Below, in pieces: positions 1-64,000 of a stretch of 64,000 bases of DNA. The stretch comes from Candidatus Saccharimonadota bacterium (lineage in GTDB: Bacteria > Patescibacteriota > Saccharimonadia > Saccharimonadales > UBA4665). Under the pieces are notes generated by a model, which was not told where the DNA came from, did not search any database, and saw nothing but the letters and a program-made list of their open reading frames with translations. The stretch lies in assembly GCA_003153395.1 (NCBI GenBank), contig PLYP01000005.1, forward strand, positions 85,701 through 149,700. Reading direction: 5' to 3'. Position numbers and translations under genes: made by a program. Every line of letters begins with the position of its first letter. Positions within the stretch are counted from its first letter, which is position 1.

Positions 1-1270
1 GCTTGCCCATTTGATGTTCTTCCATGTAGACCATTATCTTTTCAGTAGCTTCGTGTATATCGAGGCCATCCAGAAAATCTGAGTTGATCATTTTTCCTTG
101 ATTCTCCTGGACTTGTTCGGGGCGAGTTATGTCTGATGAGTCCCCGTCAGGTCCTACCACGACACGGATAATAGGTAAGTCAAATTCTTTAGCAAATTCA
201 AAGTCACGCAAATCATGCCCTGGAACGCCTACCACTGCACCTGTACCAAAGCTAGCTAAGACAAAGTCCGATACCCATATTGGCATTTCTTTTCCCGTAA
301 GTTCATTCATCGCGTAAAAGCCAGTAAATGCTCCCGTCTTCTTGCGGCCTTCTTCTTGTCTTTCAACATCGCTCTTGCTCAAAGATTTCTTAACGTAATT
401 AGCAACAGTTTCGGAGTGGGAGTGTCCACTTTCTGGTACTACCTCGCGTTTCATAATCTTTTTAACAAAAGGATGCTCTGGGGCCAGCACAACAAAAGTC
501 GCTCCAAAGTTAGTATCCGGACGAGTAGTAAAAGTAGTAATAACTTCTGAAGACGGACTATTAGTAACCTTGTAATCTATATCTATTCCATCTTTTCGTC
601 CGATCCAGTTAATCTGTTGATCGGCGATGCGACTAGGGTAATCTACGTTTTTCAAGCCTTCAAGTAAGCGATCAGCATAGTCAGTTATTTTCATTAGCCA
701 CTGATTAAGAACTCGTTTCTCTACTAAAGTGTCGCAGCGTTCATGTCGACCATTAACAACTTCTTCATTAGATAGACCGGTCTTACAAAAGGGGCACCAG
801 TTAATGGCGATTTCGTCCTGGTAAGCTAGTCCCGCTTTAAAAAACTGTAAAAATAGCCACTGTGTCCACTTGTAGTACTCGGGGTCACTTGTCCGGAATG
901 ACCTGGACCAATCTATGCCATAGCCTAAGCTTTCGAATTGTTTCTGGAAATTGGCAATATTCTGGTCAGTTGCGGCCTGGGGAGTAATCTTATTTTTTAT
1001 AGCGTAGTTTTCGGTAGGCAGACCGAAAGCATCATAACCCATTGGATATAGGACGTTATATCCATGCATTCTCTTGTGTCGAGCTAAAATATCTCCGTAG
1101 GTATACTCTCTAATATGACCTAGATGAAGTCCGTCTCCAGATGGGTAAGGGAACTCGGTAAGCATCACAAATTTAGGACGCTCATCGAAATCTAGCGCTT
1201 CATATAAGTGGTCTTCGGCCCATTTGGCCTGCCATTTGGGTTCAATTTCTTTGGGATTATATCTAAGCAT
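1..1270 (-). CDS. leuS: Leucyl-tRNA synthetase, N-terminal part (runs off the window)
   Basis: Class I aminoacyl-tRNA synthetase that charges tRNA-Leu in the cytoplasm. About 423 N-terminal residues are visible. The ATG at 1268-1270 opens with MLRYNPKEIEPKWQ, typical of LeuS. The class I signature appears as PYPSGDGLHLGH around residues 41-52. It is followed by the conserved YNVLYPMGYDAFGLP stretch and by CP1 editing-domain sequence containing TTRPDT and GTGAVVGVPGHD. The KMSKS loop and anticodon-binding domain lie outside the window. The gene reads leftward, with about 50 bases between its start and the next upstream gene's stop. I see no T-box in that gap. The window also holds three tRNA-Leu genes, its substrates. 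Confidence 0.96.
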   Translation of the reverse strand, partial: MLRYNPKEIEPKWQAKWAEDHLYEALDFDERPKFVMLTEFPYPSGDGLHLGHIREYTYGDILARHKRMHGYNVLYPMGYDAFGLPTENYAIKNKITPQAATDQNIANFQKQFESLGYGIDWSRSFRTSDPEYYKWTQWLFLQFFKAGLAYQDEIAINWCPFCKTGLSNEEVVNGRHERCDTLVEKRVLNQWLMKITDYADRLLEGLKNVDYPSRIADQQINWIGRKDGIDIDYKVTNSPSSEVITTFTTRPDTNFGATFVVLAPEHPFVKKIMKREVVPESGHSHSETVANYVKKSLSKSDVERQEEGRKKTGAFTGFYAMNELTGKEMPIWVSDFVLASFGTGAVVGVPGHDLRDFEFAKEFDLPIIRVVVGPDGDSSDITRPEQVQENQGKMINSDFLDGLDIHEATEKIMVYMEEHQMGK

Positions 1271-1322
1271 TGCTATATTATCCTATCAGTTTCACTTAGC
1301 TCTCGTCTAACAAACGACTAAT

Positions 1323-2045
1323 CTAGGTTGCAAGAGCGGCTTTATTTAAGAATTGATAAAAACTCATTGAGAGAACTTTCTTCTTCGACTTAACACCGTA
1401 TCGTTCCTCTAGATTACTCCATAGTTCATCCATAGGCACATAACGTCCGATTTCCTGCAACCCCGCTTTCTGAAGTGCCACAGCTGAAAGCCTGCGATGC
1501 GCGCTTAAAGGAGTCAGAGTCTCGCGAACTACTATCATTCCATTATTACTGACAATTCGACTAACTTCATTTAGTATTCTTTGAATTCTAAACCTTGATT
1601 CTGCCAAATGAGGATCGCCAATTACATTGCCTAGAAAAACTTCATCGACTGACGCGTCTGGAAAGTCGGTAGTTGGAATATATGGACCCAGGTAGCGTTG
1701 GGGTGGATTTGATAAAGCAAGAGCATCTGTGTTTCTTCTGCCGTCCCTTCGTAAACACTGATCTATAAATACAATGTTTTGATCTTGACGTTCCGCTTGT
1801 TCAACTTTTACAGATTCTCGTATTCTGCCCAATGGATCTCGTAGCCACGCTTCTACACCAACATATAATCTATCTCCTTTAAATGGTACAGGCTGTTGAA
1901 ATGCTACAGGACTTGGTCCGTGGCCAAACTCAACCATGATAAACGAAGAATTGGTGTCTCGGTTTTCAAGGTATGCTTGTACGTCAAAATCATGAATAAC
2001 TGAATATGCATCCAACGACTGGGGTTGGGGTTCCGCACTGGACAT
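1323..2045 (-). CDS. Hypothetical protein with a methyltransferase-like C-terminal half
   Basis: 240 residues, not assigned to a named family. The C-terminal half resembles a class I SAM-dependent methyltransferase fold after motif I: FPDASVDEVFLGNV looks like the motif around beta-strand 4, and a helix plus NNGMIVVRE follows like the post-motif strand. A clear glycine-rich SAM-binding motif I is missing, so the enzyme may be degenerate or the fold call wrong. The ATG at 2043-2045 is preceded by AGGA at close spacing. It follows guaA on the same strand with a 34-base gap, so co-transcription is likely. Confidence 0.6.
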   Translation of the reverse strand: MSSAEPQPQSLDAYSVIHDFDVQAYLENRDTNSSFIMVEFGHGPSPVAFQQPVPFKGDRLYVGVEAWLRDPLGRIRESVKVEQAERQDQNIVFIDQCLRRDGRRNTDALALSNPPQRYLGPYIPTTDFPDASVDEVFLGNVIGDPHLAESRFRIQRILNEVSRIVSNNGMIVVRETLTPLSAHRRLSAVALQKAGLQEIGRYVPMDELWSNLEERYGVKSKKKVLSMSFYQFLNKAALAT

Positions 2046-2079
2046 AGAATCCTACAATAACAGGTAAGCGATACTCTGT

Positions 2080-3972
2080 CTACTCCCACTCAGTGGTAGC
2101 TGGTGGCTTATTAGTTAGATCTAGAAATACATTTGAAATGTTGGGGTCTTCTTCTAGAATTCTACTTGTAACTTTGTTGAAAAAATCTTTAGGAAGGTCT
2201 TTTTCAGGTAACATGGCTTGAACTGTCATGAAAGTCGTAGTTTTTACTGGCCGTAGAACCACTGAGCGTTTACCGGGACTATTAAATGCCAAGGGCAGTA
2301 GTACTACTGGAAACTGCGTAATTTTATCTAGTAGATTAAATGCTCTCATTTCCTCAAAAACTATGCGGTCGGCAACTCGTAGCTGTGAACTTACTTCACT
2401 TGTTAAGAGTGTCTTGGTTTCAGATAGGTTTTCTAACTTATTACCGCCTAGGCTGTAGATAACACGATTTACGCTGTCTCTAAAATTGGAAGGCAAAGCG
2501 GTACCCAATGTGGCTAATTGCTGGGCATTTAATTTAGTGCCTTCGATAGCTACCACCGATAAATGCGACCTTTCGTCTCCGCCCACCCCAACACTCCTAA
2601 TGGGAAGTAGGTGGGCGCTTACTTCGCTGTATGAAGTGTTAATAAACTCCTGTAACTTCGCTTCCTCTACTAGCGCATCAACTTTTTCTATTTCTTCATT
2701 TGTAGCAATTATCCTGATCGCCAGGCCAGGGCCGGGAAACGGCTGTCTCATAACTAGTTCGTGGGGCAGACCCAGTTCTCTTCCTAGCTCCCGTACCTCA
2801 TCTTTAAATAGATCATCAAGCGGTTCAATTAGCAGTCCGGCAGCTTTCATTTCCTGCACTTCACTGACCTGATTATGATGAGTTTTTATTGTCATCGTAT
2901 GCGCGTCACCTTTGCTGTGACCGCTCTCGATTCTGTCGGCAGCATTGGTTCCTTGGAGTAGTAATGCTTCTTTTAAATTTAGCTGTTCTACTAGCCTATT
3001 TTGTATATCTATAAATACTTTACCTATTATCTTGCGCTTAATTTCCGGATCTACTGCTTCTTTGAGCGGACTACTGGTAGTACTATCTATTTGAACTGTG
3101 GCGTTCGCAAACTCGTCTTCCGCGTCGATTCTTTTAACGTTAATACCGGCCGCCTGAAGTGTTTCAATTACCTGTTCGTCTTCATCTCTAATAAATCCAT
3201 GATCTATAAAAAATCCGTGTAATTTTTCTGGTTGAATTACAAGGGCTGCAAGCGTCACGCAGACGCTTGAATCTACACCTCCGCTAACAAAAGCAATGAC
3301 ATCGCGCTCGCCAGCTTGCTTCTTAATTTGATCTTTTTTAGTGCTTATAAGCTCTTTTAATAGTTTACTCTGGAAAGTTTTATCAGGCTCAATACCAGCA
3401 ATAGTTAGAAAGTTTTTAAATATTTGGTAACCTTCCGGGGTATCATCAAAAACTTCTGGGTGAAATTGAACGCCAATCTTATTTCCCTTAGCTATCGCGG
3501 AGTAGGCTATTGATCCGTCACTAAGTGTGTGCTGACCTATAGTTTTAAAGCCACTAGGCAATTTGCTTACAAAGTCTCCGTGAGTAAAAAGGGCAGTTAA
3601 GCCTTGTTTGATGCCGCTAAACAGGGGATGGGAAGTGTCTACTTCAGTTATAACACGGCCATCTTCTCTTATGGCATTCTTGGTAACCGTGCCGCCGTGG
3701 GCAACCGTCATGGCCTGCATGCCGTAGCAAATACCCAAGACAGGTAGATCGCTTTGCCAAATCTGCCGATCGGTCTGAGGAGCAGCTTCAGCGTGTGAGC
3801 TTGCCGGGCTGCCAGATATAATAATTGCTTTATATATTTCTTCAATATTTGCGATGGGAGTATCAAGTGGTAAAACATCAGCCGGCACTCCCTGGCGTTC
3901 CACGGCTTTTCTCACTAAATCCACATACTGTCCGCCAGCATCGAGTATAGCAATGCGGTTATTGCTCGTCAT
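2080..3972 (-). CDS. guaA: GMP synthase (glutamine-hydrolysing), long form
   Basis: Converts XMP, glutamine and ATP to GMP, the last step of guanine nucleotide synthesis. The N-terminal class I glutamine amidotransferase has the nucleophile in GICYGMQ (C82) and the catalytic His/Glu in QFHPEV. The ATP pyrophosphatase P-loop is SGGVDSS. The C-terminal domain carries PFPGPGLAIRI and ends KPPATTEWE, the family's usual terminus. At 630 residues it is about 100 longer than typical bacterial GuaA (about 515-525). The extra sequence lies in the dimerisation region after PGPGLAIRI, an arrangement I associate with eukaryotic-type GMP synthases. All key catalytic motifs are intact. Confidence 0.95.
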   Translation of the reverse strand: MTSNNRIAILDAGGQYVDLVRKAVERQGVPADVLPLDTPIANIEEIYKAIIISGSPASSHAEAAPQTDRQIWQSDLPVLGICYGMQAMTVAHGGTVTKNAIREDGRVITEVDTSHPLFSGIKQGLTALFTHGDFVSKLPSGFKTIGQHTLSDGSIAYSAIAKGNKIGVQFHPEVFDDTPEGYQIFKNFLTIAGIEPDKTFQSKLLKELISTKKDQIKKQAGERDVIAFVSGGVDSSVCVTLAALVIQPEKLHGFFIDHGFIRDEDEQVIETLQAAGINVKRIDAEDEFANATVQIDSTTSSPLKEAVDPEIKRKIIGKVFIDIQNRLVEQLNLKEALLLQGTNAADRIESGHSKGDAHTMTIKTHHNQVSEVQEMKAAGLLIEPLDDLFKDEVRELGRELGLPHELVMRQPFPGPGLAIRIIATNEEIEKVDALVEEAKLQEFINTSYSEVSAHLLPIRSVGVGGDERSHLSVVAIEGTKLNAQQLATLGTALPSNFRDSVNRVIYSLGGNKLENLSETKTLLTSEVSSQLRVADRIVFEEMRAFNLLDKITQFPVVLLPLAFNSPGKRSVVLRPVKTTTFMTVQAMLPEKDLPKDFFNKVTSRILEEDPNISNVFLDLTNKPPATTEWE

Positions 3973-4018
3973 AATTTATTGTAACACATTAACCACTGTT
4001 AAAACGTACTTTTGTAAA

Positions 4019-5194
4019 TTAAAATTGCTGCAAATAATTAGTACTAAAGCTAGTATTTAGAGCTTGACGAGTACTATGTCTTTCTTTGGCAAATAGAACT
4101 AGTTTTTCTACCAGCTCAATGTTGCTGACTCCGGATTTATTCCAGTTATGTGCGTAAAGGCCACCTGGAAGTGGGTTAATCTCATTAAAATATATTTGAC
4201 CGGTCTTTTGATTAACTAACATATCGACTCTACTTATGCCACTGCAGCCCATAGTTTTATACACTTTTAGGCCTAGATTCTCGGCTCTAGAATAAAGCTC
4301 GCTGGGGAGTTCGGCTGGAATCTGACTGTATCCCTGGGCGCCCTTGGAGCTACTTTTACCACCACTTCCTTTGCCTTTTTTGCCACCTTGAAGATACTTG
4401 GTATCGAAATCAAAGAAATCCTCAGGAGATGTTAAGGGGCGCTCAAGTAATGCTGGAATTGGACTATCGTTACCCATAATAGGTAGAGTAAGTTCAATTA
4501 AATTAGGTACTTCTTCTTCGATAATAACCTTATCATCATAATGAGTGGCTACTTCCAGAGCGTTTTTGAGCTCTTTTTCGTTAACCACTTTACTAATACC
4601 AATACTGGATCCTAAGTGCGCTGGCTTTACAAACAGTGGAAATTTTAATGCCCCGGTAATCTTGCCAATTACTTTAAGTGGGTCTCTCTCTATATCGCTT
4701 TTAGAAAAATGTACGAATGGTGTAACTGGAATATCGTTAGAGCTAGCTAGCTGTTTACATATAACTTTATCCATAGCAATGCTTGCAGCACTTACACTAC
4801 AGCCAATATATGGTATTCCTGCCATATCCAGAAGACCCATAAGACTACCATCTTCCCCGTAGGTTCCATGCATTGCTGGAAAAGCTATATCGATTTTCCT
4901 TATCTGTTTACGCCCGGCAATCCCGCTGGCTTTAACTAGCTTCATACCACCATCAAATTGAATAGAAGCTGGCGACGCTTTATGTAGAAAGTCGGCAATA
5001 TTTCCAGATGAAAATAAATTAATGTCCTTCAGTTTCTCGTCCCAATACCAAGCTCCACTTTTTGCAACATATACAGCCTCTACCCTATATTTTTTTGTGA
5101 GTTCTAGGGGTTTAATTATGCTTGAAATTGCAGTTACAATAGATACATCGTGCTCCGCACTACGTCCGCCAAATATTACTATGATTGTTTCCAT
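4019..5194 (-). CDS. ddl: D-alanine--D-alanine ligase with an insertion in the omega-loop region
   Basis: ATP-grasp ligase making D-Ala-D-Ala for the peptidoglycan stem peptide. IIVIFGGRSAEHDVS at the N-terminus, KPAHLGSSIGI in the centre and FNEINPLPGG at the metal/ATP-binding C-terminus are family hallmarks. Between FDFDTKYL and YSQIPAEL (about residues 269-287) sits a Lys/Gly/Ser-rich segment not usual in Ddl, at the position of the mobile omega loop that closes the active site. At 391 residues it is longer than the usual 305-370. It lies 43 bases downstream of murF on the same strand, so D-Ala-D-Ala synthesis and addition are encoded together. Confidence 0.93.
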   Translation of the reverse strand: METIIVIFGGRSAEHDVSIVTAISSIIKPLELTKKYRVEAVYVAKSGAWYWDEKLKDINLFSSGNIADFLHKASPASIQFDGGMKLVKASGIAGRKQIRKIDIAFPAMHGTYGEDGSLMGLLDMAGIPYIGCSVSAASIAMDKVICKQLASSNDIPVTPFVHFSKSDIERDPLKVIGKITGALKFPLFVKPAHLGSSIGISKVVNEKELKNALEVATHYDDKVIIEEEVPNLIELTLPIMGNDSPIPALLERPLTSPEDFFDFDTKYLQGGKKGKGSGGKSSSKGAQGYSQIPAELPSELYSRAENLGLKVYKTMGCSGISRVDMLVNQKTGQIYFNEINPLPGGLYAHNWNKSGVSNIELVEKLVLFAKERHSTRQALNTSFSTNYLQQF

Positions 5195-5237
5195 AAGCTA
5201 TATTATTTCAATTTAGCTATACAATTACAACGTACAA

Positions 5238-6677
5238 TTAAATATAATTATCCGGCCAGTCATTCTGCATAACTACCAGATCGCCACTAGCGACGAAATG
5301 ATTCAAATTGGTGTAAAACGTCAGTGGGTCAGCTTCAATACTGAGCTTACCGCTATACTTACCAATCTTTAGACCCTCACGAATATACTTCGTGACCGAA
5401 TTTTTCATAAGTACTACGCTGTCTGGTGAAGCATCGGCTATTAGTTTACCGATCTCAATATGAACATTTTCGTTTTCTACACCTTGATCTACTAATCCTG
5501 GAGTGATATATATTTTACGCTTTGCACTTAAGTCTTTTAAGAGTTGAGTGCCAGCACGAATGCCTTCCAGGTTGCCGTTATACGTATCGTCTATAACCCA
5601 GGCGTCTGCTAACTTATACGGCTGAAGCCTGTGCTCGAACGGTTTAGTCTTACTTATTGCTGCTACGACTTGTTCTTTACTTAAACCGAGACGAAGAGCA
5701 AAAGCAGAGGCAAAAGCCAAATAGCCCACCTGATGTCTGCCGACAACTGCACTACGAAGCTTCAGAATTTGACTGTCCTTCTTCATTTCAAAACTTGTGC
5801 CGTTAATATCTACTTTAATGCCGCTGATTTTCCACCCTAAAGCTTCTTTATGATTAAACAATTCAAAATCTTCCTTTATGAACGGATTAACTGACTGACT
5901 ATCAGTATTTACAAATACATTCTTGTTTTTTAGGTAATCAGCAAGTGAGAAAATATCTTCGCCAGCTTCTTGCATAGAATGGTACTTATCCAAATGTGCT
6001 GGAGCAAGCCCGGTTATTACGCCGTGCGTTGGAGCGGTAATACTGGCAAATCTGGCCACGTCACCGGGTTCGCCTTCGCCGTATTCAATTACTAGCACAT
6101 CCTCATTGCCTTTTAATTTAGTTGCGAATTTAGCATGACTAAGACTGACATTCTTATTTGCAGGCGTAGACGCGACAACTAATTTTTCGGACAGTACACT
6201 TGTAAGTAGTTCTTTCATCGTTGTTTTGCCGTAACTACCGGCTACCGCTATTTTGATACCAGGATGGTTAGCAAATATCTGTTTTGACTCTTCTATTTCT
6301 CTTAACGATTTTGGACCGTTAATAAAATAACGGCCTAAAATTAGGGGTAGTATTAAGAGATAGGCCCAAACAAACGGGTAGCTAATTATTAGCGCGATAC
6401 CAAACACAACTCCCCCTGCTAAAGAGTTTTTAGCGCCAAGATAAATGAATAGCACACCGATTAAGATCTGAAGCAAAATACCTAATCTTAATGCCAGTAA
6501 AAGTAAGCGAGCAGCCCGTGTATAAACTAGCGTGCGACGATTCATTACCTTGGAGAAATCATTTGTCCTCCATACCCAAATTAGATAAGGCTTAACCACG
6601 TATTCGCTGCTTTGAAGCATGTATACCAAACTACGAGGATAGCTAAGTTTATATAGGCTGATTAGGCTTTGCATCAT
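5238..6677 (-). CDS. murF: MurF-like Mur ligase with an N-terminal membrane domain
   Basis: Mur ligase superfamily protein, probably adding D-Ala-D-Ala to the UDP-MurNAc peptide. The P-loop GSYGKTT falls at about residues 147-153. ANKNVSLSHAKFATKL and a conserved Glu region (VIEYGEGEPGD) match the MurF central domain, and GRHQVGYLAFASAFA plus DDTYNGN match the central/C-terminal region. Instead of the usual MurF substrate-binding N-domain, the first ~140 residues hold two or more hydrophobic segments (about 55-80 and 87-115), which would place the ligase at the membrane. The start overlaps the upstream hydrolase stop (ATGA), indicating translational coupling. The adjacent ddl supports MurF over other Mur ligases. 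Confidence 0.82.
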   Translation of the reverse strand: MMQSLISLYKLSYPRSLVYMLQSSEYVVKPYLIWVWRTNDFSKVMNRRTLVYTRAARLLLLALRLGILLQILIGVLFIYLGAKNSLAGGVVFGIALIISYPFVWAYLLILPLILGRYFINGPKSLREIEESKQIFANHPGIKIAVAGSYGKTTMKELLTSVLSEKLVVASTPANKNVSLSHAKFATKLKGNEDVLVIEYGEGEPGDVARFASITAPTHGVITGLAPAHLDKYHSMQEAGEDIFSLADYLKNKNVFVNTDSQSVNPFIKEDFELFNHKEALGWKISGIKVDINGTSFEMKKDSQILKLRSAVVGRHQVGYLAFASAFALRLGLSKEQVVAAISKTKPFEHRLQPYKLADAWVIDDTYNGNLEGIRAGTQLLKDLSAKRKIYITPGLVDQGVENENVHIEIGKLIADASPDSVVLMKNSVTKYIREGLKIGKYSGKLSIEADPLTFYTNLNHFVASGDLVVMQNDWPDNYI

Positions 6678-7426
6678 GACAAAAAGTCCTCTATAAGTTT
6701 TAATGTTATTTCCGGCTGATCAATATGGATAAAATGGCCCGAATTGTCTATTTTTTCGAGCTTCGAATCTTTTATTAGCTGGCTATATTGCTTCCCAATA
6801 TGAAGTGGAACGGCTTTATCTTCTTTAGCATATATCAGTAGAGTTGGAATATTTATATTTGCCGCATCTTTTTGGACATCTTGCCGCACAGATTTTTTAA
6901 ATGTTTCAACTAACTCAGGCGCCACCAGCATATCCGAACCCGCTACACCATACAGACTTTGACGGAGTATCCTACGGTACTTTTCAGGCATCCATAGAGT
7001 GGCTATATTGCCCGTTTTAGCGATAATAGTGAGAGTCAGCCGTTTTAATTTTTGACCCGATCTTATTCCTGAAGCAGCAATCAGTATTAGTTTTTTAGGT
7101 TCCAGTTTGCGCAGCGAAATAGCTCTTAGGGCTACGGCTCCTCCGTTACTGTGGCCAATAACCGCGTAAAGGTCATTAAGCTCAAGTTTTTTAAGTAGTA
7201 ATCTTAAGAATTCTGAATAATTATCTAAATCCCAGGCCGTCTTTGGGCCTTCGCTTTTCCCAAAACCAGGTAAATCAAGGGCTACTACCTTATACTTTTT
7301 CGACAGCTCTTTATTTAATACAGCTAGACCAGAAGAACTATCTCCCCAACCGTGCAAAAGTAGCACTAATTTGCCTTTACCGCTGATCTCTAAATTAGTG
7401 AGTAAGTTATCTACTACAATGTTCAC
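6674..7426 (-). CDS. Alpha/beta hydrolase
   Basis: 250-residue alpha/beta-hydrolase-fold enzyme with no signal peptide. The oxyanion-hole region is LLHGWGDSS, the nucleophile elbow is GHSNGG, the acid is probably the Asp in AKEDKAVP, and the catalytic His lies in SGHFIHIDQPE. The family covers esterases, lipases and C-C hydrolases, so the substrate cannot be read from sequence. Its stop overlaps the murF start by 4 nt, making it the first gene of a probable hydrolase-murF-ddl transcription unit. A role in envelope metabolism is only suggested by this position. Confidence 0.9.
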   Translation of the reverse strand: MNIVVDNLLTNLEISGKGKLVLLLHGWGDSSSGLAVLNKELSKKYKVVALDLPGFGKSEGPKTAWDLDNYSEFLRLLLKKLELNDLYAVIGHSNGGAVALRAISLRKLEPKKLILIAASGIRSGQKLKRLTLTIIAKTGNIATLWMPEKYRRILRQSLYGVAGSDMLVAPELVETFKKSVRQDVQKDAANINIPTLLIYAKEDKAVPLHIGKQYSQLIKDSKLEKIDNSGHFIHIDQPEITLKLIEDFLS

Positions 7427-7459
7427 GCTTATAAGTATAGCAAGCGTAGGTAATGGTTA

Positions 7460-7547
7460 TGGTGGGCGAGGAGGGACTTGAACCCTCAAGGCTTATTCAG
7501 CCAACGGATTTTAAGTCCGTCGCGTATACCAATTCCGCCACTCGCCC
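7460..7547 (-). tRNA. tRNA-Leu (UAA)
   Basis: Minus-strand class II tRNA. The acceptor stem GGGCGAG pairs with CTCGCCC. The anticodon stem ACGGA/TCCGT encloses loop CTTAAAA with anticodon TAA. A long variable arm and the TTCAAGT T-loop are present. CCA is encoded at 7460-7462. It directly abuts tRNA-Cys with no spacer. Confidence 0.95.
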
Positions 7548-7621
7548 TGGAGGCGCGTACCGGAGTTGCACCGGCGTAGCATCTTTTGCAGAGATGTGCC
7601 TAACTACTCGGCCAACGCGCC
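7548..7621 (-). tRNA. tRNA-Cys (GCA)
   Basis: Minus-strand tRNA of 74 nt. The acceptor GGCGCGT pairs with ACGCGCC. The anticodon stem CATCT/AGATG encloses loop CTGCAAA with anticodon GCA. CCA is encoded at 7548-7550. It is transcribed ahead of the abutting tRNA-Leu, presumably as one precursor. Confidence 0.94.
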
Positions 7622-7726
7622 ATTACGAAGAGTCATTATATCCTATACAGCCATTGCTACGAAGCAACCTCATAATTATTATACCTGTTACACTTAATTT
7701 AATGAGGAGATAACTGAAATTTATAT

Positions 7727-8551
7727 ATGCAATACGAATATTTTTCTTTAAATGGTCAACTACGTCCAATTGAAAACGCCAATATATCTATATTTAATTT
7801 AGAGTATTCATATGGTTTCGGCGTATATGAAACAATACGGGTGTCCAAGGGGACTATATATTTCTTAGACGATCATTGTTCCAGGCTTATTAATTCAGCT
7901 TCAGTAATTGGCTTAGACCATAATTTTGACCACGAGTTTATAAAGCAAAGTGTACATAAATTAATCGAGAAGAATGAGACTCAAACTACTAATATAAAAA
8001 TACTACTGATTGGTGGTGATACTAAGAATAGTGCAAGTATGTACATTACATGCCTAAATCCGCTTTTTCCGGATCGCAAAATTATTCATTCTGGTGCACA
8101 CGCAATTACAAAAAAATACGAACGTATATTTCCACAAGCTAAAACGTTAAATATGCTCCCAAGTTATCTAGCTTACAGGGAAGCAAAGGCTATGGGGGCA
8201 TTTGATGCGCTTTTTATAGATAATCAAGAAAATATAATGGAGGGATCACGAACTAATATTCTTGCACTTCGTGGCAACGATCTAGTTTCTCCCATAGAAA
8301 GCAAAATACTGCCAGGCGTCATGCGCAGTAAGGTAATTAAAGTGGCAAAAAGTAATGGTTATGAATATTCTGAAAGTAATATTCCACTTAAATCAATCGG
8401 GGAGTATGATGCACTGTTTTTAACAAGTGCAACTTCTAAAATTATTCCTCTTAAATCCTTAGATGACGTGCAGCTAAAAGGCTCCTGGGATAATTTAAAT
8501 AGACTTATGTCTCTGCTAAACGATTATCTAAAAGACTACTCTAAGACTTAG
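7727..8551 (+). CDS. Class IV (fold-type IV) PLP-dependent aminotransferase
   Basis: 274-residue member of the family that contains branched-chain aminotransferases, D-amino-acid aminotransferases and aminodeoxychorismate lyase. YGFGVYETIRV near residue 30, the probable PLP lysine in AKTLNML (K139), DALFIDNQENIMEGSRTNIL, and LTSATSKIIPL near the C-terminus are family landmarks. Sequence alone does not separate these activities. A D-Ala-forming enzyme would suit the nearby ddl/murF genes, and a branched-chain one would suit the threonine-deaminase-like gene 2 kb away. A GAGGAG sequence lies about 16 bases upstream of the ATG, farther than usual. Confidence 0.85.
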   Translation: MQYEYFSLNGQLRPIENANISIFNLEYSYGFGVYETIRVSKGTIYFLDDHCSRLINSASVIGLDHNFDHEFIKQSVHKLIEKNETQTTNIKILLIGGDTKNSASMYITCLNPLFPDRKIIHSGAHAITKKYERIFPQAKTLNMLPSYLAYREAKAMGAFDALFIDNQENIMEGSRTNILALRGNDLVSPIESKILPGVMRSKVIKVAKSNGYEYSESNIPLKSIGEYDALFLTSATSKIIPLKSLDDVQLKGSWDNLNRLMSLLNDYLKDYSKT

Positions 8552-8573
8552 CTATAACTATATTAAGACAATA

Positions 8574-9317
8574 TCAGAGCGGGCAGGCAGTCGTAGAAGT
8601 AGGCACACAATTACTGCCAGGAACAATTCCTCCGCTTGGAGTTTTGAGAAGCTGAGCATAGTAACTTGAAGAACCCATAAGGGTATAGGTGCTAGCGTTA
8701 AGTTTCGCGGCATATACTTGAAGGTACCTGCCTACATAATTAGTTCTAATGGAACCAAATCCTATAACCTGTCCCCACGGTTGAGGCTGATATATATTGC
8801 CGTGCATGAGATACACAGTACTGTTGCTTACCATAACATGACATCCTACGTCTCCAATCGGAGCCGTAGTAGTTGCGCATTCGTCTTGGGTTATTACGCC
8901 GGTGAATTTTACAGATGGATACGTAACAAGTTTAACGTAGTAACTCGAAGAGCCCTTAAGCGTATAACTAGTGGGGTTATTTTCTGCGGCATATACTTGA
9001 ACAGTTCTGCCTGTATAGTTTGTTTTTATACTACCAAAGCCAATTACCTGGCCCCATGGAGCATTTTGGGCAATGTTACCATGCGCTACTGATACTACTT
9101 TAGTGCCGACGGTAATATGGCAACCTACGTCTCCAATCGGAGCCGTAGTAGTTGCGCATTCGTCTTGGGTTATTACGCCCGAAAATTGTGCGCTATTAAG
9201 TGTTGCAGCATGGCTGCCAACTAAATACGCTACACCGGCTATCGCGAAGATTCCGACAAATAGCATTAATATGACATCATGAGTAAATCCCTTGGAATTT
9301 AGTTTCTGGAATTTCAT
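8574..9317 (-). CDS. Secreted surface protein with two tandem ~85-residue repeats
   Basis: 247-residue exported protein of unknown function. The N-terminus has a short basic region, then KGFTHDVILML and a hydrophobic stretch ending GSHAAT. This resembles a type IV prepilin-like leader, but the usual Glu at +5 is not present, so an ordinary Sec signal is equally possible. The rest is two near-copies of one domain, each starting with GVITQDECATTTAPIGDVGC and ending with SSSYY. A 56-bp perfect DNA repeat (8845-8900 and 9124-9179) shows a recent duplication or gene conversion. Two Cys per repeat could form a disulfide. A Cys-containing tail ends the protein. Confidence 0.75.
   Translation of the reverse strand: MKFQKLNSKGFTHDVILMLFVGIFAIAGVAYLVGSHAATLNSAQFSGVITQDECATTTAPIGDVGCHITVGTKVVSVAHGNIAQNAPWGQVIGFGSIKTNYTGRTVQVYAAENNPTSYTLKGSSSYYVKLVTYPSVKFTGVITQDECATTTAPIGDVGCHVMVSNSTVYLMHGNIYQPQPWGQVIGFGSIRTNYVGRYLQVYAAKLNASTYTLMGSSSYYAQLLKTPSGGIVPGSNCVPTSTTACPL
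8845..9179. repeat. Perfect 56-bp direct repeat inside the surface-protein gene
   Basis: The 56 bases at 8845-8900 recur unchanged at 9124-9179. They encode the start of each of the two protein repeats (ITQDECATTTAPIGDVGCH). The surrounding repeat sequence is diverged while this block is identical, which suggests local gene conversion or recombination. Confidence 0.93.
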
Positions 9318-9451
9318 TGTTTTAAATTTCTGTTTATTGTTTTTATTGATTAATTTAATGATCTCTTAATAAAGCTGTGTTGTCAATATTAAACTACTTT
9401 TAGCTTACTAATGAGATGCATGCATGTTTTTATTCAATATGTATGGCAAAT

Positions 9452-9745
9452 TTAAATCCGATATGGATATGGATGACCTGCTATTCTTTTTAATGCAGTT
9501 GTCCTTCTTAAAACGTCCATATTAACCCATCGACCTATTTCTTCTGGTCTTTGTATTGGCTCTATGTCTGGAAAACCTAATTCGGTGACTGCCGATTGTT
9601 CTTGGCCACCACTATCTACTAATGTTAATCGAGGAGGTACAGGTTGAATTTGACACCTTCTAAGCGAGTTTCTTGAGCACTCATTTTTTTTATTCTCCCA
9701 AGTAATTGTCAAATTAATCCTACTCCAACATTTATTTGGAATCAA
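9452..9745 (-). pseudogene. Small hypothetical gene, possibly frameshifted
   Basis: A 97-codon open frame reads through here. Its N-terminal third looks unlike protein, while the C-terminal part (PVPPRLTLVDSGGQ ... RPEEIGRWVNMDVLRR) does. A well-placed start with SD-like GGGAG lies inside it in another frame: ATG at 9684, reading MSAQETRLEGVKFN and stopping at 9625. Joining that start to the downstream frame would give a protein of about 78 residues, similar in style to neighbouring small hypotheticals. Either the gene is frameshifted, or the longer frame with its upstream ATG is real. No known domain. Confidence 0.4.
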
Positions 9746-9777
9746 GTATTAATTAAAACTAGATCTTTTCTTAAAAA

Positions 9778-10317
9778 TTATGCAACAGGTAAGTCAGGCA
9801 TAGCTTCAAGCGGTAGAGGAAGACGTCCCCGCATATGATGCTGTGGCTCTGCGACGTCCCAGATTCTTGGTTCAAAGGAAAAATTAGGATGTGTTCCTGT
9901 AGCACCAGCCATTTTGACTAAACACCCGCTCACAATTAATAGCGTCCCTTCGCTTTGCAGTTCAGCCCATTGCTCAGGATCGGTTATCTGTCTTTGTGAA
10001 TGAAAATCAAATGTTCCGTCCGGCCTATAATCTACAGGCTGTCTTTGGGCAGGGGTTAGTTTAAATTCTGGGTAAACTCTATCAAGGCTAATCTGACCAG
10101 CAGCTAGAGATAATAAGTCTACTGAGAATCTAGTTCTATCTAAAGATGTTCGGTCGAACACTACCTCTAAAGCATTCTTCTCATTCCAAGCTGTGCGAAC
10201 CTCATGCTTAACTGGTTCTGTTACCGCCTGTAGTGATCTGGCTAAACCGTAAACCGGACCAATTGGCCTAGCTCTACCTTGTAATGGTTGAGGACCTCTT
10301 CTTTTATTTCTAGACAT
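9778..10317 (-). CDS. Hypothetical protein
   Basis: 179 residues, no family recognised. It has a basic, proline-containing N-terminus (MSRNKRRGPQPLQGRARP) followed by a soluble mixed alpha/beta-looking body and no membrane segment. The ATG at 10315-10317 has GAGGGAG upstream at a good distance, supporting the start. It belongs to a run of short lineage-specific genes between the surface protein and the threonine-deaminase-like gene, all on the minus strand. Confidence 0.7.
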   Translation of the reverse strand: MSRNKRRGPQPLQGRARPIGPVYGLARSLQAVTEPVKHEVRTAWNEKNALEVVFDRTSLDRTRFSVDLLSLAAGQISLDRVYPEFKLTPAQRQPVDYRPDGTFDFHSQRQITDPEQWAELQSEGTLLIVSGCLVKMAGATGTHPNFSFEPRIWDVAEPQHHMRGRLPLPLEAMPDLPVA

Positions 10318-10482
10318 TTTTGCAATAACTCCCTCTGGGCTCTTTATAGTGAACCGAAATATATTAAATTTTTTTAAGAATAATCTTAAACAACTAAATT
10401 TGCAAGCACTATCATAATATTTTTTGTTTTAACGTGGAAAACGGTAAATCATAAACTACTATCTATTAGTTTTAAAAAGCAA

Positions 10483-11493
10483 TTAAAGTTTTACTTCGCG
10501 CTCGTATCTATCACGTCTAAGATTGCCGCCCGATATCATACAGACAGCTGTTTTTCCTTTTATTTCTTCAGCGAATTTATTAAGTAAGCCGCCAACCGAC
10601 ATAGAACCGGCTAGTTCAGCTAATATGGGTGTTTTTCGCTCCCTTAAACTTGTCGTTGCCCTGCGTACTTCTAGGTTTGAAACAGTTACTACTTCACTTA
10701 CTAGATGACTGGCAATCTTAAAAGGTATTTCGCCTACTTTTTTTACCGCTGCTCCATCCACAAAAGTGTCTATTTCTGGCAAGGGGTATGGTTTACCTAG
10801 TTCGTAAGCCAGACTGAGTGAGGCAGCCGATTTAGGTTCTACTGCGACAATTTCAGCACCTGGTTGTCTTGCCATAATTGCAGTAGCTATACCAGCCAGA
10901 GTACCCATTCCTCCCACAGGACAAAAAACTAAATCAATATCACTTAAAGCCTCAGCTATTTCTAGTCCCCATGTACCCTGTCCTGCTATAACTCGTCTAT
11001 CATTAAAAGGAGAAGCAAATACGCCACCTGTTTCCTGAGCATATTGCTGAGCATGTTCTTGAGATTCATCAAAATTATTTCCTACTAGATAAATACGAGT
11101 AAATTGTCCCCCTAGCTCTGCCGCTCTTTCAACTTTGTTTGACGGTGTACATTTAGGCATAAAGACGCTGCTTCTTATACCCATCCTATGACTGATCATT
11201 GCGATGCCTTGGGAGTGATTTCCGGCACTTGCAGTAACTACACCCCGACCCATTTCTTCAGAGGTCATATTTTGAAAGAAATTATATGCTCCGCGAATCT
11301 TATGTGCTCCGATAGGTTGGTGAAGCTCCTGTGCTAGCCAGACATTCGCATCTAACTGGCTAGAAAGTATTTCGTCAAATGTAATATTCGTTTCTAGTAC
11401 CGGGCTTTCGGGTTCTTGCATTAATCTACTAGCTAAATATATTTCGTTTAGCATTTGCTGGTCGACATCGGTTTGTTGTTCTAGTGTGTGCAT
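10483..11493 (-). CDS. ilvA: Threonine dehydratase-like PLP enzyme (catalytic domain only)
   Basis: Fold-type II PLP enzyme of the threonine/serine dehydratase family, expected to deaminate threonine to 2-oxobutanoate. The PLP lysine is in HKIRGAYNF, where IlvA has FKLRGAYN. The phosphate/substrate loop is SAGNHSQG, the glycine loop is PVGGMGTLAG, and the C-terminal SGGN is present. At 336 residues it lacks the ACT regulatory domain of biosynthetic IlvA, so it resembles catabolic threonine dehydratase or serine racemase in architecture. A leader peptide, antiterminator and terminator lie directly upstream (11500-11672) and look like an isoleucine attenuator. That favours a branched-chain amino acid role over serine racemisation. 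Confidence 0.85.
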   Translation of the reverse strand: MHTLEQQTDVDQQMLNEIYLASRLMQEPESPVLETNITFDEILSSQLDANVWLAQELHQPIGAHKIRGAYNFFQNMTSEEMGRGVVTASAGNHSQGIAMISHRMGIRSSVFMPKCTPSNKVERAAELGGQFTRIYLVGNNFDESQEHAQQYAQETGGVFASPFNDRRVIAGQGTWGLEIAEALSDIDLVFCPVGGMGTLAGIATAIMARQPGAEIVAVEPKSAASLSLAYELGKPYPLPEIDTFVDGAAVKKVGEIPFKIASHLVSEVVTVSNLEVRRATTSLRERKTPILAELAGSMSVGGLLNKFAEEIKGKTAVCMISGGNLRRDRYEREVKL

Positions 11494-11512
11494 AGTTTTT
11501 TCCGTAAATTAA

Positions 11513-11538
11513 AAATCCTCCGGTTTAGCGGAGGATTT
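11513..11538 (-). terminator. Attenuator terminator upstream of ilvA-like gene
   Basis: Minus-strand hairpin AAATCCTCCG / CGGAGGATTT with a 6-nt loop, followed by a U-rich tract (TTTTTAATTT in DNA). The stem is a perfect 10 bp. It lies about 20 bases upstream of the ilvA-like ATG, so it would stop transcription before the gene. The leader segment at 11577-11583 (CGGAGGA on the minus strand) is perfectly complementary to TCCTCCG of the 5' arm and can form the competing antiterminator. Confidence 0.8.
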
Positions 11539-11568
11539 AAGTCTTCTTTATAAATTAACTGCAAATAA

Positions 11569-11637
11569 CTAAATAGTCCTCCGTAAGGATCGCGGAATAA
11601 TAATTGCCGGAATTAAGTGACTATTCATGACTAACAT
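11569..11637 (-). CDS. Leader peptide of the ilvA-like gene (22 codons)
   Basis: Short ORF from ATG 11635-11637 (or the in-frame ATG at 11626-11628) to TAG at 11569-11571. It begins MLVMNS and contains HLIPAIIIP, with three consecutive ATT (Ile) codons and further Ile, Leu and Val. It ends beside the antiterminator segment, as in classic amino-acid attenuators such as ilvL. If ribosomes stall at the Ile codons, the CGGAGGA segment is free to pair with the terminator's 5' arm. If they reach the stop codon, they cover it and the terminator forms. The ATG lies just downstream of a predicted -10, so translation may be leaderless. Confidence 0.68.
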   Translation of the reverse strand: MLVMNSHLIPAIIIPRSLRRTI

Positions 11638-11645
11638 ACTATCAC

Positions 11646-11672
11646 ATTATATGAATTATTTAAGACAGTAAA
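11646..11672 (-). promoter_or_regulatory. Predicted promoter of the ilvA leader transcript
   Basis: Minus-strand -10 TATAAT (11646-11651) with a weaker -35 TTTACT (11667-11672) at 15-nt spacing. A start about 7 bases past the -10 falls almost at the leader-peptide ATG. Confidence 0.5.
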
Positions 11673-11694
11673 GTTTAAACTTATAAATATGCTG

Positions 11695-12843
11695 TCATTT
11701 TGTTTGTTTAGTTATGAGAAGACATCCCCAGGCGGAAGCTGCAGCAATAAGGAAAGCACTTACGAAAAATGCATGCGTGGAAGTAGTAAGCAAAACTATC
11801 AGTAATACGCTCCAGAGGCTAACATATGCCAAGTCACAAGCAATCTCCATACTCATAATGTATTGCAGTCCCCTCTTTTTTGCATGGTGGTAATACATGC
11901 TTGTCCAGGCATTCTGAAAGTAAGCTAGTGATGCTCTATAGCCTGAGCTAACCACTGCAATCCAAAACTGTGATGTTACAAATATTCTAATTACGTCAAT
12001 AAGACTTGAGACAGCTACACCTTCTTTCAGGACGGTTCTATCTTGACCCTTATCACCCTTGTGTCCTGCTAGCCATGTCGCCAGAACTGTAGTGGTGGCA
12101 GCAATTGCTGTTATAACACCGATTGATTTATATGTTGCAATAAATATAGCTAGGTATATTGGCCACACCATAACCCCGACTACCGTTTCAATATTAAAGA
12201 AATAATTTGCAAGAATATCTCGCCCTGGAGCACCATGAAGGTTGTATGATATCTTCTGCTTATTAGGAGATTGTAAGTATGAGCCCATTTCCTTTAATGG
12301 AATAAGGGCTGCAATGCAAAGTAACATTGATAGAACTAATAAATAACCTGAGCCAAGATATTCACCTACCAAACCACCTATTAACGGAGCAGCAACACTT
12401 GCAAGTTGCCCGATGATTGCAATCGTAGCAATACTTGAGCTTTTAGTATCGTCTTGCATGGCTTCTGAAATAAATAAGTGCTGGGAGTTCCATAGGAATG
12501 CATAAGTCAAAGACATTGCTATGGCACCTATAACTAAAAATGTTAAGTGTTTCGTAGTTGAATAACCTAGAATACTTAATGTTTGCAAACCGCCGGCAAT
12601 AAATGCAACTCCTAGCCCAAAATGTGCACCCTTTTTTTGAATCAGTAAAACGGCAGGATAATTAAGTATTAATTTAACGACAGCATATGTTAGATAGAAA
12701 GCTGGTACTTCCCATAAATGTCCCCCACTTTTAAGAATAATTAATGGTATAAATACGCCGATAAGACCGGACGCAAAACTATAGATATTAAGTGCGATAG
12801 CAACACTTACAAGACTCTTTTGAAGACGCAGGGGACTACGCAT
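11695..12843 (-). CDS. MFS-type transporter
   Basis: 382-residue polytopic membrane protein with about 11-12 hydrophobic segments and a short basic cytoplasmic N-terminus (MRSPLRLQKS). The pattern of two six-helix halves joined by a hydrophilic loop (around residues 185-210) fits the major facilitator superfamily. AGHKGDKGQDR in the second half resembles the MFS inter-helix loop motif. The substrate is unknown. It is transcribed toward the ilvA leader, which has its own promoter. The gene start is divergent from the small plus-strand gene at 12936. Confidence 0.75.
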   Translation of the reverse strand: MRSPLRLQKSLVSVAIALNIYSFASGLIGVFIPLIILKSGGHLWEVPAFYLTYAVVKLILNYPAVLLIQKKGAHFGLGVAFIAGGLQTLSILGYSTTKHLTFLVIGAIAMSLTYAFLWNSQHLFISEAMQDDTKSSSIATIAIIGQLASVAAPLIGGLVGEYLGSGYLLVLSMLLCIAALIPLKEMGSYLQSPNKQKISYNLHGAPGRDILANYFFNIETVVGVMVWPIYLAIFIATYKSIGVITAIAATTTVLATWLAGHKGDKGQDRTVLKEGVAVSSLIDVIRIFVTSQFWIAVVSSGYRASLAYFQNAWTSMYYHHAKKRGLQYIMSMEIACDLAYVSLWSVLLIVLLTTSTHAFFVSAFLIAAASAWGCLLITKQTK

Positions 12844-12935
12844 GGCTTAACTATAGCAAATCAATAAAAGACATATTTGGCTGGAAGGAAAGTGATTAAT
12901 AAAGTAATATCGAAATATATTATAAGGAGAATCTG

Positions 12936-13256
12936 ATGCATGTTATCTCACTCGTATGGCACTGGCTACTAAATGTTACCGGTACTTTTATCCCCCCATC
13001 GGGTAGTAAATGGTATAACTTTTGGTCTGGTTTTGGTAGCGACCTCGGCGAAGCCGTAATTATTGGCTCCTTAATAGGCTTATACCGCCACCACAAATGT
13101 GCTTCATGTTGGAGAATAGGTCATCATCCAGTTGAAGGTACTCCTTACAAAACTTGCCATAAACACGCAACTATTGATTCTCATAAGAAATTACACGAAG
13201 AGCATGAGCATAAGTACCCTGAGCAGCATAAGCTGCTCAATCCTAGCGAACAATAG
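12936..13256 (+). CDS. Small phage-like protein with Cys/His cluster
   Basis: 106 residues. WYNFWSGFGSDLGEAVIIGSLIGLYRHH followed by CASCWRIGHHPVEGTPYKTCHKH resembles small proteins I know from actinobacterial phages and prophages; this is recollection, not a search result. The N-terminus is hydrophobic (one membrane segment around 38-52 is plausible), and the C-terminal half has Cys/His pairs that could bind zinc, then a charged His-rich tail. The start is supported by AAGGAG eight bases upstream. Its function is unknown. It stands alone on the plus strand among minus-strand genes. Confidence 0.7.
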   Translation: MHVISLVWHWLLNVTGTFIPPSGSKWYNFWSGFGSDLGEAVIIGSLIGLYRHHKCASCWRIGHHPVEGTPYKTCHKHATIDSHKKLHEEHEHKYPEQHKLLNPSEQ

Positions 13257-13287
13257 CTAGGAAATACAACCTAATCTTTGTTGCATC

Positions 13288-13647
13288 TTAGTTGGGGCTT
13301 ACATATTTGGCGTGATTAATCGCGCTATAGGCTAAGTGTCTCATAACGAGAGTACCCCTTACACCACCCTCTACTCTTACTTCTCGCTCAACTACTTCTC
13401 CAGGACTTATTAGCGTAGCTGGTCCGCTATGAGTATAGTCTGCCACTCCCTCGCCATCGTCAGTACCGACCTCTACATCTAAGATTATTACCTTGCCACA
13501 ACTATCGTCAGTCTCGCAAAATATTCCTACTTCTTCTTGCTCTCCAGTGGAATAATCTGAGAAGATGGCCACTTCGCCTGGCAAGACTATATTATGCTCT
13601 TCCTCTTCGGGTAGATCTTTTGGCACAAAGCAAATCTCTAGCGGCAT
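13288..13647 (-). CDS. Hypothetical acidic protein
   Basis: 119 residues, strongly acidic, no family recognised. The composition (many Gly, Val, Glu and Asp with alternating hydrophobics, e.g. EREVRVEGGVRGTLVMRHL) suggests a small all-beta protein. Two Cys occur in FCETDDSCGKV. There is no signal peptide or membrane segment. It converges with the plus-strand phage-like gene, whose stop is 31 bases away. Confidence 0.6.
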   Translation of the reverse strand: MPLEICFVPKDLPEEEEHNIVLPGEVAIFSDYSTGEQEEVGIFCETDDSCGKVIILDVEVGTDDGEGVADYTHSGPATLISPGEVVEREVRVEGGVRGTLVMRHLAYSAINHAKYVSPN

Positions 13648-13813
13648 TCAAATATCCTCAGTCTATTTATCGCCATATTATTCAGTTTTTTATAATAAAT
13701 AGCAAGAACAAAGAAATTTACACTAAATCACCGACGAAATCGGCCGTTGGAGGAAAATTCTTGAAGGGCCCTATCAAGAGTATTTGCTTAGTAGCTAAGA
13801 GTCGGAAGTTAAA

Positions 13814-14320
13814 CTACTCAAATCTAAGTAATTCTATGTTTTTCTCTACTTCGCTAGACTCGAATATACCACCATTCATGCTCAGATAGACGCCAGGCTT
13901 AATGCTTGACAAAGAAGCGATCGCAAAACCCAAATTAAACCCTGCGTCAGACGCAGCGAATCCTATAATTGGCGCCATTGAACCTGTTAGAATAATCTTC
14001 TTGTTAGCGATAGCTTGTTGTTCTAGGAATTGAGCCGTTTGTTGCATAGTAAAAGTGCCATGTGTGATGATAATGTTTTCGTGCGGTGTCGACACTATAG
14101 CGTCTGATAGTTTTTTTCTATCCTCATCGGTGATATCTCTACTATCCTTTTCAACCACTATTTCAGTGCTAAAGTTAAAGTGCGGCTGTATTAAGTTTTG
14201 CAGGTAGCTGTCAATGGTCGCATCAAGTTTCAGCAGTTTCTTGTTAAATGCATCATATGCTGGGTCAATGAACTCAATCGTTCCGCCCATTTTTATAATG
14301 TGTACGTGATTTTTTACCAT
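13814..14320 (-). CDS. Asparaginase-like single-domain protein
   Basis: 168 residues matching only the N-terminal domain of type I/II L-asparaginases (full enzymes are about 330). The first catalytic threonine motif is MGGTIEF, the second region is THGTFTM, and KKIILTGSMAP carries the conserved Lys. In classical asparaginases the second motif is HGTDT; here the Asp is Phe. My impression is that short asparaginase-like proteins often vary here, so activity on asparagine is doubtful. The stop is 2 bases from the start of the P-loop kinase gene's coding end, so the two are likely co-transcribed. Confidence 0.75.
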   Translation of the reverse strand: MVKNHVHIIKMGGTIEFIDPAYDAFNKKLLKLDATIDSYLQNLIQPHFNFSTEIVVEKDSRDITDEDRKKLSDAIVSTPHENIIITHGTFTMQQTAQFLEQQAIANKKIILTGSMAPIIGFAASDAGFNLGFAIASLSSIKPGVYLSMNGGIFESSEVEKNIELLRFE

Positions 14321-14322
14321 GT

Positions 14323-14853
14323 CTATATGGTAGCATTCTTCAATATGCCGTCCACTACCTTACGAACTGGCTGTGCGGCATCAATAATAGTAAATCCAGC
14401 ATTCCTATAGGCTTTGTTTTTACTTTCTTGTTGCTTTAATGACCATTGAAGTTCATGCGGTTGCTTTCCCCAGTTATTGCCAGTCCGGGTTTCAAGACGA
14501 TGTTTAAGGGTATCGCCATCTATAGCCAAAGCAAATACTTTACTAAATAAATCTAGTAGTTCATGCGCATTATCTGCCACGCCACACAGAAAAATAGGCT
14601 TATCTTTAGCTCGTTCTGCAAGTTTAATTACATCTTGACGGGACACATTCCAGGAATGAGAATGTAAGAAATCATCGGTACGGGATTCTTGCTTGACTGA
14701 AGACTTGGGATGAATATAGCCAGTTTCATTGTTCTGCCACTTGGCAAGACCATCGTCATCCGTATCATAGGCTTCATAACTTCTGGCTTTCAGCTCACGT
14801 GTTACTTCAGATTTTCCCGAGCCAGAGATACCGGTGATAAAAAATAATGACAT
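14323..14853 (-). CDS. P-loop kinase-like ATPase
   Basis: 176-residue small nucleotide-binding protein. The Walker A motif FITGISGSGKSEV is at the N-terminus (about residues 5-17), followed by YEAYDTDDDGLAKW, where acidic residues follow as in shikimate, adenylylsulfate and nucleoside kinases. A lid-like basic segment (HRLETRTGNNWGK) is near the C-terminus. The substrate is unknown; broad-specificity (deoxy)nucleotide kinases are the nearest look-alikes. It precedes the asparaginase-like gene in the same direction by 2 bases. Confidence 0.8.
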   Translation of the reverse strand: MSLFFITGISGSGKSEVTRELKARSYEAYDTDDDGLAKWQNNETGYIHPKSSVKQESRTDDFLHSHSWNVSRQDVIKLAERAKDKPIFLCGVADNAHELLDLFSKVFALAIDGDTLKHRLETRTGNNWGKQPHELQWSLKQQESKNKAYRNAGFTIIDAAQPVRKVVDGILKNATI

Positions 14854-14876
14854 GGTGCCATCTTATCAAAATCAAT

Positions 14877-14903
14877 AAAAAAGACCTCTATTTGTAGAGA
14901 TCA
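14877..14903 (-). terminator. Intrinsic terminator, part of a repeated block
   Basis: On the minus strand an imperfect hairpin (GATCTC...GAGGTC, loop about 8) is followed by six T. It lies downstream of the coiled-coil gene and upstream of the kinase gene. The adjoining TGCTTATGCTTGGTGCA recurs, with one change in one copy, beside the other two repeat copies at 16.3 and 17.2 kb. Confidence 0.65.
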
Positions 14904-14994
14904 TAATGCTTATGCTTGGTGCACGTTACCTGACATGTTCCGAATCAAATACTATGTGATGTAATTGTTTGTATGGCTCAAGAAATTGAGGTGT

Positions 14995-15225
14995 CTAAGC
15001 AGCTTTTTGCTCAAGTTTGGTGATACGTTGTTTGTGGTTTTGCAGCTGCTCATCTATAGATTCATTGGTGCTCTCTATAGATTCAGCTACTGCATGAGAA
15101 AGGTCATCAATCTTAGTGCTTAATTTTTCGTCAAGCGTCTTAATATCAGCACGCACATCAGATATCTGTTCTGAAACGGTAAGTGCTATAAATCTTTTCA
15201 AGTCATCTAAAGAAGTATCGTCCAT
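14995..15225 (-). CDS. Small coiled-coil protein
   Basis: 76 residues, predicted almost fully helical with heptad-like spacing (SDVRADIKTLDEKLSTKIDDLSHAV ... QKRITKLEQK). It is acidic, with no membrane segment and no known domain. Such proteins often oligomerise, but no function can be read. It sits between the two parts of a repeat block (14877-14925 and 15250-15385) that is contiguous in the two other copies, as if the gene had been inserted there or deleted from the others. Confidence 0.6.
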   Translation of the reverse strand: MDDTSLDDLKRFIALTVSEQISDVRADIKTLDEKLSTKIDDLSHAVAESIESTNESIDEQLQNHKQRITKLEQKAA

Positions 15226-15249
15226 AAAACATATTATAGCAGGTCAATT

Positions 15250-15385
15250 CTGGTTACTATGTTCGGAATGTGTGGCGCAGTTGGGAAAAACTTTACACCT
15301 TATTAGGGATGAGGTAGTGAGATGGAGAAAGATATTGGCAGAGCCGTATCAAGAGTATTTACTGAGTAAGTGAGGGTTGATAATT
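15250..15385 (+). repeat. Repeat copy 1 with a 33-codon GTG-start ORF (15272-15373)
   Basis: First of three related blocks. The ORF 15272-15373 begins GTG, contains KTLHLIRDEVVRWRKIL and EYLLSK, and stops TGA. Against copy 3 about 12 of the differing codons are synonymous and 7 change the residue, which points to selection on the peptide. The left part of the block (hairpin and GCTTATGCTTGGTGCA) is separated from it by the coiled-coil gene. Confidence 0.6.
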
Positions 15386-15407
15386 ATACCTATATATCCA
15401 CGTAGTT

Positions 15408-16193
15408 CTACACTCGAGGCATAATATATTGATACGAAAACAATGCAAATGCCAGACAAATTAAATAAGCTACTAGCATTCCTATAAGCACTCCCATGCC
15501 GGGCACCAGAGCATATATAGCTATTACAAATACTGCATTAGCTAAAGCACCGTTGACCATTGCTCTAGACAAAGATGCAGTGAATTTTATGCCGTGTTTT
15601 GGTGCTAAAAGTATAACAATAGATGAAAAAGCTGCTGGAAAGCTAGCAAATAAGCCGCCCCAGTGTGCTCCAAGTAGCTTAGTAAGTAGCACAGCCAGAG
15701 CTACAAAAGTACCTGCAAAAGCTGTCCGAAAAAGTAGTTCCTGTTTGCTGAATTGTGTAGGCGGCAAAGTGGTATGAGGTTGTTGATGAAAAAATGTTAG
15801 GCTTATGACAAAAAGCACAAGTGCAACAACAATTGGCCACTGCATGGAATGTAAGCCAAGCGATATTAATGTAATTGTGATTGCAAACCATACCAACAAA
15901 GCAGCTATATAAGCTAAGAATAAACCGTAGCGATAAGCTAAAACAAACACCACCAAGAAGATGGTGCTAGCAGCTATATTAGCGGGCATAATTGTGGTGG
16001 CGGCCACTAGTGTACCTTGACCTTGAGTAATAGCAATAAATACTAAACCCACTAATACAATGGACGGTAGAGCAATAAGCAATCCGCCTATTTTAGAGCC
16101 AAATTTTTCAGATACCCGTGTCATGAGGCCAATATAAAGGCCACCGACTATAAACGACAGGAAGACCCTGAATAGGAAAGCACTGCTATGCAT
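15408..16193 (-). CDS. Polytopic membrane protein with an internal duplication
   Basis: 261 residues with about eight membrane segments and no soluble domain. The two halves look like copies: FIVGGLYIGLMTRVSEKFGSKIGGLL and FAGTFVALAVLLTKLLGAHWGGLFAS share spacing and the (G/H)xGGL motif, typical of small transporters evolved by duplication. It resembles the DUF3147-type membrane proteins, but I am not certain. The substrate is unknown. Repeat copies flank it on both sides. Confidence 0.65.
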   Translation of the reverse strand: MHSSAFLFRVFLSFIVGGLYIGLMTRVSEKFGSKIGGLLIALPSIVLVGLVFIAITQGQGTLVAATTIMPANIAASTIFLVVFVLAYRYGLFLAYIAALLVWFAITITLISLGLHSMQWPIVVALVLFVISLTFFHQQPHTTLPPTQFSKQELLFRTAFAGTFVALAVLLTKLLGAHWGGLFASFPAAFSSIVILLAPKHGIKFTASLSRAMVNGALANAVFVIAIYALVPGMGVLIGMLVAYLICLAFALFSYQYIMPRV

Positions 16194-16249
16194 AACCTAA
16201 TTTTAATCTATAGACACGTTAAATGTGAAAGAGTAAACGAAAGCAAAAT

Positions 16250-16412
16250 AGATGACCTCATTTAACTGAGTTTAAAATGCTTATGCTTGGTGCAGCAGGT
16301 GTCTAAAAGTTTACACCTTATTAGAGAAGAAATGAGTAGATGGAGGAAGATATTGGAAGTGCCATATCGAGAGTATTTACTTAGTCAGTGAGAGATGGGA
16401 GTTACACGACTT
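16250..16412 (+). repeat. Repeat copy 2 with a 33-codon GTG-start ORF (16290-16391)
   Basis: Starts with a degenerate hairpin (GACCTC...GAGTTT), then TGCTTATGCTTGGTGCAGCA and the ORF 16290-16391 (SKSLHLIREEMSRWRKIL ... EYLLSQ, TGA). The similarity with copy 3 continues past the stop (AGAGNTGGGAGTTACAC). Confidence 0.62.
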
Positions 16413-16435
16413 AAAACAATTGATACGTTTTAGGT

Positions 16436-17167
16436 TTAGTTTGTGGGTATGGTTCCGCTACTGCCATCTGGGTTACTGCAGCTGCTATAACCAGCGGAAC
16501 CTTCATTAGTTACAAGAGAACTTAGGTTTATTTTGTATTGCGTGACCATGGCACAGGTTATTCCCGCTTGACCACCACCTAAATCTGTCCACTTGCTACC
16601 ATTCAGCCCTAGATATTCATGATGACCAGAATCACACCCAACTCCAACATCGACAAAATTAGACTGAGCAAGCGTTATATATGCTGATGGAACAAGTTGT
16701 AAGAGATTGCCAGAACATTGCTTGAAATTAGTTTGTCCAATCGATGTAATTAAAGGAATTGCTCCGGCTGGGACTTGTCTTAAATTATCAACCTGAAAAA
16801 TATTAAACTGACTTGGAAACGTATATATATTTCCGAAAACCATGCAAGTCAGAGGTAATACCTTACTTGTTGTTCCACCGGCATCAAGGCAGTCATAAAA
16901 CGACCTGGGGTTTGTTGACAAGGAAGGTTGAGAAGTTTTGCTCTGTCCAGCTATTACGGTTTGTTCGCTCTTAAGTGTCTTTATCTCTGCGTTCAATGTA
17001 TTTACCTTTTTGTGTTGCCAGGTATATACACCAGCTACTGCAGCGACTAGAACTATGAGAGCAAGGTAGCCGAATATAAACTTATGAGCATGCTTGATTT
17101 TAGGAGGAGTTGAGACGGGTGCTGGTGGTTGAGGATTCGGTATTGCGGCAGTTGGCTGATTGTCCAT
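16436..17167 (-). CDS. Membrane-anchored extracytoplasmic protein, unknown function
   Basis: 243 residues. A proline-rich cytoplasmic N-terminus (about 1-28) leads to one membrane segment (FIFGYLALIVLVAAVAGVY, about 31-49), then a short coiled coil (NTLNAEIKTLKSE) and an extracytoplasmic domain with several Cys that may form disulfides. There is no lipobox. The C-terminus is Ser/Gly-rich. It is probably a surface protein of the envelope. The gene lies between repeat copies 2 and 3. Confidence 0.65.
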   Translation of the reverse strand: MDNQPTAAIPNPQPPAPVSTPPKIKHAHKFIFGYLALIVLVAAVAGVYTWQHKKVNTLNAEIKTLKSEQTVIAGQSKTSQPSLSTNPRSFYDCLDAGGTTSKVLPLTCMVFGNIYTFPSQFNIFQVDNLRQVPAGAIPLITSIGQTNFKQCSGNLLQLVPSAYITLAQSNFVDVGVGCDSGHHEYLGLNGSKWTDLGGGQAGITCAMVTQYKINLSSLVTNEGSAGYSSCSNPDGSSGTIPTN

Positions 17168-17204
17168 GTTGATTTAAGTATAACTACGGTCTACTTTTTT
17201 GCAA

Positions 17205-17231
17205 TAAAAAAGACCTCCTTCTATTGAGGTC
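17205..17231 (-). terminator. Intrinsic terminator of repeat copy 3
   Basis: On the minus strand GACCTC...GAGGTC (6-bp perfect stem, 8-nt loop) is followed by a T run. It would end transcripts coming from the gene at 17390-18079. Confidence 0.68.
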
Positions 17232-17366
17232 ATAATGCTTATGGTTGGTGCAGCAAGTGGGTAAAAGTTTACACCTTATTAGAGATGAGATAGGTAGGTG
17301 GAGGAAAATACTAGAAGTTCCTTATCAAGAGTACCTGCTTAGTAAGTAAGAGCTGGGAGTTACACT
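17205..17366 (+). repeat. Repeat copy 3 with a 33-codon GTG-start ORF (17248-17349)
   Basis: Hairpin (17212-17231), then TGCTTATGGTTGGTGCAGCA and the ORF 17248-17349 (GKSLHLIRDEIGRWRKIL ... EYLLSK, TAA). Relative to copy 2 most third-position changes are silent (AGA/AGG, AAG/AAA, TTG/CTA, GTG/GTT, CCA/CCT, TAT/TAC, TTA/CTG). Confidence 0.62.
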
Positions 17367-17389
17367 CAGCTAAACATGATACGTAGTAT

Positions 17390-18079
17390 CTAAACGGGTG
17401 TTCCTGCTAGTTCTAAAATAAACTTTAGGTCAGGCTCAAAGAGACCGCTACCTCGAATAGCTTCTTCGCCTATAAGAACTAACCCCTCTTCTCTATGATC
17501 ATAAACTCTATAGTCTCTTTCAGGATCAATTTTAGAATTCGGGACTTCGTCTAGTGATATTTCGGCTGTTCTGACACGTGTTTCTTTTGACGAGTTAATG
17601 TGCCACTCGCCTTCTTCTAAGCTGAATAGAGTTAAACGGCTAGCTGCTAGCTGTAATGTGGCTACTTGTCTAGGATATGGAATGCTTCTCGGACTTATGT
17701 GTAGAAAATTAGCCCATGTATGTAGTGACCCATCAATTTCTCCTACCAAAGCTCTACTTACTCCTTCACCGCCAGCTCGTACTTCTTGTACCTCGACAAT
17801 TGGTTCACCAGCTTGCTCTCCGAGTTGTCGCGCGAGTGCTTTAAATTTCTCCAACTCCTTAGGAGAGCCTGTCGTACCCAGTACTCCTTGTTCAAGATCG
17901 TTAATTCCCGCGTTGTACCTAACTTGCTTACGAGCATTACGAATTCTACTTAGATAATGAAACTCAGCTCGTGATATTCGTTGTCCGTCACCATTTGCTT
18001 TAAAAATCGTTCGGTCACGCACAATAGCGGCATTTTCTATTCGTTCTATTGCTTGTTCAGCGCTTTCAATGTGAGCCAT
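17390..18079 (-). CDS. Hypothetical soluble protein
   Basis: 229 residues, no family recognised. The N-terminal half is predicted helical and charged (AEQAIERIENAAIVRDR ... YLSRIRNARKQVRYN); the C-terminal half is mixed with many acidic residues. There is no signal peptide or membrane segment. The ATG at 18077-18079 is preceded by an AGGAG-like sequence. It is the last minus-strand gene before the left edge of the putative integrative element. Confidence 0.65.
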   Translation of the reverse strand: MAHIESAEQAIERIENAAIVRDRTIFKANGDGQRISRAEFHYLSRIRNARKQVRYNAGINDLEQGVLGTTGSPKELEKFKALARQLGEQAGEPIVEVQEVRAGGEGVSRALVGEIDGSLHTWANFLHISPRSIPYPRQVATLQLAASRLTLFSLEEGEWHINSSKETRVRTAEISLDEVPNSKIDPERDYRVYDHREEGLVLIGEEAIRGSGLFEPDLKFILELAGTPV

Positions 18080-18336
18080 GATTTCTCCTGTAAGTTGAAA
18101 GACATTATAAAGACATAGGAGTTCAATGCAAGCAAAAGCAAAATGAGAAGTTAGGTGAGAACTAGCTCTTTTGGTACTAAAAAATTAACAGATACAAATT
18201 TAGATGGTGCGCGTACTGGATTGTAGGTGGAACCACTTTATCCCTAGCCTGTACCTCTTTCAGTCCAAGCTAGATAGGTTTGGATTTGTCCTAGTGGATA
18301 ATGTGGTAGCCTACACGGACGAAAGGCGGAACCCAA

Positions 18337-18819
18337 ATGTTTAAGCTTCTGAGCTGCCCGACTGCACCAACTGATTTGTTAACGTCCTTGTTGTACGATG
18401 AGAATACTTTTTACGCTAAGTTTGAGAAAGATTTGCAGAAATGTGGCAGCGAGGTCATTATTGAAAGCCCGTTCATTACTGGCAGACGATTAACGGCACT
18501 ATTGCCAACGCTCGAAAAACTGCATGCCCGTCGCGTCCGGGTTGTCATCAATACCCGTAATCCAGAAGACCATGATGACGAGTATTTACGTTCTGAGGGG
18601 AGATGCGCCATAGCTAGGCTACAGCATATGGGCATCCATGTGCTCTTTACGGTCAGGCATCACCGTAAACTGGCTATTTTAGACAGGAAAATACTGTACG
18701 AGGGTTCGTTGAATATACTGTCCCAAAATAATAGTAGTGAGGTTATGCGCCGGATTGAGTCGGTACAACTAGCCTGGCAAATGGCAAAATTTGTAAAAGT
18801 CGATCAGTTTATACGATAA
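18337..18819 (+). CDS. Single-HKD phospholipase-D-like protein
   Basis: 160 residues with one PLD-superfamily motif, HHRKLAILDRKILYEGSLNIL (the HxKx4D pattern with a downstream G-S-x-N), around residues 107-128. The superfamily includes nucleases such as Nuc/BfiI that work as dimers of single-HKD subunits. The upstream VIIESPFIT and RVRVVINTR segments match the PLD core strands. No signal peptide is evident, so it is probably an intracellular nuclease-like protein. The start is supported by AAGGCGG. It is the first gene inside the putative element and is followed 11 bases later by a small acidic gene. Confidence 0.78.
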   Translation: MFKLLSCPTAPTDLLTSLLYDENTFYAKFEKDLQKCGSEVIIESPFITGRRLTALLPTLEKLHARRVRVVINTRNPEDHDDEYLRSEGRCAIARLQHMGIHVLFTVRHHRKLAILDRKILYEGSLNILSQNNSSEVMRRIESVQLAWQMAKFVKVDQFIR

Positions 18820-18830
18820 TATATACATAC

Positions 18831-19055
18831 ATGACTAGTGAGCCTTTTAACTCCAGCGAACAAGATATCCAGTCAGCAATGCTATACAAGAAGCATTTTG
18901 ACCCGGAGCACGCCACGCGCGAGGAGGCTATAGCCATGCTTGAAGATATGGATTCAGACTTTCACCGCATGGCCCATGATAACCCTGAAAAGCTTTTGGA
19001 ATTGCAACAAAAGGTAGATAAAAAGGCCGGACAATCTGACGATTCGGCTAGTTAA
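18831..19055 (+). CDS. Small acidic hypothetical protein
   Basis: 74 residues, acidic and probably helical (HATREEAIAMLEDMDSDFHRMAHD), no known domain. It follows the PLD-like gene by 11 bases in the same direction and overlaps the end of the convergent XRE gene by 8 bases. It could be a regulator or antitoxin-like partner of the PLD protein, but only position suggests this. Confidence 0.55.
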   Translation: MTSEPFNSSEQDIQSAMLYKKHFDPEHATREEAIAMLEDMDSDFHRMAHDNPEKLLELQQKVDKKAGQSDDSAS

Positions 19056-19257
19056 GTAAGTCGTCTACTGTCACGCCTAAAGCCTTGGCAAGTTTCCTGA
19101 GTACGGGCGTTGAGGCCGTGTGTTCCCCGCGCTCTAACCGAGCTATGGTGTTCCAAGGTACGCCAGACATCTCCTCTAAGCCGGCTTGGCTTAAGCCAAG
19201 CGACTTGCGATACTTGCGTATTTTCTTACCAGTTTGAATATCGGCTTTATCTGTCAT
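19048..19257 (-). CDS. XRE-family HTH regulator
   Basis: 69-residue Cro/C1-type DNA-binding protein consisting of the helix-turn-helix only. KIRKYRKSLGLSQAGLEEMSGVPWNTIARLERGEHTASTPVLRKLAKALGV follows the XRE pattern (Q of LSQ, recognition helix in NTIARLERG). It is encoded just downstream of the type III R-M operon on the same strand, 42 bases after the Res stop. Small XRE proteins often act as controller proteins of R-M systems, so it may regulate the operon, though its position after the genes is not typical. Confidence 0.88.
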   Translation of the reverse strand: MTDKADIQTGKKIRKYRKSLGLSQAGLEEMSGVPWNTIARLERGEHTASTPVLRKLAKALGVTVDDLLN

Positions 19258-19299
19258 ATTAACCTACTTTAGTTTCAGCTGTATTTTATCATGGCCTGC

Positions 19300-21996
19300 T
19301 TAGGTTGTCCGTTGACTGTCACCAAAGAGTCTGACTAATTCAGTAAAGCTCTTTGGTTTATATTCCATATATTTTTCTTCCGGCACAAAAAGCTCATGTA
19401 CTTTTATCTTCTTCTGTTGAGAATTTACATCCTCAACCCATTGCTGCAATCGCTTGCGCTTTAAGGCTACATCAACATCTTCAAGCCCCTTTGTTTCAAT
19501 AACCCACAGCTCATTTGGCTTTGTTTTTACCAAAAAGTCAGGATAATAGTTTGATATCTCGCCTTTGGAATTTTGATAATCCAACTTAAAACCAACTCCA
19601 AAGTAGTTCTTGGCAAACGAAATAATATCGTCGCACTTGTCCAAAAAGCCAGCAAACTTCAGCTCAAACCCACTGTCGCCAATAATTTTATTAAAGACAC
19701 TTTTCTTTGGCACCATGACCTCTTGTTGCTGCACCACAAACGATCTGGTCTTACTAACCTTGATCGTGCTAATAATCTCCGCCTCGCCTTTGTCAGTTAC
19801 AGTCAGCTTATTAATTTGGTCTTTAAATGTTTCAAGAATTAGACTCCGGACATGTGACTCAGACAAGTTGCGCAAGATGTTTGTGTTATTAATATCTACT
19901 TTGTGACCAAATAAATAATTTTGAATGAAGTCCTTTACTTTGCCATATAACACGTCATAGCCACCAGTATTTTTTAGGCGTAGATCAATCATAATTCTGC
20001 CGGTAAAGAAGCTAACAGCCCCGGTTGCATCTGGCGTGATATTTTCTAGCTCTGTTGCATGACTGATCTTTTCGCTGGCTATATCGACAAATATGATCTC
20101 GCGCTTTTCTTCTTCGCTATACTCACGAACTGGTACAGGGTTGAACGGAAACTTAACTACATCTAGGTCGCTAAAGTTTTTAAATTCGCGTGTAATTCGT
20201 GGGGTTAGAAGCGGGATTTCAATGTCTAGCTTTTCAATATCTTTAGCGGGGTCTTCATCGTCTACGGTGATGACCGGCGGCGCTTTTGGCTCAGTACCGC
20301 TGCCCATTTTTCGGTATTCAAGCGTTACGCCTTCACTTTTTATCTGTTCGACAAACTCCATGAATGCCTCTGTGCCGATTACACTTACGAGTTCTTTTAT
20401 GTCTGTGCCGCGGTACATTCGTCTTAGGCCGCGACCTAAAGTCTGCTCTGGCAATATCTTACTTTTAGACGAGTAGGCGCGAAGTCCAACGATGGTCGTA
20501 ACGTTCTGGACATCCCAACCTTCCTTCAACATCAAAACCGAAACAATAGCTTTAACGGGGCTTTCATTGCTATCAACCTTATTGACCTGGTCACGCAGCT
20601 TTTTAAGTTCTTCTAAGCTTTTACCGCTTGTGGCTTCAGATATTTCTCCGCTTTTATTAGTATGGATGGTCATTGTTGCTTCGCCAGCTAACGCCGGAAA
20701 GGTTGACTGTAAATATTCAGCTACATCGTCGGCGTTGGTAGTGTCATCAGCCATAACGAACAAAATGGCTTTCTTGCCGTTTTTAAGTTGTTCGTCATAA
20801 ACTTTCTTCCATTCCAGATAACCGAGGTCTATAAAATCCTTATATCTTTCAACAAAGCGACCAGCTGTTTGCTCCTTAATCTTTGCCCTAGAAGCTTCGT
20901 CAGGCAAAACGGGATGTTTGACCACGTTTTGTTGAATAGCTTCAACTAGCGGATAATCACAGATCGTTTGGACAAAAATGGCGCCATTATTTTTCTTAGG
21001 GGTAGCGGTCACATCTATTTGTAGCGGCAATTTACCGCCCTTCTGTACTAAACGGTTATGGATATCTTCTATGGACTTAAACCAAGCGAGCTTTGGATCG
21101 TGTATGTGATGAGCCTCGTCATTGAGCATTATTAGTTCATCTACTTCACGAACAATTTGTCCTAGATCGGTTTTTGAATCGTTGGTGGCACCGACAGGTT
21201 TCGGGCCGAGGAAATAATCCATGGTATTTTTATCTTCAAACGATGCTTCGTGATTCTGATTGTCATACACTCGATGAATGTTCGTCAGGAAAATGTTGCC
21301 AACTGGGTTGGTAACTTTTACCTCGTCCTGTAAATGCAGCTTAACTTTACTGAAATCTTCTTGCCAGTTATGGTTCATGTGGCCATCGTCTGGGATCATC
21401 GGGTCGCTCCAGAAAACTTTTAGACCGCCAAAGTCTGCTTTTATCCGTTCAAACACGATGACGTTTGGAGCAATAACCAAAAAGTTTCGCGCTAGTTCTG
21501 AGTCTTCCTCATACAGTTTGTGGAAATAGCTCCACACCAAAGCTAGTGCTAGTATTTTTGTTTTGCCAGAGCCGGTAGCCATCTTAACTACGTAGCGCGT
21601 CCAGTTTTCATCAAACATGTCAGGCTGAATGTCTTGGCGGCTGGAAAATCTAATTAGGTCGTATTTATCGCGAGCTTTTGCGACTTCGTACAGGTAAACA
21701 ATAGTCTCAATAGCTTCGCGTTGAGCGAAATAAAATTGAAATTGCTGCACGGTACCATCAGCTTGTGGCTGCCAATGCTCGGTCTTAAACCAAAAATTTA
21801 ATAGTGTTTTGCTTGTATTGCTAGCACCTTTATAATCCTCATCACGCCATTTTTTAACGTCCCGGCGCAAAGTCCAAACTAAAGGTGGTACCAGTTGTGC
21901 TGCTCTATCTTCAAATTCTTTATCGCCTGGGTACCAGCGAATATCGGGGTCTAAAATTTCGTAAGGGTTGGTGGGGAAGTTTTTATCGAGTGCCAT
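19300..21996 (-). CDS. Type III restriction enzyme, Res subunit
   Basis: 898-residue ATP-dependent translocase/nuclease that with Mod cuts DNA lacking host methylation. Walker A MATGSGKT is at about residues 138-147. The DEAH box is LNDEAHHIHD at about 290-299, with a following DVTATP motif III. The C-terminal helicase lobe contains LKEGWDVQNV and EQTLGRGLRRM. The C-terminal nuclease is PD-(D/E)xK: YPDFLV near 817 and VIETKG near 833. All expected catalytic residues are present. It is the last gene of the minus-strand operon, 11 bases downstream of a membrane protein gene normally not found between Mod and Res. Confidence 0.93.
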   Translation of the reverse strand: MALDKNFPTNPYEILDPDIRWYPGDKEFEDRAAQLVPPLVWTLRRDVKKWRDEDYKGASNTSKTLLNFWFKTEHWQPQADGTVQQFQFYFAQREAIETIVYLYEVAKARDKYDLIRFSSRQDIQPDMFDENWTRYVVKMATGSGKTKILALALVWSYFHKLYEEDSELARNFLVIAPNVIVFERIKADFGGLKVFWSDPMIPDDGHMNHNWQEDFSKVKLHLQDEVKVTNPVGNIFLTNIHRVYDNQNHEASFEDKNTMDYFLGPKPVGATNDSKTDLGQIVREVDELIMLNDEAHHIHDPKLAWFKSIEDIHNRLVQKGGKLPLQIDVTATPKKNNGAIFVQTICDYPLVEAIQQNVVKHPVLPDEASRAKIKEQTAGRFVERYKDFIDLGYLEWKKVYDEQLKNGKKAILFVMADDTTNADDVAEYLQSTFPALAGEATMTIHTNKSGEISEATSGKSLEELKKLRDQVNKVDSNESPVKAIVSVLMLKEGWDVQNVTTIVGLRAYSSKSKILPEQTLGRGLRRMYRGTDIKELVSVIGTEAFMEFVEQIKSEGVTLEYRKMGSGTEPKAPPVITVDDEDPAKDIEKLDIEIPLLTPRITREFKNFSDLDVVKFPFNPVPVREYSEEEKREIIFVDIASEKISHATELENITPDATGAVSFFTGRIMIDLRLKNTGGYDVLYGKVKDFIQNYLFGHKVDINNTNILRNLSESHVRSLILETFKDQINKLTVTDKGEAEIISTIKVSKTRSFVVQQQEVMVPKKSVFNKIIGDSGFELKFAGFLDKCDDIISFAKNYFGVGFKLDYQNSKGEISNYYPDFLVKTKPNELWVIETKGLEDVDVALKRKRLQQWVEDVNSQQKKIKVHELFVPEEKYMEYKPKSFTELVRLFGDSQRTT

Positions 21997-22007
21997 TCAA
22001 AGTCCTT

Positions 22008-23018
22008 TTACTCGCTATCCGCTTTAACTTCAAATAGATCTTTAATTCGTAATGCTATAGAACTTCTCTCTTTTTTACTCGGCTGATTAATCAACTCCAA
22101 GATTGCCATAATCATAAACTGACTAACTTGAAGTCTAGACTGGTCTTTTTCTTTTTCCCCAACAAATTGATCCTGATCAGCCAAGAGTAAAAGACGGTAA
22201 CCTTCAAGACTTTTTGCAACGCGAGATCTAAATACAAACTGATCAATCAAAGATACACGTCTGCGACTTTCAACTAAAGCAAAGATGAGAATGATGATAT
22301 AAGGTAAACTAGCAACCCATTTTGCTATATATACTGCCCAATTAATCTTTATATTTGGGTTACCTACGTACTTAATAATAGCGTCCGTAAAATCTTGAGA
22401 TCTACCAATTAAAATCCAAGTCATCCAGGCGGCAGCAAGAACACTAATAATCAGTATGCCTATGTGCCATTTTGATTTCGAGAGGTCATCAAGCTCTTTA
22501 TTGAGTACTCCAGAATCAACTTTACCTAGTAATGAATCTGCCTTCTGGCTGATCCTACTTATCCCAGAATTAAGCCTTTGATTTTGCTGTTTCTGTTTAG
22601 CAATTTCATCGTTCGTACTGTCTATAAGTGATTGAGCCTTATTTTGAAGATCTTTGTAGTTGTTAATATCAGCTATATTGAGGTAAGGTGCTACGGTTGT
22701 TATTAAGTTCTCAACTTGCGCTACTAAGTTATTGTAATTATTTTGCGAGTTGACATCGCCAGAAATAATTAATGAAGCTGCATTTCGTGCCTGCTCAAGT
22801 CCGGACTTTATGCTATTTAAGAGTCCTTCAGGAATTACAGTTAAGTACTGAGACTGATTTAAAGCCTCAAGACTGGTTTTTAGAGTTTCTATCCATCGTC
22901 TAAGATCTTCTATGCCTACGTCGTTAAAGGCGAGAGTACTCGGGGCTTGGGCGGGTATCTGAATAAAGCCATCCCCTAGATAGGACGTAATGTCCTGGAT
23001 AGGTTGTTGCTTACTCAT
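22008..23018 (-). CDS. Two-TM coiled-coil membrane protein inside the type III R-M operon
   Basis: 336 residues, no family recognised. The N-terminal ~190 residues are helical/coiled-coil (LINSTND-type and Q/N-rich: SLIDSTNDEIAKQKQQNQRL). Two membrane segments follow (about 190-210 and 237-255: WHIGILIISVLAAAWMTWIL and ASLPYIIILIFALVE). The C-terminus is a soluble helical domain. Its ATG overlaps the Mod stop by 4 bases and its stop is 11 bases before Res, so it is translated with the R-M genes. Such placement suggests a membrane-linked sensor or effector added to the R-M system; that is inference. Confidence 0.72.
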   Translation of the reverse strand: MSKQQPIQDITSYLGDGFIQIPAQAPSTLAFNDVGIEDLRRWIETLKTSLEALNQSQYLTVIPEGLLNSIKSGLEQARNAASLIISGDVNSQNNYNNLVAQVENLITTVAPYLNIADINNYKDLQNKAQSLIDSTNDEIAKQKQQNQRLNSGISRISQKADSLLGKVDSGVLNKELDDLSKSKWHIGILIISVLAAAWMTWILIGRSQDFTDAIIKYVGNPNIKINWAVYIAKWVASLPYIIILIFALVESRRRVSLIDQFVFRSRVAKSLEGYRLLLLADQDQFVGEKEKDQSRLQVSQFMIMAILELINQPSKKERSSIALRIKDLFEVKADSE

Positions 23019-25300
23019 ATTTTTACCTCAATAACCTTCATAGTGTCATTGCCAAAGATATCTACAACTTTTATAGCAATCCTCTTTGAGCCCGTGCCGG
23101 AGTATTCGCGAGAGACTGTTTTGAGTTCTAGAGAACGGTCTTTTTTAGTTCGGAAGCTTTGCCATTCGTTTTCAAATATATAGTTGCCGGTCCATTTTTC
23201 TTCATACTCTTCTAGCTCTAGTTTATTTTTCGCTGGATCACCTTCAAGGTCTATTTGTTCGGGACGGGATCTCTTGACCCTAATTATTTCTTTGCGGCTT
23301 GTGAAGTCAAAGTCCACACTCCAGTAGTCTATCCAGTCAGTCCATTTTTTAGTCAAAATTTCTTGACCGACCAAGCCACTATCTTTATCGCAAGTAAGCT
23401 TTACAACCTGTCCATCGCGAACCACAATTTTTGTCGATCCTGGCTTAAGTTCACCGTCCGGCGTGTCTTGATTATAGAAAACGCTAAAGTCGGCAAGCTC
23501 AATAGCAACCGAGCGTTTGGCCTGGTGGACTCTAGCTTCAATGTAAGCTAAGTCGTAAAACTTAACCTGACCTTTTTCTACAGCGCGTTTGTCAAAGACT
23601 TCCGGAGGGATGGTTTTGAGCGCTAAATCTACACCTTTTTCTTTCGCTTCTTCCTGCACATGGGGAGCTAAACCCATCTCAAATTCAAATGCCAGCACAT
23701 CTACACGACTGTACCCCGAACGAATGGAAGATTCTACAATTTCGGCTACTCCATCGCGAGCTATGGGCATATCAATCGGTCCGACAGCCACCATACGCCC
23801 AGCTTTTTGACCGGTGAATTCATCCGAACCTTGAATCGGTTCAGCCTTGTAGGCTTGCAAAATTAAAGCAATAAACTCATGTTCTTTCCCTGCTTGCAGT
23901 GCGGCGCGCGCAGCTTTATCCTGTGATGCGTAATTCTGCTGGTAAAAGTGCTGTCGTTGATATTTGCCGAGGTTTAGAATTTCAAAAGCTCGGTAATTTT
24001 GGTTTTCTTTTTTTAACTCGCGCTGTACGGCGATCATTCGTTTGCGTGCTGTGTGGATGCTAAATTTACCTAGGTCGCTCCCAATCCATTTACGTCCGAG
24101 TTTTTCTGCCACCGCCAATGTTGTGCCTGAACCCATGAAGACATCAATTACAATATCTCCTTCATTTGAAGATGCGTTAATTATCCTTTCTAGGAGTTTT
24201 TCTGGTTTCTGCGTAGAGTACCCAGTATGCTCGCCATGATGTGATGAAAGGATTGGCAAATCTGTCCATAACTCTTGAAGTGGGGCACCAAGCGTTTCAT
24301 CTAAATAGCGTTTTTTTCTAGGAACATTATTCTTGCTCCAAACAATCAGCCCTTCTTTTTCCCATGCGTCAAGTTGTTCGGTCTTATATGCCCAGGTTCT
24401 ACCTTTGGGTGGATATGCGTTTTTCCAGGGTTTGGGTGATTGCCCGTGAGCAGGGCCATGAAGAGGAAGTGTAGTGTATAAACCCTTTTGATCAGATTTG
24501 TTGAACGCACCTCGGTGTTCAGGTGTAATTGGCGAGTACTGGGGGTTCCAAGTGTATTGATCTGACTTTGAATAATAAAGTATTGTGTCCTTATTATGGC
24601 CAAAGCGCTTAGGGTCATTGTGTGCAGGTCCTCGTCTCCACGATATTTCATTAAGAAAATTAGTAGACCCCAAAACCTCATCAAGCACCAGCTTTAGGTA
24701 TGACGACACCCTATAGTCGCAATGTATGTAAATACTGCCGTCGTTAGCAAGAAGCTCGCAAAGTAGTTCCAGTCGTTCGTAGATCATGCTGATGAAGCTA
24801 TCGGCGCCCTTTCCCCAAGTATCCCTATATGCAATTTCCTCAAGTACGCTCGGTTTCTTGGTTAATGTCTCGCCGCCAATTTCTATATCCATACTAAAAT
24901 CTGCACCAACATCAAAAGGCGGGTCTATGTAAATGAGCTTGATTCCACCATTATCTTCGATTTCTTGGCGTAGGGGACCATTCTTAAGGCTACTGAGTAT
25001 GTACTTGTTATCGCCCCAAATCAGTTTGTTCGTCCAACCTTTAATTTGTCGCCCGCGGTTATCGAAATCAAACAGACCAAGTTGAGCTTTGGCACTTTCT
25101 TCAGAACGTGGCTCGTCAACAACTTCAATGGTCTGAAATGGCAGCACAGCACTCTCAACTTCATTTGTTTTGCCATTCCAGATAAGCTCAACTTCTCTAT
25201 TATGATTAAACAGCTTAAAACGATACTCGTCAGGCAAAGTTTTACCGCTCTCTATGAGTCTAATTAAGTCTCTTTTTTCATTATCAGATAGGTTTGCCAT
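23015..25300 (-). CDS. Type III DNA methyltransferase, Mod subunit
   Basis: 761-residue adenine-N6 methyltransferase giving sequence specificity to the type III system. The catalytic motif IV is DPPF at residues 126-129 (IYIDPPFDVG), preceding the SAM-binding motif I VFMGSGTT at about 387-393, the order of beta-class enzymes. The long region between and after these motifs would hold the target recognition domain. The gene starts with MANLSDNEKRDL, 23 bases after the stop of the upstream unknown gene. Its stop overlaps the membrane protein start (ATGA). Confidence 0.93.
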   Translation of the reverse strand: MANLSDNEKRDLIRLIESGKTLPDEYRFKLFNHNREVELIWNGKTNEVESAVLPFQTIEVVDEPRSEESAKAQLGLFDFDNRGRQIKGWTNKLIWGDNKYILSSLKNGPLRQEIEDNGGIKLIYIDPPFDVGADFSMDIEIGGETLTKKPSVLEEIAYRDTWGKGADSFISMIYERLELLCELLANDGSIYIHCDYRVSSYLKLVLDEVLGSTNFLNEISWRRGPAHNDPKRFGHNKDTILYYSKSDQYTWNPQYSPITPEHRGAFNKSDQKGLYTTLPLHGPAHGQSPKPWKNAYPPKGRTWAYKTEQLDAWEKEGLIVWSKNNVPRKKRYLDETLGAPLQELWTDLPILSSHHGEHTGYSTQKPEKLLERIINASSNEGDIVIDVFMGSGTTLAVAEKLGRKWIGSDLGKFSIHTARKRMIAVQRELKKENQNYRAFEILNLGKYQRQHFYQQNYASQDKAARAALQAGKEHEFIALILQAYKAEPIQGSDEFTGQKAGRMVAVGPIDMPIARDGVAEIVESSIRSGYSRVDVLAFEFEMGLAPHVQEEAKEKGVDLALKTIPPEVFDKRAVEKGQVKFYDLAYIEARVHQAKRSVAIELADFSVFYNQDTPDGELKPGSTKIVVRDGQVVKLTCDKDSGLVGQEILTKKWTDWIDYWSVDFDFTSRKEIIRVKRSRPEQIDLEGDPAKNKLELEEYEEKWTGNYIFENEWQSFRTKKDRSLELKTVSREYSGTGSKRIAIKVVDIFGNDTMKVIEVKI

Positions 25301-25323
25301 AAGTCAGTCTAATTAAACCATTT

Positions 25324-26184
25324 TTACACCTGTTTTAGAAGAGATGCTTCGTGATTTTTACTATCTATGACATAGTCGATAAATTCATAAGCAAATTTAG
25401 TGAAAGTCCAGGTCGTGCCACCACCATCACTCCAGCCAACCCCACCGCTAAATCCAGCCCTTATAAGACCCAGATATTCAAGCTCGCTAAACACGACACT
25501 ATCCTCGGCTCTTTTTACTCGCTCTTTCTCAAACAGTTCTTGCGTCATTTCGCTAACTACTGTCAAATCTAAATTGTACTTCTTGATAAGTTTTTTGCTA
25601 TTTGGGTTGTACTCATCATGAACCCACTGTTCGTAATCCTTTGATATGGGCCTGGTAGCTCTTTTCTGCTCAAGCCACCATTCGTATGGTTTTTCTGTTC
25701 CCAAATTCTCAGTAGCTAACTCTTTTTTAATGGCTTTCTCGCGTAGCGGTAATATCGTTTTGTCCAGAAAGGCTAGCATTACTAAGCCTTCAGATGATAT
25801 TTTCGCTAAAGTATCGTTGTATCGTTCCATTGGGAAATTCTGTTTACTCTTACTTGTGGCAAAGCCGGTAAAGACCTTGCGTGCAATGGAACGTTTGTCC
25901 TTATTTCTAAGAGTTATATAGTCTTCAAGGGCAACCGCAAAGCCGTCTTGAAATTCCTCTGAGTTCATTAAATCTTCAGTAAATACGCCAGGATTTTTAT
26001 GAATCATTTTCACCCATTCAAGGGCTCGCTCGTTCCTTAATTCCATAGCACTTCCAAACAAAGCTCTTGATAGTGCCCAAGCCTGAGCCAGTCCAGGTGT
26101 ACTACTAACGGTTGAATCAGCTAGAGCTAGTCCTGCTCTTTTAAGCAAATTCTTGTCGCTATCTTTGTCAACCCATTTATTCAT
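25324..26184 (-). CDS. Unknown protein, first gene of the type III R-M operon
   Basis: 286 residues, no family recognised. The N-terminal half is helical (ALFGSAMELRNERALEWVKMIHKNPGVFTEDLMNSEEFQDGF). The C-terminus, with FSELEYLGLIRAG and WTFTKFAYEFIDYVI separated by a glycine-rich turn, looks like a winged-helix 'effector-reading' end as in some abortive-infection proteins. There is no membrane segment. It lies 23 bases ahead of Mod on the same strand and is almost certainly in the operon. A defence accessory or regulator role is inferred only from this context. Confidence 0.65.
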   Translation of the reverse strand: MNKWVDKDSDKNLLKRAGLALADSTVSSTPGLAQAWALSRALFGSAMELRNERALEWVKMIHKNPGVFTEDLMNSEEFQDGFAVALEDYITLRNKDKRSIARKVFTGFATSKSKQNFPMERYNDTLAKISSEGLVMLAFLDKTILPLREKAIKKELATENLGTEKPYEWWLEQKRATRPISKDYEQWVHDEYNPNSKKLIKKYNLDLTVVSEMTQELFEKERVKRAEDSVVFSELEYLGLIRAGFSGGVGWSDGGGTTWTFTKFAYEFIDYVIDSKNHEASLLKQV

Positions 26185-26203
26185 AATTATAGGATATCAA
26201 AAT

Positions 26204-26234
26204 AAAGGAGACAACCATGAGGATGCCGGTCTAG
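26204..26234 (+). other. Five-codon mini-ORF with a strong Shine-Dalgarno
   Basis: AAAGGAG at 26204-26210 is followed six bases later by ATG AGG ATG CCG GTC TAG (26217-26234). It lies on the plus strand just upstream of the octapeptide operon and divergent from the R-M operon. It could be a regulatory mini-ORF or a relic of a lost gene start. Confidence 0.35.
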
Positions 26235-26311
26235 AACCTTTTCGCTTTTGTAGCCTAACTCCTTAGAATGAGACATTTTATCGCGTAAACCTTGACTAAT
26301 TAGCACTAGCA

Positions 26312-26340
26312 TTGACTGGAGAGGATGGCAGTCGTATACT
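26312..26340 (+). promoter_or_regulatory. Predicted promoter of the octapeptide-repeat operon
   Basis: TTGACT (26312-26317), 17-nt spacer, TATACT (26335-26340): an almost ideal sigma-70 promoter. A second TTGACT at 26292-26297 lies exactly 20 bp (two helical turns) upstream and may be an alternative -35 or a binding site. Confidence 0.65.
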
Positions 26341-26368
26341 TAGAGTGCCAATTACGGAGGTAACAACT

Positions 26369-26551
26369 ATGACTAAGAAAAATTCTGGAACACAGCGGAC
26401 GAAATCGATCCGAGTAACTAAAAAAGAGCTTTCGGATGCCGGTAAGGTCCTGGGTGATAAAAACGCCAACAATAAAGAGCGGACCGTTGCAGCACTACTT
26501 CTAGTCGAAGCAAGGAAGCGAGCCGCCCGAGGGGGAAAGAATAATGGCTAA
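26369..26551 (+). CDS. Small basic protein ahead of the octapeptide-repeat gene
   Basis: 60 residues from the ATG at 26369, chosen because GGAGG lies eight bases upstream. An earlier in-frame ATG would place the promoter elements inside the gene. It is basic and helical (TKSIRVTKKELSDAGKVL ... VAALLLVEARKRAARGGK), with no known domain. It overlaps the start of the octapeptide-repeat gene by 8 bases, indicating coupled translation and probably joint function. Confidence 0.6.
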   Translation: MTKKNSGTQRTKSIRVTKKELSDAGKVLGDKNANNKERTVAALLLVEARKRAARGGKNNG

Positions 26552-26975
26552 ATGGCCACGGAATAGTTCAACTGGGCCAAATGGCGGTCTATCAACTGGT
26601 CCAGGGGGTGGTATGTCAACAGGTCCGGGTGGAGGCGCATCCACGGGTCCGGGTGGAGGCGCATCCACGGGTCCGGGTGGAGGCATGTCAACGGGCCCCA
26701 GTGGCGGAATGTCTACTGGCCCAGGAGGAGGACTTTCAACGGGCCCTGGGGGAGGTCTATCAACTGGTCCAGGGGGTGGTATGTCAACAGGTCCTGGTGG
26801 CGGCCTTTCTACTGGCCCTGGTGGCGGATTGTCGACCGGACCTGGTGGAGGACTTTCAACCGGACCAACCCCTTACTATAGCAACATACCAACCAGGGCT
26901 GCTTATCTACGCGAGCTAGAAAGACGAGGGCTCCACACCGCATACAATACGCTTAAGCGTGCTTGGCGAATGTAA
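26544..26975 (+). CDS. Octapeptide-repeat protein (STGPGGGx)12
   Basis: 143 residues. After MAKWPRNS come twelve full copies of an eight-residue unit STGPGGG(L/M/A) and a partial thirteenth (about residues 9-108), then a 35-residue basic helical tail (TRAAYLRELERRGLHTAYNTL). Codons vary silently between units (GGT/GGC/GGA; TCA/TCC/TCT), so the peptide pattern is maintained rather than being a fresh DNA expansion, although units 3 and 4 are nearly identical. I recall similar uncharacterised repeat proteins in other bacteria but cannot verify this. No signal peptide. Function unknown; Gly/Pro-rich repeats suggest a flexible scaffold or a low-complexity assembly domain. Confidence 0.78.
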   Translation: MAKWPRNSSTGPNGGLSTGPGGGMSTGPGGGASTGPGGGASTGPGGGMSTGPSGGMSTGPGGGLSTGPGGGLSTGPGGGMSTGPGGGLSTGPGGGLSTGPGGGLSTGPTPYYSNIPTRAAYLRELERRGLHTAYNTLKRAWRM

Positions 26976-26981
26976 CAATCC

Positions 26982-27875
26982 CTAATCGCTTTGCTCTAGT
27001 GATTTATATAAATTAGCTAGGGTGTAGCTTTTATCATCTTCACTGTATTCGGCCGCCTTAAGCCATAGTTTATCGGAGCCACTATCGCTAACCAAAAAGT
27101 CATCAACAGTAGTTGTTGCAAAAACCATATCTTCATAGCTTTCTTCCAAAGCTTTCCGTATTTGCCTTCGTAGCTTAGTTGCGTTCTTGTCGGTATCGCA
27201 AAGTATGAGGAGCATGGGAAAAGCTTGGGTGTCAGTTGGCCAGTCACCTTCCTCTGAATACTTTATGTAGCTTCTGGCTTTTTTAACACTTACAAAGAAG
27301 GGTCTGGTGCCATCCCAGATATCGAGAAAAAAGCGCTTGGGCGTACCCTTACCTTTGGCTCCGGTCTTGAGGCTTAATAATAAATCTGGGCGCCAGGTCG
27401 GTAGGTAGCCAAAGGGGATCATCTGCATTCGAGTAAAGGTGGCTAGTTTATTGTCGTAGACTGTTTTTAATTTAAGAAATATTTTCAGTATATTTAAGCA
27501 GTGCTTTATAAAGTCGTCGGAAACACCTGGGTTTTTATAGAGATTCTTGATGCCTTGTGGAGTAATCTTCTGGGAATTATTGGCTTTGGGATCATCCTTG
27601 GCCATAGCTGCTCTCGCGCCTTTAGGAGTTAAGAAGTATTCAGCTGGCCTGCCGGCTAGTTTATAGCCCTTGTCATAGCGCTTACTAATAAAGCCCTGGT
27701 CTTCTAATATCTTCAGCTTCTTCTGCACTACCTTAACACTACCCTTACCTAAAAACTCAGCAATATATTCACTAGTCCCAAATCTAAACCTATACAGCAA
27801 TCTTAATACCAACAACTGTTCATCATTTAATGGTCGTCTATACTTAGGTTCAACTTTACTTACATTAACAGCCAT
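26982..27875 (-). CDS. Replication-relaxation family protein
   Basis: 297 residues. The N-terminal winged helix (about 15-85: LNDEQLLVLRLLYRFRFGTSEYIAEFLG ... GRPAEYFLTPKG) is followed by a domain with WRPDLLLSL and FFLDIWDGTRPFFVSVKKARSYIKY, matching the replication-relaxation family (Replic_Relax) of plasmids and integrative elements, which is linked to replication or mobilisation. It converges with the octapeptide gene, stops 6 bases away, and is divergent from the recombinase operon. It supports the view that this region is, or was, an autonomously replicating or mobilisable element. Confidence 0.75.
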   Translation of the reverse strand: MAVNVSKVEPKYRRPLNDEQLLVLRLLYRFRFGTSEYIAEFLGKGSVKVVQKKLKILEDQGFISKRYDKGYKLAGRPAEYFLTPKGARAAMAKDDPKANNSQKITPQGIKNLYKNPGVSDDFIKHCLNILKIFLKLKTVYDNKLATFTRMQMIPFGYLPTWRPDLLLSLKTGAKGKGTPKRFFLDIWDGTRPFFVSVKKARSYIKYSEEGDWPTDTQAFPMLLILCDTDKNATKLRRQIRKALEESYEDMVFATTTVDDFLVSDSGSDKLWLKAAEYSEDDKSYTLANLYKSLEQSD

Positions 27876-27933
27876 ACTTAAACATCCAACAAACTATTCA
27901 TATATCTACTCACCTGCTCAAATTTATTCTTCC

Positions 27934-27951
27934 TTCTATATTTATATAGAA
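27934..27951. promoter_or_regulatory. Inverted repeat in the divergent intergenic region
   Basis: TTCTATAT/ATATAGAA, perfect 8-bp arms with a 2-nt loop, 59 bp upstream of the replication-relaxation gene. It sits next to a nearly pure purine tract (about 27950-28009). Probably an operator or origin-type element; function unproven. Confidence 0.45.
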
Positions 27952-28027
27952 AGAGAGAGGAAAAGGAAAGAAAAGAATAATAGAGAAAGATAAGAAGAGA
28001 TAGAGGGGGTATCGGTGGAATACTTAG

Positions 28028-28036
28028 TTGTCCACA
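28028..28036 (+). other. DnaA-box-like 9-mer TTGTCCACA
   Basis: Differs by one base from the consensus TTATCCACA. It lies between the purine tract and the recombinase operon promoter region. A single box is weak evidence for an origin. Confidence 0.3.
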
Positions 28037-28072
28037 GGCTTAGACGAAAATAGGCATAATTACTCTTGAAAT

Positions 28073-28105
28073 TATACAAGCTTGTATAGTATTATATACA
28101 TGTAT
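28073..28105. promoter_or_regulatory. Palindromic operator pair upstream of the recombinase operon
   Basis: A perfect 16-bp palindrome TATACAAGCTTGTATA (28073-28088) is followed by a 10-bp palindrome ATACATGTAT (28096-28105). They share the half-site (T)ATACA and lie 21-54 bases upstream of the 62-residue gene, overlapping plausible -10 sequences. They are likely the binding site of a dimeric regulator. Confidence 0.55.
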
Positions 28106-28126
28106 GTATAGCTAACAGAGGGTATT

Positions 28127-28315
28127 ATGGCTAGACTCAAAGGTTCCAAGAATAAGAATTCAAGCGATATGCCGCTATATTCTACCTTGCCGACTGAAGA
28201 GCGGTTGATAGTCCTGGCTAACATCATAGTTGACCGCATTCTGGAAGATCAAACTAACGGCGGCGCATTACTCAAGCGGCTTATGGAGCAAGGTTATGGA
28301 CCAAACACCGCGTGA
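28127..28315 (+). CDS. Small hypothetical protein upstream of the recombinase
   Basis: 62 residues with a basic start (MARLKGSKNKNSSD) and a helical remainder (TEERLIVLANIIVDRILEDQTNGGALLKRLMEQG). It overlaps the recombinase start by 20 bases in another frame, so the two are translationally coupled. It may be a recombination directionality or regulatory factor; this rests on position only. Confidence 0.6.
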   Translation: MARLKGSKNKNSSDMPLYSTLPTEERLIVLANIIVDRILEDQTNGGALLKRLMEQGYGPNTA

Positions 28316-29984
28316 GAATGCCATAGCAGCTATTCGTGTCTCATCGGTACGACAAGGGACCGAGGGTGACTCTCCTGGCGCGCAAAAAGAGCAGATTGAG
28401 CGTTTTGCTGAAACTCACAATATAAACCTCAAAGAGACCTTCATATTCCTAGAGTCGGCCTCTAAAGACGCCCAGCCAATGCAGCAAGCCATTAACTACT
28501 GCAAGGACCCAAAAAACGACATTCAACTATTTATTATTAAGTCGATTGACCGCTTTACGCGCGGCGGTGCCACGCCATACGACCAACTCAAGATGCAACT
28601 GGAAAAGTACGGCGTCAAATTGGTTGACCTCTATGGTGTCATCAGCCAGCAAAAGGTCAATACGTTGGAGCACTTGGGCGTAAAGTACCGCTGGAGCGAA
28701 TACTCACCAAGCCAGAAAATGGAGTTTTTAGAAGCCGAGCGGGCTAAGGACGAGTTGCGCGACATTATGAGCCGTATGATTGGCGCCCAAGTCCGCTACA
28801 CCCGCATGGGTTACTGGATGCGCAGCTCCCCATATGGGTTTACCAGCCAGCGAGTGGAGACCGGTAACGGTAAGCGCTATATATTGGTTCCTCGGGATGA
28901 TGAAGCGCCGTTTATTAAAAAGATGTTTGAGCTGCGCTGCCAGGGCAATTTAAGCGATACCGAGATCGTGGAAGAGATTAACAAGCTCGGCTATCATTCG
29001 CGGCAGTTTAATCGCCGGGCGGCTACAGATAAGACACAGATTACTGCACGGCTCGGTGGTAACAAGCTAACTTTAAAGCGTTTCTGGCTGTATATCCAGA
29101 ATCCCATCTATGCCGGTGTGATTTGTGAGAAATGGACAGAGCAGCAGCCGGTCAAAGGTCAATTTGAGGGCATCATATCACTGGCAACGTTTAATAAAGC
29201 AAACCATGGCAAACTGACATTAAGCGAGAGAGACGGCGTTGTGAGCCTCATCAAGCAAGAATCGCCGGAGTTTCAGCGCCGCAAAGGCATACATGACGAG
29301 GAGTATGCGTTCCGTAAAGTTGTTACCTGCTCCGAATGTCGCCGTCCGTTCTTCGGCAGCGCCGCCAAAGGCCGCTACAAGTATTATCCGGGCTACCACT
29401 GCAACAAACGCGGCCATCATTACCGCGTGCCTAAGGAAAAGCTTGAGACAGCAGTTGAGGAGTTGGTACATAGGGTTACTTTTACCGACGACCATATTGA
29501 AGACCTGATGAAAGCAGTCGAGATTGTCTGGCAGAAGCGTCAGCAGGACAGCGGCAAAGATGAAGCCGTATTGGATCAACGAATAATCGAACTGAAAGCT
29601 CAGGCTTTGGCAACGGTCGATAAGCTAAAGATGTTGAGCAGCGAAACAGCAATTAAATATATGGAGGAGGAACTTATGAGAGTAGAAGATCAAATCGTAG
29701 AGCTAACAAGCCAAAAGGATAAATTAAAGCAGGAACAGCCCATCAGTTTTGAAGTCGTAATGCAGTACGCCAAATATTTTCTGCAACACATTGATGAACT
29801 GATACTACACCAGAGTAATCCGCTCAAAAGAGCCGACTTTTTCAGCGTTATTTTCGACCAGACGCCGACTTACGCGGAAATTTCTTCTGTAACCACTGAA
29901 GTGGCTGATATACCAGGGATAAATGAACTGTTCAGGATCAGAAAAATGCCAGTATCCTCGATGGTGCGGGTAAGGGGACTCTAA
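28296..29984 (+). CDS. Large serine recombinase (integrase)
   Basis: 562 residues from the ATG at 28296 (MDQTPRENAIAAIRVSS), preferred because AGCAAGG precedes it and the resolvase fold begins at once. The catalytic Ser is in RVSSVRQ (about residue 16). IIKSIDRFTRGG is the conserved Arg-containing stretch of the resolvase domain. A recombinase domain follows, then a zinc ribbon (CSEC at about 345-348, partner Cys in YHCNKRGHH), then a coiled coil (about 425-500). The last eight codons run into the tRNA-Gly gene, stopping at 29982-29984. That suggests attachment-site overlap and a C-terminus that changes on excision. tRNA targeting is more typical of tyrosine integrases. Confidence 0.9.
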   Translation: MDQTPRENAIAAIRVSSVRQGTEGDSPGAQKEQIERFAETHNINLKETFIFLESASKDAQPMQQAINYCKDPKNDIQLFIIKSIDRFTRGGATPYDQLKMQLEKYGVKLVDLYGVISQQKVNTLEHLGVKYRWSEYSPSQKMEFLEAERAKDELRDIMSRMIGAQVRYTRMGYWMRSSPYGFTSQRVETGNGKRYILVPRDDEAPFIKKMFELRCQGNLSDTEIVEEINKLGYHSRQFNRRAATDKTQITARLGGNKLTLKRFWLYIQNPIYAGVICEKWTEQQPVKGQFEGIISLATFNKANHGKLTLSERDGVVSLIKQESPEFQRRKGIHDEEYAFRKVVTCSECRRPFFGSAAKGRYKYYPGYHCNKRGHHYRVPKEKLETAVEELVHRVTFTDDHIEDLMKAVEIVWQKRQQDSGKDEAVLDQRIIELKAQALATVDKLKMLSSETAIKYMEEELMRVEDQIVELTSQKDKLKQEQPISFEVVMQYAKYFLQHIDELILHQSNPLKRADFFSVIFDQTPTYAEISSVTTEVADIPGINELFRIRKMPVSSMVRVRGL

Positions 29985-30038
29985 CCCCTGGCCTCGTCCT
30001 TGGCAAGGACGCGCTCTAAACAACTGAGCTATACCCGC
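29962..30038 (-). tRNA. tRNA-Gly (GCC), host site of the element
   Basis: 77 nt. Acceptor GCGGGTA/TACCCGC, anticodon stem CGTCC/GGACG, loop TTGCCAA with anticodon GCC. CCA is encoded at 29962-29964. The recombinase gene ends 23 bases inside it from the 3' side. The gene is intact. Confidence 0.95.
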
Positions 30039-30052
30039 ACATAAAAAATTTC

Positions 30053-30128
30053 TGGTGGCTCCTCTCGGACTCGAACCGAGGACACAAGGCTCTTCAAGCC
30101 TCTGCTCTACCAACTGAGCTAAAGAGCC
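30053..30128 (-). tRNA. tRNA-Phe (GAA)
   Basis: 76 nt. Acceptor GGCTCTT/AGGAGCC (one G-U), anticodon loop TTGAAGA with anticodon GAA, T-loop GTTCGAGT, CCA encoded at 30053-30055. It is transcribed toward tRNA-Gly with a 14-base spacer. Confidence 0.95.
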
Positions 30129-30195
30129 GCGTACGGCTATGCTATTTTAAGTTAAATAACAGATAAGATCAAGAAATGTAAAAGTTAAGTATCTA

Positions 30196-30272
30196 TGGTG
30201 GAGCATATCGGACTCGAACCGATGACTTTCTGACTGCCAGCCAGACGCTCTAGCCAACTGAGCTAATGCCCC
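30196..30272 (-). tRNA. tRNA-Ala (GGC)
   Basis: 77 nt. Acceptor GGGGCAT/ATGCTCC (one G-U), anticodon stem TCTGG/TCAGA, loop CTGGCAG with anticodon GGC, T-loop GTTCGAGT, CCA encoded at 30196-30198. Confidence 0.94.
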
Positions 30273-30312
30273 GCGCAAACATTACATATCACTAATTTTA
30301 TCAAATAAACTA

Positions 30313-31605
30313 TTAAGACGAGAGACCGAACCAGTGTCCAACAGTTAGGGCAGTAACGAGTATGGACATAATGCCAATAACTGTAATGCAGATTGCTGCA
30401 ACAGTTTTAAATATAAAGCCGTTAGCAGCGTCTCCAAGTAAACTCTTCTTATTAGCTAGTATTAGTATATATACAAGAATTATAGGGGTTATAACGCCGT
30501 TTAATACTTGTGTGTTAATCAATGTATTTATTAAATTACTGGGAATTAAAGCTACAAGCGCTCCTACAACAATTTGAAAGGTAAAAAGACCAATAAAAAT
30601 AGGTGCTTCTTTAAAATTCTTACCTACACTGCGTTCCGATCCTACAGCTCCACTAACTGCATATGCTGTAGATAAGGGAACAACTGCCGCGGCTAACGCG
30701 CTGGCACCAAGTAGCCCAATTGCAAATAGTTGGGTCGCAAAAGTACCAGCCACAGGTTTTAAGGCTTTGGCGGCATCAGACGCGCTGGATAATGGACCTC
30801 TATGAGTAATAGCGGCGGCGGTAGCAACAATAATAAAAATGCTAACTATATTAGCCAGGATTGAACCGATTATAGTACCCTTTCTCTCCCGTTTATACTG
30901 CTTAGGACCAATCCCTTTGTCCGATATAGCGCCTGCGAGATAGAACTGCATATACGGAGTTATGGTAGTTCCAATTAGCGCTACTCCAAGTAATAAAAAT
31001 CCTCTGGTATAAAGGAAATGAGGCAAGACTAACTGAGACGATGCTTGCCCTATATTTGGGTGTGCAAGAATAGCTGCAATTGGGTAGGTTATAAAAGCTA
31101 GTGTTAAAACTAAAAATAATTGCTCAGCTCTCTTATAGCTTCCAAAAACCACTAAAGACCAAACTATTAATGCTGCGATGGGAATGGAAATAAAACGACT
31201 AACATGAAATAACTGTAGTGCAGCGGCAACTCCAGCAAATTCACTTACTACAAGGCCAACGTTAGCTATTGTAAAAACTAGTAGTGCGAAACTAGATTGG
31301 CGAACAGAAAAATGCTCCCTAATAAGGGAGCCTAGGCCTTCACCTGTATATGCACCAATGCGGACGCACATTTCTTGAACAATGACTAGAGCCACTGTAA
31401 CTAAAAGCATAAAAAACAGCGTACGATAACCAAACTGTGCTCCGGCTGATGCATAGGTAGCTATTCCTCCAGCATCATTTCCGGCATTCGCCGCAATTAG
31501 TCCAGGACCTGCTAGCGCCAAAAAAGGAATAAAAACTTTACGTTTGCTTAGCCAGCGAAATGGAAGATATCCAGCCCGTGGAAAACCGGACGAGAACCTT
31601 GTCAT
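30313..31605 (-). CDS. NRAMP-related divalent metal transporter (probably Mg2+/Mn2+)
   Basis: 430-residue, 11-TM NRAMP-fold transporter. Where classical NRAMPs have DPGN in TM1 it has NAGNDAGGIATY, and where they have the metal-binding MPH in TM6 it has ITPYMQFY. Loss of the TM6 methionine is a feature of NRAMP-related magnesium transporters (NRMT) rather than Mn/Fe-selective MntH. The start overlaps the stop of the preceding MgtE-like sensor gene by 4 bases (ATGA), so the two are made together. I expect Mg2+ or mixed divalent cation uptake. Confidence 0.85.
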   Translation of the reverse strand: MTRFSSGFPRAGYLPFRWLSKRKVFIPFLALAGPGLIAANAGNDAGGIATYASAGAQFGYRTLFFMLLVTVALVIVQEMCVRIGAYTGEGLGSLIREHFSVRQSSFALLVFTIANVGLVVSEFAGVAAALQLFHVSRFISIPIAALIVWSLVVFGSYKRAEQLFLVLTLAFITYPIAAILAHPNIGQASSQLVLPHFLYTRGFLLLGVALIGTTITPYMQFYLAGAISDKGIGPKQYKRERKGTIIGSILANIVSIFIIVATAAAITHRGPLSSASDAAKALKPVAGTFATQLFAIGLLGASALAAAVVPLSTAYAVSGAVGSERSVGKNFKEAPIFIGLFTFQIVVGALVALIPSNLINTLINTQVLNGVITPIILVYILILANKKSLLGDAANGFIFKTVAAICITVIGIMSILVTALTVGHWFGLSS

Positions 31606-32924
31606 GACGATAACAGCCTCGGAAAGTGGAAGCGCTCAGTTGGTATGAGAACGTCAAGTAAATCATCAGCCAAGATTCGCCCAAGGGGATATTCTTTTTT
31701 ATCAGTAACTACAATTGAAGGGTTGCGACTTTCAATTAATAATTTAGCAACTTCTTTTAATGACGCTTCAGGCTGGACTGTAACGGTAGCTGGAGGCTTC
31801 ATTAAGTCCTTCAATTGTTGGTCATCTTCAGCGGTTAGTAAATTAGCGATCGGCAGATCATACAGTAGTTTGCCTTTTTTATCAGTTATAGCTAGACCGC
31901 TTAAGCTGCCAAGATCCATATCACTGGATTTAAGCTGCTTCTTTATGGTCTCAACTGTTTGATTAGACCCGGCAGTCAGTATCATGGTATTCATAATTCC
32001 ACCTGCCGTTGCCTCATCATATGCCAAAACCTTATTAACTTGACGAGCGTTATCCTTAGGCATGAGATCAAGCAGGTTTTCCCTTCTCTGATCGTCTACA
32101 TCTCTTAAGGCATCCGCGGCTTCATCAGGCTCCATGCTGGATAAGTATCTGGCGCCCTCTTCTACGGTAGATTCTCTGAGGAGTCCTTCGAGCTGTTTAG
32201 GTTCCATTTCCTCTAATGCGTCGGCTGCAAGTTCTGGTGTAAGTGCATTTAATAATTCTTGCCTTTCTTGACGTCCTAGATCCTCAAGCATATCAGCTAG
32301 TTCACCGGGCCTCATACGCCTTAGCTCTTGACGGTGGGCAGATAGTTTAAGTTGACCCTGTCCTTCGGACTGAGCACCGAAACTTTCGATTGTTGCCCAA
32401 TCTATAACTGAATCTGGCATAGCTTTTGACCTAAACTTATTTGGGCCAAGTCTTCGTAGCAGTGGTTTGTAGCCAACATCTACTCCTACCAGCCTGGTAG
32501 TACTAGCTATTGAAGCAATATATAAATCTGACGCTCTCACTACCCTGGCTCCATCCACATCCAATAGTTGGTGGTCCAGAACTTCCTGCGACAGTCTGAC
32601 CTCACCTTTTCGGGGTTTAAAATCCCTTAAGTCCAATTTCGCGTAACCAAGTAAAACCTGAGTTTGGGTAATTTGATTAATGTTTCCAACTGGAATCCAA
32701 ACTTTACGCCAGGAAACCTTTGCAATAATACCGGTTAGGGGAGGATAGACCTCTTTACTGTCCCAATGGCAAACGAGATCAACAACCGTTCCCAGTTCTT
32801 GGCCGTCTTGATTTATAATCTTTCTTCCTAGTACCCCGGCGACAGAAATTAGCGAGCCTCTTAATTCCTTAAGACGCTGGCTGTTTGGATTCTTTGCGGT
32901 GGGTAAATGAAATTTGTAAACCAT
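31602..32924 (-). CDS. MgtE-like Mg2+-sensor protein without the channel (PRC barrel + MgtE_N + CBS)
   Basis: 440 residues, soluble. PRC-barrel-type sequence lies near 28-170 (GRKIINQDGQELGTVVDLV and LDVDGARVVRASDLYI). An MgtE N-domain follows at about 200-310 (MRPGELADMLEDLGRQERQELL ... MEPDEAADALRDV). Two CBS motifs come last (ILTAGSNQTVETI and PPATVTVQPEASLKEVAKLL). The five-helix MgtE channel is absent. In MgtE the N and CBS domains bind Mg2+ and gate the pore; here they probably regulate the co-encoded NRAMP-related transporter. The leader upstream (32925-33130) is structured and has a strong promoter. Confidence 0.88.
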   Translation of the reverse strand: MVYKFHLPTAKNPNSQRLKELRGSLISVAGVLGRKIINQDGQELGTVVDLVCHWDSKEVYPPLTGIIAKVSWRKVWIPVGNINQITQTQVLLGYAKLDLRDFKPRKGEVRLSQEVLDHQLLDVDGARVVRASDLYIASIASTTRLVGVDVGYKPLLRRLGPNKFRSKAMPDSVIDWATIESFGAQSEGQGQLKLSAHRQELRRMRPGELADMLEDLGRQERQELLNALTPELAADALEEMEPKQLEGLLRESTVEEGARYLSSMEPDEAADALRDVDDQRRENLLDLMPKDNARQVNKVLAYDEATAGGIMNTMILTAGSNQTVETIKKQLKSSDMDLGSLSGLAITDKKGKLLYDLPIANLLTAEDDQQLKDLMKPPATVTVQPEASLKEVAKLLIESRNPSIVVTDKKEYPLGRILADDLLDVLIPTERFHFPRLLSS

Positions 32925-33006
32925 AAGCTTGCTCTTGAGCTTAGCTCCGTTAGATTATTACTTATAAAGCCAAGCTACGGTTAACGAATTAGCCTGGCTT
33001 AAAATT

Positions 33007-33085
33007 CGTGCGCGCCCACCCGAGCGGCGGGCAGTTTATTTTTATTTTGTATTTTTGTTTTTGCACACGCCGCTAGTAGCGCACG
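33007..33085 (-). promoter_or_regulatory. Structured 5' leader of the metal-transporter operon
   Basis: On the minus strand CGTGCGC (33079-33085) is complementary to GCGCACG (33007-33013). Just inside, AGCGGCG (33068-33074) pairs with CGCCGCT (33023-33029), enclosing an A-rich loop of about 38 nt. A further 11-bp stem (AAGCCAGGCTA/TAGCTTGGCTT) lies closer to the gene at about 32968-33001. The G+C-rich arms contrast with the AT-rich surroundings. It does not match the M-box consensus I know. Confidence 0.5.
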
Positions 33086-33096
33086 ATCTGTTATTA

Positions 33097-33125
33097 ACCA
33101 TAATTAATTTATGGTAAGTTGTCAA
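33097..33125 (-). promoter_or_regulatory. Promoter with overlapping inverted repeat, metal-transporter operon
   Basis: Minus-strand TTGACA (33120-33125), 17-nt spacer, TATGGT (33097-33102). The inverted repeat ACCATAA/TTATGGT spans 33097-33115, covering the -10 and half the spacer, as an operator for a repressor would. Confidence 0.65.
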
Positions 33126-33170
33126 CCCCTGCTATTTATTGTAATTAAGGATTAATTAATTTATGGGCTC

Positions 33171-33914
33171 TTAGGCACTTTTAAGTTTATTGCCTTCAAC
33201 TATCTTTTCTTCAGCCATTCTAGGCAGTATGTACATAGTTAGAATTAAGGCGTATATAACTGCAAAACCACACATAATACTTGGAATTCCAGCCCTAGAT
33301 TCCGGTTTAATGCTGTTAGCAAGAGCAGTAGGCACTAGAAAGACTAGGTAACCAACAATTAATGCTCGCACTGATTCAAGCTGCTTCCTGACATGCTCTC
33401 CCTTAGCCTTAAGCTCATTGGCCCACTTTCCGCCAAGAATTATACCAGTCGCAATCCAGCCGTAATAATAAATCCCATAAGCTCCGCCCACCCTAGTCCC
33501 CATCTGGAATATTACGTAATTTCCCGTACATTGATGGCCAATAAACGCAGCGTGATAAGTAAGAAAGAAAATCATGAAAGCACTCATAGACGCATAGGCA
33601 CCGGCGACTACTTTTCTTCCGGGTTTATCCGCTAGTCTATGCATTAAATGTATGCCAAGAGGAGGCAGAGCGGTAATCATGACGAAGCCGACTCTCGACC
33701 ATTGCTCGGCATGTAACCCGTATCCGGTACAAACAAAATATTCTGCTAACTGGAAAGTACCCAGACAGAGAAGCGTAGCCGTAGCAAGCCGGGTAATTTC
33801 ATTGAGTCTATAGCGCCAGAAAGTATAAACAGTTAAAACGGCTTCCACGGTCAAAGTTGCCAACATAACAGGCGGCGAAAAACAATTAAACTGTGTACCT
33901 TTATTCTTAGACAT
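33171..33914 (-). CDS. Seven-TM membrane protein, unknown function
   Basis: 247 residues with seven predicted membrane segments and short loops, plus a Lys-rich C-terminal tail. EYFVCTGYG, HLMHRLADKPGR and AFIGHQCTGNYV contain several Cys/His that could be functional. The topology resembles 7TM receptor/sensor modules without the output domain, but no family is recognised. It lies 21 bases after the ligA stop on the same strand. Confidence 0.6.
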   Translation of the reverse strand: MSKNKGTQFNCFSPPVMLATLTVEAVLTVYTFWRYRLNEITRLATATLLCLGTFQLAEYFVCTGYGLHAEQWSRVGFVMITALPPLGIHLMHRLADKPGRKVVAGAYASMSAFMIFFLTYHAAFIGHQCTGNYVIFQMGTRVGGAYGIYYYGWIATGIILGGKWANELKAKGEHVRKQLESVRALIVGYLVFLVPTALANSIKPESRAGIPSIMCGFAVIYALILTMYILPRMAEEKIVEGNKLKSA

Positions 33915-33935
33915 AATTATTACAGGAAAAGTATA

Positions 33936-36972
<3,037 letters not shown>

Positions 36973-37023
36973 AAGGGTTATTACTTTTTTAGCCTATTTT
37001 CTTATTAATTTAATATTTGAATT

Positions 37024-37902
37024 TTAGGCGTGCGTTCCCATGCTTTTAAGCCTCGCTATGCGGTCATCAATTGGGGGATGGGTGCTAAATAGGCTGGAAA
37101 GACTGTGGGCTTTTAAGGGGTTTACAAAAAATAGATGAGCCGTAGCGGTGTTTTGCCTTTTCGCAACGCTGCCAGTAACTTTTATTTTTTGCAGGGCGCT
37201 CTCTAGTCCTTCCGGATAACGGGTAGTCAGTGCACTAGTTGCATCAGCTAGATATTCACGCTGACGAGATACTGCAAGCTGTATTAAGGTTGCAACGAGT
37301 GGTGCCAGTATAGCCGCGAATATTCCAAGAAAGAAAAAAATCTGGTTATTTTCATCACGGTCACCGCCGCCAAAAAAAGTAAGTCTTAGGAGTATGTCTG
37401 CTAGCAAAGATATTATTACAGTAAGAGCAAATGCTACCATACTTACCCGAATATCATAATTTTTAACGTGCCCTAGCTCATGAGCCAGAACACCTTCCAG
37501 TTCTTTATCGTCCATAATGTCTAGCAGTCCACTAGTTACACAAACCGCAGCGTTCTTCGGATCCCTACCGGTAGCGAAGGCGTTTGGAGCTGGGTCATCC
37601 ATAATGTAAACCTTGGGCATAGGAAGACCGTCAGTAATAGATAGGTTTTCGACAACTCGCCATAACCTAGGGTTATCTGATTTTTTAATGCGCTGAGCTG
37701 AATTAATAGCTAGTGCCATAGATGAGCCACTATAGTAAGTAAATATAATGTAGAAAAGTGCTCCGATGAGACCACCGTAAAATACTCCAGTGCTGCCACC
37801 AAGATATTTATCTAAAAGCCAGATCATCCCGGCCACAAACAACAGAAAAATAGTCATAATATATATAGTTTTTCGCTTGTTCGCGGCTATATCTGAGTAC
37901 AT
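37024..37902 (-). CDS. htpX: HtpX-type membrane zinc metalloprotease
   Basis: 292-residue M48 family protease for membrane protein quality control. The zinc site is HELGH (about residues 141-145), with the downstream third ligand in REYLADATS. Four hydrophobic segments, two before and two after the catalytic motif, place the catalytic domain in the cytoplasm. It ends in FSTHPPIDDRIARL, a hallmark of HtpX. It sits 21 bases downstream of lemA; the lemA-htpX pair is common in bacteria. Confidence 0.95.
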   Translation of the reverse strand: MYSDIAANKRKTIYIMTIFLLFVAGMIWLLDKYLGGSTGVFYGGLIGALFYIIFTYYSGSSMALAINSAQRIKKSDNPRLWRVVENLSITDGLPMPKVYIMDDPAPNAFATGRDPKNAAVCVTSGLLDIMDDKELEGVLAHELGHVKNYDIRVSMVAFALTVIISLLADILLRLTFFGGGDRDENNQIFFFLGIFAAILAPLVATLIQLAVSRQREYLADATSALTTRYPEGLESALQKIKVTGSVAKRQNTATAHLFFVNPLKAHSLSSLFSTHPPIDDRIARLKSMGTHA

Positions 37903-37923
37903 ATATTCTTTTTATCTAGTTGG

Positions 37924-38490
37924 TTAGAATTTAACGTCAACTGGCTTCTGGATTTCCGCAACTTGCGTTTCGTCAACCTCGAAGAATTCTTTATCTGTCT
38001 TAAAGCCCATTATATTAGCGAAAATATTAGTCGGAAAAGTTTTTCGCTTGGTGTTAAAGTCGCGGACCACGCCGTTATAAAATCTTCTTGATGCTTGTAT
38101 CTTGTCCTCGGTATCAGTTAACTCGGCCTGAAGTTCTTGAAAGTTTTCAGATGCTTTTAGGTCTGGGTAGTTTTCGGCTACCGCGAATAAGCTCTTCATG
38201 GTCTGTTGGAACTGATTCTCAGCTTTAGCTTGCTCTGGTACAGTTTGGGCGCCAAGAGCACTGGTTCTAGCTTTTGTTACATCCTCAAAGACCGTTTTCT
38301 CATGTGATGCATAGCCTTTAACGGTGTTAACTAGATTAGGTATAAGGTCATATCGCCTTTTTAGCTGGACGGTTATATCACTCCAGGCCTCAGTTGCCTG
38401 CTGGTTCAGCCGCACTAAGCTATTGAATAATCCGACTACTATTAGCCCGATAACTACAATTACAACTATTGCTACAATAATGGCGGTCAT
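37924..38490 (-). CDS. lemA: LemA family protein
   Basis: 188 residues. An N-terminal membrane segment (about 1-25, [17 protein letters not shown]) is followed by a long helical domain with [18 protein letters not shown] and [19 protein letters not shown], diagnostic for LemA. Its exact role is unknown; it is repeatedly found next to htpX, as here. It is divergently transcribed from the D,D-carboxypeptidase gene with a 65-base gap. Confidence 0.95.
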
Positions 38491-38555
38491 GACACTACTA
38501 TCCTCCCTGTAAAACTTATATTCTTATTATACATCAGTTAACTCTTTTCTACTGT

Positions 38556-39779
38556 ATGATAGTAATTAAGCTTATGCAACGAGGCTTAAAGAAGGCTTTA
38601 GTACTTATTCTTATCCTATTTTTATTATTAGGATCGTATTCATACTGGGCAATTAATCGAAGCGTTAAGCTTGTTTATCCCACTGTTACATATAGAAACC
38701 AACCAATTCTTACTAGCACCAGCTTAAGCTGGCCTAATACCGGACAATCTGCTGTTGGGATACTTAGAACAAATATTTTAGATACACATAATACCCAAAC
38801 GCCTGTACCGACTGCCAGCACCGCCAAAATGGTGACTGCCTTAGTAGTGCTGCAGTCTAAGCCGCTTAAACTTGGCGATAAAGGTCCTGTCGTTACATTG
38901 ACTCAGTCCGATGTGGATTTATATAAATCTTATTTAGCTAGACAAGGTTCAGTTGTTCCAGTTCAGGTTGGAGAGCAAATTAATGAGTATCAGATGCTGG
39001 AAGCCATGTTCTTGCCTTCCGCCAACAATATGGCGGATAGTTTGGCAACCTGGGCATATGGTTCTCTAGCTAATTATTCAAAAGCTGCTAACTCATTCCT
39101 GGCAAGCCACCGTATAACCTCTACGAAAATTGGCAATGACGCCAGTGGATTTAATCCAATTACAACCAGCACTTCAGGTGACCTGGTGAAAATAGGCGAG
39201 TTAGTAATGCAAAATCTGATCCTTGCGCAAATTGTAAATATGAAATTTGCGAATGATATTCCGCTAGATCCAATTGCCAAGAATGTAAATTATTTGCTTG
39301 GTACCAATAATATTATTGGGATTAAGACTGGCAATACTGATCAGGCAGGCGGAGTTTATGTAAGTGCCTCAAAAACCAATGTTAACGGCAAGGATATAAC
39401 CATAATAACTGCCAACACCGGATCGCCCACATTGGGTACTGCCGTTAGCGGCAGCCTGCCTTTAATTACGTCTTCTCAGAGCAATTTCAAATCCGTAATT
39501 TCTCTTAAAAAGGGAACGACTATCGGTGGGTACAAAGAGCCCTGGGACAATAAATTTATTTCAGCAGAGGTTAATAGAGACCTACTGAGTACCGTTTGGG
39601 GAGGATCTAAATCTCCCGACGTTCAAATCACTATGTCTAAAGTTACATACCCGATAACAGTCGGTTCTGTGGTCGGTAATGTGTCGCTAATAAATAACGG
39701 TTCAAAAGTCGAAGAGAATATATATTTAGCACAAAACTTTAACAAGCCGTCTATTATCTGGAAGCTTTTACATCCATAA
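38556..39779 (+). CDS. dacA: D-alanyl-D-alanine carboxypeptidase (S11/PBP5 family)
   Basis: 407-residue penicillin-binding enzyme that trims the terminal D-Ala of stem peptides. The SxxK catalytic motif is STAK at residues 88-91, SxN is SANN near 154, and KTG is GIKTGNT near 257. An N-terminal membrane anchor (about 14-33) puts the catalytic domain outside the cell; no lipobox. An alternative in-frame start is ATG 38574. With ddl and murF elsewhere in the window it completes a D-Ala-based wall system. Confidence 0.92.
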   Translation: MIVIKLMQRGLKKALVLILILFLLLGSYSYWAINRSVKLVYPTVTYRNQPILTSTSLSWPNTGQSAVGILRTNILDTHNTQTPVPTASTAKMVTALVVLQSKPLKLGDKGPVVTLTQSDVDLYKSYLARQGSVVPVQVGEQINEYQMLEAMFLPSANNMADSLATWAYGSLANYSKAANSFLASHRITSTKIGNDASGFNPITTSTSGDLVKIGELVMQNLILAQIVNMKFANDIPLDPIAKNVNYLLGTNNIIGIKTGNTDQAGGVYVSASKTNVNGKDITIITANTGSPTLGTAVSGSLPLITSSQSNFKSVISLKKGTTIGGYKEPWDNKFISAEVNRDLLSTVWGGSKSPDVQITMSKVTYPITVGSVVGNVSLINNGSKVEENIYLAQNFNKPSIIWKLLHP

Positions 39780-39813
39780 GTTTATCGTCGATCTAAAAAT
39801 ATTCAATCTGGAG

Positions 39814-39890
39814 TGGTGGGTGATGAGGGGCTCGAACCCCCGACCTTCTGAGTGTAAATCAGACGCTCTAGCCAACTGAGCTAATCACCC
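39814..39890 (-). tRNA. tRNA-Val (UAC)
   Basis: 77 nt. Acceptor GGGTGAT/ATCACCC, anticodon stem TCTGA/TCAGA, loop TTTACAC with anticodon TAC, T-loop GTTCGAGC, CCA encoded at 39814-39816. Six bases separate it from tRNA-Leu(GAG). Confidence 0.95.
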
Positions 39891-39896
39891 ACGTAG

Positions 39897-39983
39897 TGGT
39901 GCGCGAGAGAGGACTTGAACCTCCAAACCCTTTCGGGCACAGCCACCTCAAGGCTGCGTGTTTACCAATTTCACCACTCACGC
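39897..39983 (-). tRNA. tRNA-Leu (GAG)
   Basis: 87-nt class II tRNA. Acceptor GCGTGAG/CTCGCGC, anticodon stem CAGCC/GGCTG, loop TTGAGGT with anticodon GAG, long variable arm, CCA encoded at 39897-39899. Confidence 0.95.
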
Positions 39984-40039
39984 CGAGGCCATCATATGGT
40001 ATCTGTTTTATGGTAAAAACTCAAGACTTTATGGCTCTA

Positions 40040-41671
40040 TTAGCTGCCTGGCAAATGAGTGTGCAAATGGTCAATACTGTAATCAGAGCGGACTATGGAT
40101 TTTAAATCATCGACTGTCGTACCAAACTTCACGCCGGGGTTCAGTATTCCGTGCGGATCAAATATTAGTTTTATCTTTTTTAATAATGCGTATAGGTCGC
40201 TGCCGTACATATTTTCTATATAAGGCGCTTTTAATCGCCCGTCTCCGGAAGAAGAGCTTAGTGTACCGTTGAGATCAAGTATTAGCTTATTAAATTCACC
40301 CAACAACCTGAATGCTTTTTGCCTGTCACCTACTTGGCCTAAATTTAATCTTGGCTGAAGATATAAATTACCGTCTCCCACGTGTCCCCAAATAGCAGGC
40401 TTTAAATTATTAGTAGACATAAGTTTATATAGACCTTCCAATAGTTCTCTGACTCTGTCGGGAGGCACAGCACCGTCAAATAATGGCAAGGAGTGTAGTA
40501 GACCGTCATTGTGCGCCAGCAGTATATTTACAATTTCTCGAATTTTACGATATTTATATTGTTCCTCAAGATCTGTCGATGTATCAACTTTGATAGCATA
40601 TTTGTCTAAGATCTTATCAGCCTTTTTAAGTGCTTTCTTGGAATTACGATCGTTGCCGTCAAATTCTATAAGCATAATAAGAGGCGGGAACGGAGTCTTA
40701 ACTAGATCTGTTAAGTGATTAGGGTTTAATTCGTGTATTTGTTGAAGAGTAAACTGATCTACTACCTCCATTGAGCTAGGTAGCTCGGCAAGTTCTCTAA
40801 GCTCCAGTATTGCTTGTTGAAAATATTCTAAACTATCGAATTGAGCAAGTATCAAGGTTTTATTTTGTTCAAATGGCTCAGTGGTAAGTTCGGCCTCAGT
40901 AATAATTCCTAGTGTCCCCTGGCTACCAACAAAAAGCGGGGTTAGATCAAAAGATCCGTCACTACGCTTTATGTCTAGAACATTTAAACCTGAGTTATTA
41001 TTTGCCGTCCCGCGCTTAAAGTTCTGGATAAGATCATGCTGCTCTTCCAAAAGCGTATCTATGGATCTATATATCTCGCCTTCAAGTGTTGCCAGGCCAA
41101 GTTTTTTACTAAGCTCACGCTTATTTAGTCTTTTTGTTTCAATAACTTCACCGTTAGCCAGAACTACTCTTAAGCTTTTTACATATTGCAAAGTGTCGCC
41201 ATATTTTACAGATTTTTCGCCCGATGCGTTATTAGCTATAGCGCCACCAACCGTAGAGTATTCTATTGAAGCCGGATAGGGTGGCAGGAATCTACCATGA
41301 GTTTCCAGTGCTTGCTGCAACTTTGCGTAATTAATCCCAGGCTCAACGGTAACTGTTGAAGCTTTAGAATCGAGCTCGAGCACCCTATTCATATGAGCTG
41401 GAAAAACTAATATCATACCGCTGCCTATAGCTGCTCCTGTCTGATCGGTGCCTGCGCCGCGAGCAGTAAGTGGAATTACGCGGCCACGTTCTGCAAGCTG
41501 CCAACTGAATCGGGCTGCTTTACGGATATCATTTTCGTTACGAGGATATACGATTAATAGCGGAGCCACCTGTAAGATGCTTCCGTCTGTTGCGAAGTAG
41601 TGTCTAGCATCGGTGCTAGTTACTACTTCTCCAACTAAATGCTCCTGTAAATAATGCGCTACTTTACTCAT
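40040..41671 (-). CDS. FAD-linked oxidase (D-lactate dehydrogenase / glycolate oxidase-like)
   Basis: 543 residues. The FAD-binding type 4 domain covers about 20-215, with RGAGTDQTG, VEPGINYAKL, VGGAIANNASGEKSVKYG and the C-terminal FAD-linked oxidase domain (WGHVGDGNLYLQP, where the conserved His lies; LIFDPHGILNPG ends it). It oxidises a 2-hydroxy acid such as D-lactate, donating electrons to an unknown acceptor. The C-terminal Fe-S domain found in some relatives is absent. No partner genes are nearby. Confidence 0.87.
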   Translation of the reverse strand: MSKVAHYLQEHLVGEVVTSTDARHYFATDGSILQVAPLLIVYPRNENDIRKAARFSWQLAERGRVIPLTARGAGTDQTGAAIGSGMILVFPAHMNRVLELDSKASTVTVEPGINYAKLQQALETHGRFLPPYPASIEYSTVGGAIANNASGEKSVKYGDTLQYVKSLRVVLANGEVIETKRLNKRELSKKLGLATLEGEIYRSIDTLLEEQHDLIQNFKRGTANNNSGLNVLDIKRSDGSFDLTPLFVGSQGTLGIITEAELTTEPFEQNKTLILAQFDSLEYFQQAILELRELAELPSSMEVVDQFTLQQIHELNPNHLTDLVKTPFPPLIMLIEFDGNDRNSKKALKKADKILDKYAIKVDTSTDLEEQYKYRKIREIVNILLAHNDGLLHSLPLFDGAVPPDRVRELLEGLYKLMSTNNLKPAIWGHVGDGNLYLQPRLNLGQVGDRQKAFRLLGEFNKLILDLNGTLSSSSGDGRLKAPYIENMYGSDLYALLKKIKLIFDPHGILNPGVKFGTTVDDLKSIVRSDYSIDHLHTHLPGS

Positions 41672-41755
41672 AGGAGTACCCTCGTATTACTCGCATAGTT
41701 ATGTCAGCTATAATAGCATATTCGTCCCATATGACGCTCGCGGTAAGGGGCGGGT

Positions 41756-43228
41756 CTATTCTTGAACTTGTGGTCGCCGAGGTGGGATGTTTTGTATTGC
41801 AGATTCTATAGTTCTGGCGTATCTCTTATCGCGTCGATTATTTGATAATCCTCTTAGCTCGGAAGACAAGGTAATGCGTTGTACTTCTTCGAAAACCTTG
41901 TCCATTATTTCAGGCTCACTAGCAATATCTAAACCTGCTTTAGTGAAAGCAGCCTCCAGGTCATTGCATACCTGAAGCAGGCTAGTTTCTCTATTTATAG
42001 AATGTCTTATTGCAACAACCGGTTCTGGTGACTCATCTCGATAAGTAACAGCTACAGCATCTATAATGCCTTCCGTGATTCGATAGGCTAAATTTTCACC
42101 TGATAACTCAAGGAAGGTTTCCATTTCACGATCTAGTAAAACCTCTTGCGCAGCGGCCTCATAAAAAGAACTCTTAGAACTTTCCCTGGCATTAACGAAT
42201 ACTCTTGAAAGACCTTTAATCATATCCAAATATCGATCTTGTTCTTTGAAATAACCTAGACCTTCTGCGAGTCTAGGTACTTGTTCAGATAAACCCTTAT
42301 CTCCAAGCGTGGCTGCAAAAAGTAAAGTTCTAAGACCTTCGCTGCGTCCTAACCATGAAATGATAATTTCAGCAGCTTTACCATAAATTATTGCCGGTTT
42401 AATTTTATCGCTTTCCGCTATGCCTACTGGAACTTCACCATATGATGCTATATCTTTTAATTCTGGACTACCCGCTATATATGCGCGAAAAGTATCGGGT
42501 GCGTCTATAAACTGCACGGAGTGTGGTTCTTCGTGCAGCAATCTGCCTTGCCCGGTTCCGTCAACTTCAAGCGACTCAACATCACTGCCAACAGATAATG
42601 GAAACCTAGTTACTCTGGTCGCCTCTAAAGCTAAGTAATGTCGGCCGATATCAGTTCGAACTATTCCGAGAGGATGTCTTCCAGCAGTAACAGCCCCCTC
42701 AACATCAACTATTGACAGCGTGTTATCGCGTGATGACTTTTTAATTTCTGGATCGGCTGCAATTTCTCTTGTAACTGGAAGAGATCCGATTACAATTAAC
42801 CTTCTCCTAGTTTGAGGGCTAAACAGATAATCATTCATTTTCGCTATTTCTGCAAAGGTTTGATCGGCTTCGGATAATGGTCTGCCTTCAAGGTCCGTTT
42901 GTGCAAAAAATGTTCTTTCGGGATCATCGGTTGTTCTGCTTAAAAGTGATATTGCAAAATCTCTAGTATCTTCTATTACCTGTCGGCGTTTAGTAGTTAC
43001 TCTCTGCGCCATGCTAAGCTCAGCTATTCTACTTTCTTTATTAGCAGTTGCGGCTCGTAACTCTTGATCCGCTATATCAAGGGCTTCAATCGCTGCTTGC
43101 TCAGCAGCCATATCACCTTCTAGCCTCAATTCTCCTTGAGCTATTTCAGTTGCATAAGTACTAGTTAAGGACGCTGAGTCTAAAGCGGGTGTACTAATTA
43201 ATGGCGGTTGAGGTTCTCTATCAGTCAT
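41756..43228 (-). CDS. Large hypothetical protein
   Basis: 490 residues, acidic, no domain recognised. An N-terminal coiled-coil segment (AEQAAIEALDIADQELRAATANKESRIAEL, about 35-70) is followed by a soluble, mostly helical body. There is no signal peptide or membrane segment. Its composition and style resemble the other lineage-specific hypotheticals here (1323, 9778, 17390, 57057). The GAPs on either side are short and no operon partner is evident. Confidence 0.6.
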   Translation of the reverse strand: MTDREPQPPLISTPALDSASLTSTYATEIAQGELRLEGDMAAEQAAIEALDIADQELRAATANKESRIAELSMAQRVTTKRRQVIEDTRDFAISLLSRTTDDPERTFFAQTDLEGRPLSEADQTFAEIAKMNDYLFSPQTRRRLIVIGSLPVTREIAADPEIKKSSRDNTLSIVDVEGAVTAGRHPLGIVRTDIGRHYLALEATRVTRFPLSVGSDVESLEVDGTGQGRLLHEEPHSVQFIDAPDTFRAYIAGSPELKDIASYGEVPVGIAESDKIKPAIIYGKAAEIIISWLGRSEGLRTLLFAATLGDKGLSEQVPRLAEGLGYFKEQDRYLDMIKGLSRVFVNARESSKSSFYEAAAQEVLLDREMETFLELSGENLAYRITEGIIDAVAVTYRDESPEPVVAIRHSINRETSLLQVCNDLEAAFTKAGLDIASEPEIMDKVFEEVQRITLSSELRGLSNNRRDKRYARTIESAIQNIPPRRPQVQE

Positions 43229-43306
43229 AATAGTTTAATTAAATGCTATTTTATACCCTTATTGATTATTTGGCAAGTATAAATTTTAGTATCTTTAGAT
43301 CTGATA

Positions 43307-43669
43307 TTGGTGCACCTAAGTGGACACTACTCAAACCTAATTTGGGAATTTGTCAAGGTTCCTGAGCCAGCAAAAAGGGTTTTGGAGGCCTTTCCGGACG
43401 GTGTTCCTGAGCAGTCTAGTCCTAAGATTGCTACTTTCCGCACAAAGCGGCTGGGGAACGGAGTAGTCCTGAGGGCTGTTGTTCAGGTCTTGGAGACCAA
43501 CGCTGGATCATTGTCCGTGTCGGAGGTACATAGTGCTGTTGAGCACTTACTTGGAATCCGGGTCTCTATACATAGTGTCAATAGTTGCTTGTCAACCGGA
43601 TCAATTGGTAAATATCCGCAGTTCGAGAGAGCTGCCTCTGGGATCTACCGGTTAAGGCAGCTGTTTTGA
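43307..43669 (+). CDS. Winged-helix-like protein, probably foreign
   Basis: 120 residues. The segment VVLRAVVQVLETNAGSLSVSEVHSAVEHLLG, followed by SVNSCLSTGS and FERAASGIYRL, looks like a winged helix domain of the type found beside actinobacterial DNA-modifying genes; that is recollection. The start is TTG at 43307 or GTG at 43310; the 5' end may be truncated. The gene is clearly more GC-rich than its neighbours, suggesting recent transfer. It is followed by a promoter and another HTH-containing gene. Confidence 0.55.
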   Translation: MVHLSGHYSNLIWEFVKVPEPAKRVLEAFPDGVPEQSSPKIATFRTKRLGNGVVLRAVVQVLETNAGSLSVSEVHSAVEHLLGIRVSIHSVNSCLSTGSIGKYPQFERAASGIYRLRQLF

Positions 43670-43776
43670 TTTCTTCGCTTAGTACATTTCCCTCACATTT
43701 CATAGTTTTACTTTATTAACGCGTCTCATTCGCATTCATATTCCATGCCTTATTTCAGATTGACGCGATTATATTC

Positions 43777-43806
43777 TTGACATGTTGAATCTAGTGAGAA
43801 TATAAT
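43777..43806 (+). promoter_or_regulatory. Predicted sigma-70 promoter
   Basis: TTGACA (43777-43782), 18-nt spacer, TATAAT (43801-43806): both hexamers are perfect. It drives the two-gene cluster that starts at 43835. Confidence 0.72.
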
Positions 43807-43834
43807 GAGATTAATATAACACAGGAGTACCACA

Positions 43835-44635
43835 ATGGAAGGTGAGAATAAATTAAAAACTAAAAGAGCAAGAAGCTCTTCTTATCCATCAACAGACTTG
43901 GAAAAATCAATCCAGCAAGTACAGGCAGTGAAAGCCAATCTCGGTAAAGGCCCCTTCTCAAGAGATTCTGCAGCAAAAGCTTTGGGTTACGGGGGTGTAA
44001 ATGGTAAGTCGGGTACCATTATTGCCACATTGGCTCATTACGGATTACTAACCAAGCATAGTGATACATATTCTGTATCTGATCTTAGTGACGAAATCCT
44101 TACTTATAGGGATGAGGCTGAGAAACACTCCGCTATAGCTAAGGCGGCTAAGCATCCAAAATTGTATGCTGCACTAATTAAGGCATATGAGGGTAAAAGC
44201 TTACCGGTCATGCTTGAGCACATACTTGTGCGTGAATACGGTATAGGAGAGAATGCAGCGCCAACGGCGTCTAAAGCATTTAGGAAAACAATGGAATTTT
44301 CTGGGTTGTTGGTAAACGGCGTTTTGCATTCTTCGGTTGATCTTGACAGCTCTGGTAGTTCCGATAGAGATCAGTCAGCCCCGGGAACCCAAGAAGAAAA
44401 GGAGACGACTAACAAAGTCAATTCTGAGCATCTGCCGACATTGACAAATATGCAACATGTTGAGATAGGGGATGGTGTGATACTTTCATATAGAGGGGAT
44501 CTGGCTTTTACACTTTTCACTACCCCCGCTTTTGCCTCGGCATTACAAGCTTTACAAAAATCATTGCCAACTTTGTCAAAACAGACAGAGCAAAACCATA
44601 TAGAAAAGCCTAAGGAAAACGATGAGCCTAGCTGA
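43835..44635 (+). CDS. Hypothetical DNA-binding-like protein
   Basis: 266 residues with AGGAG ten bases upstream of the ATG. A basic N-terminus (LKTKRARSSSYPS) leads to two winged-helix-like segments: GKGPFSRDSAAKALGYGGVNGKSGTIIATLAHYGLL and, near 105-155, LPVMLEHILVREYGIG. A Ser/Glu/Gln-rich linker (about 168-195) and a small C-terminal domain (GDGVILSYRGDLAFTL) follow. It is probably a DNA-binding regulator; no exact family. The next gene starts inside its 3' end. Confidence 0.6.
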   Translation: MEGENKLKTKRARSSSYPSTDLEKSIQQVQAVKANLGKGPFSRDSAAKALGYGGVNGKSGTIIATLAHYGLLTKHSDTYSVSDLSDEILTYRDEAEKHSAIAKAAKHPKLYAALIKAYEGKSLPVMLEHILVREYGIGENAAPTASKAFRKTMEFSGLLVNGVLHSSVDLDSSGSSDRDQSAPGTQEEKETTNKVNSEHLPTLTNMQHVEIGDGVILSYRGDLAFTLFTTPAFASALQALQKSLPTLSKQTEQNHIEKPKENDEPS

Positions 44636-44798
44636 AGCAGCGACTGCAAGCGTCGTCGTGGCATTAGTTCTAGGTGTTAGTTATTTGGTGATAATAGGCG
44701 TAGCCTTATTTCATCCTGATAGAGACCGCAGGAGGAGCGCAGCTAGAATACTCCAAAGTCATAGACTCACAAGACGGCAAATTGGTCGATCTAAGTAA
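44622..44798 (+). CDS. 58-residue single-TM protein
   Basis: Starts with ATG at 44622, overlapping the upstream gene by 14 bases in a different frame. MSLAEAATASVVVALVLGVS and the following residues form one membrane segment (about 9-32), then a strongly basic cytoplasmic tail (HPDRDRRRSAARILQSHRL). The overlap and common promoter imply joint expression with the HTH-type protein, perhaps as a membrane partner. Confidence 0.55.
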   Translation: MSLAEAATASVVVALVLGVSYLVIIGVALFHPDRDRRRSAARILQSHRLTRRQIGRSK

Positions 44799-45019
44799 CC
44801 ATGGCCCGTAATACCTTGCAATGCTAATGGCGAGCTATACCTGTAAATTTGGCAAAAGCTAATGGGTTTGAGTAAGAGGCATTACTTAGCCTGAGTGGAC
44901 ATAAAACCGATTGGTAAGTGTTAAGTATGGCCTGATTGTAGATTAATCAACAATCAGTTGAATTACCAAGTGTGTGTTTAGCGATTAACCTCTGTTAAGT
45001 ATGTAAACTAAATGTAAAA

Positions 45020-45106
45020 TGGTGCGGATAAGAGGACTTGAACCTCCACGAGCTAATGCTCACTAGCTTCTGAAGCTAGCGCGTCTACCAATTCCGCCAT
45101 ATCCGC
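45020..45106 (-). tRNA. tRNA-Leu (CAG)
   Basis: 87-nt class II tRNA. Acceptor GCGGATA/TATCCGC, anticodon stem CTAGC/GCTAG, loop TTCAGAA with anticodon CAG, long variable arm, T-loop GTTCAAGT, CCA encoded at 45020-45022. Confidence 0.95.
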
Positions 45107-45167
45107 CTATTTAGATCACTCTAATAGTAACTTTTTTATACTTTCTTCTCAAGAAAGATGGTCTTCG

Positions 45168-46952
45168 TTATCTGGAAACTCTAGCTTCGTTTATTTCCCA
45201 ATTTTGGACGTTAGAGAATCTATCTGTGGAAGACGTTAATGCATGGTCACTTAATCCACCGACAATCCCGTTGGTTAAATAAAGTAATCTTGGCTGGTAA
45301 AGACCTAGTGCCGGGTTATCTTGCTGCCATGCCTGCAGAAATGGCTTATATTTAATTATTCGTATTTGGGGGTCAAGTCTTGTTCGTCCCGACTCTAAAG
45401 ACGTGTCGGCTGTTGCGTTCTTGTATTCAGATAAATTAAGTCTGTTGTTTGACCTTATATCTGCTTGTGAACTGTCCCAATATACAAACACATCGGGATC
45501 TATACCTACAGATATAGCGGTAAGTACTGAATCGTAGTCATGATAAGAAAGAGATGTTTGAAAATCTGCTGGAGCTAGCATTCTTGTATTCAACCTGACT
45601 CCAATTTTTTGCCAATCCTTTTTAAGTTCGCTAACTACCATCTGGTTTTCAGGAGTATTGGCAGCAGTAAGCGAGAATGTTAAGGGCTGGTTAGCTTTAT
45701 ATCTAGTGCCACCTTTAATTGTTGTCCAGCCGTCACTATCTAGCAGTTGATTGGCTGCTTTTAAGTCCATTGAGTGCTGAGCGTACGCCGCAGAATAGGC
45801 TAGTTGTCCACGTAATAATGGTTCGTTAACTTGGTGCGTCGGATAGCCAAGTTGGTTAATTATCTGTGCAGTATTGGATCCGTCTACTAGTGCTTGTCTG
45901 ACCGAGGAATCAGCTAGTACCCCGGAAGAAGTTTTGAAAAATACCATATTTGCGGCCCGTAGTAACAAATTATGGCTAACGACTCCGGCTTTATTTGTTA
46001 CGGATTTCGATGGAGGCGTAACAGCTTCCATGGCAGTGAGTTCTTTGTTAGCAAACGACGTTACTAGTTGGTTCGTATTCGCAAACACTTCTACTATGAA
46101 CTTATCTAGCTTAGGTTTTCCACCCTCATATCCGCTAAAGGGCTTTAAGGCTATTTGTATTTGTTTGTTCTGCAAATCATTGCCATTTGTCACTTGAAGA
46201 CCATCCCACATAAATGGTCCGGCTCCAACAGGTTTATCTGTATTAAAGTTAGAAGAACGCAAATCAGACAGAGGGACGCTAGCCAGAATATGTTCCGGGA
46301 TAATACCGGTGGCTAATGAGTAGGGAAATGATGCGAGGATTCCAGGCAGCTTAAATTCAACAGTTTGGTTATCTAGTGCCGTAATAGTTATTCCCTGCCA
46401 GCTGGAGAATAAGGGCGACTGGGCATCAGGATTTTGGATAGTATGGAACGTAAAGACCACATCTTTACTTGTTAAAGGCTGGCCATCTTGCCATTTTAGA
46501 TTTGGTTTTAAATGAAGAGTATAGGTTGTACCTCTGCTATCTACTGAGTAAGATTTCGCTAGGGAACTGACAAGTTTACCGTGATCGTCGCTTTTTAAAA
46601 GACCGGCAAATAGCAGTTTAGATACTGTGCTGTCAGCATCAGTAGATGCGTATATTGGATTGGCGTTAGTGAATGTACCAAATAATCCTTCGCTATATAT
46701 GCCGCCCGGTACTGTTTTAAGGTCCTGATAATATCCGCTTAACGTTATGTCCTGTGCAACTACAGCTATTATGAGCAAAAGAACCAGGCCAACCCAGCCA
46801 ATAATAAAACGCCGCACCGGGTATAAATGTTCGAAGCGTCTAAATAGGTGCTTATCTATATGAGCTTCTGCTTGTGATCCAATATCTTCAACTTGCTGCT
46901 GGCTACCTCTCAGTCGTCGCCTCAGACGTAATTTAAGGAGTCGAGTTTGCAT
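45168..46952 (-). CDS. Membrane-anchored peptide/nickel-type substrate-binding protein
   Basis: 594 residues of the SBP family 5 (OppA/DppA-like). LKPNLKWQDGQPLTSKDVVFTF and KPVGAGPFMWDGL are family motifs. Instead of a lipoprotein signal it has a 50-residue basic cytoplasmic N-terminus and a membrane segment (FIIGWVGLVLLLIIAVVAQ, about 49-68), so the binding domain is tethered outside by a TM helix. No cognate permease or ATPase lies in the window. It probably captures peptides for import by a transporter encoded elsewhere. Confidence 0.88.
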   Translation of the reverse strand: MQTRLLKLRLRRRLRGSQQQVEDIGSQAEAHIDKHLFRRFEHLYPVRRFIIGWVGLVLLLIIAVVAQDITLSGYYQDLKTVPGGIYSEGLFGTFTNANPIYASTDADSTVSKLLFAGLLKSDDHGKLVSSLAKSYSVDSRGTTYTLHLKPNLKWQDGQPLTSKDVVFTFHTIQNPDAQSPLFSSWQGITITALDNQTVEFKLPGILASFPYSLATGIIPEHILASVPLSDLRSSNFNTDKPVGAGPFMWDGLQVTNGNDLQNKQIQIALKPFSGYEGGKPKLDKFIVEVFANTNQLVTSFANKELTAMEAVTPPSKSVTNKAGVVSHNLLLRAANMVFFKTSSGVLADSSVRQALVDGSNTAQIINQLGYPTHQVNEPLLRGQLAYSAAYAQHSMDLKAANQLLDSDGWTTIKGGTRYKANQPLTFSLTAANTPENQMVVSELKKDWQKIGVRLNTRMLAPADFQTSLSYHDYDSVLTAISVGIDPDVFVYWDSSQADIRSNNRLNLSEYKNATADTSLESGRTRLDPQIRIIKYKPFLQAWQQDNPALGLYQPRLLYLTNGIVGGLSDHALTSSTDRFSNVQNWEINEARVSR

Positions 46953-46992
46953 TTGAAACTTTTATTAGCTCCCTATACTTTTTAATGAGAAA

Positions 46993-47211
46993 TTATTTAG
47001 TTGCCACTACGTCTAGAATAAGCGAAAGACTGAAAACAAGTGCGCAAACTATTGTTAGCTGAAATATAGTTTTATCTGTGCCACGACGAGTAGTATTGAC
47101 TTCTCCTGCTCCGCCTAGACCAGCTCCTAGGCTTGCTCCTCTTGTTTGTACGATAATTAGCAAAGTCATTAAGACCATTGATCCCAAAGTGATGTAGTTA
47201 TAAATACTCAT
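46993..47211 (-). CDS. secG: Preprotein translocase subunit SecG
   Basis: 72 residues from ATG 47211, chosen over longer readings because it overlaps the upstream stop as ATGA and gives the normal SecG length. Two membrane helices (about 5-22 and 50-70) flank the conserved loop LLIIVQTRGASLGAGLGGAGEV. Small membrane subunit of SecYEG that aids protein export. Translationally coupled to the holin-like gene before it. Confidence 0.9.
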   Translation of the reverse strand: MSIYNYITLGSMVLMTLLIIVQTRGASLGAGLGGAGEVNTTRRGTDKTIFQLTIVCALVFSLSLILDVVATK

Positions 47212-47585
47212 GATTTTTTTAGGTCCCCTAATATTGTCGTTACTAAATAGTTTACCAGGCCTATTACCATACCAGCAAATATTGCTGCCCAAAAGTTAGT
47301 AATATGTAGCGGCGTATAAAGCTTGCTGGCCAAATATACTGTTACGCCGTTAATGATTACCATAAATAAACCTATGGTGAAAATTAATGCTGGTAAGGAG
47401 AGGATTATTAAAAAAGGCTTAAGTACAGTGTTAATGATTGCTAGGACTAGTCCTGCAATAATTACGCCAATGAAACTGCCGTAGGAGATACTGTTACTTA
47501 AAATACCGGCAGCAATCCACAGTCCTAGACTGCAAACAAACCATCTTATAAAGAATCGGTTGGTAGGTCTGCTAAGTACGTCCAC
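47208..47585 (-). CDS. Phage holin family 4-like membrane protein
   Basis: 125 residues with four membrane segments; VLAIINTVLKPFLIILSLPALIFTIGLFMVIINGVTVYLAS is the signature of the YvlD/PF04020 family, often annotated as phage holin superfamily IV. In most bacteria these are housekeeping membrane proteins of unknown role, not lysis holins. It lies between pepP-like and secG genes on one strand, and its stop overlaps the secG start by 4 bases. Confidence 0.85.
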   Translation of the reverse strand: MDVLSRPTNRFFIRWFVCSLGLWIAAGILSNSISYGSFIGVIIAGLVLAIINTVLKPFLIILSLPALIFTIGLFMVIINGVTVYLASKLYTPLHITNFWAAIFAGMVIGLVNYLVTTILGDLKKS

Positions 47586-47599
47586 TTTTGTATTTTAGG

Positions 47600-48835
47600 T
47601 CAAGCGATGGCCTGGGGCAACTTATCTGACAAAATTCTTATGCCTTTCGGTGTAATTAAACCGTCATCTTCAATTCTAATGCCTATAGATTCTTCTTTAA
47701 TGTATATTCCTGGCTCGATTGTAAGTACACACCCCGGCACAAGTGGAGCATCGTGATTACCAATATCATGCACATTAAGTCCTAGGAAATGTGATGTGGC
47801 ATGAGGAAAGTATTTTCTAACACTATCACGGGTGATAGTTTTAATCAGATTGAGCTCTCTCAGTTTTTCACCCATGAATGTCTCGATACTCTGTTCATAA
47901 TCTCTCAGTAAAGTGCCTGGTTTTAAAAGGGAAATAGCATACTGTTGTACTTCTTGAACCGCTAGAAAAACGGAGCGTTGCCGCTTACTAGGTTCAGGGT
48001 TAATGCTGAATGTTCTACTTATATCAGCTGCATAGTGATTTACTTCTGCTCCAATATCTACAAGCACTAAACCGTCTTCACTTAGTACCCCTGAGTTGGC
48101 AATATTATGCAGCGTGCAGGCCCTTTCGCCGCTGGCTACAATGGGCTCGAATGCGTGCCCACTCGCACCAAGACTTCTAATCCCTTTGGTAATTTCTGCT
48201 TCTATCTCGTATTCATGCTTATACTTTTTTAACATTGCCGGCCTAATAGCTTGAGCTAAGCCCTTGCCTGTTATGTCTATAGCGGATTGTATTAATTTTA
48301 TTTCAACCGGCTGCTTGATCATGCGCATTTTTATAAGATGCTGGCTAAGATCAAGTAATTCAATATCACTATTTAGGCTCTTAATTCTTCGTGCCAGCGT
48401 TTCTCTAGCTGGATTAGTATAAAATCCGTATGCTTCAATATAGCTAGGAGCACTGGCAATTGTTGCCACATGCTTCACTTTTTTAATTCTGGACCCTAGC
48501 TTCTCCCAGCCTTCTTTTTCCTCGTATATTTCTTTAATCCCAGATTTATCCGAAATATCGCTCGTCTCGATAGAACCGTCAAAAGTTTCGCGGTTATCCG
48601 ATCTTCCGGGGATAATTAGGAATTCGCTACTTTTATCCATTACTAGAATGATGTCCGGATCTTCTATGCCCGTTAAATACCAGAAATTCGCGTCTTGAGA
48701 AAACGCATAAGTGTTATCGCCTCCCCTCTGAAGTAAGCCATTTGCGGAAATGACTATCGGGGCAGTACCTGTAAAAAGCTGCCTTAGTCGTTGTCTGTTA
48801 CCAACGAAGAAATCGCTGGAAGGTATTGGCTCCAT
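47600..48835 (-). CDS. pepP: Xaa-Pro aminopeptidase (aminopeptidase P)
   Basis: 411-residue M24 metallopeptidase that removes N-terminal residues before proline. An N-terminal creatinase-like domain (IPSSDFFVGNRQRLRQLFTG) is followed by the pita-bread catalytic domain with the two-metal ligands: Asp in VLVDIGAEV and in YAADISRTF, His in SHFLGLNVHDIG, and Glu in TIEPGIYI and IEDDGLIT. All five are present. It is co-directional with the holin-like and secG genes (15-base gap). Confidence 0.93.
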   Translation of the reverse strand: MEPIPSSDFFVGNRQRLRQLFTGTAPIVISANGLLQRGGDNTYAFSQDANFWYLTGIEDPDIILVMDKSSEFLIIPGRSDNRETFDGSIETSDISDKSGIKEIYEEKEGWEKLGSRIKKVKHVATIASAPSYIEAYGFYTNPARETLARRIKSLNSDIELLDLSQHLIKMRMIKQPVEIKLIQSAIDITGKGLAQAIRPAMLKKYKHEYEIEAEITKGIRSLGASGHAFEPIVASGERACTLHNIANSGVLSEDGLVLVDIGAEVNHYAADISRTFSINPEPSKRQRSVFLAVQEVQQYAISLLKPGTLLRDYEQSIETFMGEKLRELNLIKTITRDSVRKYFPHATSHFLGLNVHDIGNHDAPLVPGCVLTIEPGIYIKEESIGIRIEDDGLITPKGIRILSDKLPQAIA

Positions 48836-48902
48836 AATTAGATAACTAGTATAGCAAAAATAGTGAGGGGGTATAATGTAGCGAGCTAGGCATAGGAGGA
48901 TT

Positions 48903-49376
48903 ATGATAACTTGCGAATTCGAGGATGGAGGAAAAGCATCGCTACGGCATGCAGTTGTAGACTGTATCGTTCTTCAAGATAATAAAGTTTTGCTTGCTAA
49001 ACGTTCGCCCAAACTTACGGAGGGTGGTAAATGGGGTTTGGTGGGAGGCTTTATGGATCGTAATGAAACTATTAAGGAGGCGATCCAACGAGAAATATAC
49101 GAGGAAACGGGATGGGAAATAGATGGACTTACTTTGCTTAGTATAATTGACACTCCGAATCGAAAAAACGAAGATCGCCAAAATGTATGTTTCTTATTTT
49201 TCTGCAATGGCATTAAACAAACCGGCAAGCCGGATTGGGAATCTACGGAAATAAAATGGTTCGATCTAAAAGATTTACCACCCGAGCAAGAATTAGCTTT
49301 TGATCATGCACAGTCAATTCAGCTTTACAAAAAATATATCAAAGAAAAATTTTCTCTACCTTATTCTAATTATTAA
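48903..49376 (+). CDS. NUDIX hydrolase
   Basis: 157 residues. The Nudix box GGFMDRNETIKEAIQREIYEETGWE (about 47-71) is complete, so it is an active pyrophosphohydrolase on a nucleoside diphosphate-linked substrate. KVLLAKRSPKL and an NADH-type tail (WFDLKDLPPEQELAFDHAQSI) resemble NUDIX enzymes acting on nucleotide sugars or NADH, but the substrate is not determined. The start is supported by AGGAGG. It overlaps uvrC tail-to-tail by 11 bases. Confidence 0.9.
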   Translation: MITCEFEDGGKASLRHAVVDCIVLQDNKVLLAKRSPKLTEGGKWGLVGGFMDRNETIKEAIQREIYEETGWEIDGLTLLSIIDTPNRKNEDRQNVCFLFFCNGIKQTGKPDWESTEIKWFDLKDLPPEQELAFDHAQSIQLYKKYIKEKFSLPYSNY

Positions 49377-50865
49377 CTAGATAACGTTTTAGTGTTTCGG
49401 CCTTAGTTTTACCAATTACCGCGCTAAGCTGTTCATCATTGGCATCGCTAATACCTCTAACGGAACCAAAAGTTTTTAGTAATTTTTTTCTAGTGGCCGG
49501 ACCTACGCCAGGAATATCATCGAGAAGACTTGCAGTCTGGCGCTTCATCTTCAGGACGCTGTGATAACTTACCGCGAATCTATGGGATTCATCCCTTATT
49601 CGCTGCAGTAGTTTTACAAGATTGGTATTACTGGGCAGATTAATTAGAATATAGTCTTCGCTTTCGCTAAAGAATCCGCCTAGTGCGTGAAGAATTTCTT
49701 GATTTAGATTAACTAGAGATTTAGATTTATGCAGGACTATCTGCTCTTCCCTTTTGGCTAGTCCAATAAAAGGAATTTTACTTTGATTACGTTCATCTCT
49801 TGCCGACAAGGCAGCGTCTAGCTGACCTTTACCGCCGTCAATAAGAACCAGGGAAGGTAATCCCCAGGCTTTAATATTTTTTTCACTTAAGCGTCTTTTT
49901 AGACTCTCGTTCATGTTATAGAAATCATTATTCTGATTAATCTTAGTTTTAAATTTTCTGTATTGACTTTTATCACTTACGCCATTGGTGAAGACAACCA
50001 TACTTGCTACCACGTCAGTTCCAGACATGTGGGAGATGTCATAACCTTCTATACGGCGCGGAAAACTATCTAAACTTAACAAGTTAACTAACTCATTAAG
50101 AGCATGGTCTTTGCTTATATCTAAGAATTCTTTATCGCTGAATATAACCTGCTGATCTAGCCCTTTCAGCCAATTTAGTTGGTTCCTAAGTTTTGCTGCT
50201 TTTTCAAAGTCATGGCTTTTCGCAGCTTTTTTCATATCTTTTTCTAGCTCACTAGCTATCTTATTCTTCTTGCCCTCTATAACAGCCATCAGCTTTCTAA
50301 GATTAGCCCTGTACTCTACTAAGCTAGTCCGGCCATCTTCCAGGCCGGGATCCAGTCCCAAATGGTAGTGCAAACTGGCTCTCTTTTGTCCTGGCATTCG
50401 TTTAGAAGCAAAGGGAAATATTCGTCTAAGTAGCTTTAAGGCTTGCCTAACAGCTAAAGTGCTAAAATATGGACCGTAATAGCGAGCTCCATCATCCATT
50501 GGTCTCCTGGTAGTACTAACTGTCGGATAGTCACTGTCATAATCTATGCGGATATAGCTCATCGCTTTATCGTCACGAAGCAGTATGTTATACCTGGGCA
50601 TATATCGGCGTATCATTTCAGCTTCTAAGAACAAAGCTTCTATTTCGCTATCGACACACATCCAGTCTATATCGGCAATTTCGTTCACTAACGCTTCGGT
50701 TTTAGGATCCCTAGCTCTAGATTTTTGAAAGTATTGACGAACCCTGTTTCTAAGTTGAGCAGCCTTACCAACATAAATAATCTCGCCGGACTTGTCTTTA
50801 TGAAAATATACACCGGGTGACTTAGGAAGTTCTGATAGCTTTTTTTCGATCTTCGAGTTAATCAC
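49366..50865 (-). CDS. uvrC: Excinuclease ABC subunit C lacking the Fe-S cysteines
   Basis: 499-residue dual-incision nuclease of nucleotide excision repair. The GIY-YIG domain begins SPGVYFHKDKSGEIIYVGKA (about 15-34), the UvrB-binding UVR motif DFEKAAKLRNQL is near 216, the RNase H-like domain has IEGYDISHMSG, and a helix-hairpin-helix tail (IPGVGPATRKKLLKTFGSV) ends it. It is shorter than the usual ~600. The four cysteines that hold a [4Fe-4S] cluster in E. coli UvrC are missing: FPFASK, KRASLHYHLGL and DPGL replace the Cys-containing motifs. Partner uvrA is 8 kb downstream. Confidence 0.94.
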   Translation of the reverse strand: MINSKIEKKLSELPKSPGVYFHKDKSGEIIYVGKAAQLRNRVRQYFQKSRARDPKTEALVNEIADIDWMCVDSEIEALFLEAEMIRRYMPRYNILLRDDKAMSYIRIDYDSDYPTVSTTRRPMDDGARYYGPYFSTLAVRQALKLLRRIFPFASKRMPGQKRASLHYHLGLDPGLEDGRTSLVEYRANLRKLMAVIEGKKNKIASELEKDMKKAAKSHDFEKAAKLRNQLNWLKGLDQQVIFSDKEFLDISKDHALNELVNLLSLDSFPRRIEGYDISHMSGTDVVASMVVFTNGVSDKSQYRKFKTKINQNNDFYNMNESLKRRLSEKNIKAWGLPSLVLIDGGKGQLDAALSARDERNQSKIPFIGLAKREEQIVLHKSKSLVNLNQEILHALGGFFSESEDYILINLPSNTNLVKLLQRIRDESHRFAVSYHSVLKMKRQTASLLDDIPGVGPATRKKLLKTFGSVRGISDANDEQLSAVIGKTKAETLKRYLVNN

Positions 50866-50872
50866 CTATATA

Positions 50873-51757
50873 TTATACTTCGGCAAGCAGAGCACAGTCG
50901 CTACATTTTCGTGTCCCACTCTTAACACAGGACTTACAAATTAATACCAAGCGGTTGCAGCTGACATTAGAGCAGTTCTCGTAATTACTAGTCTTTGCAT
51001 TGCACTGCATGCACTTGCCTATATCTTTTGCCTTATCCGAGAATTTTGTTCCCATTCTTCCATCAAATACATAAAGTGATCCTTCCCAAAGCCCCCTATC
51101 GCCGTACTGCTCTCCGTATTTAACTATTCCTCCATCAATTTGATAGACTTCCTTAAAGCCCTCTTTTTTCATAAGCATGCTCAGCACTTCACAGCGTATT
51201 CCCCCAGTGCAGTAGGTAATTACTGGTTTGTCTTTAATAGCTTCATACTTTTTGTTTTTAAGTTCTTTAGGAAAATCTCTAGTGTTCTTTACTTTTGGGA
51301 TAACGGCATTCTTGAATTTGCCTACTTCGGCTTCATAGGCATTTCGGCCATCAAAGAAGATAACTTCTTCGCCACGTTTTTTAATAAGTTCGTGAACTTC
51401 CTTTGGCTTTAAGTGCTTGCCGCCACCCAGGATTCCTGTTTCATTTACTTTAATAGCGCTAGGCACACCGAAAGTTACTATTTCCGGGCGAACCTTAACG
51501 CTAAGTTTTGGAAAATGGTCTAAGCTACCATCGCTCCATTTGACGCTTAGACCCTTAAGACTGTCATAGTTTTTTGATTCTTTGATATAGCTCTTTAGGT
51601 CTTTAATATCGCCGCTTAGTGTGCCGTTAATTCCGTGATCGGCTATAATTATCCGGCCTTTTAAATTTAGTTTTTCACATAAATTTTTCTGCCAAAGCCT
51701 AACGGCAGCCGTGTCTTTAATCGGGGTAAATTTATAGTAGAGTATTATCTTCTGCAT
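50873..51757 (-). CDS. trhO: tRNA uridine(34) hydroxylase, rhodanese-like
   Basis: 294-residue UPF0176/TrhO enzyme that hydroxylates U34 of tRNA to 5-hydroxyuridine using oxygen. The N-terminal acylphosphatase-like region is followed by a rhodanese domain with the active cysteine in YCTGGIRCEV (about residue 183). The C-terminus is Cys-rich (CMQCNAK, CSNVSCN, CKSCVKSG, CSDC), probably zinc binding. It lies 7 bases upstream of uvrC in the same orientation. Confidence 0.9.
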   Translation of the reverse strand: MQKIILYYKFTPIKDTAAVRLWQKNLCEKLNLKGRIIIADHGINGTLSGDIKDLKSYIKESKNYDSLKGLSVKWSDGSLDHFPKLSVKVRPEIVTFGVPSAIKVNETGILGGGKHLKPKEVHELIKKRGEEVIFFDGRNAYEAEVGKFKNAVIPKVKNTRDFPKELKNKKYEAIKDKPVITYCTGGIRCEVLSMLMKKEGFKEVYQIDGGIVKYGEQYGDRGLWEGSLYVFDGRMGTKFSDKAKDIGKCMQCNAKTSNYENCSNVSCNRLVLICKSCVKSGTRKCSDCALLAEV

Positions 51758-51775
51758 CTTTAATATTATATCTGA

Positions 51776-53566
51776 TTACCTGTGTGCAAAATAAATGAAA
51801 GTTACAACTATCGCCAAAATTATAATTATTGCGGTTAGAAGCTTATCTATAACTTCGTGTTTATGGATGGCATGAACTTGCATACCGTCTCTAGTCTTTG
51901 CTGTCATCATTTCATTTCCAGTTGAAGGAACACTAGCTTCTGCTTTTAGCATGAGTTGTTTAAACGCTGAACTGCTAGCTTCGGGCTCCAAAATACTTGA
52001 ACTGCCGGAGCTGCTAGATCCTAGAGCCATATCCCTTAGCGCCGGGTCTCTTTCAAAGTCTATCTCTTTCTCTACAATTTCTTTTCTTAGAGCTTTCTGT
52101 AAGTCGCCGCCGTTAAAGTGTTCGTTGACTAGTCTTCTCAGCCCTTTTTCACCAATTAAATGAGTTTCGTATATTTTCCTTAAGGTACTGCCGCCAACTA
52201 TTATTTTTTCACTTATCTTAAGTAGCTCTGGACGGCTAATAGTTTCAATGCGTTTCTTACTTAAATGTTCTAGTACTTCCTGTCTTGTGGGTTCGTTCTG
52301 TTTACTTTGCTCTACCCTGCCGCTAGAAGATTTATGTAACGACTCCGCGGCAATAACAACGTGGCCAATCCTTTCTCCTACGTTCTGGAGTCCGTGTAGC
52401 TGGTTTGCTTCGGGGGCTTTGTGACGACGGCCAGTAGCGACTGTTTCTTGTTGTAACTTCATTGCCTGAATACTATTTAGCACGTATTCCTTGCCCCGGT
52501 CCTTAGGTTTCGATTTTTCGTAACGAAGCAGTTTATTAGCAAGGGACTTTTCTCTGGCGGCTTCTCGTATTTTAAGTTCCTTTGCCTTAAGCTGCCAGCC
52601 AAGATCCTCAACCTGTTTTTCAAGCTTCTTTTGAATTGGTAATAATTTCTTTTCGGTTTTAATTCTACCCCGGCGTCTTCCAATTAAATAGCCGATGGTG
52701 CTACCAAATAAGGCCATAGTTGCCGGATGAGCCTGTTCCCTGCCAGCAATAATGTTGGGAGTATTCGCCGCGGCGTTTGGGTTAGTGGCTGGCGCTAAGT
52801 TAGCATTCACTCCCCCCGGCTGATTGTTGTTCGGCCCATTTGGTCCCATGCCACCGAAAGCAGTTGGTGGCATTCCGCGTCCTCCACCGCCAGCTCCTCC
52901 GCTATTTGATGATGGCGCCCAGTTAGAGGAAGAACCAGTACTAGAAGCTGCTCCACCGCCGCTACTGCCCGTGCTATTACTGCTAATGGTACCGCTATTA
53001 AGCCAAACCTCGTCTTCGTGAGTAAAGTCGTGGATGCCGTCTTGCTCAGTGTTTAGATCGGTTATTACGGATTCTTCTGCTCTATCTTCATTTCTTAATA
53101 AGTCATCCGGATTAAACTGCTCTATTTCTTCTTCGCTAATACCAAGATTTTCTAGAACTTCACTAAGTGCAATATCTGAGTCAAGACCTTCTTCGATTAT
53201 TTTTGAATCGAAATCGTTTAGGGCTTCACCCTCAATATCTTTACCACCCGTTTCGCCGCGTTCTCGCCTTGCTTCCCTTCGATAGCGAGATTCAATTTCT
53301 AGCTTTTCCTCACTAGTAATTACATCTTCCGGGCTATTTTCTTTAGCTTTTTCATTTTCGGCCTTGTATTTTTGCTCGCTTCGAAATAATTTAAATTCCG
53401 CCTCTGGATTTTTCTCCCAGGGCAGTACAATTTTTTTAGTAGGGGACTGAGCTTCTACTTCCTTAGTAAGAACTTTGGAAGCAACCTTTCTAGATTTCTT
53501 TTTACTTTTATCCGGGTCAGATTCATTTCCAGAACCTTTATCTAGAGTGCTTTCCAGAGTATTCAT
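51776..53566 (-). CDS. Large tail-anchored protein of unknown function
   Basis: 596 residues. The N-terminal ~190 are highly charged (Lys/Glu-rich, disordered). A Gly/Ser/Asn/Pro-rich linker follows at about 190-275 (SSGGGAASSTGSSSNWAPSS). A coiled coil at about 305-355 precedes helical sequence with a winged-helix-like stretch near 420-480. A single membrane segment at the very C-terminus (AIIIILAIVVTFIYFAHR) tail-anchors the protein with the bulk in the cytoplasm. No family recognised; a structural or division role is guesswork. Confidence 0.7.
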   Translation of the reverse strand: MNTLESTLDKGSGNESDPDKSKKKSRKVASKVLTKEVEAQSPTKKIVLPWEKNPEAEFKLFRSEQKYKAENEKAKENSPEDVITSEEKLEIESRYRREARRERGETGGKDIEGEALNDFDSKIIEEGLDSDIALSEVLENLGISEEEIEQFNPDDLLRNEDRAEESVITDLNTEQDGIHDFTHEDEVWLNSGTISSNSTGSSGGGAASSTGSSSNWAPSSNSGGAGGGGRGMPPTAFGGMGPNGPNNNQPGGVNANLAPATNPNAAANTPNIIAGREQAHPATMALFGSTIGYLIGRRRGRIKTEKKLLPIQKKLEKQVEDLGWQLKAKELKIREAAREKSLANKLLRYEKSKPKDRGKEYVLNSIQAMKLQQETVATGRRHKAPEANQLHGLQNVGERIGHVVIAAESLHKSSSGRVEQSKQNEPTRQEVLEHLSKKRIETISRPELLKISEKIIVGGSTLRKIYETHLIGEKGLRRLVNEHFNGGDLQKALRKEIVEKEIDFERDPALRDMALGSSSSGSSSILEPEASSSAFKQLMLKAEASVPSTGNEMMTAKTRDGMQVHAIHKHEVIDKLLTAIIIILAIVVTFIYFAHR

Positions 53567-53788
53567 GTGTTTTTAGGAGACTACCATTTTATTTGCGTTA
53601 TAGAATACTATAGTATACTATTTTAAGTACTATTTAGCAATTTAATATGGAGGCAGCAAAGAAATGATTCTTCCTACATTTACTAGACCAGTCATGCTCG
53701 CCTCACAGGCTTGCTAACTCTCGTCTTTAACTAAATAAATTTTACTAACTTTAACTATAATTAAACACACTACTGGAGAGAGTGTGAC

Positions 53789-55579
53789 ATGAAAACCTAT
53801 AAACCATCCTCAACTACGCTCAATACACTTCGCATAGATTGGAAGTACACTAGACGCTACCGTGCAGAATTTCTGGCTGGTACTCTTGGTGGCGTATTAG
53901 CTGTAATTACTCAAAATATGATTCCTCCACTTTTGGTAGCTAAAATATTTGCTAAGTTACAAATCGCTTATACGCATCACGAGAAACTACAGTTTAAGAG
54001 TTTTCTTCCGTATTTCTTCTGGTTCGCAATCTCGATGCTAATCGGAGTTGTTTGCTGGCGCTTACAATCCTACTACGTCTGGCGTTTTGAAGTTAAGGTT
54101 CGCCGCGATATGTCAAACGATATATACGATCATCTGCAGTCCCAAAGCCAGAGTTTTCATGCTGACCGGTTCGGTGGTTCATTAGTATCACAGACTAATA
54201 AATTTGTTAGTGCCTACGAGCGACTAATGGACGATTTCATCTGGAATATTGTACCTAGCCTAGTAACTATATTTGTGGCTATTGGCGTACTTTTGTTTAT
54301 TGCTGCGCAATATGCAGTAGTGCTGCTGCTAATCGTTATTTTATACATACTAATAATGTCTAGAAGAATAAAACACCAGCTGCCGTTCAATACTCATGTC
54401 GCAGAGCTGGAAAGCAGGCAGACCGGAGCTCTGGCCGATGCCATAACTAATATTAGTACCATTCGGGCCTTTGCCGGGGAGAAGTATGAATCCAAGAGGT
54501 TCCAAGGTGTTAGCGGTACACTATATAACGCAAATAAGGTCTTAACTCTGGAAATATTTAAATCAGAGGCACTTAGTCACCTTCAAACTAACAGTTTTCA
54601 AATAATTGCCCTACTGGCGGGACTAATAGCCATTACTTCCTATGGTACGAGCGCTAGCCTACTTTATTTGCTTCTAAGCTATACCCAGAACATTACTAAT
54701 CAGCTGTGGCAGTTCAGCCGATTGATTCGTAATGTCAACCGAAGCCTTGGTGATTCCGTAGAAATGACCGAAATACTTCATATTAAGCCCGACATAAAAG
54801 ATCCTGAGAATCCTGAGAAAATTAAGATGTTTAGAGGCGAAATCACATTTAAGGATGTAGTGTTTTCTTACCCAGAAAATAGTAGCGCTAAGCTGTTTGA
54901 CGAACTTAGCCTGAAAATTAAGCCGGGTGAAAAAGTAGGATTAGTTGGTCCGAGCGGCGGTGGTAAAACGACTATAACCCGGCTAATACTTCGGTTCATG
55001 GATATAGAAGGCGGTCAGATCCGTATCGATGGACAAAATATAGCCAGCGTTAAACAATCTGACTTAAGGTCTAGGATTGCTTATGTATCTCAGGAACCTA
55101 TCCTATTTCACAGATCGTTGGCTGAAAATATAGCCTACGGTGATAAAAATGCCGATCAGGCTGTTATTGAAGCTGTCTCAAAAATGGCCAATGCTCATGA
55201 GTTCATTAAGCAGCTACCAAAAGGCTATAAGACAATGGTTGGGGAGCGCGGAGTTAAATTAAGTGGTGGCCAGCGGCAAAGAGTGGCTATAGCTAGAGCT
55301 ATGCTTAAAAATGCGCCAATACTGGTGTTGGACGAGGCTACTTCCGCTCTTGATTCAGAAAGCGAAGTACTTATTCAGGAAGCGCTTTGGAAGCTAATGG
55401 AAAATAGGACAGCCCTAGTTATTGCTCATAGGCTTAGTACTATCCAAAAAATGGACCGCATAATTGTGCTGGAAGAGGGACAAGTTGTAGAGCAAGGGTC
55501 ACATAAAGAACTACTTCGTAATGACGGCACATATGCCAAGTTGTGGAACCACCAATCAGGCGGCTTTATAGAGGACTAG
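53789..55579 (+). CDS. ABC exporter (fused membrane and ATPase domains)
   Basis: 596-residue half-transporter of the MsbA/MDR type. The N-terminal membrane domain with about six TM segments (20-320) is followed by the ATPase: Walker A GPSGGGKTTI (about 391-400), signature LSGGQRQR (about 493-500), Walker B ILVLDEATSALDSE, and the switch His in IAHRLS. It probably works as a homodimer exporting lipids, peptides or drugs. The ATG has GGAGAG upstream. It overlaps the convergent L25 gene by 4 bases. Confidence 0.93.
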   Translation: MKTYKPSSTTLNTLRIDWKYTRRYRAEFLAGTLGGVLAVITQNMIPPLLVAKIFAKLQIAYTHHEKLQFKSFLPYFFWFAISMLIGVVCWRLQSYYVWRFEVKVRRDMSNDIYDHLQSQSQSFHADRFGGSLVSQTNKFVSAYERLMDDFIWNIVPSLVTIFVAIGVLLFIAAQYAVVLLLIVILYILIMSRRIKHQLPFNTHVAELESRQTGALADAITNISTIRAFAGEKYESKRFQGVSGTLYNANKVLTLEIFKSEALSHLQTNSFQIIALLAGLIAITSYGTSASLLYLLLSYTQNITNQLWQFSRLIRNVNRSLGDSVEMTEILHIKPDIKDPENPEKIKMFRGEITFKDVVFSYPENSSAKLFDELSLKIKPGEKVGLVGPSGGGKTTITRLILRFMDIEGGQIRIDGQNIASVKQSDLRSRIAYVSQEPILFHRSLAENIAYGDKNADQAVIEAVSKMANAHEFIKQLPKGYKTMVGERGVKLSGGQRQRVAIARAMLKNAPILVLDEATSALDSESEVLIQEALWKLMENRTALVIAHRLSTIQKMDRIIVLEEGQVVEQGSHKELLRNDGTYAKLWNHQSGGFIED

Positions 55580-56337
55580 CTTTTGCTGTCTTCTTTTGAC
55601 GGTTCAACGGAAGATGGCTTAGGTTCTTGCTGACCGTGGCCGCCAGGCTGATTTTCAGGTTGCTGGCCAGTGTCCTCTTCTTCTGCACTACCTTCTTCAG
55701 ATTCAACTTCTGCTTCATCACCCGGCTCTGCTGTTCCGCCGGCGGCATCATTAGCGGCAGCCAGGGCACTAGGTTCGTAAACTGTTGCTACGGCATGTTC
55801 TGCTTCAGTTAAAAGTTCAACGCCTTCTGGAATTAGAATTTCTGATACTGTTACATGGTCGCCAATTTCAACTAGCTTTTCAGCGTCGTATTCCAGGAAG
55901 TCTGGAAGTTTTGTAGCTAGAGCGCGCACCTGAACTGTTTCAAGTTGAGACAGCACAATTAATCCTGATCTCTCAGCTGGAGATGCTTCATTATCTTCAT
56001 TGTATTTAGGTCTAATTGGTATATCTGCTTCAACTTTTTGATTACTGTCGACAGCATTGAATACAATATGAGTCAGGTCATGCTTTTTAGGATCAAAAGC
56101 AGCATCCTTAATTAGGGCTACATAATTCTGTTTACCGGTAGTAAGTTCTACAGGATGGTGCTTGCCGGCTTGGCGCCAGACTTTGAGCATCTTTATGCCG
56201 TCACCTTGTACGTGAACCGAAGGTTTACCATGGTCATGTATTACGGCAGGAACAATTCCCTCCCTACGTAAATGCCTGACGGCTTTTCCGAGTACTTTTC
56301 GATCTTCTAGGGTTATAGAAATTGAATCATTTGACAT
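55576..56337 (-). CDS. rplY: 50S ribosomal protein L25 (CTC form)
   Basis: 253-residue L25/TL5/CTC family protein binding 5S rRNA. The N-terminal domain (LEDRKVLGKAVRHLRREGIVPAVIHDHG ... HHPVELTTGKQNYVALIKD) is canonical, and a C-terminal beta domain (about 100-190) is followed by a long Glu/Gly/Pro-rich disordered tail (about 200-253), as in other CTC forms. Its 3' end overlaps the ABC exporter by 4 bases on the opposite strand. Confidence 0.93.
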   Translation of the reverse strand: MSNDSISITLEDRKVLGKAVRHLRREGIVPAVIHDHGKPSVHVQGDGIKMLKVWRQAGKHHPVELTTGKQNYVALIKDAAFDPKKHDLTHIVFNAVDSNQKVEADIPIRPKYNEDNEASPAERSGLIVLSQLETVQVRALATKLPDFLEYDAEKLVEIGDHVTVSEILIPEGVELLTEAEHAVATVYEPSALAAANDAAGGTAEPGDEAEVESEEGSAEEEDTGQQPENQPGGHGQQEPKPSSVEPSKEDSKS

Positions 56338-56432
56338 ATTAGGCTGTTATTTCTCCATTAGACATTTGAATAGATAATAATTATAACAGATTAAACTGGA
56401 CTCTGCACAGGTTTAGCTTTAAGCTAATTAAA

Positions 56433-57050
56433 GTGTTTAATATAAATAACATCATTCAGACCGGAGGACTGCTGCTTATTGCGGCCGTTATATTCGGTGA
56501 GTCTGGCATGTTTATTGGCTTTTTCTTCCCTGGAGATACCCTGCTTCTTAGCGCTGGAGTGTTCGCGGCAGCCGGTAAATTAAGTCTGGTTTCGCTAATT
56601 CCCGTAATTGCCATTGCCGCAATACTAGGAGACAACACCGGCTATCATATAGGGAAAAGATACGGTCGACGTTTATTTAAGAAGCCAGATGGACTCGTGT
56701 TCAGACAGGAATATGTAGCGCGAGCTGAAAAATTTTATGAAAAATACGGCAGCAAGGCCATGCTGCTTGCCCATTTTGTTCCTGTTGTAAGAACTTTTGC
56801 TCCGGCTGTAGCGGGTGTCGGAAAAATGAATTATAAGCAGTTCGTATTATTTGACGCGGTAGGCGACACGGCATGGGCAATTATAGTTACTCTTATTGGT
56901 TATTGGTTCGGCACTAAGATCCATAATCTAGATCACTATATACTTCTTGCTGTTGTTGCCGTGATGGTGATTACTCTAGGCCCAACTTTATATCATGTCA
57001 CTAAAGCTTTGAATGAAAAACGTTCAAAGGATAAGACCAAATCTAGCTAA
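56433..57050 (+). CDS. DedA family membrane protein
   Basis: 205 residues, DedA/SNARE-associated fold. GESGMFIGFFFPGDTLLLSAGVFAA (about 22-46) and GDNTGYHIGKRYGRRLF are family hallmarks; FVPVVRTFAPAVAGVGKMNYKQFVLFDAVGDTAWA continues it. DedA proteins act as phospholipid flippases (e.g. undecaprenyl phosphate or phosphatidylethanolamine recycling) and depend on proton motive force. The start is GTG 56433, as no ATG precedes the conserved region. Divergent from L25. Confidence 0.92.
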   Translation: MFNINNIIQTGGLLLIAAVIFGESGMFIGFFFPGDTLLLSAGVFAAAGKLSLVSLIPVIAIAAILGDNTGYHIGKRYGRRLFKKPDGLVFRQEYVARAEKFYEKYGSKAMLLAHFVPVVRTFAPAVAGVGKMNYKQFVLFDAVGDTAWAIIVTLIGYWFGTKIHNLDHYILLAVVAVMVITLGPTLYHVTKALNEKRSKDKTKSS

Positions 57051-57056
57051 AATTGG

Positions 57057-57644
57057 TTAAGCTACTTTTCTAAGGACAGACACTTCTCCTAAAAGTACCT
57101 CTCTATAAACTCCCCCGCCAATTATTCCTCTCACCGTTTCTGGCCTGACTAAACTACCTAGATCATATCCCATGTCTATTTCGCCGTCATAAACTTGCCT
57201 AGCAAACTCTTCTCCTCTAGATAACCTAGCTGGTTGTCCGTCTTCTCTAACAAGCGATTCAAGCATTCTGGCGTAGTCGTCATATGTAGTTCTATGTGGC
57301 ATATAGGCCTGGCTTTTAGCTATATCTGACAGATTAGGTTCGTACCGAGTTACTGCTTGATCTACCCGCAAATACAGGTCCTTGGCGGGAATATTCCATA
57401 ATTGGTACGGCATTAAACCGAAAGTTCGTCCCTTAATACTGTAAGGAGGCAGCTGCATAAGGGCATGCCCTAAAAAGACAACTCCCAGTCTTAACTGATC
57501 TGCTATGGGACAAGGTTTGCCTGGTTCGGAACTTTGAATAGCCAGTACGTGAGCTAAAGCGTTGGCACCAAGTCGCTTCTCAAGATCGTCTACTATTGTT
57601 TCAGTACTTGGTTTTGGTTTTATTTCTCTCATTTTACTTTTCAT
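57057..57644 (-). CDS. Hypothetical soluble protein
   Basis: 195 residues, no family recognised. The N-terminus is basic (KSKMREIKPKPS), and the body is helical with a few conserved-looking aromatic patches (PPYSIKGRTFGLMPYQLWNIPAKDLYL). There is no membrane segment. It follows uvrA with a 4-base gap on the same strand and may be co-transcribed, which would put it in the repair transcription unit, though nothing in the sequence links it to repair. Confidence 0.6.
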   Translation of the reverse strand: MKSKMREIKPKPSTETIVDDLEKRLGANALAHVLAIQSSEPGKPCPIADQLRLGVVFLGHALMQLPPYSIKGRTFGLMPYQLWNIPAKDLYLRVDQAVTRYEPNLSDIAKSQAYMPHRTTYDDYARMLESLVREDGQPARLSRGEEFARQVYDGEIDMGYDLGSLVRPETVRGIIGGGVYREVLLGEVSVLRKVA

Positions 57645-57648
57645 AATA

Positions 57649-60486
57649 TTAAAATATCTGCTTCAAATACTGACCCGTGTAACTTTTTTTAACTTTACTT
57701 ACTTGCTCGGGAGTACCTTCAGCAACTATTTCACCACCGGCATTACCGCCTTCTGGTCCCATATCTATTAACCAGTCGGCATTTTTAATTACATCTAGGT
57801 TATGTTCAATAACTACCATGCTATTACCGGCATCAACTAGGGCGTGTAGCATATTAAGTAGCTTATCCACGTCGGCCATATGAAGTCCCGTAGTCGGCTC
57901 GTCTAAGATATATAACGTCCGTCCGGTTGGGCGTCGACTCAGTTCAGTGCTGAGTTTTATTCTTTGGGCCTCTCCGCCGCTCAAAGTTGTGGCAGACTGA
58001 CCGAGGGCAATGTATCCAAGACCAACATCTACTAAAGTTTGTAGCTTACGGGATATTACAGGTATATTTTGAAAGAATTCTAAGGCCTGTTCGCAGGTCA
58101 TAGCAAGCACATCAGCAATAGTTTTACCTTTGTAATGTATTTCTAGTGCCTCACGATTATACCTTTGTCCGTGACAGACTTCACAAGGAACATATACATC
58201 AGGAAGAAAGTGCATCTCTATCTTAATAATACCGTCACCAGCACAGTTTTCGCATCTTCCGCCCTTAACATTAAAACTGAACCTTCCGGCGCTATAGCCA
58301 CGAAGCTTAGCTTCTGGCAGCGAAGCGTAAAGTTCCCTTATTGGCGTGAATAATCCTGTGTAGGTTGCCGGGTTGGACCGCGGAGTTCGCCCAATTGGTG
58401 ACTGATCAATAATGATTGCTTTATCTAGTTGTTTGATACCGATTATATCCTCGTGCCTGCCCGGTACAGTGCTTGCCCTGTGAAGTCTGGCCTGAAGCTC
58501 TTTAGCTAAGATGTCGTTTATTAAACTCGATTTCCCTGAACCGCTGACGCCACTAACGACAACTAACTTGCCCAGTGGTATATCGACGTCTACGTTCTTA
58601 AGATTATTTTCCTTGGCACCTTTTATACTTAGAATCTTACCGTTGCCACTCCGCCTTTTTTTAGGAATCTTAATTTTCTTATCGCCCATAAGATACTGTG
58701 CAGTAATACTTGTCTTAACTTTTGCCACTTCATCCGGATGACCGGCCGCTACTATATGACCACCATGTATTCCCGCTCCTGGTCCAATATCTAAAAGATA
58801 ATCGGCAGACCTTATTGTTTCCTCGTCGTGTTCTACGACAATGACGGTATTACCTAAAGATTTAAGATGTTTAAGCGTAGCGATCAGGCGAGCGTTATCC
58901 CTTTGATGTAAACCAATGCTTGGCTCATCTAGTACATATAAAACACCCATAAGTCCTGACCCTATTTGGGTCGCCAGACGAATCCGCTGGGCTTCGCCGC
59001 CGCTAAGCGTATTGGCGCTTCTAAGCAAGTTAAGGTAGTTTAGGCCGACATCATTTAGAAACTGCAAACGAGCGGTTATTTCCTTTAGTATAAGCTCGGA
59101 TATTTTAGTTTCTTTTTCGTTTAGCGCTAGACCTTTAAACCAGCCTAGAGCGTCGTCAATAGACAGCCTGCAGACCTCCATGATTGAAGCTTTCTCAATA
59201 GTTATTGCCAGCACTTCAGGTTTTAGCCTTTGACCACCGCAGGCATGACAAGGCTTTTCTTGCATAAAGCGTTCAATGTCTCTTCTTACAAAATCACTGT
59301 CAGTTTCATTATGACGTCTTTCTAGGTTATTAATAACGCCCTCGTAAGTAGTCTCGAAACTTCTGCCGAGCCCTAAAGAAATCTTGTACTTTTCGCTGCC
59401 CGTGCCATACATTATTAATTTTATCTGCTGCTCCGTTAACTCACCTGTAGGTACATGAAGACTGAATCCATATTTATCTGCCACAGCCTGCAGTTTTTTC
59501 ATATACCAGTTGTCGACATTTATGCGGTTGTATGGACGAATTGCTCCCTCAGCAATTGTAAGCCTGCCGTTTGGTATAACCAGCTCCGGATCAACTTCTA
59601 GCCTGCTGCCAAGCCCGGTGCAAACCGGACAGGCGCCATGTGGGCTATTAAAGCTAAATGTTCTAGGTTCCAGCTCTGGAATAGATATTTCAGGATGTTT
59701 TGCGCAGGCGTACATTAAGCTGTAAGTCCAAGTCTTTTCACTACCTGCGTCAAGTATTACTACCTTACCTTCCGCTACGTCCAGGGATTGCTCAACGGAT
59801 TGAACGAGCCGACTACGGCTTTCTTCATTATTAACTAGTCTATCGATAACGACTTCTATTCTGTGCCGATAGGCCTTATCTAGCTCCGGAAATTCGTCCA
59901 AGGCATAGACGACTCCGTCTACTCTTACTCGTGCGAATCCGGCTCTCATATATTGTTCGGGAATATGTTCAAAGGCACCCTTCTTATCTACAACGATAGG
60001 AGCCAGTATCATAAGGCGCATGTTTTCGGTGGTAGCTACAATCTGATCTATAATTCCAGTACTGGTTTGCCTAACTACCGGATTGCCGTCTATCGGGCAA
60101 TGTGGCACGCCTATCCTGGCGTATAAAAGACGTAAGTAATCATAAATTTCCGTGACCGTAGCAACGGTAGAGCGAGGGTTTCTAGATGTGGATTTCTGGT
60201 CAATTGATATTGCGGGAGAAAGGCCATCTATTTGGTCGACATCTGGCTTTTCCATTAGTCCCAAGAACTGCCGGGCATAGGAGCTTAGGGATTCAACGTA
60301 CCTTCTTTGACCTTCGGCATAAATAGTATCAAAAGCCAGGCTGGATTTACCTGATCCGCTTAGACCAGTTATTACTACCAATTGATCCCGGGGTATTACT
60401 ACATCTATGTTTTTAAGATTATGTTCCCGCGCACCTTTAATTACTATTTGATCGGACACCGAATTCTCCCCTATGAAGGTGCTCAA
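57649..60486 (-). CDS. uvrA: Excinuclease ABC subunit A
   Basis: 945-residue DNA damage-recognition ATPase of nucleotide excision repair. It has two ABC modules: Walker A GLSGSGKSS (about 39-47) with signature LSGGEAQRIRLA, and GVSGSGKSS (about 645-653) with LSGGEAQRIKLS. Zinc-finger cysteines occur in HGACPVCTGLGS and GGRCENCAGDG ... CEVCHG. The start MSTFIGENSVSDQIVIKGAREHNLKNI gives the family's normal N-terminus. uvrC is also in the window; uvrB is not. Confidence 0.97.
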   Translation of the reverse strand: MSTFIGENSVSDQIVIKGAREHNLKNIDVVIPRDQLVVITGLSGSGKSSLAFDTIYAEGQRRYVESLSSYARQFLGLMEKPDVDQIDGLSPAISIDQKSTSRNPRSTVATVTEIYDYLRLLYARIGVPHCPIDGNPVVRQTSTGIIDQIVATTENMRLMILAPIVVDKKGAFEHIPEQYMRAGFARVRVDGVVYALDEFPELDKAYRHRIEVVIDRLVNNEESRSRLVQSVEQSLDVAEGKVVILDAGSEKTWTYSLMYACAKHPEISIPELEPRTFSFNSPHGACPVCTGLGSRLEVDPELVIPNGRLTIAEGAIRPYNRINVDNWYMKKLQAVADKYGFSLHVPTGELTEQQIKLIMYGTGSEKYKISLGLGRSFETTYEGVINNLERRHNETDSDFVRRDIERFMQEKPCHACGGQRLKPEVLAITIEKASIMEVCRLSIDDALGWFKGLALNEKETKISELILKEITARLQFLNDVGLNYLNLLRSANTLSGGEAQRIRLATQIGSGLMGVLYVLDEPSIGLHQRDNARLIATLKHLKSLGNTVIVVEHDEETIRSADYLLDIGPGAGIHGGHIVAAGHPDEVAKVKTSITAQYLMGDKKIKIPKKRRSGNGKILSIKGAKENNLKNVDVDIPLGKLVVVSGVSGSGKSSLINDILAKELQARLHRASTVPGRHEDIIGIKQLDKAIIIDQSPIGRTPRSNPATYTGLFTPIRELYASLPEAKLRGYSAGRFSFNVKGGRCENCAGDGIIKIEMHFLPDVYVPCEVCHGQRYNREALEIHYKGKTIADVLAMTCEQALEFFQNIPVISRKLQTLVDVGLGYIALGQSATTLSGGEAQRIKLSTELSRRPTGRTLYILDEPTTGLHMADVDKLLNMLHALVDAGNSMVVIEHNLDVIKNADWLIDMGPEGGNAGGEIVAEGTPEQVSKVKKSYTGQYLKQIF

Positions 60487-60573
60487 TTATACACGAAATA
60501 GAAGTAAAAATCGAGAGTACAAAGGCAACTATATTTATAAAAAGCGTTAAATAAGGCTGTATTTTCGTTTTTA

Positions 60574-61338
60574 CTATAGTTGGGGCAAATTAAGTCTAGC
60601 TATTCTTATCTTCTCTAAAATACTACGGTATGTCGGGTCATATGGACCGCGGTAGTTGCTGGCCATCCAGTGAATTGCTAAATCTATATCCCCTACAAGT
60701 TTGTTTGGGTCTTCGGCTGAAGGTTGCAGAGGAAAATCTGGTTGGTTAGCAATAGCTCTTACTAAGCTTCCAAATGAGTCTGCTGCCCCAGATCCGAAGT
60801 AGTTAATAAAATCTTCTTCGGTTAATGTTGATTCAACAGTAGGCCTTGGTAAATTTAGCGCCTCAGCAACTACTACGTGCGAAAATTCAACTAAATGATT
60901 AAGTGTCAGATCAAGTTCTTGAGTAGTGCGCAATCTTGCTGACTCGGGCATGAAAAGGCGCGCCAGTGGAACATATAACAGGCCCTGGCCTTCCTGGACG
61001 TCAAAAGGAGGTATATGGTCTCGACGGACTAGATAAACAGCTGATACAACATCGATATTCTCTATAACATTTCCGGGGCTTAACTTTGTTTCTTCGTAAT
61101 TAAGTACCGTAAGTAATTCCAGCTCATTAGGATCAACTTGCAATCTAGTCTCTTCAAGCAATTCACGCGCTGCAGCTTCAGGAGGTGTCTCATCGTCGTG
61201 CCGACCGCCGCCCCATAAACTTACGGCTCCTGGTTGAATAATGTCCGGTCTTTCATCTCTTAGCTGAAGCAGCCACTGTTGATCTGAGCGAAGTAAAACA
61301 GCGGCATGTGTTACCTCCGGAGTATGGTGTAAATTCAT
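60574..61338 (-). CDS. NUDIX-domain protein with a C-terminal extension
   Basis: 254 residues. The N-terminal NUDIX domain contains GGGRHDDETPPEAAARELLEETRLQV (about 45-70), a complete Nudix box. The C-terminal ~120 residues form a helical extension not typical of small NUDIX enzymes and unknown to me. It probably hydrolyses a nucleotide-linked substrate; the substrate is undetermined. It is encoded alone on the minus strand between uvrA and the promoter at 61453. Confidence 0.82.
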   Translation of the reverse strand: MNLHHTPEVTHAAVLLRSDQQWLLQLRDERPDIIQPGAVSLWGGGRHDDETPPEAAARELLEETRLQVDPNELELLTVLNYEETKLSPGNVIENIDVVSAVYLVRRDHIPPFDVQEGQGLLYVPLARLFMPESARLRTTQELDLTLNHLVEFSHVVVAEALNLPRPTVESTLTEEDFINYFGSGAADSFGSLVRAIANQPDFPLQPSAEDPNKLVGDIDLAIHWMASNYRGPYDPTYRSILEKIRIARLNLPQL

Positions 61339-61452
61339 AGACTGAGGTTATTGTGTAATCGATTTGAATGCAAGCATAAGAGTCTTATGGCGTCCGCCCT
61401 ATCTTGTTAGTTATTACATGCTAATTAAACATAAGCTCTTAATAAAATATAG

Positions 61453-61480
61453 TTGACATATTAGCAATTAGGTGTATAAT
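61453..61480 (+). promoter_or_regulatory. Predicted sigma-70 promoter, near-leaderless
   Basis: TTGACA (61453-61458), 16-nt spacer, TATAAT (61475-61480); both hexamers perfect. Transcription would begin near 61487, only about 7 bases before the first GTG (61494). Confidence 0.72.
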
Positions 61481-61493
61481 TCCGGCTACATAA

Positions 61494-61850
61494 GTGATTA
61501 AGCAAGGGGCACCAGTGTACGATTTAATTGTCGGCGGTTATCTACCGGGCACAAATATTCAAATATCCCTCGTCGCCTGGATGGCGATATCTACGCTGCT
61601 GTTTGGTATCTTTTCTATAGCTTGGCTGGAGTATAAAAATCGGCAGGTTAATGAACCTAAGTTTCCACAGCGTATAGTTTTTAATGCCAGTGAATTACAC
61701 TACCGAATCACCCCGCAGGATAAACAGCTTCCCCGTATAATTTCAACTCTTCAAGAAGATATTGCTGGGATTTACTCAGCTTTCCTTGAGCAAGTTCACC
61801 TAGTCTTAAAAAATATCCATTCAAACGGCTGGCTTCAGCCCCGTCAGTAA
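61494..61850 (+). CDS. Single-TM hypothetical protein overlapping exonuclease I
   Basis: 118 residues from GTG 61494, or about 111 from GTG 61515, which has an AAGGGG-like sequence upstream. One membrane segment (about 22-44, QISLVAWMAISTLLFGIFSIAWLEY) is followed by a soluble tail with EDIAGIYSAFLEQVHLVL. Its last 143 bases overlap the 3' end of exonuclease I on the opposite strand. The strong promoter and TM segment argue it is real; only the overlap raises doubt. Confidence 0.6.
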   Translation: MIKQGAPVYDLIVGGYLPGTNIQISLVAWMAISTLLFGIFSIAWLEYKNRQVNEPKFPQRIVFNASELHYRITPQDKQLPRIISTLQEDIAGIYSAFLEQVHLVLKNIHSNGWLQPRQ

Positions 61851-63153
61851 GCTTCTGCTTGCAAAACTTTTCCCATTCATTTAATTCTTCACCACTTAAG
61901 CTTTTAGGAAAATTCCTAGCTTTATATAGTGGCAGGATATTATTTAGCCGCGGATCTTTAAATTTACCTGAAAGCTCACTTATGTCAGAAGGGTCTAGTT
62001 TATGTACCGCCTCCATATGCTTTTGATCTTCTTTAGGTGCAAATCCATCATATAGTCTTTCATCGCTAGTTAGCGGATTATCTATAAGCGCAGCTTGAAC
62101 TTTGCTTCTCTCGTTATCCATTTTAGAAAGAGCTTTTAAAAGCTTGTCTGCGAACTGCGCCCTATGCTTTTTCAATATATTTAAGTTCTTAGTAACCTCG
62201 TCCAATGAAATATCTATTCTGGCCTGGGTTTTCTTATCCTTAATTACTCCTAAGGGGGCAAGCGTTGGGACCCGATTATATTTAAGAGTTTTTACAGGCA
62301 AGCGTAGTATCTCCGGATCCTTAGTGAATTTCCAGGCGCTAATTAATTCATCCTCGTCCATTTTAAGGAACGGGCTAGGGTCATAGCGAAGATCGTATAC
62401 CAGTGCCGAATCCTGAGTCGGATGAGTAGTAATCGGGTAAACAACGCTGGTATGGTAGACATTGGACGGATAATGACCTGAGGTATATATAAAAGGCTGA
62501 TCGTTGCTAATTAACTCAGCTACACTCTTCTTATTCCTTAAAGATAGTAAATAATTGAATAAATCTTTATGGTTATCGTAAATTAATTTCGCTACGGCAA
62601 TCGTAGCCTTCACATCGCTCAACGCATCATGCGCGTCGTCATGAGCAATTTTATTAACGCTTGTTAGATACTCTAATCTGTTGGCCGGTTTTCCATCCGG
62701 AGCAAAGGGCCATTCAATGCCTTTTGGTCTTAAGGCCCTAGTCATTCTTACGACATCTAATAGATCCCAGCGCGAACAACCGTTTTTCCATTGCCACTCA
62801 TAAGCGTCATAAAAATTCCTAAAGTTTAAAAATCTCATAAATTCGTCATCAAAGCGAATATTATTAAAACCTACGAAAATAGTGTCCGGTTTAACGACGT
62901 CTCTATAAAAATATGTCAGGAACTGCGCTTCGCTTATTCCGTCAGCCATAGTTTTCTGTGGCGTGATGCCAGTCAAAAGAACAGCATCAGGATCAGGTAC
63001 AACATCCGGGGTCATTTTAATAAGGTAGTTGACCGGTTCGCCGATTGGCTTAAGTTCCAGATCTGTTCTCTGTCCCGCGAATTGCATTATCCGTGACGAG
63101 CGAGGGTTAAATCCGCTTGTTTCAAGATCATAAAAGAAAAAACTGGTAGCCAT
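61708..63153 (-). CDS. sbcB: Exodeoxyribonuclease I
   Basis: 481-residue DEDDh 3'-5' exonuclease degrading single-stranded DNA. The catalytic acids begin in FYDLETSG (D9, E11); GFNNIRFDDEFMRF and HDAHDALSDVKATIAVA supply the rest. The SH3-like and helical C-terminal domains (ISLDEVTKNLNIL onward) are conserved, and the protein is of E. coli ExoI length. The last 143 bases are overlapped antisense by the small membrane protein gene. It works in recombination and repair with the window's UvrA/UvrC. Confidence 0.93.
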   Translation of the reverse strand: MATSFFFYDLETSGFNPRSSRIMQFAGQRTDLELKPIGEPVNYLIKMTPDVVPDPDAVLLTGITPQKTMADGISEAQFLTYFYRDVVKPDTIFVGFNNIRFDDEFMRFLNFRNFYDAYEWQWKNGCSRWDLLDVVRMTRALRPKGIEWPFAPDGKPANRLEYLTSVNKIAHDDAHDALSDVKATIAVAKLIYDNHKDLFNYLLSLRNKKSVAELISNDQPFIYTSGHYPSNVYHTSVVYPITTHPTQDSALVYDLRYDPSPFLKMDEDELISAWKFTKDPEILRLPVKTLKYNRVPTLAPLGVIKDKKTQARIDISLDEVTKNLNILKKHRAQFADKLLKALSKMDNERSKVQAALIDNPLTSDERLYDGFAPKEDQKHMEAVHKLDPSDISELSGKFKDPRLNNILPLYKARNFPKSLSGEELNEWEKFCKQKLTDGAEASRLNGYFLRLGELAQGKLSKSQQYLLEELKLYGEAVYPAG

Positions 63154-63219
63154 ATTGATTAACAGTTTAGCACTGATAATATTAAATATTTATTAAAGAA
63201 CTAATGGTTTGTTAAGCTT

Positions 63220-64000
63220 TTAGTAATTTATTCTCGATTCACTGTTATTACCGATTTGTATTACTTGTTCCGCTTTTACGCCGAGCCGGGTTAGTTCATG
63301 CATTATCCCAAATCGTCTCATAATATCTCTTAGCCTTCTAACAGCCTGCTCGTTTGTAAAATCTGTTCGTCGGCCAAATTGTTCTATTTTCTGTCCCCTG
63401 ACAATAAAAATGCCGTCTTTCTTTTTTATTTCCCATTTATCCGAGGTATCGCTGAGCGTTAGAACTGGTATTTCTGGAATCTTGGCTTTTTTAGCCGGCT
63501 TGTTTCGGGCAGCTATGACTGTTGCCTGAACCTCATATAATAGCTCCTTAACTCCTTCGCCGGATTTTGAGGACAACGCAAAAAGCTTGGTGCGCTTCGG
63601 TGAAACTCGTTTAATCTGACTCTTTAAATCATCAATAATTTCTATGTCCAGTCCTTCTATTTTAGTTAAGGCAACAATTTCCGGTCGTTTAATAAGTTCC
63701 GGCTGGTAAGCTTTAAGCTCTTCTCGTACCGTTAAATAGGCTTTTGCGACATCTTCGGTATAGGAATCAATTAAATGTAGTATGACGGCTGTTCTTTCTA
63801 TATGCCTTAGGAAGTCGTGACCTAATCCTTTTCCTTCAGCCGCACCTTCAATGAGTCCCGGTATATCCGCAAATAGCACCGAGCTTTTCTTATCTATATC
63901 TACTACTCCCAGGTTTGGCGTGAGCGTAGTAAACGGATAGTCCGCAATTTCCGGACGGGCGTGGCTAACTACTGAAAGCAGGGTGGACTTACCAGCATTA
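63220..64000 (-). CDS. obgE: GTPase Obg/CgtA, C-terminal part (start outside the window)
   Basis: Ribosome-associated GTPase for 50S assembly and stress control. The visible part begins inside the G domain with NAGKSTLLS (G1) at the window edge, then the switch region YPFTTLTPNLGVV, DIPGLIEGAAEGKGLGHDFL (G3), TKIEG (a variant of the NKxD G4 site) and SSKSGEG (G5). The C-terminal OCT domain (FIVRGQKIEQFGRRTDFTNEQAVRRLRDIMRRFG) is complete. The N-terminal glycine-rich Obg fold lies beyond 64000. The nearest downstream gene is exonuclease I, 66 bases away. Confidence 0.96.
   Translation of the reverse strand, partial: NAGKSTLLSVVSHARPEIADYPFTTLTPNLGVVDIDKKSSVLFADIPGLIEGAAEGKGLGHDFLRHIERTAVILHLIDSYTEDVAKAYLTVREELKAYQPELIKRPEIVALTKIEGLDIEIIDDLKSQIKRVSPKRTKLFALSSKSGEGVKELLYEVQATVIAARNKPAKKAKIPEIPVLTLSDTSDKWEIKKKDGIFIVRGQKIEQFGRRTDFTNEQAVRRLRDIMRRFGIMHELTRLGVKAEQVIQIGNNSESRINY

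Follow-up and report, generated by a model that had tools for sequence, protein, structure and literature searches.

A predicted leaderless isoleucine attenuator ahead of an orphan threonine-deaminase-like gene in Patescibacteria

Introduction

The classical attenuators of branched-chain amino acid (BCAA) genes are the enterobacterial leaders of ilvGMEDA, ilvBN, and leuABCD. They place the sensor codons within a short leader ORF and have RNA arms that pair as 1:2, 2:3, and 3:4, and an intrinsic terminator with a U tract; the locus described here is alike in these features, its 1:2 stem being a candidate one. In the enterobacterial systems an untranslated leader carries a Shine-Dalgarno site and the genes controlled form pathway operons, whereas the Patescibacteria leader appears leaderless and stands before one gene in a pathway-less genome.

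Attenuation has been proposed for the ilvB leaders of actinobacteria, among them the ilvB-II and ilvB-OMG motifs, and reporter work was done in Corynebacterium (PMC1262725, PMC10272879). The leaders covered there are similar to ours in having a BCAA-rich uORF and then a terminator upstream of BCAA genes, but they precede ilvB operons with partner genes, whereas our leader precedes an orphan deaminase gene. Leaderless leader ORFs are also known. The RNA of the S. meliloti trpL attenuator leader ORF starts at its ATG (PMC7298713), mycobacterial polycysteine sORFs are leaderless according to work cited in PMC13236596, and no intrinsic terminator is evident at the mycobacterial cys leaders (PMC1262725). 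These leaders have a 5′ end at or beside the leader AUG, as is predicted for ours, and differ in the amino acids and lineages concerned. Searches of the open-licence literature turned up no amino-acid attenuators described for the Patescibacteria group. The kind of mechanism proposed here is known; what is new is the lineage, a design that looks leaderless throughout, and the putative control of orphan enzymes whose pathway is missing.

Architecture of the leader

The window, which is the whole 64-kb stretch of DNA that was analysed, had been proposed in a sequence-only reading to contain an isoleucine-type attenuator. Every part named in that proposal was found on the minus strand (Table 1): a promoter-like −10 box, a 22-codon leader ORF with an ATT run, a 7-bp antiterminator segment overlapping the end of this ORF, and a perfect 10-bp terminator with a U tract. 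The leader ORF has five Ile codons, all of them ATT, including one run of three. The antiterminator segment, CGGAGGA, is complementary to TCCTCCG of the terminator 5′ arm, and the terminator as a whole (11513-11538) lies between the leader ORF and the deaminase gene, 30 nt after the leader stop and 19 nt before the gene. No other Ile leader with a terminator was found on either strand of the window. The proposed protector hairpin needs correction, since a candidate stem does exist but the better one is AATAGTC/GACTATT, not TCCT/AGGA; this 7-bp stem links the start of the ORF with its end and is part of the MFE fold of the full RNA. As the −10 box ends 8 nt before the first ATG, the transcript is probably leaderless or nearly so, in agreement with the earlier proposal, and relatives share this promoter geometry.

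Table 1. Parts of the putative attenuator and the gene that follows it (window coordinates)
Feature	Position	Strand	Remark
−35-like TTTACT	11667..11672	−	weak, 4/6 vs TTGACA; spacer of 15 to −10
−10 box TATAAT	11646..11651	−	6/6 match; 8 nt ahead of first ATG of leader
Leader ORF MLVMNSHLIPAIIIPRSLRRTI (then stop)	11569..11637	−	22 codons; 19 codons if started at 11628
Sensor codons ATT ATT ATT	11596..11604	−	Ile9-11, numbered from second ATG
Arm 1 AATAGTC	11619..11625	−	candidate protector; partner 11572-11578 (GACTATT)
Arm 2 CGGAGGACTATT	11572..11583	−	antiterminator part 11577-11583; arm 1 partner 11572-11578
Arm 3, terminator 5′ arm AAATCCTCCG	11529..11538	−	TCCTCCG is the arm 2 partner
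Arm 4, terminator 3′ arm CGGAGGATTT	11513..11522	−	T tract follows
Putatively regulated gene, threonine-deaminase-like PLP enzyme, 336 aa	10483..11493	−	no ACT domain

At z −1.6, the region as a whole folds only slightly more stably than expected, so folding by itself is no proof of an attenuator. In shuffled sequences, an ORF with at least five Ile codons ending 15-45 nt ahead of the terminator appeared in 142 of 5000 cases (about 3%), and an ORF with III in the same placement in 32 of 5000 (about 0.6%). Taken singly, the window locus makes a moderate, suggestive case, and conservation in relatives is decisive. No Rfam leader family matched the window at the gathering threshold or 12 of the leader loci up to E 1, and a riboswitch or a known leader family was rejected for that reason.

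We folded the window RNA with a mask in place of the ribosome. When the RNA was made up to arm 3, a ribosome on the Ile codons gave about 8.5 pairs between arm 2 and arm 3, and a ribosome at the stop gave none. In the full-length RNA at equilibrium the terminator is favoured in every ribosome state once arm 4 is made, so that the switch would have to be kinetic, a property in common with known attenuators. With no ribosome present and arm 4 yet to be made, the model likewise prefers arm 2-arm 3 pairing, which suggests that the protector stem may be weak.

The deaminase-like enzyme and the missing pathway

The 336-aa product has PF00291 (PALP, 8e-63) as its sole Pfam match and is therefore ACT-less, as had been claimed. 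Its closest NCBIfam model is PRK08639 IlvA (2e-89), whose profile of 418 positions is matched over 21-321 only and whose equivalog cut-off is missed (300 bits vs 421); hence we call the enzyme threonine-deaminase-like. The best PDB match is a threonine deaminase, 3iau (2e-57). Catalytic-site motifs are present, with the K of HKIRGA, SAGNH, and SGGN, and the glycine loop is altered to PVGGMG. The product combines the PALP fold with catalytic-site motifs. About 2 kb from the deaminase gene, on the opposite strand, 7727-8551 (+) encodes a class IV aminotransferase resembling branched-chain and D-amino-acid aminotransferases. At 8574-9317 (−) lies the gene for a 247-aa protein that has no Pfam match; its N-terminal segment is hydrophobic, and it contains two near-identical repeats (FTGVITQDECATTTAPIGDVGCH...).

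That the genome might lack the isoleucine pathway was earlier a suspicion, and it is borne out by searches in which all 14 control genomes were positive: IlvC, IlvD, and an acetolactate-synthase-type (IlvB-type) TPP domain all went undetected in the window genome. IlvC was found in just 4 of the 393 genomes of the order and IlvD in none of the 18 tested, the window genome included, and the acetolactate-synthase-type TPP domain is present in 12 of 36 leader-bearing or related genomes. The absence of the pathway extends to most leader-bearing relatives. The lineage is probably Saccharibacteria, which a small genome and a large order of similar genomes would fit; the assembly contains no 16S gene, and a TM7 primer site was looked for and not found. 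For oral Saccharibacteria, an independent prediction puts the greatest deficiency at valine and isoleucine (PMC6609349). Relatives (L078, L080, L143, and L146) carry both acetolactate synthase and threonine deaminase, some together with RidA or isopropylmalate synthase, and IlvC was not found in their genomes.

Leaders in relatives

The search for deaminase homologues covered 93 genomes from the same family and 393 from the same order. The two closest (55-56% identity) have a predicted leaderless ORF encoding MSNSIIMSEMIMTPRRGCL and a stop, then a terminator, and then the gene, with a leader sequence different from that of the window; each also has its own extra terminator upstream that closes the previous gene. 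More distant deaminase-like genes are preceded by leaders encoding MKTSQMIITSIIIIPRGDAL, MCKQLMIESIIIIPPSGG, MANYRIIEGMIIIPAAG, MSTNQQIIISIIIPPSTRC, and MTQQGIISIIIMPPQARR, each ending in a stop. The arrangement is therefore not unique to the window genome and recurs across the order. In 20 curated relatives the common order is a promoter of leaderless type, an Ile-rich ORF, its stop, 19-36 nt, a terminator, and the gene, and the peptides differ; where the leader is directly upstream of a deaminase gene, the hairpin-to-gene distance is 16-74 nt. Four deaminase homologues (L004-L006 and L045) have no leader. Comparison with related genomes had been suggested as a check of the attenuator, and it did not refute the proposal: despite divergent sequences, the arrangement is kept at both nearest homologues and at about 20 further ones in the order.

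Pairing between the arms exceeds the controls. With related sequences counted as independent in these family-wide p values, arm 2-arm 3 pairing is stronger than with dinucleotide-shuffled arm 2 (Fisher 4e-13) and than with partners swapped between species (Wilcoxon p=2e-4), and arm 1-arm 2 pairing gives 6e-5 against shuffles and p=0.009 against swapped partners. The arm 1-arm 2 stem is missing in several members, and arm 2-arm 3 pairing is not above the controls in several relatives (L054, L058, L061, and L063). Conserved Ile-rich ORFs and pairing beyond controls support the interpretation of the locus as isoleucine attenuation.

A −35/−10 promoter (score of at least 9/12) ending 4-10 nt before the leader start was found at 14 of 31 leaders, against 0.6 expected, and by this geometry the leaders look leaderless. 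The spacing from −10 to start codon is 5-9 nt in most relatives with this type of leader (class A), and TTGACA stands at the equivalent −35 place in many of them. The choice of Ile codons is also biased. ATA is rare in the leaders, with 7 of 131 Ile codons versus 273 of 877 in the downstream genes (p=6e-12), and ATT or ATC makes up 124 of 131 versus 604 of 877. The avoidance of ATA points to the tRNA-Ile that reads ATT and ATC.

Proposed mechanism and alternatives

By far the best reading of the locus, and in our judgement a very probable one, is ribosome-mediated transcription attenuation with charged tRNA-Ile as the signal, here in a leaderless variant controlling an orphan enzyme in Patescibacteria. 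Transcription would start at or just ahead of the leader AUG. An ample supply of Ile-tRNA would let the ribosome reach the stop and cover arm 2, arms 3 and 4 would form the terminator, and the deaminase gene would be off. When Ile-tRNA is scarce, the ribosome would stall on the ATT run, in the loop between arms 1 and 2, leaving arm 2 available to arm 3 while arm 4 has yet to be made; no terminator would then form, and the deaminase gene would be transcribed.

The hairpin could in principle do no more than terminate transcription of the upstream MFS gene (11695-12843), with the short ORF being a chance frame in an AT-rich spacer. Three points speak for such a reading: the hairpin lies on the strand of the MFS gene and downstream of it, the single-locus z-score is modest, and shuffles yield Ile-rich ORFs at some frequency. 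However, a promoter and a conserved ORF intervene between the MFS gene and the hairpin, and at five relatives (L002, L003, L061, L063, and L064) the preceding gene has its own terminator, after which come the promoter, the leader, and a second terminator. Together with the conservation between species and the co-variation of the arms, this led us to reject a simple terminator, which we regard as most improbable. A conserved ORF might still act through its peptide, either by arresting the ribosome as a nascent chain or by sensing ribosome-targeting drugs, instead of sensing tRNA-Ile. Arrest leaders employ the same RNA logic, and Ile-Ile-Ile-Pro-like segments are common to several of our leaders. 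Apart from their Ile content, though, the peptides differ nearly everywhere, the synonymous codon ATA is avoided although a mechanism based on peptide sequence does not need this, and the sensor residues become Leu or Val according to the downstream gene. Peptide arrest or drug sensing is accordingly a very unlikely explanation, and sensing of charged tRNA-Ile is preferred over it.

The role of the enzyme is a separate matter. The attenuator may be real and the enzyme an evolutionary remnant, in which the isoleucine pathway was lost while its first step survived, still regulated but with no matching function; this is compatible with tRNA-Ile attenuation as the switch. The rarity of IlvC in the order and the lack of IlvC, IlvD, and AHAS in the window genome fit a remnant. 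On the other hand, many pathway-less genera carry the leader and an intact enzyme although the sequences have diverged, a pattern that speaks for continued selection, and we consider a remnant possible but doubtful. Since relatives keep an attenuator-controlled IlvA, or IlvB and IlvA, without IlvC, the orphan deaminase might instead serve a split or unrecognised isoleucine route during isoleucine starvation, and a shared pathway would then be under the control of the organism's own tRNA-Ile charging. Either 2-oxobutyrate would be handed to a host or partner cell, or non-homologous enzymes would replace IlvC and IlvD. We regard such a route, in either form, as unlikely.

If tRNA-Ile attenuation is real, these tiny, probably host-dependent bacteria would actively monitor their BCAA supply through leaderless leader peptides, and the supply signal would be wired to single orphan enzymes. 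This makes a testable puzzle of why an apparent isoleucine auxotroph would regulate threonine deaminase by isoleucine. The leaders would also supply candidate starvation-responsive promoters and flag small uncharacterised genes putatively under the same control.

Wider distribution and a second leader class

A model was built from 18 leaders and run over the 393 genomes of the order. RNAalifold returned no consensus pair for the class A alignment, and the model is consequently sequence-only. It gave 43 matches at E <1e-5, about 25 of them outside the building set, and exactly one in the window genome (E 4e-12). Independent matches lie ahead of biosynthetic acetolactate synthase genes (L094, L098/L143, L099, L105, and L130), isopropylmalate synthase (L144), and deaminase-like genes (L111 and L127), and some matches precede small genes of no known function. 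Beyond the order, 240 genomes of the phylum gave 8 more matches, of which, judged by eye, L147, L149, and L151 are BCAA-leader-like, L148 is Leu-rich, and the others are chance-like. The genome-contig search with the deaminase itself returned distant actinobacterial and Chloroflexi deaminases only. Leader-like Val- or Ile-rich ORFs with terminators were also seen at L112, L115, L118, L119, L128, L129, L116, L120, and L124; ORFs of this type precede small genes of no known function or lie upstream of the ribosomal protein L10 gene.

A second leader class, found in 65 of the 393 genomes, has an Ile/Leu/Val run followed by the conserved peptide end GLCFSMVEA (L014, L015, L016, L017, L066, L080, and L155-L184). 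Its conserved RNA consists of GGGCTGTGCTTC...GTTGAAGCC and then GCACAGCCC and a GGCTTC/GAAGCC terminator. The sensor residue tracks the downstream gene: Leu goes with isopropylmalate synthase, Ile or Val with acetolactate synthase, and Ile with deaminase. No Rfam leader family was found at the leader loci tested. The window's genome contains, outside the window, a second attenuator-like leader, one of the GLCFxMVEA class (L185, G000:C1:14000-21000; leader at G000:C1:18703-18864, minus strand), which is Leu-rich, encodes MMVESLQSKLNLLLGLRGLCFAMVEAGRVKRI and a stop, and precedes a gene for a 122-aa protein that has no Pfam match.
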